NCBI RefSeq assembly: GCF_037975245.1
Contig: NC_092581.1
Coordinates: 18,715,303 to 18,779,302, forward strand
From: Apostichopus japonicus
Taxonomy: Eukaryota > Echinodermata > Holothuroidea > Aspidochirotida > Stichopodidae
Direction: 5' to 3'
DNA length: 64,000 bases
Shown: piece after piece, positions 1 to 64,000 of the stretch
Layout of the letters: the number at the start of each line of letters is the position of its first letter
Position numbering within the stretch: position 1 is the first letter of the stretch
Made by a program: the position numbers and the translations under genes
The notes under the pieces: model-generated
Told to the model about the DNA's origin: nothing
What the model saw: the letters and a program-made list of their open reading frames with translations, nothing else
The model's database searches: none

Positions 1-11
1 AGCAAACCTAC

Positions 12-3000
12 CTTGCTTCTAAATCTTTCCTTTGTTCTTCAAGGCGTTCCAACTCCTTCTGACGATGCAGTAGCTCTGAAAAGTACATTGAGGCAAAGTA
101 ACATGTGAGAGTTCAGCTTTCCTATTAAGTGGCACGTAGGATGGAAACTTAAGCATACTAACAAATTCCGAGCTTAAAAAATAAAAACTTTCATATTTTC
201 CCTATGATCATATAGGACTCTTCTGTATTTCATGTTCTTAAATAATTTCTATTTCTGACAATTACTTGGGCTCACAAGATTAATTTCATGCCCACCCCTA
301 CTTTAAACATTCTAGACTAGGCATCTATCATGGAAGGCCAAACCAAAAAGAAACTCACCTTGTCTCATTTGCATGGTGTGGTAATCATGCCTAGCCAGTT
401 CCACTTCTTCCATCAACTTCTCTCTATCTGCAATAATTTCCTTTTCAAGTTGAGCCCTTTTGTTGTCCTCCTCCACTGACTGCTGTTTCCATCTTTGCCC
501 CCATTCAAATTCAAAAGAATTCCTCTGGGCAAATCTTGGTGGCACCTCTCTCTCCTGGTAGAATGAGGGATTTTTGGGAACGTTCTTCTCTGGAAGGCCA
601 TCTTCATCGTTCTTTTGTTCCAGAGGTTCGACAGTTATCGGCCTGGTAGAGCTGCGCATGAAAGTAAATTAAGATCGTCATTTCATAAATAATGCTTTGT
701 CATGTCATGTCATGTTGGAATGGACAAATGGAACAGGCTTTTAATGAAATTTTTGGTGCATTCTCTACTTGTCTTTTCACATATTATTATGTTATTCACA
801 ATCATCAGTACTACATTATCATCTAATAATAAATCACTACTCTGCTATGCAAGTTTCCATTTAACCCCCCCCCCCCCGACATAAAATCGAAAAATTTACA
901 TCACATGCAAACATTGGGACACATCCACTTCTTAAATAATGAGCACACAAGCACATACTAAAGACTTCTAGTATCACCATACTGAATGAATATTCATACC
1001 TTCATACTAACGAGAAATGTTAACTAAATAACATTCTTAATGCTGGTTTGGTTATTGATCAATTTGGCTTAGGGAGGACACAACAAGACAGCATATAGAA
1101 CAAGCATTAGCAAAGTTCCAGATAGAATAGAGAAAACTACAGTACGACCAACATGTATACTAACAGGGGGCAGCGTGCAACTAGAGCAATGGTAAATGAC
1201 TAGAAAATGGAAGTTGATTACAAAGCAGCCCTTCTTTCTGGTATATATACCTATGCCTGCCACCTCAAACTTTCTTGTGCAATTGCTGCCTCTCTGACAA
1301 AGTTAGAAAATTCTCAACTATCCAAATCACCATATAAAACAACACAAAAAAACCCCTAAACAACATGTAATTTGTTAGCAATGTTAAGCTTTTAATCATT
1401 GTCGTGGGGCCTTTAAGTGTCTTCTGAAGTCACTAACTTGAAAATAAGATTTATGCAAGGCACTTACGACGTTAATAAAAAGACTCCTTCTTTAATCTTT
1501 TTGATAGCAGCTAATGCAGCTGGTTTTCTAGCAAATTCAATAATTCCCTCTCCGGTGGACTTTCCTCTATCATCAACGACGACGATCGCCCTTTCAACTT
1601 CGCCAAACAATGCAAAGGCCTCTTCAAGAAGTTCGTTTGATACAGCCGTTGATAGATTCTTGACTCGCAGAGCTGCACCGTGAGCTGCAAATCGCACCCT
1701 GATAACCCTCCCTTTGAATGTAGCGCCATCCATCTCGTTCTTGGCCGCCTCTGCATTCAACCGTGTATCCTATAGGAGAGACAGAGAAAGAAACTTCTGT
1801 TAATATTCAAACTGCTCCTACCTGTGTCTGAAAATGCATATAACCTTACAACTAGAGAGCCTGATTTGAACAGTCCTTTTGATGGTTGTAAGTATGCCAG
1901 AAAAATACTTAACGACACAAAATATTTCACTACGCTATGTGATTTACTTGTGCAAGAGGTAGGATACATTTAACTGGGATACATTTAAACAGACTTGACT
2001 TTTTTTTTACATGATCCTCTCTCTGGTTATAGGCAACACAGATAAGATTAAAAACTACTTCGTACTGTGAACAGAACTGGCAATCTAATTGGCCAACAAA
2101 ACGAATTGCTTACTTGTTGAACAACAAAATGATTAAGGAGGCTAAATGCATAACAAAAGAACATTAGGACAACAGCTCATGAAAACAGATGACTAATTGT
2201 GGGGTTGCCTGTCAGTTTCATCATTCTAGGCTACATTACATATAAAATAGAAATGAAAGCAATTCATGCCCATGGGCAAAGGAAATTGAACTTTAAATCA
2301 CATAATGTATGTGAAATATACTTACCAGCCTTATGAATCCAAACATCTTCTGCTTGTTCAAGAACACTTCGTTGATTTCTCCAAACTTTGCAAACAACTT
2401 CTTAAATTCATCGTCTGTCGTTTCATTTGGAAGATTACCAATGAATAACCTGCACCTTCCTGTAAATTTCTTTTCCGTCTTCTTTTCTGTCATCAAATCA
2501 TCACCGAAATCAGTAGGCTGTTGACTTTGTGGTTCTCCTTGAAATGGACCAGGTCCAGTTGGACCACTAAATCTAGACTGCTGTGGCCTTCTGTCTTGAT
2601 TTCCCCTTCCAAAACGTCCTCCTTGTTGGTGGGGTGATCCTTGGTTTGGTCCCTGATTTCTACCTCCTTGGCCTTGATTTGGAAACGGACCTTGATTGGA
2701 TCCACGTCTATTGTTTGAATTCCCATGGAAACCACTATCTGAACGTTGGTTTCCTGGTGGCTTGCTAGCAGGGCCAGTATTTACACCCGGTCTCACAGTA
2801 CCCCCACCACTTGCCGATGTTGGTGTTTTGGCTGGTGAGCTAGGAACAGTCTTTGGTGCACTCATTGGAGTACCAGTATTACTATTAGGCCTTGGTGGTG
2901 TAGCATTAACTTGATTACCTTTTGGTGATTCCCCAACTTTCTCTTGTTTATCTCCCGGGAGTGGCTTTGGAATATCTTTCTGCATCAATGGCTGGACATT

Positions 3001-3261
3001 TCCTGGTTGCTTAATGACTGGACTCGCATTCTTGTTCCCTACACTAGTTGGCGTCGTCACTTTCTGTTCATTAACATTAGGCTTATTTTGAGGCGGTTGG
3101 TGTTGCCTACCGTGTTGTTGCATATTGTTCTCACGTCTTCGTCCTGGAAATCCTCCTGCACCAGGAGGGCGATTAAATCCACCTCTTCCTCCACGTCCTG
3201 GTGGACCATTATACCTAAATCTGTTATCTGGTCTTCCTCTAAAGTCCCGTCTCTGTGACAT
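12..3261 (-). CDS. SFPQ: DBHS-family RNA-binding protein (SFPQ/NONO/PSPC1-like; fly nonA), C-terminus off the left edge
   Basis: Four coding exons on the minus strand with GT-AG borders and closing phases: 3261-2326 (start ATG at 3261), 1769-1468, 651-359 and 75-12. The gene continues off the window. Residues 1-268 are G/R/N/Q/P-rich low complexity with RGG-like patches. RRM1 starts near residue 269 (RNP2 LFIGNL, RNP1-like KMFGFIRL across the first intron). RRM2 spans about 345-413 (LRVKNL; the STGEGIIEF region). The NOPS segment follows ([24 protein letters not shown]), then a charged coiled coil (EELARHDY-like, [15 protein letters not shown]). This order defines the DBHS family, which forms obligate dimers in paraspeckles and acts in transcription, splicing and RNA retention. 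Invertebrates usually have one co-orthologue of the three vertebrate genes, so the symbol is approximate. The long N-terminus resembles SFPQ more than NONO. The family assignment is secure; the exact paralogue is not. Confidence 0.93.
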
Positions 3262-4518
3262 TGTGATTTTTTGCTCCTTAAAATCTTTCTTTAAATGAAA
3301 TTTCAGTAAAATATGTTCGCTTCCAGTTGCTGTGGCGTTCTACCTTCCCTTGTTTTAGTCTATGCCGTTTTACTGTACTGTAGCGTATTGCGACTATAAT
3401 TTCGTATATCGTGGCGTTAGTACGGCTAATGCATTATCTAGTTTAGTAACGCGACTGAACCACGCATGGGAATCGTGTACTGTAATGCTAAGCCGAACAT
3501 TTCCGGAAAAACGAGCATGACGTAGTGAAGTTCCCGGATAATGCAAAGGTAGTAAGCTCTTGCACTCATTGAACGATATGGACAGATGCGTAATAAAATC
3601 TTGACTTTTCAATCGAGACTACCCATTACTTCGTGGCTTTGGGCATAGAACAAAGACTGGCACTTACTACTAGAACTCACTATGACAAATGACGTTAATG
3701 CATGGTTCTGATGGTCCATATCAAACGCTCAAAAGGCTTAGTCTATAGTGTAAACTGTTCGTTGCCGCGAAGTATCAGGATACTTAGGCCTAGCCCATGT
3801 ATGTAAGCTGCGTATTTGGCGACAAGACATTTCAGACGGGCCGGAGCATGCCATTATTGTATGTGCTGTTTCGTAGAAGCAAACCCAAGGACCTTCATTG
3901 CAGTTCTACGACTAAATTGAGAAGCCTGTTGTCAAGTTAGATATTCAGGGTTGGTTAATTGCATATCGTTAGTAAACAAGATTTGTACGCTCAGTCGGTG
4001 TTAGCGTTAGCCTACTCATTAGCACTAGCCCAACTTAGTCGTAATGTTAGGCTAGTACAAAGTTAGCATAATTTAGTGGTAATGCTTAACGGTAGGCTTC
4101 AGTTTTTTGCACAATGGGGTCAATATTGTTGCGAATACACTAGTAGTCTTTCAAGAAACCACAACTTCTCAAATGAACCAAATTTCTTCCAATCCTATAG
4201 ATGATTGTTTGGAAAAAGAAATGCATATCAATCAACTTCAAGTAGTGTTAATGTTATGCTACAACCGAGCTATTTCCATTATTAATTATGATTAATATTA
4301 GAGATTTTCATGTCATCAAAAGAGCCTAACTTACTCAATTAATAACCAGTGTCTTGTCAGGGGTCTGCAGGGAGAAATTTATTGAGCAGACTAACATTTT
4401 GAGACGTTGCATCCCTGACCTTGCAGGAGGCAAAAATAAACCTTTTTTTGGGCTCATACTTAAGTATTTTTGTACACAAACAATACTGTGGTTCCTGTTA
4501 AGTCGAAAAAGACAGTAA

Positions 4519-4892
4519 TTTAAAGGCATTGAAGACTCGCCCCAAACCACGTGCGGCCATATGAAAAAGTTAACTTTCTGTTGTTTGCAAGTGACGTTTT
4601 ATTTGTGTCGCTTCAAAATGCAGACAATAATGAAACGTGATACCTTGTTATCTTTATGCTAGCTGGACCTGAGATGTACATCGCTGTATCGTTTGTATAC
4701 TGTGCTGTGGGTATTGACCGCAGATGTATGTTCTGACTGTACACTAGTGTCTAATTACCAACGGTAGCAAGCTGTGTGTGTATTTTCTGGGATCAATTGT
4801 GGTGTTTAGCACTTCTGTTACACCTCATTAGAATCTAGGTCAAATTACCGGCATGGGACGTTTCTTTTTGCACGAGTCTTCACACCCTTTAA
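4519..4892 (-). mobile_element. TTAA-bounded MITE, copy A (piggyBac-like)
   Basis: This 374-bp segment begins TTAAAGGCATTGAAGACTCG and ends with the partly complementary CGAGTCTTCACACCCTTTAA. It is homologous along its length, in opposite orientation, to the copies at 16691-16963 and 18117-18491 (shared internal blocks include GATACCTTGTTATCTTTA-like and AACTTTCTG-TTGCAAG segments). Inverted ends of about 20 bp inside a TTAA target are the hallmark of piggyBac-type non-autonomous elements. No transposase frame is present. The superfamily call rests only on TTAA and the inverted ends. Confidence 0.65.
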
Positions 4893-7679
4893 AGCAATTT
4901 GATGTTAAAGTTAGCAGATTCTCACTGTCCAGAAACCTGAAGCGTAAAAGCTCATTAAAGTACAGGTCACAGAATAATAAACATGCAGCTACAAGAGAAA
5001 GAAATGGTTGTTAGAATTGTTCACACAGTTTTAACTTATTTTGGTTATCCATTCTTCAATCAAAGGTAAATTATGGTTTTAAAAAAACTGCCCAAACGTC
5101 TAGTCATAGTTGGTAAGATTCGCTGCTATTAAAGGCCAGTTTACTGCTTAAGAGAACTAAGTCACTCAGGGCCTATTGTACAGTGTACTCTTTTGTAATA
5201 TGATCTTTTTTTCCTGAACCTATTGAGTAAATCCAGTTGAAGATAAACAATTGAGTAAGCACATTAGAATAACGTGGCAATTGTGGCTAAAGGAGTTTAG
5301 GCATATTAAAATTAGGGAGACTTTACCTTTAGAGGGCCTCTACGTAGACAACACTGCCTATAATACATGTTTGTGTGAAATGCACTGAACATATATATTC
5401 GCCTGTAGAGGGTGGGAAACCCCGGCAGTGAGAAAGTTTTAGCGGGTGCAACTTACAACATTATTTATCCCACGCCTGTGACGATTATCGTCAGTTTGAT
5501 GACTGGGAAACGAAAATTTGGTTTTCAGAAGTGTTTTTGCAACCTCCTACTACACAATTCGTTGGCATTTTGATATTAACAGTATGACAGAGTAGTGTTA
5601 GTGCTGAAGTGAATAGCTTGATCAAATTTTTCCTCAACCGACTCCGCACATGTATGTCACAGGGTGACCTGCAGTCACGCTAGTGCTTAGGAATTATGCG
5701 AAAAGAGCAAATTCCTTGTCCTAGGATTGATCAAGTTTTACCAAGTCCCCCAAAAGAAAATAATACAATCAATGGAAAGGTACAAGTGTAAATTTTCAAT
5801 GTAACATAAATTTCAACTCATTGGAGGATGTCCAAAAACCACCAGCTATGCCTTTAAAATTGACCTAATGTTGATTGTTAGGCTAGCAAAGATTTTACCT
5901 CAGTTACAGTCATCAGATGTTTTATCTTTCTCAGTATTATAATATTGGGAATGCCACTTCACATACGTTAGTAACAGTTAAAATAATGGGAAGAATCCTA
6001 ACTTGGGACTTGATCTGTAGAATGGATGAATGTTAAGCTGTGTCCATAAACTTAAACACTTGCACACAACTTAACTTTATTAGTGATACGTACTAAGTTC
6101 AGCCAAAAGATACATCTTAGGTTTACCCTTACAAAGGCCTAGCCCAACTTAGGCTACTGGTACTACCATAATTACAGTAAGTAGTGCACATAGATATTGA
6201 ACTAGGTAGAATGCTGACACAGTGTATCGCAGTGAAGCCTTGAAAAAAGTGAGGGCGCTTTGCATTGTACGCCAAAAGCCAGATCATTTGTATGTATGTA
6301 TACATTGTGCATTCAACTCTAAAACTGAATTTGATTTCACCCACTTTCTCGAAAGAGAAGGTGTAGTTTGCACAACAGAGACATGTTGTGGCGACCAGAG
6401 TGGTGAGTACTATACTCCTGACTTAAGAACCAACTTTGAAAACTTTTTTTTCTTGCCTCTAATGACTCAAGTATTTGGAGTGTTTTGTGCAACTTTTAGT
6501 GTCTGGAAAGTGCCATTTCCGGTATGTGAGAGGCACATGGCAAACATTTTTCTTGCTTGTAATTTTAGTGCTCCACTCAAATAGTGTCACAGTTGTCCCT
6601 GAAAAATGCTGTGAAAAAGCAACCCGCCCTCCTCCCAACCACCTTCCTACTCAGTACTCACACCTACTTTTGTGTAATACTTCCATATTAGACTGTTCAT
6701 GTAGTTCTCAGTTTAATGTTAATGTTGCAAAGTGGGTAGTAGCCTATTTTCCTAGTATTTAATTGTTAGTAATAAGCCCTGGACATCATAACCGTCATCT
6801 CATGTTCAATCTGGCATGTGGATCTATCATAATGGATACAGTTTTAAGAAAAATTAGGTGGTAATAGTTTTTGTCATTAGGCTATAGTCATATCGCATCC
6901 GAAAGGACAGCCATAGTCAGTCTAGGGGCCTATTCAAACTATATCCAGGGTCCAGTGAATAACAAAACAGCAGCTGAGCAGACTACACTAGTTAGTAAAG
7001 TAATTAGATTCCTATGTAATTGCTTCCACTATTGCTTGCTAAGAATTACCTGTGAAACTACAGTCCACTGCCACATTTTTGACGATTTTGGCACCCAAAT
7101 GCAGCACAAGATACAAACATTTTGAGAGATTTATGTCAACTTGATAACTATGGTTGGTGGTAGTGCATCATGTGACTAAAATAGCCTCTAGAGGCTAATA
7201 TATCATTATGCTGTTTTGAGCTTAAAAAGTCGCTGGTTAATGTGGGACCCTCATCTAATATGATGTATGCAGTGCAATACATTCTTTCTGTTGTATCAAC
7301 TATTTCCATATTTTCAAGTAACTTAGCACACTTTGGACTGGCATTATTTAATTCAGTTCATCGGATGTAGACTGTCTTGTCAAGCGCAGTTTGGGAATCA
7401 ACCGGCAGTTATAAATAATTTCTTTTTTTAAGGAGGTTGTATGTTTACCACGCATGGCTGTTATTAACTGGGGCTGGCATACAATAATGGGCACGCATGT
7501 GTAAATGGAGTTATATATGGATTTGTGTATTTCTATTGTGCAGTTTATGAATGAAAGTGCTGATCCTTTAGAATCCCCTGCACGCCAGTGCGTTGAACGC
7601 GTGCCACGCAGCAAGCCTACTTCCACATGGTACTGTATGAAGATGCACCACATCGAGATCATAAGTCTAATAAATATGG

Positions 7680-8460
7680 TGGAGGTCAAATGTCATATCA
7701 GGTCAACATCGGAAAAAACTTGTAAACAATGTTAGAGTAACTCAAAAAGTAATTAATACTCGGTTTTAGTGTATATGTTGTATGTGGATCCACCTTATTT
7801 GTACGAGAACCTATTTTTCCTTAAATGTGATAGGTCATTTTAAAAGTCAACGGTGGTGAATGTCTGAAAACTTTTTAAATACAAACCTTGGCTTTGCTTC
7901 AAGCATAGAAAGTGGATTCAACTTTTTGATGTAAGAAACCTATCATTTCAGGTGGAGGTCAAAGGTCAATATATTGAAAACCTAGTAAATATGATAATTC
8001 CAAATTGAAGTTTGGATGAGCTACATACTTGGTATGTGGAGTCACCTTTATTGGATACAGAAGTGTAGATCTATTCTGTGGAAGTTCTCTCAAGGCCTAC
8101 AGAGGTCTGTAGTGTTGGTTCCAGGTGTAACTGAACGACAAACTTACTCTGAAATCAACTGCTTGATTGAGAACCAAACTGTATTCTGCTCTTGTATAAA
8201 TGGAAGCTGTGTTAAGAAACTTTTCAATATGTGATAACATAATATTGAAATTAGGAGCATTAACATATCAATATAAAGTATACAAAATATGTGATGGCGC
8301 TACATCACTATTCAACAGTGTCAAGGCCTGTAATCTTTAACTCAGTAACTCCATCAGTAAATCTAAATCAATTTTCATACTTGATGTTTGGGAACACATG
8401 TAATAGTGATTACAACAAAACTGCAGATTTCTGTGGTCAAAGGTGATTTGAGGTTGACAG
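7680..8460. repeat. Degenerate tandem repeat with GGTCAAAGGTCA motifs
   Basis: Diverged copies of a roughly 150-270 bp unit share the blocks GGTGGAGGTCAAA, a 'GAAAACTT...AAATA' block and 'TATGTGGA(T/G)(C/T)CACCTT'. The word AGGTCAAAGGTCA is perfect at 7956-7968 and mutated near 7684 and 8436. It resembles the cleaner arrays at 33.5-34.0 kb and 36.2-37.2 kb, so all three probably derive from one repeat family. Boundaries are vague. Confidence 0.45.
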
Positions 8461-8664
8461 AGTCTAAAACCCTTGATTATAAACTCAAAAACTAAAATTT
8501 GAATCGACCCACCTTATTAAGTCCAAGAACCTTGATCGCAGATTGTAAATTAAATGATCTCATATTAAATTTTGAAAGAATTAAACTAGGCCTTTCGTCT
8601 CACTAGTTTTTAAACTGTTGTTATTCTTTTTATTCATTTAGCAGTGGTCAAGTGGTCTAAGACA

Positions 8665-11600
8665 ATGTCATCTAGTGAGGGTCATCCACCAAAAGAGGTT
8701 GCAGATGATACAGAAGCAAAACTTGTTGATGCTGGAGGAGATTCTGAAGCGAATGTTGGTAAAATACCATCATCCAAAGAAGGAGTGCACAAAGATGTTG
8801 GAGATTCGAATCAAGAGAAAGGAACAATCGATGTTCCTGTCAAAGAAGCTGAACAACGCATATCAGAAAGTCAAGACGATGAAAGTCTTGCGAGGGGTAA
8901 ACCCGAAGATGGCGTCGGAGATATCGAAGAACAGTTTGAAGCAAAGGAGAAGAAAAAATCTGCTGAGGAAGCAAGCTCTAGCAAAATTACTGAGGCCGTA
9001 GAAGATGCTGGCAGTGAAGAGAATACAGCTGCAAATGAAGAGGAGAGCACAAAGGATTCAGAGGAACAAGAACAGGGTGGAGTGAATGATCAAGCTATCG
9101 GTGCAGTCGACAAAACCAAAGAGATACCCTCAGAGGACGATGATGCAAGCCGTGAGAATGTGACATCAATCCTTGAAACACCCCAGACTAAGGATGAAGC
9201 TGATGGGGAGAAGGAAGAGACTGCTAGAAGAGATGAGAATGCATCTTTAGCTGTGTCTGAGAATCTTATGGTGGAAGCAGATGGAGGTGTAACAGAGGGG
9301 GATGAGGAAGCTAAAGGTGAAGATGATAGGACTGCACCTGAAGCTGGGAATGAGTCAGAGAAGCCTGAAACAGAAGTCGATGTTGCGCCTGTGGTAGGAG
9401 ATGGTGCAGAAAATGTTCTGGAAGCAAAGGATGATAATTCTGGAATTCTGGACTCGGAGAAAAGCCTTGAGAAAGAGACCGATTCTACCGGAAGCGGATT
9501 TATTGAAAAAGCGGATTCACCGGTCATCGGAGGAGAGGAGGATGAAGATGCTGGAACGTCTCTCCCTGAGAAAGAGATGGGAAGTGAAGAGATGAAAGAT
9601 GAAGAAGAATTGTTGGATGACCAGAGCAAGGACATCTGGGTAGAGGGAGGAAATGGAGATGACGACGGTGATGATGGCTTTCAAGAAACCGAAGAGCCGA
9701 TGGAAACAGATGAGTTTGATGAGGTGGAGAGAGCTGTGAAGGAGGAAAGGAAACAACAGTCAGAATTGTCAGAGGCAAGGGCAACAGCTGACAAGGAGGA
9801 GGAATGTAGCAGAGACGAGAAGAATCCTGACGGAGGCACAGACGCTACAAAGCCGAGGGATGAAGTAGACGGTAAAGCTGACAAACTTGAGAAGGAGAGC
9901 GATGAAATGTCAGATGCTGCTGGAGTAATTGAAGGAGCAGTGAATGCAGCAACCGAGCCATCAGATGGAATTAAAGAGAGAGAGGACACTGCGACTCTGC
10001 CAAAAGAAAGCATTGGAGAGAAGGTGGCAGACGAAGAGAAGAAGCCAAGGGATGGAAGTCATGAAACGCATGATGGTGACAAGAGTGAATCAAAAGCCGA
10101 TCTCACTGAATCTCAGGAGATGCTGATGCAGTATGATGGAGAGGACCTCCTGGAGACCATGGTCAGCGACGGCTCAGATTCTGACCGGCAGAACCAAGTC
10201 GACAGCCAGGACGAGAAGACGGCAGCGACGGAACCCGGAGAGGAGGAACCGATGGAAGTAGACGGTAACGTCCCTTCCGAGACTAAGGCTGCAACAGATT
10301 TTTCAGACGGGCAGGGCGCTGCAAAGGAGAGCAGTAAGGATTCGGACGTAATCGACATGATCGAAGAGAGGACGGTGTCTCCGTCCCTACATTCAGAGAA
10401 AGCTGCTGAGGCTGTAGAAGAGGCAGGAAAAAAAGAGGAGCAGGTCGATAAGGAAGATACCTCTTCAGATATTATCATCCTGGACGATGTCGAACCCAAG
10501 AAATCAGACGAAGATGGAGATAAGACGAAAGAGACGACCCCACCAGCTGAGAAGAAACGAAAATTAGGAAGCCTTGGTAGTATTGTGTCCAGGCTTACAC
10601 AGAGCGTCAAGGAGAAACAGTCCGAGGAAGGGGTAAGTATATGGTTACGTGATGACATGTGGATAACTTGGAGCATACTCATTTCATTCTTTCACGTTGG
10701 CTCTATAATCATAAACTACCAATTGCATGTGAAAGTGAAAACCTTAACTTTCTTGCCCGCAGTGGCACAGTCTCAAAAATGCAAGTGCAGTTAGATATCT
10801 ACAGAAATTTAGCTAAATGTAGTCATTTTACATCATTATTAAGACTATGGCTATAAGCTAACAACAACTTTTTTTCCTTGGAATGTGCAAACTGTACCTA
10901 ATTTCTGAGTGGAACTTTGATCTTCTTCCAAAGGTTAAATTAGTCACTATTTGTGTGCACCTTTTATGGTAAGAAGGAATTCTTTATAGTGTCTCTATGG
11001 AACGGTGCAATAATCCGTTGCGTGAGAAATGACTGCATCTGGTTGGATTAGATATAATGCAAATTTACAAGAAATTTTGAAAAAAAAAGTTTGAATATGC
11101 TTTGAGCTTATTCATTGACAAGTGTCTCTTTACGAAAAAGAACAAAACAAATTAATGTTTCCTCATTCAGAGTTCGAAGTCGGTGGTGGACAAATCCATA
11201 CCCGTAATCTCCCAAGTCAAGACTCTTACTCACGAACCAGTGAAGGAGAAAGTGGTAAGATCATGCTCCTTCTGGTACCCTAGATAATTGTCCATGCAGT
11301 TGCTGGAAGGGGAAAAGAACCACCCCATCCACTATCCTCACCACCATTCACCCCTTACCCAAACACCATCATTCGCCCTCACCCATACACCACCATTTAC
11401 CCCTCTCCCATACACCACTATTCACCCCTCACCCATACCCACACTTGTGTTGTTATGGATAGGGAAAAAAATATATATTAGGTTTAGTTGAAGTCCATTC
11501 TCCTCCCTCTGTAATGCTACCTTCTTATTACTAGCCTGTTAGAAAAGTTTGACCAGCCTGGTTGAATAGAGTTTTACCCCAGTGCTCAGGAAAGCTCGCA

Positions 11601-14600
11601 ATCAGAGCTAAGTTGAATGCATCATTTATATAAAATCCATGATTGTTCTTGACCGGCACTTTCTTCAGTAATTTATGCGCTTTGCTTCTTATCACAGGGT
11701 CGTAAGCAGGTCTACAAAACAGAAGATGTTGTGAACCGATGCAGCGTCTGCTTTCAACCTTTCTTGTCCCTCAACCCTATTAAATTCAACAACAATGTCT
11801 TCTGCTCGGACGATTGTCTCCACGAGAAGAAGGGTGCCAGCTCAGACAGCACGCCCTGTAGCTACTGCAAGAAAGTCTTCAAGAAGGACAGCTCGGAGAG
11901 CTGTTCGATCGAGTTTGGCACACAACGCAAGAGATTCTGTTCTTCAAACTGCAAGACCGACTACCAGAAGAAAGTGAAACCTTGTAGCAACTGTGGAGAG
12001 GACATAACAGGAACCAGTAACGCATTTATGGCCCAGGTGGGGTCCGAGGGCAAGTTCATGGAGTTCTGCTCGCAGAATTGCGTCGAGAGTTACGAGAAGA
12101 AGATCAAAGATCAGCCTCAACAGACAAAGAAGGACAGTGGGGAGAAGAAAGCTTGCAGCATGTGTCGGAAGCTCACATCTGTAAGTATTGTAGTCTGCTA
12201 GTCTTGCTGTCACTGAGTCAGCTCAGGTTTCATCTTTAATTTTACAATCAAAGATGAATTAATATAATAATTTGTTATTAGTGATAACTCTGTAGTAAAG
12301 ATTACGGCACCTATGATTTGACTAAAGAACGGGGTATTTTACAGAGCTCATTAAAATGAAAAATGCCAAACTCTCCTCTTCCTCTCCCACATGAAAACCA
12401 CATGTGTGTATAGTGAAATTAAGGAATGAAAGCTAAGGGATATTGAATAACCATTGAATGTACTAAGAACAAAACAATGCCATGTTTATGATGGAGGAGG
12501 CCATCATCCACGCCAAATAACCTAACATGAACTGACTCCCCAACCCCCCACCCCCGCCCCCCCAAATAAATACTGAAAGGAATGAGTTATGAATTTTGAT
12601 GATCATTATCAGTAAGTGTATTAGTGAATGTTATTAAAGTCCCCCATGTTGCATGTATTACACATTGAAGTACAATTCTGTTCCAATTTTTTCCCCCCAA
12701 TTTATAAAGAATTTTTTCCTATCATAAAGAGTTAGAACTAACAGAACAGCAGAATTTCATCATCAGGATGACAAGAGATTCTTGCATTAAATTTGTTAAG
12801 ATTTTGCGTTTTCTTTAATTATGTTTGTCCCTTAACATGAAAGCTTTGAGGAATCTTTCTGTTTTAACCCAATTTCCATTTTTTATCATTGTACAGATCA
12901 AGCATGAAGTGAAGTTCCGGGGTTCTTACTACCACATGTGCGGAACGGACTGCTTCTCCAACTTCCGCAAGAAGTACAGCCTGTCGCTCCGTACCTGCAA
13001 TCAGTGCGGTACGACCTGCTACAACGAACACTCCCCAGGGGACGACAAAGACGGCCATAAGGTATTCTTCTGCAGTCAGAAATGTTTGGAAGTCTTCCAG
13101 CAATCCAGGTCCCTGAGTGAACCTTGCTTTAGCTGTAAGACCATGTACAAACAGGGGATGTTAATGGAAGGCAAAGCCAGTAGTGGCAAAGTCTACAAGT
13201 TCTGTTCGCAGGAATGCATGCAGAAAGTTCTGCCCTCGACCACCAGTAACTCTGCATCTACTACAGTGACGCCCAGTACCAGTACCCCGAAGACCACCAA
13301 CGTTGTCCCAGCGCAAGGCCCCAGGATGGCCACTCAGGTTCAGACCTCTGCCAAGCCGTTGGTGCAGCCTCGAATAGTCCAAACTTCCACCAACGGAACT
13401 GGCTCGGGACAGAACCAGGGGTCGCTCCCGTGTAACCATTGCAAGAAGCTGCAGCGCCCCCTGTACCACCTGACGATGAGCGACAGCAGCTTGCGCAACT
13501 TCTGCAGTTACCCTTGCGTCATCGCATTTCAAGCTCAGTTCAATGTGCCACCTGTGACCCTTCCTCAGGAGACGCTCCTGCTCAGATGCGGACAGTGCCA
13601 CAGGGGATTCTCTCACCGTCCTCAGACCTTGGATTACCAAGGAGAGACGAGGCTCTTTTGTAACACGGCATGCTTGGATGATTTCAAACGGGTAAGGCGG
13701 GAAAAAAAATACTAGCATTTTTAGATTTAGATTTAGATTTTTATTGTGAGCATGCAAATTAGCCACAAGTTTTGCCCATTATGGATTGTATCTTTGATGT
13801 GTTTTGGAGATTTTTTTTTTCATAAAAAAATGTAGATACATCTTGCACATTACACATTTGATTAATTTTCATTGTACATGTTCTAGACTCAACCTCACCC
13901 CACCACCCATGCCTATCCTGTCAGGTTGTTTGGTACAGTTAGTCATTATAAATATACAATTAGTGGAACTCCAGGTTTTGTATTTATAACACATTTTCAA
14001 ATTAAAAAACATTTCTATAGTTCATGAATAAATGGGAATCAAATTCAACTTTTTTGTAACTAGGTTGATTAAAGATTAGGAAAAACCACCAAATTTTGCT
14101 CTTCTAAGTTCAATAAAAACTCTTGCCAAAATGTTGATTCCACTGCAAATGTTGAAATTAATCTGACAAGATATCTAGTGATCTTTAATGTATTGAAGAA
14201 TAATTTGATAAGGACAACTTGACTAAGAAATATAAATGGTTTTCTTGACATTTCAAAGTGTATGGTCAAAGTTTGGAAATTACTTCTCTTTGGTCATTAC
14301 TGTAGACCCAGTCCATCATCGCTATCTGCGACTGCTGTTTTGAGGAAAAGATTCTATTTGAGGAAACAAACTTTCTCGGTAAAGCTCGCTACTTTTGCAG
14401 CCCTGGTGAGTACTCTCAATCTTGCTACAATGGACTTTGTCGCTGTCATAAAATGAAAACAAGATGGTGGGGAGGGGGGTGGAAGGTGAGGAGTGGGGGC
14501 GGTATAGAAGGTTTATACTTACAGTAGAATAAAATGCATCTGTAAAAAAAGGTTACTTTATACAGATGGCAGCTTTGGTGGGTTATTTAATGAACTTTAA

Positions 14601-17600
14601 CCTCAAGATTCTGTGTTGTTGTTGGAAGAATTGTTGGAAGAAGGTCATAGGAAAGATAATGTGAAGAGGACTTACTGGGAAATTACAGTCTTTACAACAT
14701 CTGAAGAATATTCTTAAACAAGTTAAGTGAAAGGAAATAAAAAATGTGCAGCTTTTCAGGTAACTCATTTATTAGATTAATGAGAAAAAGGTAGACTTAA
14801 CTATGGCATTAAAATATTACTTGAATAAAGGGCTGCTTGATAAAGTTTACTTTCATATCAGTACCGACACATCCTTCCCTCACAACAGCGATGGTGTTGT
14901 TGTTTACTTTTCACATCACAGTTGCCTAGTCTATTTCATTGTTTACTCAATAGTTGTTGATTCATCTCTTCAGGTTGCAGCCTGATCTTTAAGAACCAGT
15001 TTGTGAAGCGGATCGGTCTACGGTGTGCCATGTGTGATTACTGTTCCACCATGTGTAAGGTGGCAACGGTCACGGTAATGGGTGGATCCAAGAAACGGTT
15101 TTGTGCTGAAGAGTGTAGAGAGAGCTATCACCAATGGTATAACAAGATGGCAAGGTAACCCTACCCCTATCACTTGGGATTCCATGACAAGAATTAGTCC
15201 ATTAACCATAGGTTTTCATTTTTCAGCTCTTTTGACCTCAACTTACTGTAAATTTATCTCTCCTGCAAAACAGACTGTTGAGTTTGGAAGAGTTGTTCGC
15301 ACCTTGCCATGTCTGCCTTGATCTGATAGTGATTTGGCTACTAGCTGTGTGATGAGTTGCATAATAGACGAATAGGCAGCTCAACTACGGTGCGAAAAGA
15401 TGGTCACTGATCACTCAGCTAACCAACTGGAAAAAAAACCTGTGGTTCAGTACAAACAGCGGGTTTTGGATGCAACCTACAGCTAATGGACACATTCACG
15501 GCATGCCTTGATGTATTAACTAAACCCACTAGCAAAGTTGGATGTGTATGGTCTGTCTTGCAATGTAGTTTAATGTGTATGGTCTGCCTTCCAATGTCTT
15601 AAGATGCATTTCACATTAAGTTCTAGCTTCACATCCTTTTCACATAAATCATGTCAAATTGACACATCAATGATAATGATAATTGTAGGAGGTGTAAAGA
15701 GAAAACCAAAAGGAGTACTTCCTGCCTGCGTAATTGGAAATTTGTCATTTGCAGTGTAGCCTTTGTGTAGAGACATAGACAAGGAAGACACGGAGGCTTC
15801 TACTGGATATTTACATCTATTGCATCGGTGAAAACTACAAATATATTTATATATATATGAATTCTCAATTAAGGTACAAAATATATCACAAAATAATTGA
15901 TAAATTGCAAGCAGTACAAAATGTACAAAGTATCACATAAAGACTAGAAAATGCGTCGCAAACCTCAAAGACGCAACTCAAATAGTTTCTACACTTACAC
16001 ATTTACATTTAAAACTCCATAAACCGTAATAGTTAAAACGTACCTCTTTGGTATCTTTTAGTCCTAACGCAAATTTGATGACAATTAAAGGTCACACAGT
16101 ATCAGTATGGGTAGTATACAGGCTGCCACACCCTGGCATAAGTAACATGTAAAGTATACAGTAGAGCTCTGGTCATACAACTGAGCCTATACGCAGATCA
16201 AGAATGCTATTGAGCCCTTTGATCATTCTCTTTATGCCACTTGAAGGAATGACCTTACCTACTGAATAAACATGAGGCACTTTCTCATTGGTCAAGAAGA
16301 AACACACCCTCTTACACGCAGAATAGATGATGTACTAGCTATTTGACCATTGACGGAATTAGAGAAAAGTCTCCTCAAAAGTACTCTTTAAGAATTTATA
16401 GAGAGGTAACTCTGATAGCTGCTCCATTAGATTCGTAGACTACCTGTGCTGAGTTTTGTTTTGAGATGTACTATTTAAGGAGTTAGAGAAAACTCACCTC
16501 AGACGTACTCTCTTAAGAATTTATAGAGAGGTAACTCTTATAGCTGCTCCATTAGGTTGATAGACCTGTGCTGATGTTCAGGGGGGTAGGAAGCTTCCAA
16601 AAAGTGGGGGGCACAACATCAGAGGGGCACTTTCTCATTCCACAACCATCACTTGTTATGCTATAAACTGATACACACCGGCCATTTCACTTAAAGGGTG
16701 TGAAGACTCGTGCAAAAAGCAACGTTTCATGCCGGTAATCTGACCTAGATTCGAATGAGGTGTGACAGAAGTGTTAGACACACAGTGTTGTACAAATGAT
16801 ACAGCGATGGACATCTCAGGTCCAGCTAAAAATAACAAGGTATCACGTTTCATTACTGTCTGCATTTTGTAGCTTCAAGAGAAAAACTTCATTTGCAAGC
16901 AACGGAAAGTTAACTTTTTCAGAGGGTGGCACATGGTTTGGGGCGAGTCTTCAATGCCTTTAAATATATATGATGTGGTAGTATGCCTATCAATACTATT
17001 TATTGAGATTGTTTATTGTTAACCGTGCTACAAAAAGATATGGGATGCCATTTTAGAAATAGCATGTACAGACTAAAAATAAATAATTAAAATAAAATAT
17101 AAAAATTAACAAAGGCTTAAGATATCCAAAAGACAGTACTTCATTAAAGGTGCAAATTTTATTTGCCAGTAGGGCACATTTGCTATTTTGGAAAAAAGTG
17201 GGGGGGTGGCACGTTCCCCCCAGAGTCGCCCCGGCTCCTACCCCTGCTGATGTTGCTTTGAGATGTACTATTTACGGAGTTAGAGAAAACTCATCTCAGA
17301 CGTACTCTCTTCAGAATTTATAGAGAGGTAACTCTTATAGCTGCTCCCATAGTTTCGTAGATATGTACTGATTGTTGTTTTGGTATGTAGTTATGAGTAA
17401 CATGCACATTGGTAGTGTTCAAACGATTATCGGAATCGGGGCGATTATTGCACAATCGGAACATAATCGGAATCGGTAAAAATTACGTGGAATACCAGTT
17501 ATGTCATACCAATTATTCAAAAGCATAAAGAAGGTGAAAATATTATTATTCAAAAACATATGGAAGGTGAAAATAACAACTGATGTATTGGGGGGGGGGA

Positions 17601-20600
17601 ACATGCCCCCAGTGTATCCTGGCTCCTACCCCTGCTGATGTTGCTTTGAGATGTACTATTTACGGAGTTAGCGAAAACTCATCTCAGACGTACTCTCTTC
17701 GGAATTTATAGAGAGTAACTCTTAGAGCTGCTCCCATAGTTTCGTAGATATGTTCTGATTATAGTTTTGGTATGTAGTTATGAGTAACATGCACATGGGT
17801 AGTGTTCAAACGATAATCGGAATCGGGGCGATTATTGCACAATCGGAACATAATCGGAATCGGTAAAAATTACGTGGAATACCAGTTATGTCATACCGAT
17901 TATTCAAAAGCATTTAGAAGGTGAAAATATTATTATTCAAAAACATATGGAAGGTGAAAATATCAACTGATGTATTAGGTTTGTTCTTTTACTAAGAAAC
18001 ATTAAAATAAAGACACCCTCTATACATCTTTCACAATGTAATTTTATCAAATTAGGCTGCCAGGGTCGCCAATTTTGCTTCCCTCGTGGTTAGTGACTCC
18101 AATTTTTCTCGGCACATTAAAGGGTGTGAAGACTCGCGCAAAAAGAAACGTCTAATGCCGGTAATCAGACCTAGTTTCGAATGAGGTGTAACAGAAATGT
18201 TAGACACCACCATCGATCCCAGGAAATACACACACAGCTTGCTACCGTCGGACCAGGGAGTCCATAACAACTCCCTGTGTACAGTCAGTACACACAGCTG
18301 CGGTCAATACCCACAGCTCGGTGTGCAAATGATACAGCGATGGACATCTCGGGTCCAGCTAAAGATAACAAGGTATCGTGATACTGTCTGCATTTTGTAA
18401 CGACACGGACAAAACGTTACTTGCAAGCAACGGAAAGTTAACTTTTTCAGTTGGCCGCACGCATATTGGGGCGAGTCTTCAATGTCTTTAAACATGGTAG
18501 CATACCAATTTCGCGAATTAACAAATGTGCAGGATATATAAGGCCTATGTTGAATAGCTGAGTGTAGGTTATGTTTAGGCATCAAATGCTCCGTAGTGCA
18601 GTATTTGATGGACTAATTTGTTATTCGATGTTTCTTTTTCTCACAATTTGCAAAGGGCCATACTTCCTGCCCATCACCTCCCTTTTACCGTGGACCCTCT
18701 TTTCTCTATTTTTTTTTAACCTTTCGATGTTTGCCGCAATGCCCTCAAAAATAATTTAATTTCGGCAGAAAAGCTGATATGCCCCGAATCCATAGCCGTC
18801 GCATAAGGCCTAACACTAGGTTGTTACATTGCAAACAGGTCTCGGAATATGGTCTAAAATGTTGCTCAAATCAATTATGCACAAGTAAATGAAATGTTTT
18901 CATGTGAAAAACAACATTGGCGTAGTTTCTACTTGTTATGATTTTTTTAACATCAATCTGGTAACATTCTACAGTAATTATAAACAAATTACGATGGTAC
19001 CATTTGCTGTTCAGTTTGATTGGCCTAAGCTTACATTTTCTAATTGAACTTGAATGGAGTTAAGTAGGTAACGAATAAGGATGTTTAACTTCAAGTTCGT
19101 AACATTTCTATTTGTTCATAAACGGAATAATACTGAAAATAAGTACAGAATAATGTCGGAATGTAAGAAATATGTAAGTAAAATTTAAGCTTTGGTAAAG
19201 ATTGAAGGTGGATGGTTTGTCTCAGATACTTTTTGAGATGGATATTTTGAGTAACTATTCTTTGCCCATTTCAAGCCATTAACAGGTGACATACACGTCG
19301 AGGTGGTTAGGCCATTTGCTTAGCACAGTGATTACTCGGTAGGATGTCATATTTTCGTATTTTGGAAATTTGTAAAAAAAAACTTTTTTTTTTTTTCTTT
19401 CCGCGTAACTCCAGAGGTAATTTGGTACATACAAAGGGATACATAAGAGCCTTTTTTTTAACAAAGAAAGCTAAAGGAAACAGAGGAAAATCACAACAAT
19501 AATTTTCCTATCACATACTTTTTTACCGATTTCGTAAAACGGATATTTTCTCTTTTTCAAATAATCGGAATCGGCCCGATTATGAAAAAAAAAAATATAT
19601 CAAAATTTATGCTGTCGACCTCTTTGACCCTGTAGGTGCGAAGGATGCAAGCGCATGGGATGCGAACTGACCGAGAGCTTCCGCTGGAGAGGCAAGGTGA
19701 AGAGAGTTTGCAACGAGCAGTGCCTGCTTCTGTTTTACACTCAGCAGAATGTACCAGATATGGGCACACAACTGCAGTCAGAATTAAACCCTCCCGTCAA
19801 GCCAACCGAAAATGGTACTGGAAGCTTCCCAACGATCACCAATGTGAAATCCTTGGCAGGGCCTCATATGTCAGGTGACCATTTCATTCAATTTTTTGCA
19901 AATGTCATTAATGTATGCATTTGTGTAAAAGGAACTTACAAATAACATATTAGTCTGAGAAAAAAAATACTGAGTTGTCCAAATTCCAACCCCCCCCCAC
20001 ACCAATCGCCACCCCATGGCTGTCAAGAATGATAGCAATGTGGAAATTTTATTTGGATTCATCCGCGGGACACACTTCCACTTGAAATGGGAAACACATC
20101 CTGCGAGGAAAAAGTACCGCCAACAAGAACAGGTTCATAAACCAATGTGTACTCGCCTTACTTTAGAGTTGAGAGTTAGCCTGTGATGTATATAATATTT
20201 AATAATAAATTGGTATATTGTTTTTCTTTTCATAGAACGTCAGCAGTGAATTTCTTTTGAGCTGGCACGCGAATGAATTATTTACACCATGTTTTTTATT
20301 TTTGGCTTTAGATGCGACTGCTCAAGTAAAGCAAATTCCAATGGCTCACAAGCAGACACAGATTACTACCAATACCATATTTGTGAAACCCCCACCCCCT
20401 CCTCCTATGCCTCCCCCACCAGCCCCCAAGCAGGTCAGAAATAAGATGACCCTATGCAAGCCCTACGCTGTCAGCAAAGCCACTACATGTTACATTAAAC
20501 CAACTGCGTCTGATCAGGGCACCCAGACAGGTGAGTGGTGGTCATCAACTCTTATAGTAACTGCTTATAAATATGGTAAAGCAAAGAGATCAAAGAAAGT

Positions 20601-23600
20601 AATTAAACTGTTTTGTTTTACTTTTGTATGCCGTAGTTCAAATACACTAAACAGGCAATGACAGAAATCATACTTTGGACACCACAACAGCCCACAAGTT
20701 GTAATCAAAGACTTGTTATTTTGGAAAGAGCCTTGTTTCTTTTTACTAAAAAATGATAATTGTGTTATTTTATGTACCTTATTGGTAGTGGAAGAGATCA
20801 CTCAAATAGGCTCACATTGCTTACAGTGTTGTTGTTGTTGTCATGTAACAGTTTTTGTAGATTGGCAGGGTTTTCATTCTTTCTTCAATAAATGTAACTG
20901 TTAAAACCACACATCTTAGAAAGATGACACAACTTGGCAAGAAGTTTGCAAGAAGGTCGCAAGTACAGTCAATTAATTAACAGTACAATTGTCAGTACAA
21001 TTAATCACTGCTCTCTAGTTTTAGTTTAATTAATCAACTCGGCCAGCCCTGATTGTAATGAGAAATCTGTAGCAACTTTAGTTCCTTGGTAGTTAGTGTT
21101 GGTAAGGTGCAGACCATGAGAGGACAGCTTATATGCTTAGTTTTATTTTATACCAAGTTCAGTTGGATTATAATATGATTTCTTTGCAGTTAGAGATGAT
21201 CTTTTCAGTGATTTGATGTTTTTGAATTGGTGGGTGATTTAGGTTAAGTTTATTTGGGTAATATTTTATCCAGTATCTCATCTCAAAATGCTATGCAAAG
21301 TGCAAAGATGCATAGCTGTATTTTAACACAGGAACCATAGTATTTGATAATAGACAAACTCCTGAGCCTTCGAGAGTCCTACACGTTAATGAATTACTTT
21401 GTTTCACTTCTCGCAGATCTGCAGCCCATCCTCGTGCCTGTTCCCATACCTATTTTTGTGCCCGTGCCTATGCAGATGTACACCAGTCCATTCCCACACC
21501 CTGTGGGTATCCCCATACCGATTCCTACGCCCATGTTTATCCCCGTCGCCTACAACAATTGTGACAGGCTGATGGCGTGTATCGACGATATCAAAAACAC
21601 CATTCCCTCTGACCCTCTGGAAGCAGACATTCTTATGATGGCGACTGCCATCGCTGGCAAGGAGGAAAGCAAACCGAAACCGGTCGTGACAGAAGCACCA
21701 CCTCCACCTGAAGGTGAATCACCTACTCGTACGTTGTATTTCTTTCCTGATGTGTCAACTGAATGTTTAGAATTTACTGTACTGCCTACGTGATTGCACA
21801 AATTAAAATCATAGTGTTGGAAGTAGTAACAAACACACCTCTACCGTAGCGATGTGTGGTTGACAAAAGTTTCTACTAAATCATAAAATCTACTTGGTTT
21901 CATGTCTTACCTTTTGCATGTAATCTGTTTGTTACACTGCACGCCTTCTTTGACTCATCACTACTTGTCATTGAATCCCTTTCTCATTCTACCATCCAAA
22001 GTGCATTTAAGCTTTTTTCTTTTTCGTAATTCGGAATAACATCTGTTTGAATCTTAGGAACCTGTCAGAAATCGAAAGTTAATCCTAAACCTTGCTTACA
22101 TGTAGATCTGAATCACAGATTTTAGTCAGGTAAAATTTCATAAAGTTGTATTAAACTTTGATGATGGTGTAAAGTAGAGACATTCTGGATGTGTAGTGAT
22201 GTTTGCAGGCATCAATAAGTTCTTGTTTGTACTCTGTGTAGATGACGATGATGAAGATGATATTACAGATCTCCTCCCCTTGAAGGATTCTGAAGTCTTG
22301 GATATTCCCAACAAGTTTCTGGAGAGTGATTCTGACATCGCTGGCATCTTGGCAGACAGCCTAGAGGCCATAGGTAATAAAATAATGCTTTTCTCGTTTA
22401 TCAAGAACACAAAAGGTTTATAGATCTGTTTACCTTACTCAGACCTTGTGTCAGGTAGTATCTTGGCAGACAGCCTAGAGGCCATAGGTAATAAAATAAT
22501 GCTTTTCTCGTTCATCAAGAACACTAAAGGTTTATAGATCTGTTTACCTTCCTCAGACCTTATGAGGTAGTAATCACTGTCTGCTCACATATTGATTGTT
22601 TGGATGTTCATGTAGAACCACTAGAACACATTATAGTGCTTTTAGGAGTTTGAAGATTTTCAAGTCGTGTCATTTAAAGTCTCAAGACCTGTTTGCGGAT
22701 GAATTTCGGAAAACAAACTTCGGAAGAAAATTCAATGTTTCTTACTCTGAATGCACTCTGACCAGGTGGGTTCAATGGAGAAAGGCTGTCGCAATCGAGA
22801 GAAAGAAATTTATTTTCTGTTGCCTATATGGAGCGAAACGATTTACCTTCAAATCACTGCGACCGCCCATGTCAGCAGGTTCAATACACAAATGTAAACA
22901 AAATAGTCTACACGGTGACCCGATCAAAGATTTTAATGCAGCCCTATACTCATAATGTCCACTTTTTACAATTCCACGAAGGAAACGTCTGAAAACACTT
23001 GTTTATTCATTGCAATGGGAGTAAATGACATTATTTTGCAAGCTACATCGGTAAGACCAAGAGAAAGATACTGTTCAAGAGAAGGGACCTGAGACAGGCT
23101 AGCTATGAAAGTGAAAGTATTCCTAGGTCTTACGGTCGTAAACAAAACAGAGAGATTTGATTGGTGCATGACCTGTTGGGCAGGGCTTGCAAATTTTGAT
23201 TGAATTTTGTAGAATCTACAGACTCATGTACAAATCGGGCAAATTTTATCCAGCTCAAAATGCTTAACGACAGATAACTCAATAGAAATAATGAATATCG
23301 AAATGAAAATTGCATAGAACGGTGTCATTTTCACTGAGCTTTTAGTGCAGTTAGTTGGAATGAGCGAAGTTTAAATTTGACAAAGAAGTACCCCAAAACT
23401 TTAAAACTTCACCAATCTCTTGTCATTTCGTTATTCTAAAGACATAATTCTCTACAATCAATATGTTACTTTCTAACCCCAGATTCAGCAGACTTATTCC
23501 CAGAGGAGAGGGTGACTCGTGCTTCGTCCTCTCGTGTTACGAGGAATTCCTCCCAGAGCCAGGACGATGGTGAGGGTTCATCTTCAAGGAGGTTGAGGAC

Positions 23601-25741
23601 CAGAGGCGCAAAGCGTTCCCGTGTGGATAGAGATGACGATGAAGAACCCCCTCAGTCTCCTCCGGGTTCTGGCAAGGAGGATGTGAGACCGGATATCGGA
23701 CCCGCCGCTTACAACTTCTACCTGCAACAGACGAGCAAAGATGGAGATTCCCAGAACAGCCGATTAAAAGCTGATCTCAGCTTGGCCAGTGTAGACGAAC
23801 TACACTACTGCCTCTGCAGGTTTGTGAGGGAAGCCCGCCAACCGGACGGAGAGGTTTACCCGGCGGACACTCTCTTTCTGATCCTCCTCTCCATCCAGAA
23901 GTATCTCATGACCAAAGAACGGAAGGAGAATATATTTATGGACCCTTACTTCCAGACGTTTGCTAACCTCCTGCACGAGAGGATCGGGGAGCACAGCATC
24001 ATCGCGGACCCGATGGTGGGGATAGAACCCGGGGCCACCTGCCTGGATGAAGAGTTTCTGTGGGACTCCAAACAACTTGGGGCCCACTCTCCGTCGGTCC
24101 TCCTCAGCACGATACTTTACTACTGCACCAAGGAGCTGATGCTGAAGACGGTGGCCATGCACCAGGTGCTGGCATTTTCCAGGGTACAGAGATTGGTCAG
24201 GAAGGATTCACGAGGGAAGAGGGAAGCTTATATCAGATTCCTCCCTTCAGAGGAACAGAAGCAGAAAGGTAAGAAATAGCACTATGGACCGGTTGAGAGG
24301 GGCCAAATCTTGGGCCTCGGAGCCGGCCCCCTGATCCTCAACATAAATAAGAGCCCAATGGGCACTATGGTTCCTTGCTTAAAGGAAAATAAATGTGTTG
24401 TATATTGTATATGTCATCACCCAATATTATACTTCAGTTGATCAGTATGACACTATCTCGTATAAATATGCATAGATCAACTTCACACATGGTCACGTAC
24501 CATATCAGTCATTCCAGTAGTAAATAAATGCAAACACAAGAGTCCAATGGCACTATCCAAAATTGGGTCCAGAGAAACGCTCAAATTTGGGCCCAAAAAA
24601 GTCCAAACAAAATATTTGGCTCTACAAATTCAGGCCAAAAAAAATGTGTTTTTAAATGCATGAGGTGGAAATAAAAGTCCGGACGCTTTTTGGGGTCCAG
24701 ATGGTCCCAAAATATGTAGGCCTACATGTACAAGCTATTAACCACGAACTGTAGCCTGTACCAAGTTTGGCTACAATCCAACTTCAAGTTGTGGAATAAT
24801 TGCAATGTAAAGATTTTTAATATTCATAAGGTCCGCACCATACATGATAGGACACACCTTCTCACTATAATACATTTATTCAAGTATGACAAAAATCCAT
24901 CACTCCGTTGTTGAGTTATCGCAGACCCCAGCAAGTGTCACAGACGCACACACATGCCAACCTGACCGCATAGGTTCCTTCGCTTCCAGCAAGGATCCAG
25001 AATAGAGCGCACACAGCACATTCTGTCACTTTGTCAAAATTATTCTAGTTTCTGTCTGAATATGCTTCATTCTTTCATTTTCTCCTAGAATCTGAAGGTA
25101 AAGGCAAAAAACGTCCACTAGACATCGACTATTCCCTGGAGTTGCGTGTCAACACCAAACAACCGCTTCGCTGTCCAGTCAAGCTGTACGAGTTTTACAT
25201 TAGCAAGTGGTGAGTCCTTCCAAATATTCTCATCTTGTCGAAATAGTGTCTCCTGGTGGTGATGCAAGTTGTAAATCTGAATAACCGGCACTGGTCAATG
25301 AAGAATCAGTCACATGTCATATCTTGCATTCATATCATATTTTCACATCCTCGATGATTGGGGGAAGGGGTACGACCACGTGATTCAACCTCCTACGGAG
25401 TGCTTCTACTGACAACAACACACTATTGACAAAATTTGTTCTATGCTCTGCTATTCAGCAGCTCACAATTAAGGAAGTGCATTCTACTAATATTGATTTA
25501 CATCTCTCCGCCCTTGCCTTTCAGCCCCGAGAGCGTGAAGACAAGCCGGAATATCTTCTATCTGGTGCCGGAGAGAGCTTGCGTCCCAGACAGCCCTCTG
25601 TGGTACTCTGATAAAGCCGTGCCGGATAAGATGGTAGAGCGGTTCCTCTGGCGGCATTTAATCGTCAAGGACATACATGAACATTGGGAGATGCTGAAGC
25701 ATAAGAACGAAGAGGGCGAATCGTCAGGGGACGACTTTTAA
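8665..25741 (+). CDS. ZMYM3: MYM-type zinc finger protein (ZMYM2/ZMYM3/ZMYM4 family) with Crypton-derived C-terminal domain
   Basis: Thirteen coding exons, all GT-AG with matching phases: 8665-10632, 11171-11254, 11698-12180, 12897-13691, 14306-14405, 14974-15154, 19636-19874, 20312-20530, 21417-21713, 22242-22373, 23483-24268, 25089-25209 and 25525-25741 (TAA). They sum to 5622 nt, about 1873 residues. Exon 1 codes an acidic, disordered region with a SUMO-interaction-like motif (DIIILDD, residues about 602-608) and a basic KKRK patch. Residues about 690-1250 hold eleven CxxC...FCxxxC MYM fingers. Then come a PPPPPPMPPPP segment and a PVPIPIFVPVPM segment as in vertebrate ZMYM2/3/4. The C-terminus (from about residue 1530: LADLSLASVDEL-like start, FLWDSKQLGAHSP, RCPVKLYEFY, PLWYS) is the DUF3504-type domain derived from a Crypton tyrosine recombinase. 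Family members are nuclear chromatin cofactors (LSD1-CoREST-type complexes) that bind SUMO. The start is the first ATG in the exon. The paralogue name is provisional. Confidence 0.93.
11291..11440. repeat. CACC-rich degenerate minisatellite in ZMYM intron 2
   Basis: About five imperfect copies of a 25-33 bp motif close to CACCCATACACCACCATT followed by CACCCCT lie between coding exons 2 and 3. Nearly all G is on one strand and pyrimidine plus A on the other. It gives a spurious open frame but no domain. No function is evident. Confidence 0.7.
16579..17246. mobile_element. hAT-type non-autonomous element with 8-bp target duplication
   Basis: The element starts CAGGGGGGTAGGA and ends CTCCTACCCCTG, which are inverted copies. 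It is flanked on both sides by the perfect 8-bp direct repeat CTGATGTT (16571-16578 and 17247-17254). CAGGG-type ends plus an 8-bp duplication are typical of hAT elements. Inner end sequences (GTGGGGGGCAC... and GGGGCACTTT) match the element at 25765-26462, so both belong to one family. There is no transposase. A second MITE is nested inside at 16691-16963. Confidence 0.85.
16691..16963 (+). mobile_element. TTAA-bounded MITE, copy B, nested in a hAT element
   Basis: It begins TTAAAGGGTGTGAAGACTCG and ends GCGAGTCTTCAATGCCTTTAA. It is shorter (273 bp) than copies A and C, missing about 100 bp of the middle. It lies wholly inside the hAT-type element, so it inserted later. Confidence 0.75.
18117..18491 (+). 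mobile_element. TTAA-bounded MITE, copy C
   Basis: A 375-bp element beginning TTAAAGGGTGTGAAGACTCG and ending GCGAGTCTTCAATGTCTTTAA. It has the same orientation as copy B and keeps the central part that B lacks. It sits in ZMYM intron 6 between the coding exons at 14974-15154 and 19636-19874. Confidence 0.75.
22345..22570. repeat. 114-bp tandem duplication covering the end and splice donor of a ZMYM exon
   Basis: The last 27 or so bases of coding exon 10, its donor (ATAG|GTAATAA) and about 80 bp of intron are repeated 114 bp downstream with few differences (starts at 22347 and 22461). The second copy therefore holds a full duplicate donor at about 22487. Reading on from the first copy meets an in-frame stop just after the donor (GGTAATAAAATAATG), so use of the second donor would give a truncated product. 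Confidence 0.85.
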
Positions 25742-25764
25742 GACGATTATTATATCCAAGGATG

Positions 25765-26462
25765 CAAGGGCGGCGGAAGCACTTTTAATCTGGGGGGCAC
25801 TGACGTCGAAGGGCACTTTAGAGGAAATTCGATTGGACTGATGCAGCCTAATATTTAGTACCCTTTATAACTCTTATTGTATTATCTTATTTGCATATAC
25901 ACATCCAATGCCCCCCACCCCCCCAAGGAATAAATGCATACTAGCACTGCAATATCCAATGTGCAAATTGGGAAACAAAGAACAAGTTTTCTTTCGAGAC
26001 AAAATGAGGTGAAATCATTATAAAGTCCAAGTCCCTACACACGTGATCGATACAGCATAAAAGCAAATGAACTATGTCAAAATACGAAAGGATGTGGTAG
26101 GTTATGGAATATTAAAACTATACTCATTATTTATAGTAGGCTATAAATGACTCCTGCTTATTACAAAGTCACAATGTAATATAGCAATGCATTTTTGGAA
26201 ATGCATTAGGATTTCTTTGGCAAATTGAATATGCATAATGGCACTCACCAGAATGTTAGAACCCTTGTGGTAGTAAACATTTGAGTTTGACCCACAGAAA
26301 TTAATTAATACTCCTAAATTAGGATTAGATCTCTTACTGAAATATCGCTGACCTAATATGGTGATCAAGAGTACAATTTTTGTGTAGAAAAAGGGCATTT
26401 TTAACCTGAGGAAAAGTGGGGGGCACCTGCCCCTGTGCCCCCCCCCAGTTCCGCCGCCCTTG
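25765..26462. mobile_element. hAT-type non-autonomous element in the ZMYM 3' UTR region
   Basis: The ends CAAGGGCGGCGGAA and TTCCGCCGCCCTTG are a perfect 14-bp inverted repeat. Both sides carry the perfect 8-bp direct repeat CAAGGATG (25757-25764 and 26463-26470). Insertion is 23 bases after the ZMYM stop codon, so it most likely lies in the 3' UTR. The subterminal sequence GGGGGGCAC...GGGCACTTT is shared with 16579-17246. It carries AATAAA (about 25929) and other A-rich stretches that could serve as polyadenylation signals. There is no coding frame. Confidence 0.88.
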
Positions 26463-27525
26463 CAAGGATGTGTTAACGATGATCTTATTTAGCATGATTT
26501 CGCCACTGGAGATTCAGAAGCAGAGTGTGGTATAGTTATATCTTCTGGTGGAGATGAATGCGGCTTGTTTGTTCAAAGTAAACGCTTTTTGCAGAGAATG
26601 CAGAAACTATTGTTAAAAGTGCTCTTGTTTATTCTCACTAAGTATATTTAGCTGTAGAAATCATGCAGTAAATATAACTCATCAATATCAGCGCTGTTTT
26701 TTCTTTTCTCTATATTTCCTCTTTTTTTTTTACTTTTATATTCCAAGTGTTATAAATGTCAACTGTTCATATTAATAATTCAGTATAGCATTACAAACTA
26801 AAAGAATTTGTCTTCTTGCCTTTTCTTTATTCAAAACTGTTTTTACTATATGAGTTTAGTTCTACCCTTTTAACAAAATTGAAGGCTCTTCGGGTATTGT
26901 CTTACCTACAATAGCACATTACCCATTGTGTAACTTTATCAAAAGCAACACAAAAGTGAAAGAGGTAAGCTACCTTCTTAGCACCACCACAAATGTTAGG
27001 AGGGTTGCCAAAAAATTTGGAAGTAAAAATTGGAATAATCTTTAACAAAACTTCAAAACTTGCAAACTATAACATCATTTTGCAACTAGGTACCCTTAAT
27101 CTCCTGAAAGCCCCAAGCCGCGCAACTCGGCTGTTGGAAGGTCACCACGATGATGAATGTGAATATGGGGTCACCAAGCAGAAAAGTTTGAATAACGAAG
27201 GCTTGGCAACAACTTTGATGATCTAATAAACAGTTAACAATACAAAAATTGACTGTTTCAACTTGTTTTTATTAGCTTTGACATAATTTTATTAAGTCGC
27301 ACAACCATCTGTCATATCTGAGAATCATTGCCTTTGTGGCAACTTCAGTCTGTACCAGCATCTGATGTCCTCTCCTCTCTCACTAACACATCTCTGTTAC
27401 TAAATTCCGGTACACAGTAGACTTTGCAATGATCTTGGTGAACAATACTGCTAGTTTTGCTACTAGTTTTAACAACCAGTTATATCAACACAAATTGCAG
27501 AGACTACATATATATGTAGTTGGTC

Positions 27526-27593
27526 TAGGTCTGCCCATTCTGCGGTAGGTCTGTCCATTCTGCGGTAGGTCTGTCCATTCTGTGGTAGGTCTG
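27526..27593. repeat. 20-bp minisatellite (TAGGTCTGTCCATTCTGCGG), three and a half copies
   Basis: Three consecutive nearly identical 20-bp units are followed by a partial fourth. They lie between the 3' ends of ZMYM and MRPS15. Nothing else is recognisable here. Confidence 0.85.
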
Positions 27594-27966
27594 AAGTGTG
27601 CATCGTTGACAAAAATATCGTTCAATCAATATTGTATTGTATCTGTTAAATGTTAGATATTTGTTTCAAATTATCAATTTTTCAAGCTCTGTTTTCCTCT
27701 CAGTGAAGCAAAGAATCGAGTAGTTTCCAAGGGTCAAAAGTTTTGATAAGCCATCTCGAGAGGGTTTTGCAAGGGGTGAGGCAGTTGGGGGCAGTCATCT
27801 ACAAAGAATAAAATTCAAATTGTACCAACCACACTCCCCTTCCTGATTTGAAAAGCCTCCCCACTCAACCCCACCCTCATCTCCTGTCCCCTACCCCATT
27901 ATTGTCACTGAAAGTGTGGCCCCAAAAGCTGACAACTCCTGGTATAAACTCTCCTTTTCAGGTATT

Positions 27967-30900
27967 TCATCCGCTCTCTGCCTCGGAATCTATGTAAGAG
28001 ACTTCTTCCTCAGTTAAATTCAGTCCAAGTTCTTTCTTCAATTGAATAATTTCTTTCATCTGTCTATTCTTCCTTTCCGTTAAGAATTCGCCGAGAGCTT
28101 TGAGCCGCTGTTCCCTGGCCTTTCGACGAACTACAAGTTTTTCCAGATATCTCCTTGTATGAAACCTGATGGCCTGAGGTGGGGGAGGTAACGTGAATGT
28201 GATACCGAGTTCTGTTAAAAGTCTCTCAAATCTTTCATAGTCTGTCTGTCTCAGCTGCTTCAAGAACTTCCTCCTTCTTCCGATTAGTCCCAACAACTTT
28301 TCTTTCGCTAACAGATCCTGAGAAGAGAAACAAGAAGAAAGACCATTTTTTCAAGGATGATGCATCAACCTCAAAGCAGAATAATATGATCTTTAAAATT
28401 AAGAGAGAATTTTTTTTTTTTAAAGAGCTGTAGGGTAACGTTGACAGACATAAGATTCATACATTTGTTTTTTGCATATATTTCTTTCATGGTTGCCTAA
28501 TGGTAACAAGGTGTCATTGATAATGTTGTCACATCTTTGGAATATTTGGGCAGTTTTCATACATATTACTTTTTCAATAAAGTATGAACACTTAGCCTAG
28601 GCAGACAATACTTTCACAGCAGATGAACATAGGCCGTACCAAGTTAGTTCTAAGTTAATCAAGGTCATCAACACTCATGGTTAACCTAACATTTGGATAC
28701 ATGAACCCGTCTTTAGCCTACACAGACAAGCATATGAACAAAGGCCAAACCAAGTAAGTTTTAAGTTAATCAAGGTCATCAACACTCATGGGTAACCTTA
28801 CATTTGGATACATGAACCCAGTGGTGAAGCGTCCATGAAGTCAGACGGACTCAAATGGACTGCTAGCGCACTTTTCAGCTTTTTACCACTTTTTACTTAT
28901 TCGCGATTATTTACTTTTTTCATTGCGCTCTCAAGTACTGTACCTTTTGACATAATTTGTCACATTTTGTTGGTGTAATTTTCTGACAAAATGGCGACAC
29001 CTATTTACTCGTTTATCTGCAAATTAGCAAGGCCCGGAAAGGGTTATTTCCGGTGATCTAGGGAGTATCTTTACTCAAAAAATTTCTGTACACTCCGCGC
29101 CAACCGATGGCGCTCCGCTTAGATAGTGTCGAAAGCGCCCCTACAGACCATTCTCGCCCCCCTGACCAATACCCCTAGCTCCGCCACTGCATGAACCCTT
29201 CTTTATCTTGGCTACACTAGAACCTTTCCATTGCTTAACTGTCGTTCACACCTTGCAATTCCCCTTTCAGCAATAGTCAAAATGGTTTAATATACATTTT
29301 TATATATTTGGGGATTTCTTGGATACTGATTGGAAGCCTTACTTTCTTTGTAGGGTAAAGTGAAATTTGACCGGTGAAGCTCCCCCTGGCAAGGAGAGTT
29401 GCATGATAAAAAATACAAGATTAATGGCACACATGTTGGAAATCTGTAGGGTGAACCACAACTAAGGCATCAAACAAGTTGGGGGTTAAAACCTGCAAGC
29501 TGTTTTCACCATTTTTATTAAGAGGAAATGCCTGATACCTTTGGAAGGAAACACACCAGTTTCCTCGAGTACAACACAAGCGAATCCGGTGAAATCTGAA
29601 GGATGTTAGGTTTCTATTTTCTTTAAATACAACATGCTACTTAAGGGATATCCATGTTAAAAGAATGACTGACCTCTGGTTTCAAATTAACGGAACATCT
29701 GTATTCTTTAAAAACAACAAGTTTGATAGAAAACTTTACCTTTTTACTGATATTTAGCTGCTTAGCCACTGCTCTTATGTGAACTGTCAAAACAGCAACT
29801 GCAAAGAAGGATTAGGGGGGAAAAACTGTCAGAAAGAAAGCTTATGAAGATTGCAAACTACATTCAAAAGTTTGAAAAAAAATTGCTTATTAGTTACTAC
29901 ATGTGTGTTAATTTCAACTGACATTTTTTTGGATAAACTGTAAAGAAACGTGCCAGACATTGCTTTATCTCTGCCCTTCTCTTCTGGGGGTGGGGAGGGG
30001 TGAGGTGGGGTTAAGGGGCAGGGGAGGGAGGTCTTGCTTGAATCTATAAGTGCATGAGAACTGCTTGTCACGCATAACTAAGTAATTTATCGATTCAAAG
30101 AGACTGATGACTCACTTTTCACTGGTAGAGAGTATTCTGTTGGATCCTTCTGGATTTCCCGAACCAGCTTCGATTTACGATAGACCTGAATCTCTTTCTT
30201 CAAATAAATAGAAAAGAAACATTTTAAAAAAATCATCATTATTTTGGAATGTGAGATTGTACACCAGATCATGTAAAATCTTTATTACATTATCAGAAAT
30301 GGGCTTTCCAATAGTTAGTAAGATGGCTAAAGTACAGGGATGGGAAAAGTTCAGAAAAAGGAAATAAAGTACTAACATCAGATGGAAGAGACTCACTGTC
30401 TCACCCCTCCCTTCCCACCGCCTGACCCTCTCCCCACGAAGAGAAACTCAAGTCCTTATGCCCACAAGTTATACGGTTAACATACGATTTGCTGCAAGGT
30501 TGCTGCTAGGGCCAATTTGAGTTTATGAAGATTAAATTTCCAAATATAACTGTGATTGGACTTGATGCATCTGGTTCTATGGTGCAGTTGTTCTTTTCCT
30601 CATAGAAGAAATTAGGATTATTCTCTGTCCATGTAGCATTACTCTCAGTCCTTGAGATGGAAACCCCGACCTGTACATTCTGATGGTTTAAACGAATGTT
30701 TCGAGCGAATCCATGCTATGGAGATACTTACATCATCAGCATATTCAAGACTGAATATTTTCTTCACCTGTTCATCAGCACTGAAAAGGAATAAACATGA
30801 TCTTATGTTACAAACATCTAGATTCAGGATTCGCCTCTAACACAGACGATAAAAGCTGTAACAAATAAAAATATATCATTCAAAAAATTAAATCACAATT

Positions 30901-33354
30901 AGGTTGAATGTAAAAAAAAAAGGACTTTTGCTAGCTGTTTGGGGATATTTTTTTTACACAAGCACATCTCAAAATTAACCAAATCATGATGGATGGGGTT
31001 GCTTCTCTGAACTTTAGACCCACATTGAATTTCCATTTTTTACATTTTGAACAGTATAGGATAAATATAGATGGTATCAAATACAGTAAACAGTAAATAT
31101 AGAGTATTGAAATCATATATATGTGAGATGGAAGTAGAGGAACAAGAAATAAGTGGATACTTTTCTGGTCTGGTCCCTTTGTAACAAAGAAAGTGCAAAG
31201 TACAACAACCACCCCACCACCCCCCCCCCTCCCCCAAGAAAGCCAACAAAATCAATATCTAATGAAAAGAGAAAGAAAGAAACATAAGAGAAAAAAACAG
31301 GAAGTATAACTAAGATGGATTGCTATGCAGTAGGTATTGTTTTAGTTTTTGCTTAAAAGTATTGAGTGTTGGAGAAATTTTAATGACATGATTAAGAGAA
31401 TTCCAAAAGGGTACACCTGTGCTACGAATTTGAGAATGGTTAAGACTAGTTCTAGAGTAAGGATGGTGTAGCATATTCATCGAACGAGTGTTATAAGTGT
31501 GATAACTAGAATTGCAAGTATAAAAGTTATTAAAAGCTGGTGGGAGAAGACCATGATGAAATTTGTACATAAATATCCCTAGTTGGTACTTGTACAAATC
31601 ATATAAAGTTAATGTATTGGAGTCTATAAAGAGAGGAGCAGTATGCGAGATGTAATGAGTCTGGTTTATATTGCGGATAACACGTTTCTGTAACTTAAAT
31701 AAACTGTTAAGTAGAGTAGACTGTGTATTGCCCCAGACAAGAAGACTATAGTTGAGATGGGGAAGCACAAGAGCATTATACAGGGTACAAAGTGACTTCT
31801 TAGGTAAAAAATTCTTTAGTCTATTGATCACACCATTGGATTTGGAAAGCTTCTTGCTGACCTCGGAGATGTGTTGTTTCCAAGTCAACTTATCATCAAT
31901 GGTGATCCCTAAAAATTTAGCATGCTGTGAAGCATCAACTTGATGCCCATCCAGTATAACATTAATGTTACTAGAGTCTTTGACCTTGTTATCAAAAATC
32001 AGTAATTTTGTTTTTAGAATATTAAGAGAAAGTTTATTTGTTCTGAGCCAGTCAGAAATGTTTGAGAAATCACTAGCAGCTTCAGCAAGAGTATCACGTA
32101 AGTTCTTATTTTGTAGGAATACTGTGGTATCGTCAGCAAACAAGATAAAAGTTGAGTTCACAGAGGACTTATAAATATCATTTATATAGAGAATAAATAA
32201 TAGGGGTCCTAGTATAGAACCCTGCGGTACACCAATATTACATTCTAAAAACATGTTTTACTTTTCCTCTTCAGCACTAAGGTTTATCACTTTGTTTAGT
32301 CAATGGTCCCTTAAAATTGATGACAATCCAACTCACTCTTGTAATTCTTTCAATTTATCATAGCCAACTTTCAGATTTGAAGGTTCCAGTTGTCCAAACC
32401 GTGCCATCGGATCTGCAATAAAAGAAGCGGTATACTGTGAGAAAGATCATGAAAAAAATGCATTTATTTACTTTACTACAGTACAAGTATGACTGAAGGG
32501 CTAGGAAATTATGTAAGGTTATCCCTTTCATCTTTCATTTTAAAATATTGACATTTCAAATCTGTAAAATAGCTGCACATGCTCAAATACCTTAAGAGAT
32601 AAAAATTCCACAAGATCAAAATGTATGTTTTCACATACTCCAACCATAGCAAAGTACTTGATTGGTTATGAAAACAGTTACATCTTTTGTCACACAAACT
32701 ATATGAGGCATGGTCTATTCAAATTCTAAAGTAAAAAATTACAAGCACTTTCCAGGTTCAGTGACAGAATTAAATTTCCCTACCCACTGGCCCTGGCAGA
32801 GTATTTAGACTAGTCCTAGTATTTATCAACTGAATTGGAAGGAGAGCTACAGCCTGGTTTCTTACCATGGATAGTACACTATCATTAGCCCTAACCTACC
32901 CTCAGTATGCTATGAAGTATGCAACAAGTATGCAAGCATAGCCGAGTTAGTATAGGCCCTATAAAGTAGAAGTTAGGCCTAGGCCAAAACAGTTACATCA
33001 CTGCACATTCAGCTCACCTATTTTACCACGACTACGTGGAGCAGAATCCTTTACAGCATATCCACGTTGATCTTGATTTGGCAATCTGTATACTTCTAAT
33101 GTATGAGACGTCCATGCACCAACTAATGCGCGGTAGCCTCTGTTGGCGTTTCTGCAACCGCCGGGGATTTGGTATTTTACTGCGATAACACTAGGCCTGT
33201 GTTGAACTGTTGAGTTCTGTAGTATTGTTGATATAGGCCTCACGTTTGGGCTACTTCGGACTTGAAATATAGGTGGCTGCCACTTTCCAAGAGTCCACAT
33301 CAAGCCCCTAACGCCGTTTTGATAGAGGAACACATGTATTCTTTCTAGAACCAT
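27967..33354 (-). CDS. MRPS15: Mitochondrial small-subunit ribosomal protein uS15m (MRPS15)
   Basis: Six coding exons on the minus strand with consistent phases: 33354-33018, 32412-32337, 30780-30732, 30185-30116, 29798-29740 and 28317-27967 (TGA at 27967-27969). They total 942 nt, about 313 residues. The C-terminal part holds the uS15 signature (LLGLIGRRRKFLKQLRQTDY followed by ERFERLLTELGI). Upstream pieces match the animal mitochondrial form: DPMARFGQLEPSNL, VKKIFSLEYADD, and AVLTVHIRAVAKQLNISKK just before the core. The N-terminus is basic and poor in acidic residues, as expected for a mitochondrial import signal. The protein is a component of the mitoribosome small subunit, bound to 12S rRNA. 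Introns contain a hAT MITE (28819-29189) and a truncated LINE (31310-32254). The gene lies tail to tail with ZMYM. Confidence 0.9.
28640..28818. repeat. 111-bp tandem duplication in the last MRPS15 intron
   Basis: The words TAAGTTAATCAAGGTCATCA and CATTTGGATACATGAACCC occur twice, 111 bp apart (28651 and 28762). A third copy starts after the hAT-type element: its right flank CATGAACCCTTCTTTA matches CATGAACCCGTCTTTA of copy one. The transposon therefore landed inside a short tandem array. Confidence 0.8.
28819..29189. mobile_element. hAT-type MITE with 8-bp target duplication
   Basis: It starts CAGTGGTGAAGC and ends GCTCCGCCACTG (inverted, two differences). It is flanked by the perfect 8-bp direct repeat CATGAACC (28811-28818 and 29190-29197). 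It is 371 bp long with no coding frame. The right subterminal region is C-rich (CGCCCCCCTGACC), as in the other hAT-type elements of this window. Confidence 0.88.
31310..32254 (-). mobile_element. 5'-truncated non-LTR retrotransposon (LINE) reverse transcriptase fragment
   Basis: An uninterrupted 314-codon frame starts inside the reverse transcriptase domain. It shows GVPQGSILGPLLF (motif B region), the catalytic FADDTTVF motif, FLGITIDDKLTW, and the thumb-type ALVLPHLNYSLLVWG. It then has the long C-terminal tail usual in CR1/Rex/Jockey-type elements, ending before a pyrimidine/A-rich stretch. The endonuclease and N-terminal RT are missing, so this is a dead-on-arrival 5' truncation. It sits in an MRPS15 intron in the same orientation as the gene. 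The intact frame implies fairly recent insertion. I cannot fix the clade by eye. Confidence 0.88.
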
Positions 33355-33497
33355 TTTACTTCATGAGCGTTTTATTTTTACAGCAGTCAAATATCCAATG
33401 ATGATATAAATTCATCAGTCGGGAAATTCGGAATGGCGAACACAGGACTAGGGAGAATGTGAATAAAACAAACCCTATCCTACTTCTAGTACGCTTT

Positions 33498-33985
33498 TTG
33501 GTTTCGATGATAATCGTAAACTATGTAGCCGTGCATTCGAATGAGTGTATATGCGTGTGGGTGTGTGTGAGACGCCTTGCTTGTAAACACGATATATCAA
33601 GAAGGGAAGCTTGGACCACTCTCATATTTGGTGAGTAGGTGTACCACATTAAGTAAAAGAAGCCAATTGTTTTAGAGGAGGTCAAAGATCATTTGGAGTC
33701 AGCAGGGGTCAAATTGTGAAAGCCTTGTTAACACGATATCTCAAGAAGGGAATCTTAGACCAATCTTATATTTAGTATGTAGTTGTGACACGTTAAGTAC
33801 AAGAAGCCTATTGTTTTTTGAGGAGGTCAAAAGTCATTTGGAGTCACCAGAGGTCAAACGCTGCAACCCTTTTCACATGATATCGAACGATGGGAATCGT
33901 GAATACTTCTCATACGGGGTGTGTGGATGCATCACATTGAGTACAAGACCCCTATTGTTTTTGGTGGAGGTGTATGTATCCCCAC
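33498..33985 (-). repeat. Minisatellite array (about 145-bp unit), inverted partner of 36.2-37.2 kb
   Basis: Three copies of a unit contain GTAAACACGATATCTCAAG, a 'CACATTAAGTACAAGAAGCC' block and GGAGGTCAAAGATCATTTGG-type words. The outer edge (33498-33575) includes TTTCGATGATAATCGTAAAC and a GT-rich stretch. Read in reverse complement, it matches the outer edge of the array at 36225-37190. Confidence 0.8.
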
Positions 33986-35105
33986 GTACAGAAGACTGAC
34001 CTGTGTTTACCATTGTGTAAATGTACATAAAAATAGTGGTTCGGGCCATTCATTTTGTAACAACTTTTTCTGGTTAACAAGCAGAATTCTAGTGCAATAA
34101 AGTCATTGAAACCTCAATGCGTTTTGCGTTTTGGTTAGTCTTGGCGCTGTCTGACGACACTGAACATATGCCAGGCCTTTAGATCAATTAGAGTGCATAA
34201 AAAATAGTATGTTTAGAGGTAATGACAGTATCGAAAAGAGAATTCTTCGTTTTACTTTTCATTCATGTACAAGCATTCCCTTTCACTGAAGCGTTTTGAA
34301 TATACCGTCATGGAAATTCCAAAAGTCGTGCAACTAAAATCCGTGTTTACTGAAAAAATTTCATTATACCCATGCGATTTACATCTTTGCGAGAGAGCAC
34401 TTCCTAGAGGCGTGAGCTAAGAAGGGGACAGGGTGGGGAAGGGGAACATGGCCACCTTTCCAGGGAGGACCCATTCGCCCTATCGCCCTTCCATAGAAGT
34501 TCAGCCCCTATAGAAGTCAGTAGTCGAAATTGTTTCATGCCCGTCCCCCTCCTCCCCACCCACACACCTTTGAAACCCTGTACACCCCCACGCGACCCCC
34601 CCCCCCACGCCGTTATGATAAGTGCTCATGGATACAACTAAGTCTATCATATGGATGTACTATGATAGCGCATCGAGCATCGAGATATTGCGCTTTATAA
34701 GAACTGTATTATTATTATTATTATTTATATTATTACTAGTTATGTTACCATAATGATGGCGGGGTATGCGCAGTAATACATAGATAAATGATTATATGCA
34801 ATAATGCCTGTTGAAGTTTTCATTGCCAACAGGATTCTTTACTAAGATTTCTCACGGCCAGCAGCCCGTCAAGGCTTCCTTACTTTATCAAAAGAATCTA
34901 CTTATGTACATTGAATTTAGCAACCCGTTGAATCAGACCTGTTTCGATGCTACGTGAACTTCAAATAAAATGAAACTGTTAGCAAACTGCTTATCCACTA
35001 GACAGCCTGTGTAAGAGAATGTGTAAAAGTAAGTAAAAGTAAGGATTCGTTGAATTATAAGCTTCAGGTTAGGGGATAAGGCGAGACATGGTAGCCTCTT
35101 GACGT

Positions 35106-35220
35106 AAAGTTTCATCCTTCAGTCCCGATGCAAGGGACTGGGGTTGAGAGCGGATCAGTCGTTTGGTAGTTTGGTTTTCGTGCCCAGGTTCTTTCCTGGG
35201 CGACTTTTCCTTAAAAAAAA
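35106..35220 (+). mobile_element. SINE tail copy, 5'-truncated (same family as 35229-35426)
   Basis: This copy has the SINE body (TCCCGATGCAAGGGACTGGG, GAGCGGATCAGTCGTTTGGT, GCCCAGG-loop-CCTGGGCGAC) and an A-rich tail but no U2-like head. It is bounded by AAAGTTTCATCC on the left (about 35107-35118) and again on the right (35221-35232), consistent with a target-site duplication. Confidence 0.7.
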
Positions 35221-35228
35221 AAAGTTTC

Positions 35229-35426
35229 ATCCTCCTCGGCCTTTTGGCTAAGATCATGTGTAGTATCTGTTCCCTTTCGAGGGGAATGGTGATGCACACC
35301 TGACGATGATCATACAGTCACAGAGTCCCGATGTAAGGGGACTGGGGTTGAGAGCGGATCAGTCGTTCGGTAGTTTGGTTTTCATGCCCAGGTTCTTCAA
35401 GTTCCTGGGCGACTTTTTCTTAAAAA
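35229..35426 (+). mobile_element. SINE with a U2 snRNA-derived head
   Basis: The first 45 or so bases contain TCGGCCTTTTGGCTAAGATC and TGTAGTATCTGTTC, which are the conserved 5' end of U2 snRNA, including the GUAGUA branch-site recognition segment. After about position 35273 the sequence leaves U2 and becomes an unrelated body shared with the copy at 35119-35220, ending in a GCCCAGG/CCTGGGC hairpin and an A-rich tail. AAAGTTTCATCC precedes it and AGTTTCATCC follows it (about 35429). This is a SINE of the snRNA-headed type rather than a U2 gene: the Sm site and 3' stem-loops are absent. Confidence 0.75.
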
Positions 35427-36224
35427 GTAGTTTCATCCCCTTTCTTTTAATTGACTATACGTTAACAGACTGAAAGTGATATATTCAAAGGTGAAACACA
35501 TGCAGTGCCGTGTGCAAGGGAAGGGGTAACCTCACATTAAATTCAACAGTATATATTGGCATAGCTTTGCTTTGAGACCTAATAATACTACCTCATTTAT
35601 AGTCTGAAAATGACTCAGAATGTACCATTTAACGTCATCTTAAGTTTGATGTTTTGCCGGAGAGAATCCCAATAACCCTCCCCATATAAATGGAAGTCAT
35701 CTTCAACGACCCCAGGGCCATACCCCGCCCTTCCTTCAGTCGCCTCTAACCCTTACATGTTAACAGTTTATCCCCCTATATCAGAGCGGGAACTTAGACC
35801 CCCCCTCCCCCCACCTTAAACCTGGTCTGTCACTGATCTCTGCAGGCGCTCCCAACTATGTGTTAAATTCGTGTCATAGATTTAATAATATATGTTAATA
35901 CATTATATATAATACATGTATTAATGCAAGTGTTCGTCAACAAGATTAAACAAAGGTGTAGGAACCTAACACTAAAGGGGACCCTAACAAATCGGGGGAT
36001 CAAAGGAAAGAACTGCAAGCCATCTTTAAACATATATGGTACTATTATGCGACACAACTTCCAATACATATATTTCAATAGAATATCAACTTTGATATGG
36101 TTGTTCAGTAACGAAGTACGCCGATTGAAAAGCAATACAAACCGGAATGCAAAAATGCATTGTGGTTTCAATGATGTAACATGAGCAGTTTTCTTCATGA
36201 ATCTGACGTAATGTATAGTGAGGG

Positions 36225-37190
36225 TGTACATGTTTACAAGGGTTTCACGATTTGACCTCTGGTGACCCCAAATGACCTTTGACCTACACCAAAAAAATAT
36301 ACTTTTGTACTCAATGTTGTACTTCTACACACTGAACATAAAGTCTGCCTATGCTTCCCACCTTGAGATACCGTGTTTACAAGGTTTTCACAATTTCACC
36401 CCTGGTGACCCCAAATGACTTTTGACCTACATTAAAAACAATAGACTTTTTGTACTTAATGTGGTACTTCTTATTCTACACAACAATATGAAATAGGTCT
36501 GACCTTCCCTTCTTGAGATATCGTGTTTACAAGGTTTTCACAATTTCACCCCTGGTGACCCCAAATGACCTTTGACCTACATTAAAAACAATAGACTTTT
36601 TGTACTTAATGTGGTACTTCTTATTCTACACAACAATATGAAATAGGTCTGACCTTCCCTTCTTGAGATATCGTGTTTACAAGGTTTTCACAATTTCACC
36701 CCTGGTGACCCCAAATGACCTTTGACCTACATTAAAAACAATAGACTTTTGAACTTAATGTGGTACTTCTACACAACAAATATGAAATAGGTCTGACCTT
36801 CCCTTCTTGAGATATCGTGTTTACAAGGTTCTCACAATTTCACGCTGGTGACCCCAAATGACCTTTGACCTCCATGAAAAACAAGAGACTACTTGTACTT
36901 AATGTGGTACTATTACACAACAAATATGAAATAGGTCTGACCTTCCTTTCTTGAGATATCGTGTTTACAAGGTTTTCACAATTTGACCCCTGGTGACCTT
37001 TGACCCACCAAAATCAATAGGCTTCTTGTACTCACTGTGGCACTTCTACACACCAAATATGAAATTAGTGTGACATTCCCTTCCTGAGATATCGTGTTTA
37101 CCAGCTGGGCGTCACAAACGCACTCACACACACACACACATACACGCATACGCAATGAATGCAAAGATTACGATTATCATCGAAACCAAT
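36225..37190 (+). repeat. Minisatellite array, about seven copies of a 133-150 bp unit carrying DR1-type motifs
   Basis: GTGTTTACAAGGTTTTCACA starts at about 36230, 36373, 36523, 36673, 36817, 36961 and 37094, giving spacings of about 143, 150, 150, 144, 144 and 133. Each complete unit has GGTGACCCCAAATGACCTTT followed by GACC. The complement is AGGTCAAAGGTCA, a perfect direct repeat with one-base spacing, at 36273-36285, 36566-36578, 36716-36728 and 36859-36871. Variants are at 36416 and 36994. The right edge is a CA-rich stretch and TTACGATTATCATCGAAACC. Confidence 0.9.
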
Positions 37191-38345
37191 AAATAAGACA
37201 AGTAATGATCAATCCAATTTGCGGTTCTTCAGGTCCTCAAGGCCGGCCGGGCAGGGTTAAAGTAATTCCGTTTAGATTTCTGTATCATTAATACCATTGA
37301 AGTGGATAATGGATGAGGTCTGCATATTGGTAAAGCTATAAAGGCATATAAAATAATCATCGTTATAATATCGGAAACGATAGTTTTGGTGTATATATAC
37401 AACCATCAGCGCATTTAACACATTCCACAAATAATACTTTGGTAATCGGACAATGTTTGTTTTATGTCTGCGACCCCGGTGAAAACTAAATATAACCCCG
37501 AAATAATAATCAAACCCCAAAATATAAAAAGCAGATCTTCCTCCAAGGCTAATCAATATTTTATCGTTGGTATATATTATTTACAAACGATTTTGTCTAT
37601 CCAATATCGGCTAAAAAAAATCATATTTTTCTTCATTTGTTACTCTAAATTCTGTCAGTCAGAATGTCGTAGCAGATCCAATAATGTCAATCCTCTAGGC
37701 ATGACGTCATGCGCAGGCACCTTTCGCAACCGGAAGGGGGTTCAATCTGGTGCGGGGGAGGGGGACGAGTTGTATAAACTTCGAGGGGAAGCGAAAAAGG
37801 CACACTTTTAATTACTTTTCATAATTATTCAACAAAAAGGACTTTTAAATAACAAAAAGGCACTCTATGATTTCAGAAAAAAAACGGTTACTTTTCAATA
37901 ACAGAAAAAAACTTCTCACAGAAAAAGCGCACTTTGAGGTATTCTCACAATAGGTAGTTGCAAGTGCGTTTCCGCCGCCAAACACCAAACAGACACTATA
38001 TACGTGGAACTCATCTAACATATATGTATGATGCAGAAAGAAATTGGAGTCACAGTCGGGAAGCTCTTTGCATGTATAAATAGATTCAGTGTCAGAACCC
38101 GAGCGTATAACGATGTACTAGAGAGATAGCAGGAAGAATATAATGTGACATAAACACCTAATTAGCACAGAAATTCCTTCCGCTAAGGACTATCAAATGA
38201 TTCGTTATTGAAGTTATGATCAGGACGGTCATTCTCACGGTAGTTGGTAATGGTACACGTAAACAGTGAATGGTATGCGGTGACAACATATAGAGGCTTT
38301 ATGTTCACTATATCTATATATATGCTAACGTGATGTTGATATGAC

Positions 38346-38376
38346 CATGGAGGTAGAAACTGTTTTTACCTCCATG
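38346..38376. mobile_element. Micro-palindrome insertion, copy 1 (31 bp)
   Basis: The ends CATGGAGGTA and TACCTCCATG form a perfect 10-bp stem around an A/T-rich middle. The palindrome is flanked by the perfect 7-bp direct repeat ATATGAC (38339-38345 and 38377-38383). Confidence 0.75.
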
Positions 38377-40183
38377 ATATGACGACCCGACGACGACCTC
38401 TGCCAAATTAAAGTGTGGTAGGCTAGGCTAGATTCTTTTGATATGCCAAAGACTGATGATAGGTCGAGGTGCTAATGATTGTCCTGAAGATGACCTCAAC
38501 ATATGATATCAAACATATGATATGACATGAATGATTCAACAAACTAACAAAACAATTTGCACGGTTTCTCGTCAAAATTATTTGCAGAGTTTTGCTGCAA
38601 GCCAATCAGCTGCGAACATACACAGTTCGTAAAAGGTCATGTCGGTCGTTGTCGTCTATCTAAATGGACATTCGGCAAATAAAGGATCACGAAAAGTACG
38701 AGAGGCCTCTAGCGAGAGCGTCAAATTTATACTGAACCGATCGAGGGTGAAGGGGATGGGGGGGGGGTTAAATTATGTCGTGTTTGGTAAGCCACAAATG
38801 ATGGAAGTGGACAACCTCATTATAGTTACAGTCTTAAGGCTTCCAAGAACGTAAATTTTTGTTCATTTTTCTTTCATATTCAGGGGCGGGTGACACAGTT
38901 AAAGGAATATCCCGGTAGTATTGTGTTAGCTAAAACGCCAAATCAATAATTTGTTCGTACTAATTCTAGTCATTTTTGCTTGAATGTAAACCATTGTTTC
39001 TTCTTCAGCTAAGCCAGTCCTGGACGCCAGAAGTAAACCCAGTAGTACGTTGTATGTAGGCCTACCCCAGTAGTATACGTTGTACCATACATGCATGGTA
39101 GCTGTTCTTGAGAGCTTTACTTTCCTATATTATAACATAAAACGACATGTTGTTTGATTTGTTTTACTTGAACCCATGCCTTTGATCCATTCGGAATGTT
39201 CATTTACCAATGTTCTCTGCATGCCTGTATAGAATGTCACTGAATTTGCAACTTTCTGTGAGAATATTATCTTCCTCAGAAGATAAGTAATTTATACATT
39301 ATGAAGGAATACAAATACATATTTCAGCTCAATTACCATGATGGCATCATCAAATGATTAAAAAAAAACTTCATCAAATTTAAAAAATATGTATTTCCAC
39401 GAAACAATATGCAATAAGGATGTAGTTTTCAAAACTTTTTTTTTAGCAATTTTACTAAGCAATCAATTCCAGCCACCAGAAAATCCTTTTTCAAGCTTGC
39501 TTTGAATGGGCTACTAACCGCCTTCCGTCGATACAGCGATGTTCTTTGCATTGCAAGTGCATATGTATATATGGTGGCGGGAAAATCTCCTTTTAGATAT
39601 CAAGGTTGCCTGGGTTACCTTGCAAGTGGATAATCGATGAATAATCAGGAAACAAACTAAGCTTTACAATCTTCCTCTTTTCCCCTTTGTTCTTTGTTCA
39701 AATTTTTTTTGCTGACTTGTTACTTATAGATACTCCTTGACCTCTTGATGTTTAAAAGCATTACTATTTTATCAATAAAGACATGACCCTAACATGATTA
39801 CGAAAACAAATAGACACGAGGAAACAATGTCCATCACGCCGACACATTTTCTCATTGGCAATGTTGTTTTGATTCCCTATGGACCAATGACTTCAAGTCA
39901 TTAGCGGGAGAGCTAAAACAATTTTTTCTTTTGGAGTAATCATTTTCACATGGTTTTCAAAGTTGTTGGCATTGGGTTGTTTTAACTTGAACAAAATATT
40001 TATTTCTGGACATTCTTCGGCATTTTAAAAACACAGGACCACCAAAACATCGAGAGGCCCTCAGTATGCCTTGCTTTGAAAGTACAGTGTAGGTACTAAC
40101 CGTTGATGTCAACATGAGGGGGTGGGTGGGGGGGGGGGAGATCAGTACCATGTATGTCCCTAGATTTCTTCGAAAAAAATACG

Positions 40184-40512
40184 GTCACCTGATTGTAATG
40201 GAAGTACCAGATCTATAGTGAGTATGTATACTCATATGCTATTACAGTCACGTATACTCGTGCTCAGCCTCTTAGAATTGTACGCCTATACTCTGCATGG
40301 CCATTGATAACAGCTATAGTAAAGCAAACAATGTAAAATCAAAATACAGTCACCTCATTGTAATGTTAGTACCAGATCTGTGGTGAGTCTGTACTATTAT
40401 ACTATTATAGTTACGTATACTCGTGCTCAGCCTCTTAGAATTTTACGTGTATACTCTGCATGGCCATTGATAATAGCTATAGTAAAGGAAATCATGTTAA
40501 ATTACGTAATCA
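40184..40512. repeat. 165-bp tandem duplication
   Basis: Two copies starting at GTCACCT(G/C)ATTGTAATG (40184 and 40349) share ACTCGTGCTCAGCCTCTTAG and CTCTGCATGGCCATTGATAA. No coding content is recognised. Confidence 0.85.
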
Positions 40513-41156
40513 AACTCTCCTGCGTAAAGCCTTGTATTATTCGTACTCATACCAAAGGAAATGCTACGTGTATTAATACTAACTCATTCAACTTTAAATG
40601 TACTACAACTCCAGTCAATACTGTATCAATGTTTAGTTCCATTCTTGGTGAGATCAGGGAGTTGTTATGGAGTTCCATAAGTACTCCCTGGTGAGATGCA
40701 TGTCAAATGCCTTTATTACAACTTGCTGCTCTATCTCAGTGTAATGTATATATCTCTTGACGTAATTTGATCTGGGAGTTGCAGAGTCAAATGTTTCTTG
40801 GGGCAAGTTTTTTTTTATGGAACTCACTGGTTAACCGTTGCCATCAAATCAAACAACATATAGTACAGGCATATAACAGACAAAGATGGCATGGTCAAAC
40901 AGGAGACATACACGTTTGAAAGTAAAACTAATGTTCCAAGTGGCCTTGCTTGGATTTTGTAGATTATTTAGCTTGTAGTGTTTATATGACTTTTGCACAA
41001 TCATTTTGCTTTTCTTTCAGTTCCGTTTCTATTAGGTGGGTTGGTGTGGACGGCTAATGAAAATAAAAGAAAGATTCCATTAAGTTATAATAAGGATGAA
41101 AATGGCTTCTTCACTAAAATTTGGGAATGCTAGGTCTTTCGTATATCTATTTTCTT

Positions 41157-42653
41157 TCACAGAACGGATCTTTTCTTCTTGTACGGATGAACATCATCTA
41201 CCGGTGCACCTTTCTTATACGTCCAGCGTATATATTTATCAGCAGTTCTATCTTTCCAAAATAAAATCTGTTCCCATATGTTTCTCATAGAATCGTCTCG
41301 TACAAACTGATGTATTCTAAAGTTTCTATGCATAGGGTTTTCGGACCTATAATGAACTAGTCTCATTTCAGCCGTTGGGTTAAGCGTCACGGTATCTCCT
41401 CCAATTTTGACACCATGTATTTTGAAATAGTGGACTCTTTGAGGTAGCACCAAGCACTTATCTCTTCCCCTGTTTTCTTCCGTTGGATCCGGCGACCGCC
41501 ATGGGTTTCTTTCAATCACAGTCCCAGAATACAAAATATCTTTGCTGACGTTGCTAGGTAGCTTTGAGAAAAACCAATTTCTGACTCTTAACGTTGCAAC
41601 TGATTCTGGTATGTCACCAAAGTTATGGATGAAGTCAATGATTCGTGGACTTTTCGGATCCATCGGTTGCATAAATTCATCAACGTCCACTTTGATGACC
41701 CATTTTGTGTCGTGGCGGTGTCTCCATAAACAGTCATTTTCGTGCGCAATTTGTACTTCAAGGTAGGTCTTTGAGGGTGTGTACTGGTGGGCCCACGGTA
41801 CGACAGTTACATAACCAATTCGTATAAAAGGGCGCAGTACTTTTACCAGTGACGTCTCGGGCGAGTTGTCATATATATACACATGATCAACACCCATATA
41901 ACGGTAATATAAGAGCCAAACTCGGAAGAATTCATCCATACCTTTCGCCATGGTACATAGCGACAAAAACCTGTGATTGGTTGTGTCGTGAACTCCTGTG
42001 TTACATGCTGGAATGTTTCTGTATGCGTATCTTGGTTCGGAAACACGTCTCAAAGTTATTTTATGAGGGTGTTTATCGCCTCCGATGTTATTAGATTTCA
42101 TAAACCTCATATAAGACGCGGTCACGGGACACGTGATCACTATAACGTATTGAGGTTGTCCACCAAAACTTCTAGTGTCATTCAAAATGGCGTCAGATGC
42201 TGAAACACTTCCATCAGAAAATTCACAATAGAATGTCTCGCGTTCCCATGTGTCTACTAAAAATGTTATGCCTGTGAAAACAACTTCTTTGGAGACGACA
42301 TCAACGAACGCGGAATGAATTGTCGGCATGCCCGTGCACGTGAGACGGTCCCGTAGGTAACAACCGCTTCCGAGATGAGGGCTGGAGGTTTCGTAAGCCA
42401 CGTCGCACCAGACACCTGTCATTCCGAGCGCAATCTTGGTACCTCTGAAATATCCCCAGAGAACATCCGACGAGGACTTATGTAACTCGAGGTTTGCAGA
42501 ACTCCTTGATTTGGATTTATCTTTTGTGTTTACTTGGCCGGCAACAAAGATGGACGTTATAGTAACGTACAGTCCGAGAAGAGTTAACACGACTAAAACA
42601 ATGGTCCGAAAACGACACTGGATTTGATTGTTACCAGCCTTAAGCGATAGCAT
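41157..42653 (-). CDS. Glycosyltransferase family 92 protein (DUF23), type II membrane enzyme
   Basis: A single uninterrupted frame of 498 codons starts with ATG at 42653 and stops at 41157. Residues about 17-40 form one hydrophobic segment after a short basic N-terminus, which suggests a type II Golgi membrane anchor. The catalytic part shows the GT92 pattern: CTMAKGMDEFFRVWLLYYR, then MGVDHVYIYDNS, then KWVIKVDVDEFM, whose D-x-D-E is the likely metal/nucleotide-sugar site, and KIHGV near the end. Family members include the nematode enzyme that adds galactose to core fucose of N-glycans; the substrate here is unknown. It is the only complete gene in the window without introns in its coding region, so it may derive from a retrocopy or belong to an expanded intronless set. 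The frame is intact, which argues against a pseudogene. Confidence 0.88.
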   Translation of the reverse strand: MLSLKAGNNQIQCRFRTIVLVVLTLLGLYVTITSIFVAGQVNTKDKSKSRSSANLELHKSSSDVLWGYFRGTKIALGMTGVWCDVAYETSSPHLGSGCYLRDRLTCTGMPTIHSAFVDVVSKEVVFTGITFLVDTWERETFYCEFSDGSVSASDAILNDTRSFGGQPQYVIVITCPVTASYMRFMKSNNIGGDKHPHKITLRRVSEPRYAYRNIPACNTGVHDTTNHRFLSLCTMAKGMDEFFRVWLLYYRYMGVDHVYIYDNSPETSLVKVLRPFIRIGYVTVVPWAHQYTPSKTYLEVQIAHENDCLWRHRHDTKWVIKVDVDEFMQPMDPKSPRIIDFIHNFGDIPESVATLRVRNWFFSKLPSNVSKDILYSGTVIERNPWRSPDPTEENRGRDKCLVLPQRVHYFKIHGVKIGGDTVTLNPTAEMRLVHYRSENPMHRNFRIHQFVRDDSMRNIWEQILFWKDRTADKYIRWTYKKGAPVDDVHPYKKKRSVL

Positions 42654-42655
42654 CG

Positions 42656-42675
42656 TGACGTCATAGAATCACGTG
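42656..42675. promoter_or_regulatory. CRE-like palindrome and E-box just upstream of the GT92 start codon
   Basis: TGACGTCA at 42656-42663 is the full consensus site for CREB/ATF factors and lies three bases upstream of the start codon. CACGTG (E-box) follows at 42670-42675. The transcription start is unknown, so these could be in the 5' UTR. Function is inferred from motif identity only. Confidence 0.4.
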
Positions 42676-45661
42676 ATCAAACACTGTCATGCGTATCCCT
42701 AGAAGAAAATTACCATATCACCACGTGGCATTCTTTTATAACATTAGGGAAATTGACTGTTTATACCATTGCGGCTTCGTTTTCAGACGAACGGCTTGAT
42801 CATCACCTCGTTGATAGTTGCAAGAGACTTCAATGGGAGGAACCTTTAAAAACATGCTAATTTGGCTGACATCGTGTTTATTCATTTGAAGACCAGTTTC
42901 AGCTGTGAACATCCATGTGAATCAGCGCTTATAGCAAACGTCATACTCATGATCCATCAATCCCAAAATTGTAAGATAATTATCAATAGCTCGGACTTAA
43001 AAAGTTAAACTCGAAGCAGTATTATAACTGGTGACATGAACTTGTGACCAATTCTGGCCACTTCTCTATTATTGTGCACCTGCGTAAAAGAAGACAAAGA
43101 AGTGTTTATTATTACGATGGTATTCATATTTATCATTAACTAATGTACTTTACTCTGAAATTGAGTTAGCAGTGTTTTACGTTAAAACACTTCAGTTGGT
43201 ATTTGACGGTAAAACAGGATACACCAATTAAACGTTCGGACGAAAAACACATAAAACGTGTGTTGTTTCCTTTCTCGTTTGCCGAGTGTTTTGTTATGCA
43301 GTTATATAGTGTTTGTTCCTGTCGTATGCATTGACCAAGATGAAACAACATCAGACCATGCTGTAAGAAAAGTTGGGTCACCTGCTACAAGTTCCCATAT
43401 ATGTTTGTGTGGCACGAACGTGGCATTATTCAGGATATTGTGCAATCTGCACAATATTCAACGATTAAGAAATAAGTCAATACTTACGGTAACATGCAAA
43501 TGGGATTGGTTTTATTGCTACCGTAACTCTGCTTTACATGTGCTTTTTCATTTAATAAGTAATCGAGAACTCAGTTTCCCTTGAAACACAAAATGTGCGC
43601 TATATTATACATGTTTTCAACGGCCGGCAACCATGGATGATACCTCGAGCCAATAGATATCTACCAGCCCGCAGGGAATGAGTAAGTTTCATAACAACTA
43701 ACAAGATGAATAAAGATATGCTATATATCTTGCAACCCGTGTGATTACCGTCACCCCGGAATGTGCTACCCTCCCACCCACCCCCCCCCCCCCCGCCAAC
43801 AAGAAAGAATAGTTGAATATTGATTCCCGCTCATGTGTGTTAGCCAGTTGTATCCTGAACGAGGCCCTAGTAGGAGCTCATTCGGGACAGGGATTGTGAT
43901 TCAAAAGATTGGGGGAGTCAAAACATGAACGTTTTATAACACCAAGCTGAGGTCATGCTCATGACCACGCTATATAGTCTATATTGAAGCATACTTGTGT
44001 ACAAAAGCTGAAAGACGGCGATCTTATAGGGTCCTGCTATTGAAAGTTGGAACCATCGTAAGAAACAATCAAACTACAATAACTGGCGACATCGGTTGCA
44101 ATATTGGACGCATTTCTGTTGGTGTTTGGGTCAATTATTCTTCCTTCATTACATCTGCAGGACTTTGTCTTTGAATCGGAAATATACCTTGGATATTGGA
44201 CGTCAATAACGGAAATGCACCGTAGACAATTTCACCAGTTGAAAGTGTTCTTTTTTGATGATTTAGATTTGCGCCGTTGTTGTTGTTGTTTTTGTATCAC
44301 GACACAAAACCATGATTGCCCTTTGACCGTTATTTATTTATGTATTTATTTATTTATTTATGTACACTACATCTATAAATTGGCTCTTTCAAACACAAGT
44401 TAGGAACTTGAAGCTCGCTGATTGGTCTTCATGCAGTTGGGAGACGTTGTATATAGCCTTACAAGCGTCTGGGAGTATATATACTTCTATCCTACTGCCA
44501 TAGTGTGTAGGGGGAATGGGGGGGAGGGGCAAATCGAGCCGTGCTGATCGAGTAACCTACTGAATGGCCTACAACAAGAAGATAAACGGTAAAGCGTATC
44601 CCGTCACTCACCACTAAGGCAGAGTGACCAGTTTTGTTATTGGTCAGTGAAGGTCACGTGGTATTCAAGTTATCATGTAGGCCTATAACTGCATTGTAGC
44701 AGGATATATAACCCGTTTTGTAGGAGGTAGTGTATTCTATTACAACACACATAAAAGCTCAGAAAGAAGGGGATAACAAACAATAAAACGGACGTATACT
44801 ATAAGTACACGACAAAGTCGGAGAACTTTATCAAATATTGTTCACAGTGTTTCCGGTAATAGGAAGTTGTGTATTTATAGACACAACAGTTATACACAAA
44901 GAGATATACATATTTACTCTATAATATGAGCTAAGGTTCATCAATGCAGGAGCCATCATCTTTTATCAAGTACAGTCGTGTGTATAGTTTTCCACAAATT
45001 GCGCGAGACTGTTTGTTTTCATAAAGTACAAGTCCTCTGCGGAGGTGGGTGCATTGCTCTGATAGGAGACTCGGAATTCGCATATGGGTTCGATAGGGGG
45101 AACTCAGACTGCGGCATGGCAGAACAATGGATAGTGATTAGAAATATACTCTCATATATGTTTACAAAGCATTTCAACATATATGAGCAACGCAAACACG
45201 ATGAAAAGGTTAATTGTCATATCTTCTGTGAAAGACAACTTCAGTCATTCACATCAGTCTAAAAGGTTAAACGTATACTGTATTTACTAAACCACTATAT
45301 ACAGTAAACACATATAGTACAAAGTACATAAAGGCCGTATATCATGAAGTATATATCACATTGGGGAGTTGTATAACTAAAGCGTGTTTCTGTACAACCG
45401 CTGTTGTTTTAAATCCTCTTCGGAGGGAGGAAGGGTGGGTGGGGTGGTGTTTGTGCTGGGGAGGGGAGGGGAGGGGGTGGGTGAGAACTTCCTAACATCC
45501 TTCTATTTGTTCCAGTCCATGATATACGGTGGGGTACGACGATCAAGATTAACAATAAGAAGTGTCAGATGAGCCGACTGACATATATCACCTTCGATGA
45601 CTGTTCAAACGTTCAAATTGAATCGTAGCGAAATATTCGAGTTACGTTACAGTGTACTTTG

Positions 45662-45663
<2 letters not shown>

Positions 45664-45746
<83 letters not shown>
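45664..45746. repeat. AT dinucleotide microsatellite
   Basis: About 40 AT/TA repeats with a single interruption near 45709. Confidence 0.95.
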
Positions 45747-45750
<4 letters not shown>

Positions 45751-46655
45751 GATTTTTTATAATTCTTACATATATTTCAGGGTCACTATTGGTCATCTCG
45801 GTATTTTATCTAGTTAACTCAAGGTCATTCAAAGAACTTTTTCTATAAAAAAAACAGCAAAAAATGACCAGAAATTATCGAGGCAGGCATTTCCTCTTTC
45901 TTTATATTATTTACAAAACAGGAAACAACTGGTAAGTGAAATTTCAGAATCCAACTATCAGTGGTTTGTTTAAATGCGTTATATAAGAGTAATTATGAAA
46001 CTATATTTAAACTCAGTGTCATGCTATTTGTTGATGAGACTAACATTACTAGGACATCAACATTGCGGGGTGTACGCTGAATGTCACCTTAAAGGCGACG
46101 ATCATGGTAACGTGTTTAGTTTCTCGTTGATCGGACAGACAACATGAAACATTTACCGAGTGTATCATTAGTGATCATTGCTTTGTTGCAAGCAGCGGCG
46201 TAAACAGGGGGGGGGGGATCCCCAAGTCAAAAGTCTTGCCCCCACCCCAAATGACATTGGTGGGCCAAAAAAACATTTGGACGAAAATTACAAATGCATT
46301 TATAGTCTCAGTTAAACTCAGTTGACGTTAATCCATAATTTACTGGAATTCTCAATTTAATACCAGCTAATGGCGTCTCAAGTTAAATAGTATCCTGTTA
46401 TTTTGCTTTCTGCCATCGTTACCAGGTCCCCCGTACCCTCCCACGCTATAACGAGATAACCCGGTACCAGGCTTGTTATATCATGTGTATTTTTATAACT
46501 TTATACTATCGTTATATCGACAGTCCGATGTTGCTACTTGGAAGCTGCAGCATGATATATTACGTAATTTCAACATCGCACGTGACACAGACTGATCAGT
46601 CGTCAGAAAAAGCCTAACCGACGACTATATACAGACTTAAGCCGATTACTGTAAT

Positions 46656-46683
46656 CATGGAGGTAAATGATTTTACCTCCATG
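46656..46683. mobile_element. Micro-palindrome insertion, copy 2 (28 bp)
   Basis: The two arms CATGGAGGTAAA and TTTACCTCCATG are a perfect 12-bp inverted repeat around the loop TGAT. The element is flanked by the perfect 7-bp direct repeat CTGTAAT (46649-46655 and 46684-46690). Confidence 0.78.
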
Positions 46684-47425
46684 CTGTAATAGAACCGATT
46701 GACTATGACAGTTTTGTTGTGACTGAGTGAATGAAGCCTAAAGTCGAAGTAGCTTCATATATAAATTTATTTAAATAATAAATTTGAGTAAATCATAGAC
46801 GATGAGATAGCTTAAACTATTCTGTTGAAAGAATAGTCCAGACCAAAATGAGAACTTCAGACAAAACACTAAGAAGGACGAAAACCTGAACCAAATTGTC
46901 AAAATCCCATCGCTTTAGTAGTTTCGATATTTTCATTTGATCCGAATTCTAAATTTGTTTCGACAAATAACAAGTTTTACTGAAAAAAAAATGAGTCATC
47001 TAATTATAAAGAAATACATAGGTTTATGTAGACAAATGTGTGACCGATACATGTTTAGTACTGTGAACATTATGAGAACAGAGCACAGTGTTATCAGCTA
47101 AGAGTATATAGTGGTTTTGTCTACAATATATTTAGTTCCCTTTTTTAGTTGGACTATCCCTTCAACAATTTAGCGGATGGACTCAGGTATTGACTATTCA
47201 ATTGACTATTAAATGAAAACAAACAGCGTCACATATTAGCTTGTTACACCGTACTGGGCTCGTCTTTGTGTGTGGGTTGATAAGAACACACGCACCACTC
47301 AACCAATCTTTATGGCAAAGAGTTGTATATATGTACGTACCAGTATACTCGTATGAAGTTACAAGTTGCGAGAATATCGAACTTTTCAACTTGGACAAAT
47401 ATATAAGAAATTAACACCCAAAATG

Positions 47426-47720
47426 AAGGCGCGTAGCCAGGAATTTGCCAAGGGAGGGGCGAAACTATAGATTCGGCATTGAAAACTATCTAAGCGTAGC
47501 GCCACCATGAGTTGGCGCGAAGCGTACAAGAAAATGTTGGCTTAGAATGCCTCCCAGATCGCTGGAAAAGGTACTTCCCAGGCCTTGTAAGTTGCATCTT
47601 AGCATTTTCTCTTTTGAAAACACTAGCGATATCATAAAAACATTAAAAAAAAAAAAAAATTATGCTCAAGGGGGGGGGGGGGCGGCTGCCCCCTTCGCCC
47701 CCCCCTTGGCTACGCGCCTG
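47426..47720. mobile_element. MITE with hAT-like inverted ends
   Basis: The left end GGCGCGTAGCCAGG and right end CTTGGCTACGCGCC are inverted copies. Inside them, GGGAGGGGCGAA and TTCGCCCCCCCC are also inverted. It is about 295 bp long, G/C-rich at the ends like the other hAT-type MITEs here. A clear 8-bp target duplication is not visible, so the superfamily is tentative. Confidence 0.65.
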
Positions 47721-48408
47721 CGAGGGATAAACCACCGTCACAATTATACGGAGAGTAAGGTCAGCAAGGTCAACAGGTCACCATTTTAGAGTGACGTTGC
47801 CACGACAACAATGTAAATTTATTGTTATTCCGTTCTGAGCAGGAAGTTACACCAAGTGATTTCTATTGATGGGAAAGTGTGAGGGAGAGGGGATGGCGTA
47901 CAGGCAAGATTGACGTGAACAAAGCACAGGACCGAGAGAGGTATAACTTCCCTCCTTTGAAGATCCCATTTTGAACGGGGAAGACTAATTGCTCTTATTA
48001 ATTGATCCCGATATGTAGCCAAAACTTCATCCAAAGTATTGACTCCTGCAGATGGCCCATACCCTCTCCCGTTCCCGGTATCGTTTGCCCCTGACTTTTT
48101 TCAAGTCCGTATCTCGCCGTTTCTTTCGGCCGCTAGAATTAAATGCTCTGTAGGTTTGACCGAGGAACGCCACGTTGCGTGATCTAACCTTCTTTACATC
48201 AGTATTGTTAGTCTTGGCCAAGTCGTTTGTAATACTCTTCTTCTCGTGTGCATACATGCATACATACATACATGCCTACACAATGTGCTTGCCCACCGCC
48301 TTTAACATGCCCGAGGATCTGTCCCTAGTATCAATCGAAAACGTTGCCGGGGCGTTCACTGGGCAGTACAGCAAATAGATACGGGAAAGTAACTTTGTGA
48401 AAAAGATA

Positions 48409-48460
48409 GGTATGAACAGCATAGTGTACCTATATTAGATACACTAGGCTGTTCATACTA
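48409..48460. repeat. Inverted repeat able to form a hairpin
   Basis: GGTATGAACAGCATAGTGTA and TACACTAGGCTGTTCATACT are inverted copies with one or two differences around an 11-base loop. No flanking duplication was found. Confidence 0.7.
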
Positions 48461-50851
48461 GGGTCTAAACAAGACTACAATAGTGTCCATCTGAGTGCCC
48501 TAGTAATAATGGCCAGTAATGTACTATGATAGATATGGGCAAAATATAGGGTTGTTTCTGCAGTCTCTGCATGTGATGCAACAAGCCCAATTGGCGGCCA
48601 AATCGGGGGACGACATACGAAATAAATACGAAATTGCTGTTATTTTATGACAATTTATATTAGTGAAAATTGTGTGGGTTCGCAATTTTGGAACTGGATT
48701 AACATTAGGGAGTTAAAAACGTGGTAAAAAATGTACAATGTACCTATACGCGGAGGCCTATGTGCAATAATGAGTTGGACTGAACAACATGAAATGGTTG
48801 AAATTAATGTTCCTTGGGGAATTGAACAATTTTCAGCTACTGCAGTCTCTCTTAAAAACTGCAGGTAGGCCATTAAAACAAATCCATTCGTGGCGTTTAA
48901 TACGCCAAAATGGCAACGCATGTATTTTGTGGCTTTGTCGAGTCTGTTTCGATTTTTTTTTTTTTCATATGGAATTATCCGAAATAGATTAACTATAATG
49001 ATTACGTGGCGAAGCGGCAGAGAGCTAGCGTTTTTTATTATAAATATAAAGAAATGTCTTACTAATTCTTTGGCTGGGTTTATATAATAGAACGTCGGAT
49101 GTAGCTAGTTCCCGTGTCATGTTGTACTCGTTTAGAAGAGGCATGACAAATATTTCCCTGACTTCGATCGTACACTATAGTAAGCCCATGCACATTTCTA
49201 ACATATATATGCCTTTTGACTGGACATTGTAAGAACAAACGCTCCAAGGGGAATCTTATGCGGTGTGCCAATCGGGCAGGCATTATAATTGACAGCTGTT
49301 GAAGCCTGGCAGACCCTAATAGATATGTATCCATAAGGCGAGAATGAACTGACCAATTTGAAAGCTACCTGGTCATCGTCATGGCTACGGTCTTCTGGAA
49401 TGTTGAGCATGAAACAAGTTTTGTACAATAGCTGTCCAGATTTTTTGAGTGTATACGGAACACAGCGTAAGCCTATACGTATAGCTACTCCACAGTTTCG
49501 TACATTACGGTAATTGAGTACATACATTAGGGTTCTACGACTTCCAAAACACTACACTCCATTTGAAAATAAAACCGAGGTTACATACTCAGAGTTAAAC
49601 TATCCCTATTATACCAACACGAGAATACAGCCTGGAAGTCTTTAACGGTTTGTAGACAGGAAGTATCTCTTGCTGCTATTTGTACAACACCTTCATATAA
49701 AGTGGAACGTGGAAGCTATAGTGCTGTATAGGTGACAAAATGAGGATCAATACACTTATCGTGTGAACCAGCTGTTTGCTGCTGGAGAAGAATCAATTCG
49801 TAACAACGTTTGGTAGAACTTCTGTACAGACAGCTTACCATGTAAATAAACTTAGTAGAAGAATTAACGCACCTTACCTTTCATAATTGGAAAATTGGTG
49901 TCACAGGACAGCGAACACAAGCACATAGACTCCGAATCACTGTAGTTACATAACGTTTGTAAGTTGTAGACTATAACTCATCACCTTACCGCTTTGATCC
50001 TTTGATCTAACTTCAACATGATGTCTACGGAAGCCGAGAACTATCATCATACTCAAGGCTACAAATGAGAGATTGGCAATTGAGTTTGAGTTGAGATAAA
50101 AGAAAGTATAAACTTAAATCTCACTTGCGTAACGACTATTCTTTCTAGATGTTTTTTATTTTTATTATCTGTAATCTTTCATTTTTCCTTTTTTTCTGTA
50201 AATATCCATTGCCTTCTTGTAGGCCTAAAGGGGGCCTGCTCGTTAAAGCTCTGCTTCTTCAGTCCTCCATTGGAAAAACTGTTTGATATAATCACATTTC
50301 TCATCTAGACTCTGTAAAATCTCTTTCTGTGAATTTATGGTTTCCTTACTAATTCTTTCAACATAAAGTACTAAAATGTTCCGTGTATTAACTAGGCCCC
50401 ACCCCGCTACCCACTGTCGCTACTCCCTGTATTACGGACACTATGAAGAGGGCGCGATAATTAACATAGAAGTTTGGTCCATATTTATGACTCTACCCAT
50501 CATATCAGTTCATTGCTGATGGTTAAAAGAGTATCATTTCGCCATCTGTTCACACCACGTCCCACTGTACGTGAGAGCTTCACTTTGCGTAAAATTTTCT
50601 GTACTGTAACCGACTGTTGAAGGAACGAAGTGGTATATCATAGCATTGTCTTGTGCGTTTGAATTAGTCAAAACACCAGGAATGACATGGAAAATAGGCT
50701 TGAGGGTGTGTAAGTGACACATTCTCGAATACTAAAATTTTAGTTGTGGGACATATAATGCTTTCTGTATTGAACAGTAGCCGACTCCCAGGAATTATGA
50801 GTAGGGGGCACCCGCAGCCATTTCAAAAGGAGTACACAGTACACTCGTGTC

Positions 50852-50871
50852 CTGTAACTCGCGAGTTACAG
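50852..50871. repeat. Perfect 20-bp palindrome
   Basis: CTGTAACTCGCGAGTTACAG reads the same on both strands. It is followed by TGATCA and CGATCG, also palindromic. It is not part of a recognised element. Confidence 0.85.
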
Positions 50872-51427
50872 TGATCACGATCGTGAAGTTTTTTGTCATT
50901 ACGACGATGGCTCAGAATGTGGGGGGGGGGGGGGGGGAGGGGGAGCACTTATTCACAGAGGAAGGTAATAATTTTTTATACAAACAAGTTGCATTGGCAT
51001 TCTAACTACAGGAACGTTGACAGCTAAGCAAACATGTCAGGAATAAATACACAAACAAGAAGATTATAATGGGAAAGTTAATATTCTGCTTAATTCTACT
51101 GTCACTTCATATACATTGTGATCCTGCATGTTTTGATCTTTCTGTTTATCATTATGAGACAGCTCTCTGCGGCTAACGGCTAATCGCTTCACTAAGCAGT
51201 TTAGTGTAGTCTGAAAACTCCATACCATTAACACCGTGTCCTTTCGTATGGCTCCGGCGTGCTTTGTGACCGTCCATGATTTATTTGAACGATTTCTGTG
51301 TTCATGGTCAACACATCAGCGGTGCCTCTAGCTCTTACATCATTATGCATTATGCAATGTACTTAAAAAATTGCGTAACTGCTGATGCAAATAAATTGGA
51401 CCCGACAATCCCCAACCCCGCTCCAAC

Positions 51428-51452
51428 CATGAAGGTAAAACAGACCTCCATG
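51428..51452. mobile_element. Micro-palindrome insertion, copy 3 (25 bp)
   Basis: The arms CATGAAGGT and ACCTCCATG (one mismatch) surround AAAACAG. The element is flanked by the perfect 7-bp direct repeat CTCCAAC (51421-51427 and 51453-51459). Confidence 0.75.
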
Positions 51453-52421
51453 CTCCAACCAACGCATGTCATGACATAATACTTTCAAACCTTCTTCACA
51501 CCTGTATTGAGTACAAAAAGAAAACTTTGCGTACTTATGATAATTTGGTCAAGTTACACTCTCCGCTTTGGGATTCCATTATTCATGATGTGTCGCTTTT
51601 GATTTCGTGAAACTGATACACATGCACTTGCATATTGGAACGATTGATCGAGCAAGCGAGAATTGTAGCCTGAAGCACTTTTGCAAGCGAATATTTTAGA
51701 TTTTACTTCTTTTCGGCCCAAGAGTAGGACAAAAAATTCAGTGGTCGATAACTCGAAGAAAGCGTCATAAAATTTTAGGTTCATTTACCAACTTCGGTAT
51801 TTTCTAAGCCCTAAAGTTAGCCTAGGCCCTAGTTGAAACTGGCATAACGCAATATGTTAGTTAACTCAGCGGTCCTTCAAGCCAGGCAATATCTCTCTAC
51901 GTTAGGCCTAGCCAAGGCCTGAAGTTCAAGATAGAATAGTCAGACTTACGCTTTGCCTTAAGAGGTAGTCTAAGAGCTGCAAATGCTAGCTCAATTACTA
52001 GAATGATATGGTGTTATATGGTTGGTTTAACTGTTACGACATTGAACTTTGAAAGATGCAAGTTTTGCACTCAAGTTATTTCCCAAACTTTCAAATTAGG
52101 CTCTAGCCTGGTCTAATTTAGGCCTATATTTAACTTCTGCAATGTGTTACCTACATTTTCATTTATATTTAGATATTTTCAAGGACATTTGAAGAAACAC
52201 TGGGCAATTTCTGCAGAGATGAAGCCCTTATAATTGGAGTAGATGTGGTATTAGTTATGGTGCAGTGAGTGGAATGCAGTTGCAATTCACATGGTCTACC
52301 TCTATGGAGGTGAAAAGAATACGGTGTCACTTTTTGTAATTATACAATATGACTAATAATGGTTTAGATATAAAAATTCAGAAATATTTAAGTACCTCTT
52401 TCTTTACTTTATTTTTTTCAG

Positions 52422-52539
52422 TTTGCGGCATTGATGTTCTGTTGACAGAATCCACCCACTACTTTCTTTGAGAAGAAACTACAGCTTTGTAAAATGGCAG
52501 CAATTGCCTTTTTTGAGCATAAAACTTCCTCTGCCACAG
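52422..52539 (+). other. Candidate untranslated upstream exon of IBTK
   Basis: A strong acceptor (ATTTTTTTCAG ending at 52421) and a donor (CACAG|GTACAG at 52540) bound 118 bases. The segment contains an ATG at 52494, but its frame, if spliced to 53155, ends at a stop before the IBTK start. If real, it would be 5' UTR with an upstream open frame. Support comes only from splice-site appearance and position. Confidence 0.3.
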
Positions 52540-53154
52540 GTACAGTAATTATCCACACTCGGTTGCAGCATCATAAAGATACTGACATTTAGGTTTTAGT
52601 TGTCAGACATTGTTCCAAGAATTTTACTTAAATATATGTCTGGTTTTTTATTGGTTTTCTGATAATTCAACATAATTTTTATCTTTACTTTAACTTTACT
52701 TTAAAATACTAGTTACTTTTTTTGATTGAAACCTGTACTGGGTGAATGGTCTGTTGTATAGACCCCATAGCACGCTATCATGAAAAATTTTCTTGAGATT
52801 ATGTAATCGACCTGCCTTGGTCCTAAAATGACCTCTTTTTACCAATGAGTCTGCAATGCCTGCCATATATTTTTTTCATGTATGAGGGTCTTTGAATGAA
52901 AACTGTATGGTTAACTACACTGTACATAGACTTGAACATATTAACACACAGTGTGTACACAAAGAGCCTAATGTTGTTGAGAAGCTATGCAGGCTAATTG
53001 TAGAGCCTGAGTTCGATTTACGACCGTGGCAGGTCGATAACGTAATCACAAAACTTTCCTATAGCTATGGTGTGCTATAATTGGAGTCAATAAAGCAGAT
53101 CTTTAGCACATTATCTATGACTTGAGATGGATGTCTTATGATTATTTTCTCTAG

Positions 53155-53252
53155 AATTCCTTTCACTCGTATTCCTCGGAGACTCTTCTGACTAACTCTG
53201 GCACTGGTTCCCTGGAATGGCTATCTAGAAGGGGTGGGGAGGGGTCATCATT
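53155..53252 (+). other. 5' UTR part of the first IBTK coding exon, with a minimal upstream ORF
   Basis: An acceptor (TTTTCTCTAG ending at 53154) precedes this stretch. ATGGCTATCTAG at 53217-53228 is a three-codon upstream ORF that ends 24 bases before the IBTK ATG at 53253. Such a uORF could reduce initiation at the main start. The exon border is inferred. Confidence 0.5.
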
Positions 53253-56200
53253 ATGGCGTTATCTGAGTGCACTAATCAGTGCCACTCCCAGCAACATGCT
53301 GATGACGTCATTGCCATGGTAACAAGCAGTGCACCAGAAGAGCAGGTCAAAACATACCTTAAGTTTCACTGTCACCACAGTGGTCAGGTTTGTGATGGAT
53401 ACGGACGAACAGCATTGCACGTAGCTGCATCATGTGGTAGAGCTGGGCTGTTAGAGTGGCTTGTCAAGGAAGAAAAGGCTGACCTACAAAGCAAAGACCA
53501 GGAATCCGGTTGGACGTCTCTTCACCGAAGCATCTTTTACGGACAATTGGTCTCCGCTGTTAAACTTATTCAGGTAAGAAGAACTACTGTACCAACCTCA
53601 ACTGACTTCGAGTAAATTTTGTGAGAAAACCGTTGTCTATTTATGTTAATTATTTATGTATGTTTTATTGTTCCTAGTGTTTAAACTGTCTCATGTGGAC
53701 ATATTTTGTACTCTGAAGTACCTTTTGACTCAGAGACAATCATCCTCGTGCCCCTCCTTGTGCCCATCCTCACTGTCCTCATTTGACACATCTACCCCTC
53801 CTCCGTCTCCTCCATTATGTTAATTTACTTTTTTTTTCTGTATGGCATACAGTAGCTACTGTATCTTGTTTTAAATACAAGTAGGGATTTGGTCAGTAAA
53901 TATGTTTTTCATGGGGGGGGGATCTTGGAAGTTTATCTTGCTGTTGCTATTATTATCACTGTTGTTTTTGTTTTGTTTCTTGAGTGAACCAGGACCAAGT
54001 TGTAATTATAAAGAGTTGAAGATCTACTGTAACACCACTTCAATGGACTTTTTCAAGACTTAAAGATTCATTATTGCCCCTTGCAAGGAGTAATTAAAAG
54101 CTAAAATTTGTATTTAACAAGTTGTGAAGGTTTTGAATTTTTGACTCGTATAAAATACTATGGTTTATGTACATACGAAAACTGCTATACATCTTTGCAC
54201 ATGCAGTGCAATTTGTCCATTTTACATGCATTTGTGATGGGAAACCAGATAAATAATTCCCTGCTGTAGGTTCTTATAAAACTTTTTCCTCTTGTATTTT
54301 ATCTCTATGGGACTACAGCTAGGAGCAAGCTTAAAGAGTTGTGACTTTGAGGACCTCACACCTCTAGAGGTTGCAGTCAAGGATAAACCACCTCACATTG
54401 ATTTCAGTGTTGACAATCCTTGTGATGTGTACACATGGGGTAGCAATTCAAACTTTACCCTCGGACACAGTAATCAACAGAGCCGGCTCAGTCCAGATGT
54501 GGTGGATGAATTCCTGAGAGTCAAAGTGCATATTAAACAGGTTTGTGTCCGATTTACTCGAACTAACCACGATGTCTCATCTAGCTTAATTTTACCAGTC
54601 AGGTGTGATTAAGTCCTGTTACAAGCACTAGGGATGTTTGTGAGTACCCAAAATCTTGTTGTGCAAGGGGATGGAGGGGGGGGGGAGGGAGATGGAGGGG
54701 CACAAGATTGTTTAAACAGCTGACTGTTTGAAATCCATGACAGGTGGTCATTAGACAGGGAGACTTAAGAGTGGGGGGGGGGGTTACAAAAGTCAAGAAG
54801 GGGCTCAAAACTTTCAATGGGGTAAAAAAAAATGTTATTTCATATGTCATAGATTCAGTAGAGTTTTTGAGAGCATTACAGCAACCTGGAAGGTATTAAT
54901 ATAACAATTTGCTATCTGGGATGATGTTTAGTAATATTCTGTACTCTGTGATGGCATTTGTAGATTACTGTGTTCGTGCCAAAACATTTGTCAGAAATAT
55001 TAAATTTAACGTTAAATGTTAAACTGATAGTTTGAAGTTTCTGTGTAAAGTCTAACAAGGTCATTAGTACAATTTCAATGTGACAGAATTGATTATTTCA
55101 TGTTAGCAGTTGTGCTCAGAAGGGGTTGAAGATATGTTTTTGTTTTCATTCTGCGTATTATAAAACTAAGAGATTAACTTCATACTTTATAAATACCATA
55201 CTTTTGTAACATAACTTCTTTAATATCACATAATGTAAATCCTTTAATACTGTCATAACTTAAACTCTTTCATACTTTCATGACACATATTATTCATACC
55301 ATTATAAATCTCTTTCCCAAAGGTTGTCATGAACAAATACCACACGGTGGTCTTGGCAGTGAACGGAAGGGTCTTTACCTGCGGCCACGGACAGGGTGGA
55401 CGATTGGGTCAGGGTAAGGAGGAGACCAGCTTGCTACCAAAGATGGTGAAGGGACTGAATGGCGTCTGTGTCTTCATCGCTGCTGCCAGAGATCAAACAC
55501 TATTCCAGATGGAAGAGTAAAGAAAAAAAATATTAATTCCTTTGTACTTCCCTTAGACTCTTGATTTCATTTACCAAATTCCTGGAGATAATTTTGGGGG
55601 TTGGGACTTAATATAGATATCCTAGGTAGCTCTTAATTCTATTGATGGTTGAAGTTAACTTTGGTTATTGCTAGATTGTAACGATTTTATATGCTGGCAT
55701 ATAAAGTGACTGTTGAAAAATATTGTAATGAAATTAGGGCTGTGGAAGGGGGGGGGGGGGGGGGTGATGGGGGAAGGAGACATGAATGAGAAGGCAATTT
55801 TACCTCTCCCAATTCTCTGGGATATGACATATAAACCGTTTACATTTCATTAAAAGCCACTGTTTCTAAGGAGTTCCTTCCATCCTCCTCTTCATCTACT
55901 GTCATTCCTCCTCCTCCCTATGTCCCTTCAAACTTGAGTTGCTCTATCAATCAGCTAACTCAGTTAAACATTTTACAACTAGAAATCACACCACCTCTAT
56001 ATTGTGTGGTTTGAAATATATTTCTGCTATACTACGTGACTTTCATTAAATTTGTTTCAGTTAAAGTTAAGCTAATATCCTCTCCTGAAATCAATATGTT
56101 TTAACAGTTTTAATGGCAATGTTTTTCAAAAATTTGCATTTCATATGTTTGTCATGCTGTTTGCTATACAATAAGATGCCATCTAGGTGTTTCAAGATGT

Positions 56201-59200
56201 AACTTGCTCCTGAGTTTTGAGTTTTGAGACAAATATTCCGATTTTTGCAACCAAAGTACAAAAGACTTCAAGTTTTTACAGACAAATCTCTTTAAAATAT
56301 AAAAATCTTTAAATCTGAAATGGGCCTTGTAACCTCTTTTTCACACCTTTCTAAAAGATTAAAAACGGGGAATTTTTATTTCCATCTTTCAGCGGAAGCA
56401 TCTATGGCTGTGGACAGAATAAGTTTGGCCAGTTGGGAATTTCACCAAAGGAAGACAAGTACCTGAAGCCAAGACAAATACTCGGAAAGGGGTTTGCGAA
56501 CAAGGACAATGTGTGTATGGTAGCTGCCAAGTTCCATAGTGTTTTCTTCTCTTCACAGGAGGTCTTTACGTGTGGACTGAATGCTGGTCAGATCGGTAAA
56601 GAACATTCTTCTCTTAATTGAATATTTTCTCACCCCTCAAAAAGGGGTGGGGCATCTTGTTTTTATTGACTTAACTGATCTCTGTTGCTTTAAAGTGATA
56701 ATCAATGGCAAACAGTGTTAAACTGGTGCCGAGTTCGTGTCACTCCAAGATCAATGTATGTCGTCCAGTTACAGAGTCGTTGACAATTGACAATTCATAA
56801 TCATGGACGTTAAATATGAATCTAAGAGACTGACTTCGGTCAACTTGCGGCTTTGATAAGCCAATGATGGCTTCTTCGCGAGTTCCTGCTTGCAGGAGGA
56901 TCTAAACTACATATATAGATAAACTGTCATATTGAAGAGAAATTTTTTCCACAATGCTAGTTGAAAGCCCCCATCTCAATATGTTGTCATTAACTCAGCA
57001 TATGGTTGATTGAAGGTAACCCTTTCTGTCTAACTTAACTTTCAACTACTCCAGAAAGTTGGATCATAGTAGTTGGTCTGTGATGTCATCTGAGCAAATA
57101 AAGATATTTCAGATGAAGTGCCCTGATGACATCATTCATTCTACTGTTGCCAGATGCAATCACAAAATATCAAGAAATTGGAAAAATTCATATCTTTGGG
57201 ATACAACACGTGGTTAACCCCACAGATGGAGAAAAGTGTCAGCAAAGTTGTCTTTAATATTAGTTAAAGGAAGTGTCCTGTGGACAGGATGAAAGGTCTG
57301 TTTCTCTAACTCTCTTCTCATCACACGGTTCATCATGGATACTTCTTCTTAAGTATTTAATTCTTTTTTCCTCTTCAGGCCATGCAAAGTGCAACCAATT
57401 CATCTCAGTGCCAAAGCTAGTGACGACCCTGAACCATAAGAATATGGAGATTTGTCACATAGCAGCCAGTGATGGAGTGACAGCTTGCAGCACCAGCAAT
57501 GGTGACATCTATCTGCTGCAAAATTTTGTCTGCAGGAAAATTGTGAATAAGTAAGTTTAGAACAGGGTTGAAATAATCCTTTATCGCCGCTTGGAGCCAT
57601 CTAAACTCCATAAAGTAGTGAGATATAGCGCCACAGGAGGGTAATGGGATACCAAGCAACATTGTTCTTATATAGTATTAAGTAATTATTTAGAAACGTG
57701 AAAAGTGGTTGAAAATTCATGCAAAGGTTTGATTATAAGACATCTTTGGATGACCTCTGATTTTAAAAAGACTACAAAGACAATTTTCTTTCAGTGTTCG
57801 TTGGATCAATTTGATGATTTGATCATTGGCAAATGGTGGAATCAGTTCGTAGGAAACGAATCTCTAAAGTGTAGAAAGAGGCAAGGATCCTCAAAATTTG
57901 AATGAGGGTCTGTTTGCCCACCTTCTAAAGTGTGCCTTGAACCTTCGGCAAACAACGTTGTATTTGTTATGTTTGTAATAGCATGGAGGTAAAAACAGAC
58001 CTCGATGGTAATAGCGACAGAAGTTTGGATCTTGCAAGTTTGATTGGCTTCATCTCTCAATAGGTGTGGCTTGGTGTAGGAAGTTGGACCCTCCTTAGGT
58101 GTACCCCTGGTCCCCAGGGATGTGTCTTCATTCTTTAAATACATATCTATCTCTTTGTCTTTCATTTCATTCCATTTAAATTGCTATGATGTGGTTGACT
58201 TCACAGACAACTCAACATTGCTAAGATAGTGATCTGTGGCGGTACACTGGACACAGGTCTAGAGGAGATTGAGGTACAAGGGAAGTCTAAAGCTCCAGTT
58301 GTCATGGTGATACTACATAAAAGTGGCAAGGTTTGTTAAGTCGACTTAATGTTCTTTTGTTTTTGTTCTGTTGTCATTGTAGTATATTTCTCACTGCTGA
58401 TAAGTGTGACCTGACCTGATTAAAATAACATGCCATGCTATGGTTATGTAAGTTGTTAATACCAAAGTTATAGTGTTTTGCTACAGTTGTGTTATTAGCT
58501 CAAACCAGCTATGCTAGGGATGACAGTTTGTCAGAGTGACTATCTTGCATAGAAGTTTGGAATGCGATTCCGGATAAGTTATCTCCTTAACATGAAACGC
58601 TAGAAATGGTTCAAAGTTAGGATCTGGATGATCCGGGATCTAGATAATCCAGGCTTTATTGTAGGTGTTTGTTTTTTGCTCTTTGTTAGCTTGAAGCTTC
58701 AATATCCTTGTATGATATTGGAGGCAAAGAAGTTGAAAGAGGATTTGTAAGAAATATAACATTAATCAGAAAGGTTACCTTAAATAACTTTGAGCATATA
58801 TTGAGGTATAGCATTCCTGCTATAAACCATGTTGACTAACCTCTATCTTGTGTGAGCTTTAAATTCTTTCAAATAGTGATAACTTTTGAAAATACAGGGA
58901 TTTTTTTCTTGTTTGATATAACTATATATTTGAATAAAAATTAATAGGTTTATGAAAAGGGAAGACTTTACACATAACTAGGTGACATGAATATTGGCAT
59001 TGTATTTCTCCCTTTTTTTTACAAAATTTATTTTTATCAAATTTTTATTTTACCGAATTTTTTTTTACCAAATTTATTTTTTATCGAATTTTTTGAGAAA
59101 AGACAGAAAGTAATAGAGAGCTTACAATGACATTTTGTCCATCGCTTCATCCAGGTTCTAAGCTGGCAGTCATCTGACGAGACACTCAGAAGATGCGTCA

Positions 59201-62200
59201 TTAATCGTAAGAGACAGATCTTCTTCACGGATGTAACCCTGAGCAAACAAGGACTGTTGTTAGCTACCACAGAGGGAGAGGCATTTAAGGGTCACTTCAC
59301 CCAGAAGAAAACAGCACCAGTATTTGGTATGGAACTTGCATTTTTATATATTAGTTTTATTCTAGTTGTAAATTAAGGGTGTACTGATATGTGATAAAGC
59401 ATGGATGAGAGGAGGTTAGAAAAATAGGGGAGGGAGGGGGGGGGGGGAGTAGTAGTGACAGAAAATAGCTCTTCAACTCCTGGACGGTACTAAAAGTACT
59501 GTGTTGAAGGTTAATGTCTTTTTTCTTGATGTATCAAGATTTCATTGTATTTAATTGCCAATATATTCAATATTATTCTCTCCTATTTTAAGTAATGATT
59601 TATTCATACACAGTATGCTGACTAGTTTAGTTAATGAGATGCTAATTGCATTTGTAAATTTCTTATCCGAGAAACCTTTCCGACACGTCCGTTACATCTC
59701 TCGGATTCTTCTCTCGTTTCCTCTTACCACACACAGTATCGGGAACATCCAGACAGGGCTTCATCCAGATAGGAGGTGTGGAGCAGTTAGATAAGGAGAA
59801 ACGTGAACTGATCAACATACAGCACGTTCCTTGTCTTCACAGAGTAGCTAAGGTCACCTGCGACCCTCAGGGACACAACTTTGCTGTTTTACAGAACGAT
59901 CCCAGAATGGGGTGAGTATCATTTGAGACCCCGATTGGTGCAACCTTAGTGGTGCAGCCAGGGGGCTGTTTGGAAAGTCGTATAAACGAGAAATTAATTT
60001 ACGAAACAATGTATATATTTCAAAATGGACACTTCCTCTTCCCGACATCTCCAAAACCCAGGCATGAGCTTTTTCCACGAATTCGCGGAATATCCGTGAT
60101 TACTTTTCTACCTCGGGGACAAAAACTATTATCCTAACACACTGTAGCATACGCAAACTGGAGCCTATACTGCAATTTTTGCAAAGTTCTGTGATTTTTT
60201 ATTTTACCCCAGGCTCATCCCTGAAAACCCCTCCTGTTCTCTGCACACCCCCCAAATATTTTTTATTTTTTTGGGTGTTATTGTGACTTATAGATATGAT
60301 ACTCCAAAGTATTTAAAGTTGATTTTGTTTATGATTTTGTTTCTTCACCCAGTCTAACTGAGATTCCAGAGGTAGGACCTTGCAAAATGGAGACCAACTT
60401 GAAGATATTACTCTCTGAAGTATCGTGCGCTGACAGTATTCACGACATTGAAATAAAAGTGAGCATTACTCTCTGTCTAATTACAAATGTTTTTTTAGTT
60501 TGTTTGCTGTCGGTAGGTCATTTCATGGGTTTGCATAGTCAACTTCATGGTTTATATTAACTTAAGTGACTTAAGTATGCATAAGTTGCATCCACAGTTT
60601 CAAAAAACAAACATATTCTATTTTGCTCAACGGCTGAAATCTTATAAAAGAAGTGAACGTCGAATGAGATAATACAGGAGAAAGTTAATGGTCAAGATAC
60701 AGCCCTTCTACAGCAAGTTTAATAAGTTTGTTCTTATATAAGTTAATGAATAACAGGAAAACGGACAGGATAATTTTTGACAAATGAAAAGAGCAAAGAA
60801 ATTTATGGCTAGAACAGGATTTGAACCAGTGGCCTCTTGTAAACTAGAGGTCACTGATTCAAATCCCGATCTTTAGCCATTAATTTTGTTGTTTCTTTTC
60901 TAATTTTTTTCCCGCTCTCAGCAAGAATGTTGAAATGTCTGACTGGCTAGAACATTGAATATCTTTAATAATGGGGAATTCTATTCTATTTCGAAGACGA
61001 GAGAAATTTCAAGTTTTGGCTAGAACCAGGTTTTTTAATTAGCAACCTAGATCAGAATCTTGTGTTCCTGAAGTTAACTGGTTCAAATCTTGTTTTAGCC
61101 CAAATTTTTGTTGCCCCGGCAGATTTATGTATAACTCCCAAACTGTCCCTTTCTCATCGTTAATTTACTGATATTATGCTTTCACCAAGTTGCACCGTCT
61201 ACGATAGATGTTTCATATACCGTGGACTCGATCTGCATCTTCTCGCAAAAACATTTATGAAACAGTTCACGTTAATATTACTTTTTCCTCTCGACAGGTT
61301 GGTCTACAAGTATATCCAGCTCATAAATTCATCTTAGCTAGCAGGAGTGACTACTTCAAGAGGCAACTGATGGGTGGTGACTCACAGTCAACCGAGGAGG
61401 ATGTGCTGACTTTAGAAGAAGAAGTTCATCTCAACAGGAATGTTACCACCATGGATATGACTACCGCCGTGAATTCCGATACCCTGAAGAGGATCCTGTC
61501 GTATCTGTACACCAACAGCTGCGACGTCTTCGACTGGAACTTTGTCGAGAACGTCTTGAACAGCGAGAGAGTCAAGTTTGGCACGAGACAGCCGACCATC
61601 AAAGAGAACCAGACTCCAAAGAGTAGTAAAGGAGGCAAGAAAAAGAAGAAGGATAAAAATACTAAAGAGAAGAACGCGACGGAGACTTTGGATCCCGATC
61701 AGCAAGCGGTGACGTTAGTCGTAAGACAGATCAAAGACGCTGCCAAGATGTTTGGAATCACTTCATTGTTTCAGAGGTGAGTTGTGTAAAGTCATTTGAA
61801 TGTTTTACTTAATAATGTTTCGAATCTCTCTTCAGAATCTGTTTGTGAATGAATGATAAGAGAGAGAGTGGGGGGGGGGGGAAAGATAGAGATTGTGATT
61901 CCTCCAAACCATTCTTTGAATAGTTTACTCAGTATAAAGTCTCAACAGCCTACGTTTTCAGGGAAATACAAACAGGAGATTGTGGCACCTTTGAACCATT
62001 CTTTACACGGTATCTAAAGTCTCCACAGATTAAATGAATTTATATATAAAGTGAAATATGATGCCGTTATTCTATTTCTTATCAACTAAGATCACTCTTC
62101 ACCGTTCAGAAGGGAATTCCTGTTTATCTTCTTACGGTGGATTGGGTCTTCGTATTCTGCAGTTAAGAAGCCTACATGCCAGGACAGTCAAACGTCTGTC

Positions 62201-63956
62201 AAATGTGGCTTTGTGTAAAAGGATTTTTTGGCATAGTCTTACATCAGTTAAACAGCAAAATTGTTGGCAGGGGATGTATTGCTTTGAGGGGGGGGAGGGT
62301 GTCAGAAGAGCATGGTCACCATGGTTACAAACTTGTTCTCTTCACTAGATTTTCATATACCCTGTCTGCTGATGTGTATCTAGACCTGATTTACAATTTT
62401 TTTATAAATGTCAATTTTGCATGAAATTAGTATAATTTATTACATCACAGGTTGGAACTCGTTAAGATGAGGGATTCAAGACTGGATAACTTCCGTCCCG
62501 ACACCGGCAAGTTATCATTCGACAGATTCGAGTTTGCAGAGTTGAGTGATGTCATCTTGGAATCAAACGACGAAGTCCTCCATCACTGTCACCGCTGCAT
62601 CTTAGTGTCCAGGGTGGAGTATTTTAACAGTATGCTGGCTTCCAGCTGGTTGGAAGTAAGATATTATAAAATAGCTCGCTTTATTTTTTATTTTTCAGCC
62701 TGGTAAATTTTTTCACCGTCCAGTTTTTTGTGTGTAAAAGTAAGTTGGCCTGACGTTTCAATCCTAGCAGGATCTTCTTCAAAGGCTAAATGACAAGTAA
62801 CAGTGACAGAAGGGACAAAAACACACACAGAATACAGACAGGTTAATGAGCATGGTGAACACAAAGAGATAGATGTAAGGGGTTTAGTAGACAAGGGATG
62901 GAGAGAAGAAAGAAAGAAACCAACAGGGGAAGAGGAGAGGTAGGAGATAAACAGTGGAGGGACGAAGAGAGGATTAAGGGAAGGAGGTAGGGAATAAACT
63001 AAATAAATTAAAACTGAATAGGAAATACTCTGTAGAGTTTTGTAGGTTTTTGTTTTTCAGTACATTGTCTGGTATCCTTCGTTGATTTTGTTCTTTCGTG
63101 CTGCTTCCCTTCCAGTCCTCCAGCACAGCGCCCCTACAGCTTCCTATTCCTAGCTCCGTTATGAGTATTTTACTGGACTTTGTCTACACCTCCACCACTC
63201 CAACCCTGGATGGTTGCACCGATATGGAACTGGTCTGCAATGTCCTCGTCACGGCAGATCAACTCCTCCTACCGAGGCTGAAGGAGATGACCGAGACGGT
63301 CTTAGTTGATATGAGTAAGTTTGCCGTCAAATTCTTGCAGGACATCACTGTAACCGTACGATCTTGACGTGCCCTTGTTTTCATCGTTGCCACTGCATGA
63401 AGTGTAAACAGGATGGGTCTCTAACAGAGGGCGCCATCATGTCGGTGTTATCTAGGTCTGAACAACTTGAAAAACCGGTCTCTTCGACTGCAACTCGTAA
63501 CAATGAAACATATTTTTGAAGTTTCAAGTCAAGATATCTGTTTTAAGCAGCTTAACTTTTATTTTCTAGAGCATGTTAACTGCCCCGAGTGGGACCATGA
63601 ACTAGTCAATCACCCAGCGTATATGTCTGCAAGTTCATCAGCTTGTGAAAGCTTTCACATGATCTTGTTACTTCAGTTCAGAGGTACCCCCTCTGTTAAG
63701 ATGCGGGAGATCCCCATCCATAACCTTACATCATATCTGTGGTCACATGTTTCTCTGTTTTTCTCTCATTTGATCAGTTTCTTTAAGGAATGTCTCTCAA
63801 CTATTGGAGTTTGCTACTATTTACCAAGCGCCTCAATTGAAGTCCTCTTGCCAGCAGTTTATCGGGTTGAATATTGTTTACTTACTGGAGAGCCAATCAT
63901 TGGACAGTTTATCTGATGATGTCATGGTTGAACTTACTAAAGCATACCGGGAGATG
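53253..63956 (+). CDS. IBTK: Inhibitor of Bruton tyrosine kinase homologue (IBTK): ankyrin, RCC1 and two BTB domains; C-terminus off the right edge
   Basis: Thirteen coding exons with closing phases: 53253-53573, 54319-54540, 55323-55516, 56393-56595, 57379-57550, 58207-58330, 59155-59326, 59737-59911, 60353-60458, 61298-61776, 62451-62655, 63116-63314 and 63778-63956. They give about 917 residues, continuing past the window. Residues about 45-130 are ankyrin repeats (YGRTALHVAASCGRAGLLEW, SGWTSLHRSIFYG). Residues 140-400 are RCC1-type blades (VYTWGSNSNFTLGH, VFTCGHGQGGRLGQG, IYGCGQNKFGQLG). BTB1 begins near 555 (DSIHDIEIK, PAHKFILASRSDYF) and is followed by a Lys-rich insert (KKKKKDKN). BTB2 begins near 752 (LSDVILES, CHRCILVSRVEYF, LVTADQLLLPRLKEM), and a BACK-like part ends the window. 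The order matches vertebrate IBTK throughout. The family acts as a Cullin-3 substrate adaptor and was named for binding BTK. Donors at 54541 and 58331 are the weaker GTTTGT type. Confidence 0.94.
57982..58007. mobile_element. Micro-palindrome insertion, copy 4 (26 bp), in an IBTK intron
   Basis: The arms CATGGAGGT and ACCTCGATG (one mismatch) surround AAAAACAG. The element is flanked by the perfect 7-bp direct repeat GTAATAG (57975-57981 and 58008-58014). Confidence 0.75.
60806..60879. repeat. tRNA-like palindrome in IBTK intron 9
   Basis: Two arms of about 33 bp, TGGCTAGAACAGGATTTGAA... and ...TTCAAATCCCGATCTTTAGCCA, are near-perfect inverted copies around the loop TGTAAACT. Each arm, read outward, looks like the 3' half of a tRNA: a T-arm (ACTGG-TTCAAAT-CCTGT on the minus strand) followed by TCTAGCC-A. 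The whole is 73-74 nt, tRNA-sized. A canonical A box and D-arm are missing, so I do not call a tRNA gene. Confidence 0.6.
61017..61102. repeat. Second, more decayed tRNA-like palindrome in IBTK intron 9
   Basis: It begins TGGCTAGAACCAGG and ends ACTGGTTCAAATCTTGTTTT followed by AGCCCA, the same end sequences as the palindrome 210 bp upstream. The central part has diverged. Flanking words (GAAATTT before, ATTTTTGTTG after) also match, which suggests either a duplication or two insertions of one element family. Confidence 0.5.
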
Positions 63957-64000
63957 GTAAGTAGCTTGTGGTTTACATCGTAAGCTAGCCGCACACCTTG

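Follow-up and report, generated by a model that had tools for sequence, protein, structure and literature searches.

Results

Four palindromes in the 64-kb window

The window analysed here, a 64-kb stretch of the Apostichopus japonicus genome, contains four short palindromes, each placed between exact 7-bp direct repeats (Table 1). They had been picked out in a first-pass annotation of the sequence, and all four (4/4) were confirmed together with their repeats; the further claim that the same two arms occur at the four loci holds perfectly for the first two, with one mismatch apiece in the others, where the palindrome at 51428 begins CATGAAGGT and that at 57982 ends ACCTCGATG. We refer to these units as scars, in keeping with the origin argued for below.

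Table 1 Palindromic units and flanking target-site duplications (TSD) in the window (positions are those of the window).
Feature	Position	Strand	Basis
TSD, left copy, ATATGAC	38339..38345	.	Direct reading of window
Probable P-type excision scar, 31 bp	38346..38376	.	Shuffles and generic scan
TSD, right copy, ATATGAC	38377..38383	.	Direct reading
TSD, left copy, CTGTAAT	46649..46655	.	Direct reading
Probable P-type excision scar, 28 bp	46656..46683	.	Shuffles and generic scan
TSD, right copy, CTGTAAT	46684..46690	.	Direct reading
TSD, left copy, CTCCAAC	51421..51427	.	Direct reading
Probable P-type excision scar, 25 bp	51428..51452	.	C20-element comparison and generic scan
TSD, right copy, CTCCAAC	51453..51459	.	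Direct reading
TSD, left copy, GTAATAG	57975..57981	.	Direct reading
Probable P-type excision scar, 26 bp	57982..58007	.	Sequence and C1-C3 length sample
TSD, right copy, GTAATAG	58008..58014	.	Direct reading

On the minus strand, the first scar begins with 17 nt from the transposon end CATGGAGGTAAAAACAG and continues into 14 nt from the opposite end, where one base is changed; the same string was found again, reversed, at C2:21259059 (L048). The second joins 12 nt of one end to 13 nt of the other through about 3 nt of filler (TGA). The third combines some 17 nt from one end, with one base changed, and 8 nt from the other, and the fourth 17-18 nt from one end and 8-9 nt from the other, with one arm base changed. 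The third scar represents a four-A end variant, as found at one end of the C20 element described below.

The exact two-arm pattern occurred twice in the window and in none of 100 shuffles. A generic scan of the window for 7-mer pairs (at least 6/7 equal) bracketing CATG...CATG, controlled with 30 block shuffles (mean 0.13, maximum 1), returned three sites, all of the palindrome family; the fourth escaped the scan owing to a mutation in its arm end. Separately, a tandem array with units of about 133-150 bp occupies window positions 36500-37104 and contains GACCTCCATG, which explains a stray exact match to CATGGAGGT at 36868 on the minus strand. This bare match was rejected as an element end, since it sits in the unrelated array.

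Genome-wide scars and their flanking duplications

We searched the genome (671,581,487 bases, 35 contigs) for CATGGAGGT-N2-20-ACCTCCATG and obtained 582 matches, against 0 for the reversed control. At 40 loci among the matches listed, the flanking 7-mers were perfectly identical in 27/40 and agreed in at least six of seven bases in 38/40, the remaining two agreeing at 5/7 and 3/7; among mispaired flanks, these levels were reached in 6/1560 and 32/1560 pairs, respectively. The first-pass annotation had read the 7-mers as target-site duplications, a reading that stands or falls with their agreeing more often than at random; it is borne out by this difference and by the 7-bp duplications that the larger elements share. 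Among the 7-mers of 65 distinct perfect-repeat scars, drawn from all loci read plus the window, base 2 is T in 53 and base 6 is A in 59, and 39 start with RT, 51 end with AY and 31 do both, so that the target preference leans toward GTNNNAC.

Genome-wide, the string CATGGAGGTAAAAAC had 815 strand hits (414 + 401), in which a two-armed scar can count twice. All 100 places on C1-C3 among the matches listed were read, and two more on C3 (L055, L059) brought the sample to 102 strand entries, of which one (in L054) was dropped for missing flank, leaving 101; L049 and L060-L067, which were found with another search pattern and lie on other chromosomes or contigs, were left out of these counts. A repeat of at least 6/7 was present at 15-52 nt in 80/101 entries, compared with about 10.5 in all for permuted flanks. 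These 80 entries correspond to 73 scars in 64 flank groups, and some scar counts reflect copies spread by repeats, not separate excisions. The concern that the palindromes might always sit inside a larger repeat is justified for some amplified repeats and does not hold in general, given the 64 flank groups among 73 scars. The other 21/101 entries showed no repeat of at least 6/7 at 15-52 nt, and would be scars that have lost flank, an event seen for L051 only.

Larger elements carrying the same ends

A 13.5-kb element (C16:29991522-30004997) was located through its two ends, which lie that far apart on either side of a weak transposase match; it has CATGGAGGTAAAAACAG at both ends and is bounded by a perfect duplication, GTTCTAG. 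One of its ORFs matched TNP-like_RNaseH_N over the cut-off (E 2.8e-8), a match to the P-element HTH fell below the cut-off, and tblastn matched the C-terminal RNase H region. Neither a GTP-binding domain nor a THAP domain was found in the three ORFs of this element that were tested; the GTP-binding domain is present in two other P transposases of the genome. A zinc-knuckle ORF inside the element suggests a nested retroelement. A second copy, on C20, keeps the ends, one of them with four As, not five, and its flanks do not match. Searched against the genome, the terminal 300 bp of the two C16 ends gave six and 45 matches, of which at least four on the left and at least four on the right begin at the terminal base (lower bounds). 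The string CATGGAGG was absent within about 1.5 kb of eight P-transposase loci.

A sister lineage has ends CATGGAGCTA..., and its transposase pieces are 54-62% identical to those of the C16 lineage. All sister elements whose ends were read (5/5) have 33-bp ends (CATGGAGCTATAAACAGA..., CATGGAGCTATAAACAGAAGGAG...) and perfect 7-bp duplications; terminal inverted repeats with a duplication of 7-8 bp, which mark the P superfamily, were thus found in these five and in the C16 element, the flanks of the C20 copy being unmatched. The transposase-bearing sister element L075 encodes a protein 61-62% identical to the C16 transposase piece. Two of the five sister elements, L179 and L180, were read whole and contain no transposase match; one of them is related to L075 and internally deleted, and the second is 95% similar to this deleted copy. 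There are also shorter relatives, 4.5-4.8 kb in length, and exact 23-nt sister ends number 48 in the genome. The first-pass annotation had pointed to P-like or Dada-like elements as candidates, by duplication length only, and to longer elements with these ends and 7-bp duplications as something to look for. The C16 and sister elements, with P-type transposase pieces in the C16 parent, answer to the P-like candidate and to the longer elements; in view of the P transposase pieces in the parents, the Dada-like candidate was set aside.

Scars of the sister end type gave 774 matches in the genome, with 0 in the control. The duplication agreed at 6/7 or better in 20/20 of those read and was perfect in 16, compared with 11/380 and 2/380, respectively, for mispaired flanks. 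One sister-type scar (L074, 5143-5169) lies inside a stretch of another P-like element.

Scar forms and junctions

Two-armed scars at the C1-C3 places read were 22, 24, 26, 30, 31 and 35 bp long, the 26-bp form being the commonest (16/64 flank groups). Besides these, one-sided scars retain 17-18 nt of an end and then pass directly into the second duplication, which agrees at 7/7 in L059, L066, L091 and L103 and at 6/7 in L053, L065 and L097 (L065 and L066 were drawn from a separate sample, not from the C1-C3 list). A repeat of at least 6/7 at 17-20 nt was observed for 14 strand entries of the C1-C3 sample, against about 2.1 with permuted flanks.

The junctions are heterogeneous in the manner of end joining, with overlaps, filler and, at L051, loss of flank. 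The two arms overlap by 0, 1 or 2 bases in 16, 25 and 9 flank groups, respectively, for which random blunt joins would give 76, 20 and 4%, and filler is present in 14/64 groups. With one tail of at least 15 bases, joins with a 2-base overlap are possible for 18-bp and 22-bp forms only, and both predicted forms were observed, the former at L124 and the latter in 8/64 groups. Filler that duplicates bits of the transposon end was found in L054 and in L109, which is 49 bp long.

Length of the retained ends

Seventy arms in the 64 flank groups of C1-C3 match the end for at least 15 bases, and they stop at 15 (15 arms), 16 (6), 17 (13) or 18 nt (34), except for two arms of 19 and 29 nt that belong to a single scar, L057. 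In L056, L058 and L092, three of the 21 entries without repeat, the match to the end extends over 19-20 nt. In the sister lineage, compared with its 33-bp terminal repeat, the longest arms reach 18 nt (11/50) or 17 nt (5/50) and none is longer. These data support a retained end length that tops out at 17-18 nt, with rare exceptions. In the 26-bp form 17 and 18 nt are indistinguishable, because one end has an A after position 17 and an A may equally come from the opposite arm; the CAGATTT-type forms and the one-sided scars L053 and L059 favour 18 nt on sequence.

In one sister subfamily (...AAACCTGGG...) the scars repeatedly retain CCTGGG and so may preserve about 20 nt of the end. A parent of this subfamily was not found; it may be cut deeper, or its end may be different.

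Empty sites and two outcomes at one site

A dispersed repeat represented by L093, L095, L098 and L119 carries one scar. With the joined flanks of the L098 repeat as query, 40/59 candidates could be scored, of which three were uninterrupted and 37 were split by an insert of 30 bp (29 copies) or 22 bp (8 copies). The three empty copies hold a single 7-mer, GTACAAT (GCACAAT in one), and nine copies were read, namely these three, five that hold the 22-bp insert and one that holds the 30-bp insert. Through this repeat a single scar has come to occupy at least 37 places.

At L022 and L051, which have near-identical flanks, the same site shows two outcomes: the former holds a 30-bp scar with a 6/7 duplication, and the latter a remnant of 17-18 nt fused into the flank, the duplication being lost. 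Such a difference is expected after removal of an element and misfits a unit that inserts ready made.

Joined flanks of 68 scars, compared with all fetched sequence, mostly retrieved repeats bearing the identical scar. The one empty paralogue among these searches, a weak match between L016 and window positions 35253-35328, may be the empty site corresponding to L016, which is a scar-bearing relative of this repeat; this part of the window resembles the start of U2 snRNA. No single site both with and without a full element was seen among the loci read.

Discussion

The palindromes are very probably excision footprints of P-superfamily DNA transposons and not mobile micro-elements. An element with CATGGAGGTAAAAACAGA... 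ends would insert and duplicate 7 bp of target. Its transposase would later excise it, cutting one strand at the element's edge and the opposite strand 17-18 bases into the terminal repeat. Both chromosome ends would then carry a single-stranded tail made of 17-18 nt of transposon end, and the germ line would join these tails with overlaps of 0-2 bases, with trimming or with filler. The residue would lie between the two duplications and hold at most 18 nt from one end and, in reverse, at most 18 nt from the other; a scar looks palindromic because the transposon ends are inverted repeats. We infer that a full element once stood at each site and was removed from it, and we presume the position of the biochemical cut, a 3' polarity for the tails, and both the pathway and the enzyme of repair.

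The palindromes of 21-36 bp could instead themselves be mobile, as minimal MITEs moved in trans by a P-like transposase with a 7-bp duplication each, much as the first-pass annotation had proposed for its unit of 25-31 bp, and we consider this highly improbable. Their ends and duplication length are the same as in the larger elements, and many sites that are unrelated to one another share the 26-bp form; yet several units are one-ended, arms and junctions vary and stop at 18 nt with one exception in 64 groups, filler sometimes copies an arm, and different units occupy one site in the two copies of the L022/L051 flank. The fly P transposase, moreover, needs internal binding sites, and we count the short palindromic units, which are without them, against such mobility. 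MITEs resemble the scars in being short, with inverted ends and a target duplication, but a MITE is a constant moving unit with two inverted ends, whereas the units found here are variable, with ends that are unequal or one of them missing.

Very unlikely, too, is an origin by internal deletion of resident elements through failed gap repair, in which templated synthesis is followed by end joining. The 29 nt of end kept in L057, the 49 bp of L109 and the shorter relatives of 4.5-4.8 kb are in its favour, and in flies P gaps are frequently closed by partial synthesis plus end joining (PMC2895639). Incomplete synthesis would, however, spread the lengths broadly beyond 17-18 nt, and the sharp stop at that length in two lineages fits a transposase-made tail. 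Hairpin or palindrome insertion by DNA repair alone, with no transposon, can be dismissed almost with certainty, for although junction overlaps and filler are repair products, the sequence is identical to the ends of larger elements and the 7-bp duplication is fixed, and of the repair-linked hairpin insertion once suggested for these units the involvement of repair survives, as end joining of a donor break without insertion of a hairpin.

Excision footprints are usually known from assays, with a few dozen junctions each. Those of hAT elements leave a small duplication and short end sequences, and both hAT and Stowaway/mariner elements are cut nearly flush with few bases kept, whereas A. japonicus scars keep up to 17-18 bases. 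Stowaway/mariner MITE footprints are likewise described as a small duplication and short end sequences left behind (PMC4561436).

The closest likeness is to the Drosophila P element. Its transposase makes one cut at the element border and, on the opposite strand, another 17 bp further in, giving 17-nt 3' tails (PMC7776569). In its end-joining products, the two duplications enclose as many as 17 nt from each end together with small filler; its terminal repeat also starts CATG, and its junctions show overlaps or templated filler (PMC2895639). The window sites show the same arrangement. The Drosophila duplication is 8 bp and the tail 17 nt, compared with 7 bp and 17-18 nt, perhaps 18, in A. japonicus, and the fly footprints are junctions recovered in the laboratory, whereas here hundreds of inherited scars lie in one genome. 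Zebrafish Pdre2/THAP9 is another P-like system of a non-insect animal, with excision repaired by joining; it has 13-bp terminal repeats and 8-bp duplications (PMC10983969), in contrast to 33 bp and 7 bp in the A. japonicus sister lineage. The earlier remark that no named family has this form may hold for families, but footprints of the kind are known from Drosophila P elements; the host and lineage are new, the number is unusual and the geometry differs slightly (7 bp, perhaps 18 nt). We found no paper title on genome-wide P scars in a literature search that mostly lay outside subscription journals.

Two-armed scars (582 + 774) far outnumber intact ends (48 of the sister type; at least four left and at least four right of the C16 type, as lower bounds). 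This excess agrees with breaks having been closed mainly by end joining, and agrees with later loss of elements as well; the scar/element ratio alone is no proof of repair bias, since elements may be lost otherwise and the counts from repeat searches are lower bounds. We tentatively suggest, as a reading that we entertain without yet favouring it, that movement in this sea-cucumber lineage was almost purely conservative, with an 18-nt cut and a 7-bp stagger, donor breaks end-joined in a polymerase-theta-like manner and not refilled by copying from a sister, elements rare and each jump leaving one permanent scar. If this is true, the two-armed scars form a natural, datable record of the number of transpositions and of germ-line repair. 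The scars could reveal cutting geometry, target choice and the use of end joining versus gap copying in an echinoderm germ line, and repeat annotation could mistake them for mini-transposons.

Two further observations concern P transposases in this genome. An ORF upstream of the P-type transposase piece (L069, 1203-1757), one of the three ORFs tested from the C16 parent and with homologues in L073, L074 and L075, showed a match to the RAG1 importin-binding region below the cut-off (E 5.5e-4); judged from sequence, a zinc-domain link between P and RAG-like transposases is possible. Elsewhere on C16, the interval 5187748-6080024 contains about ten decayed P-transposase copies, every match being on the minus strand.
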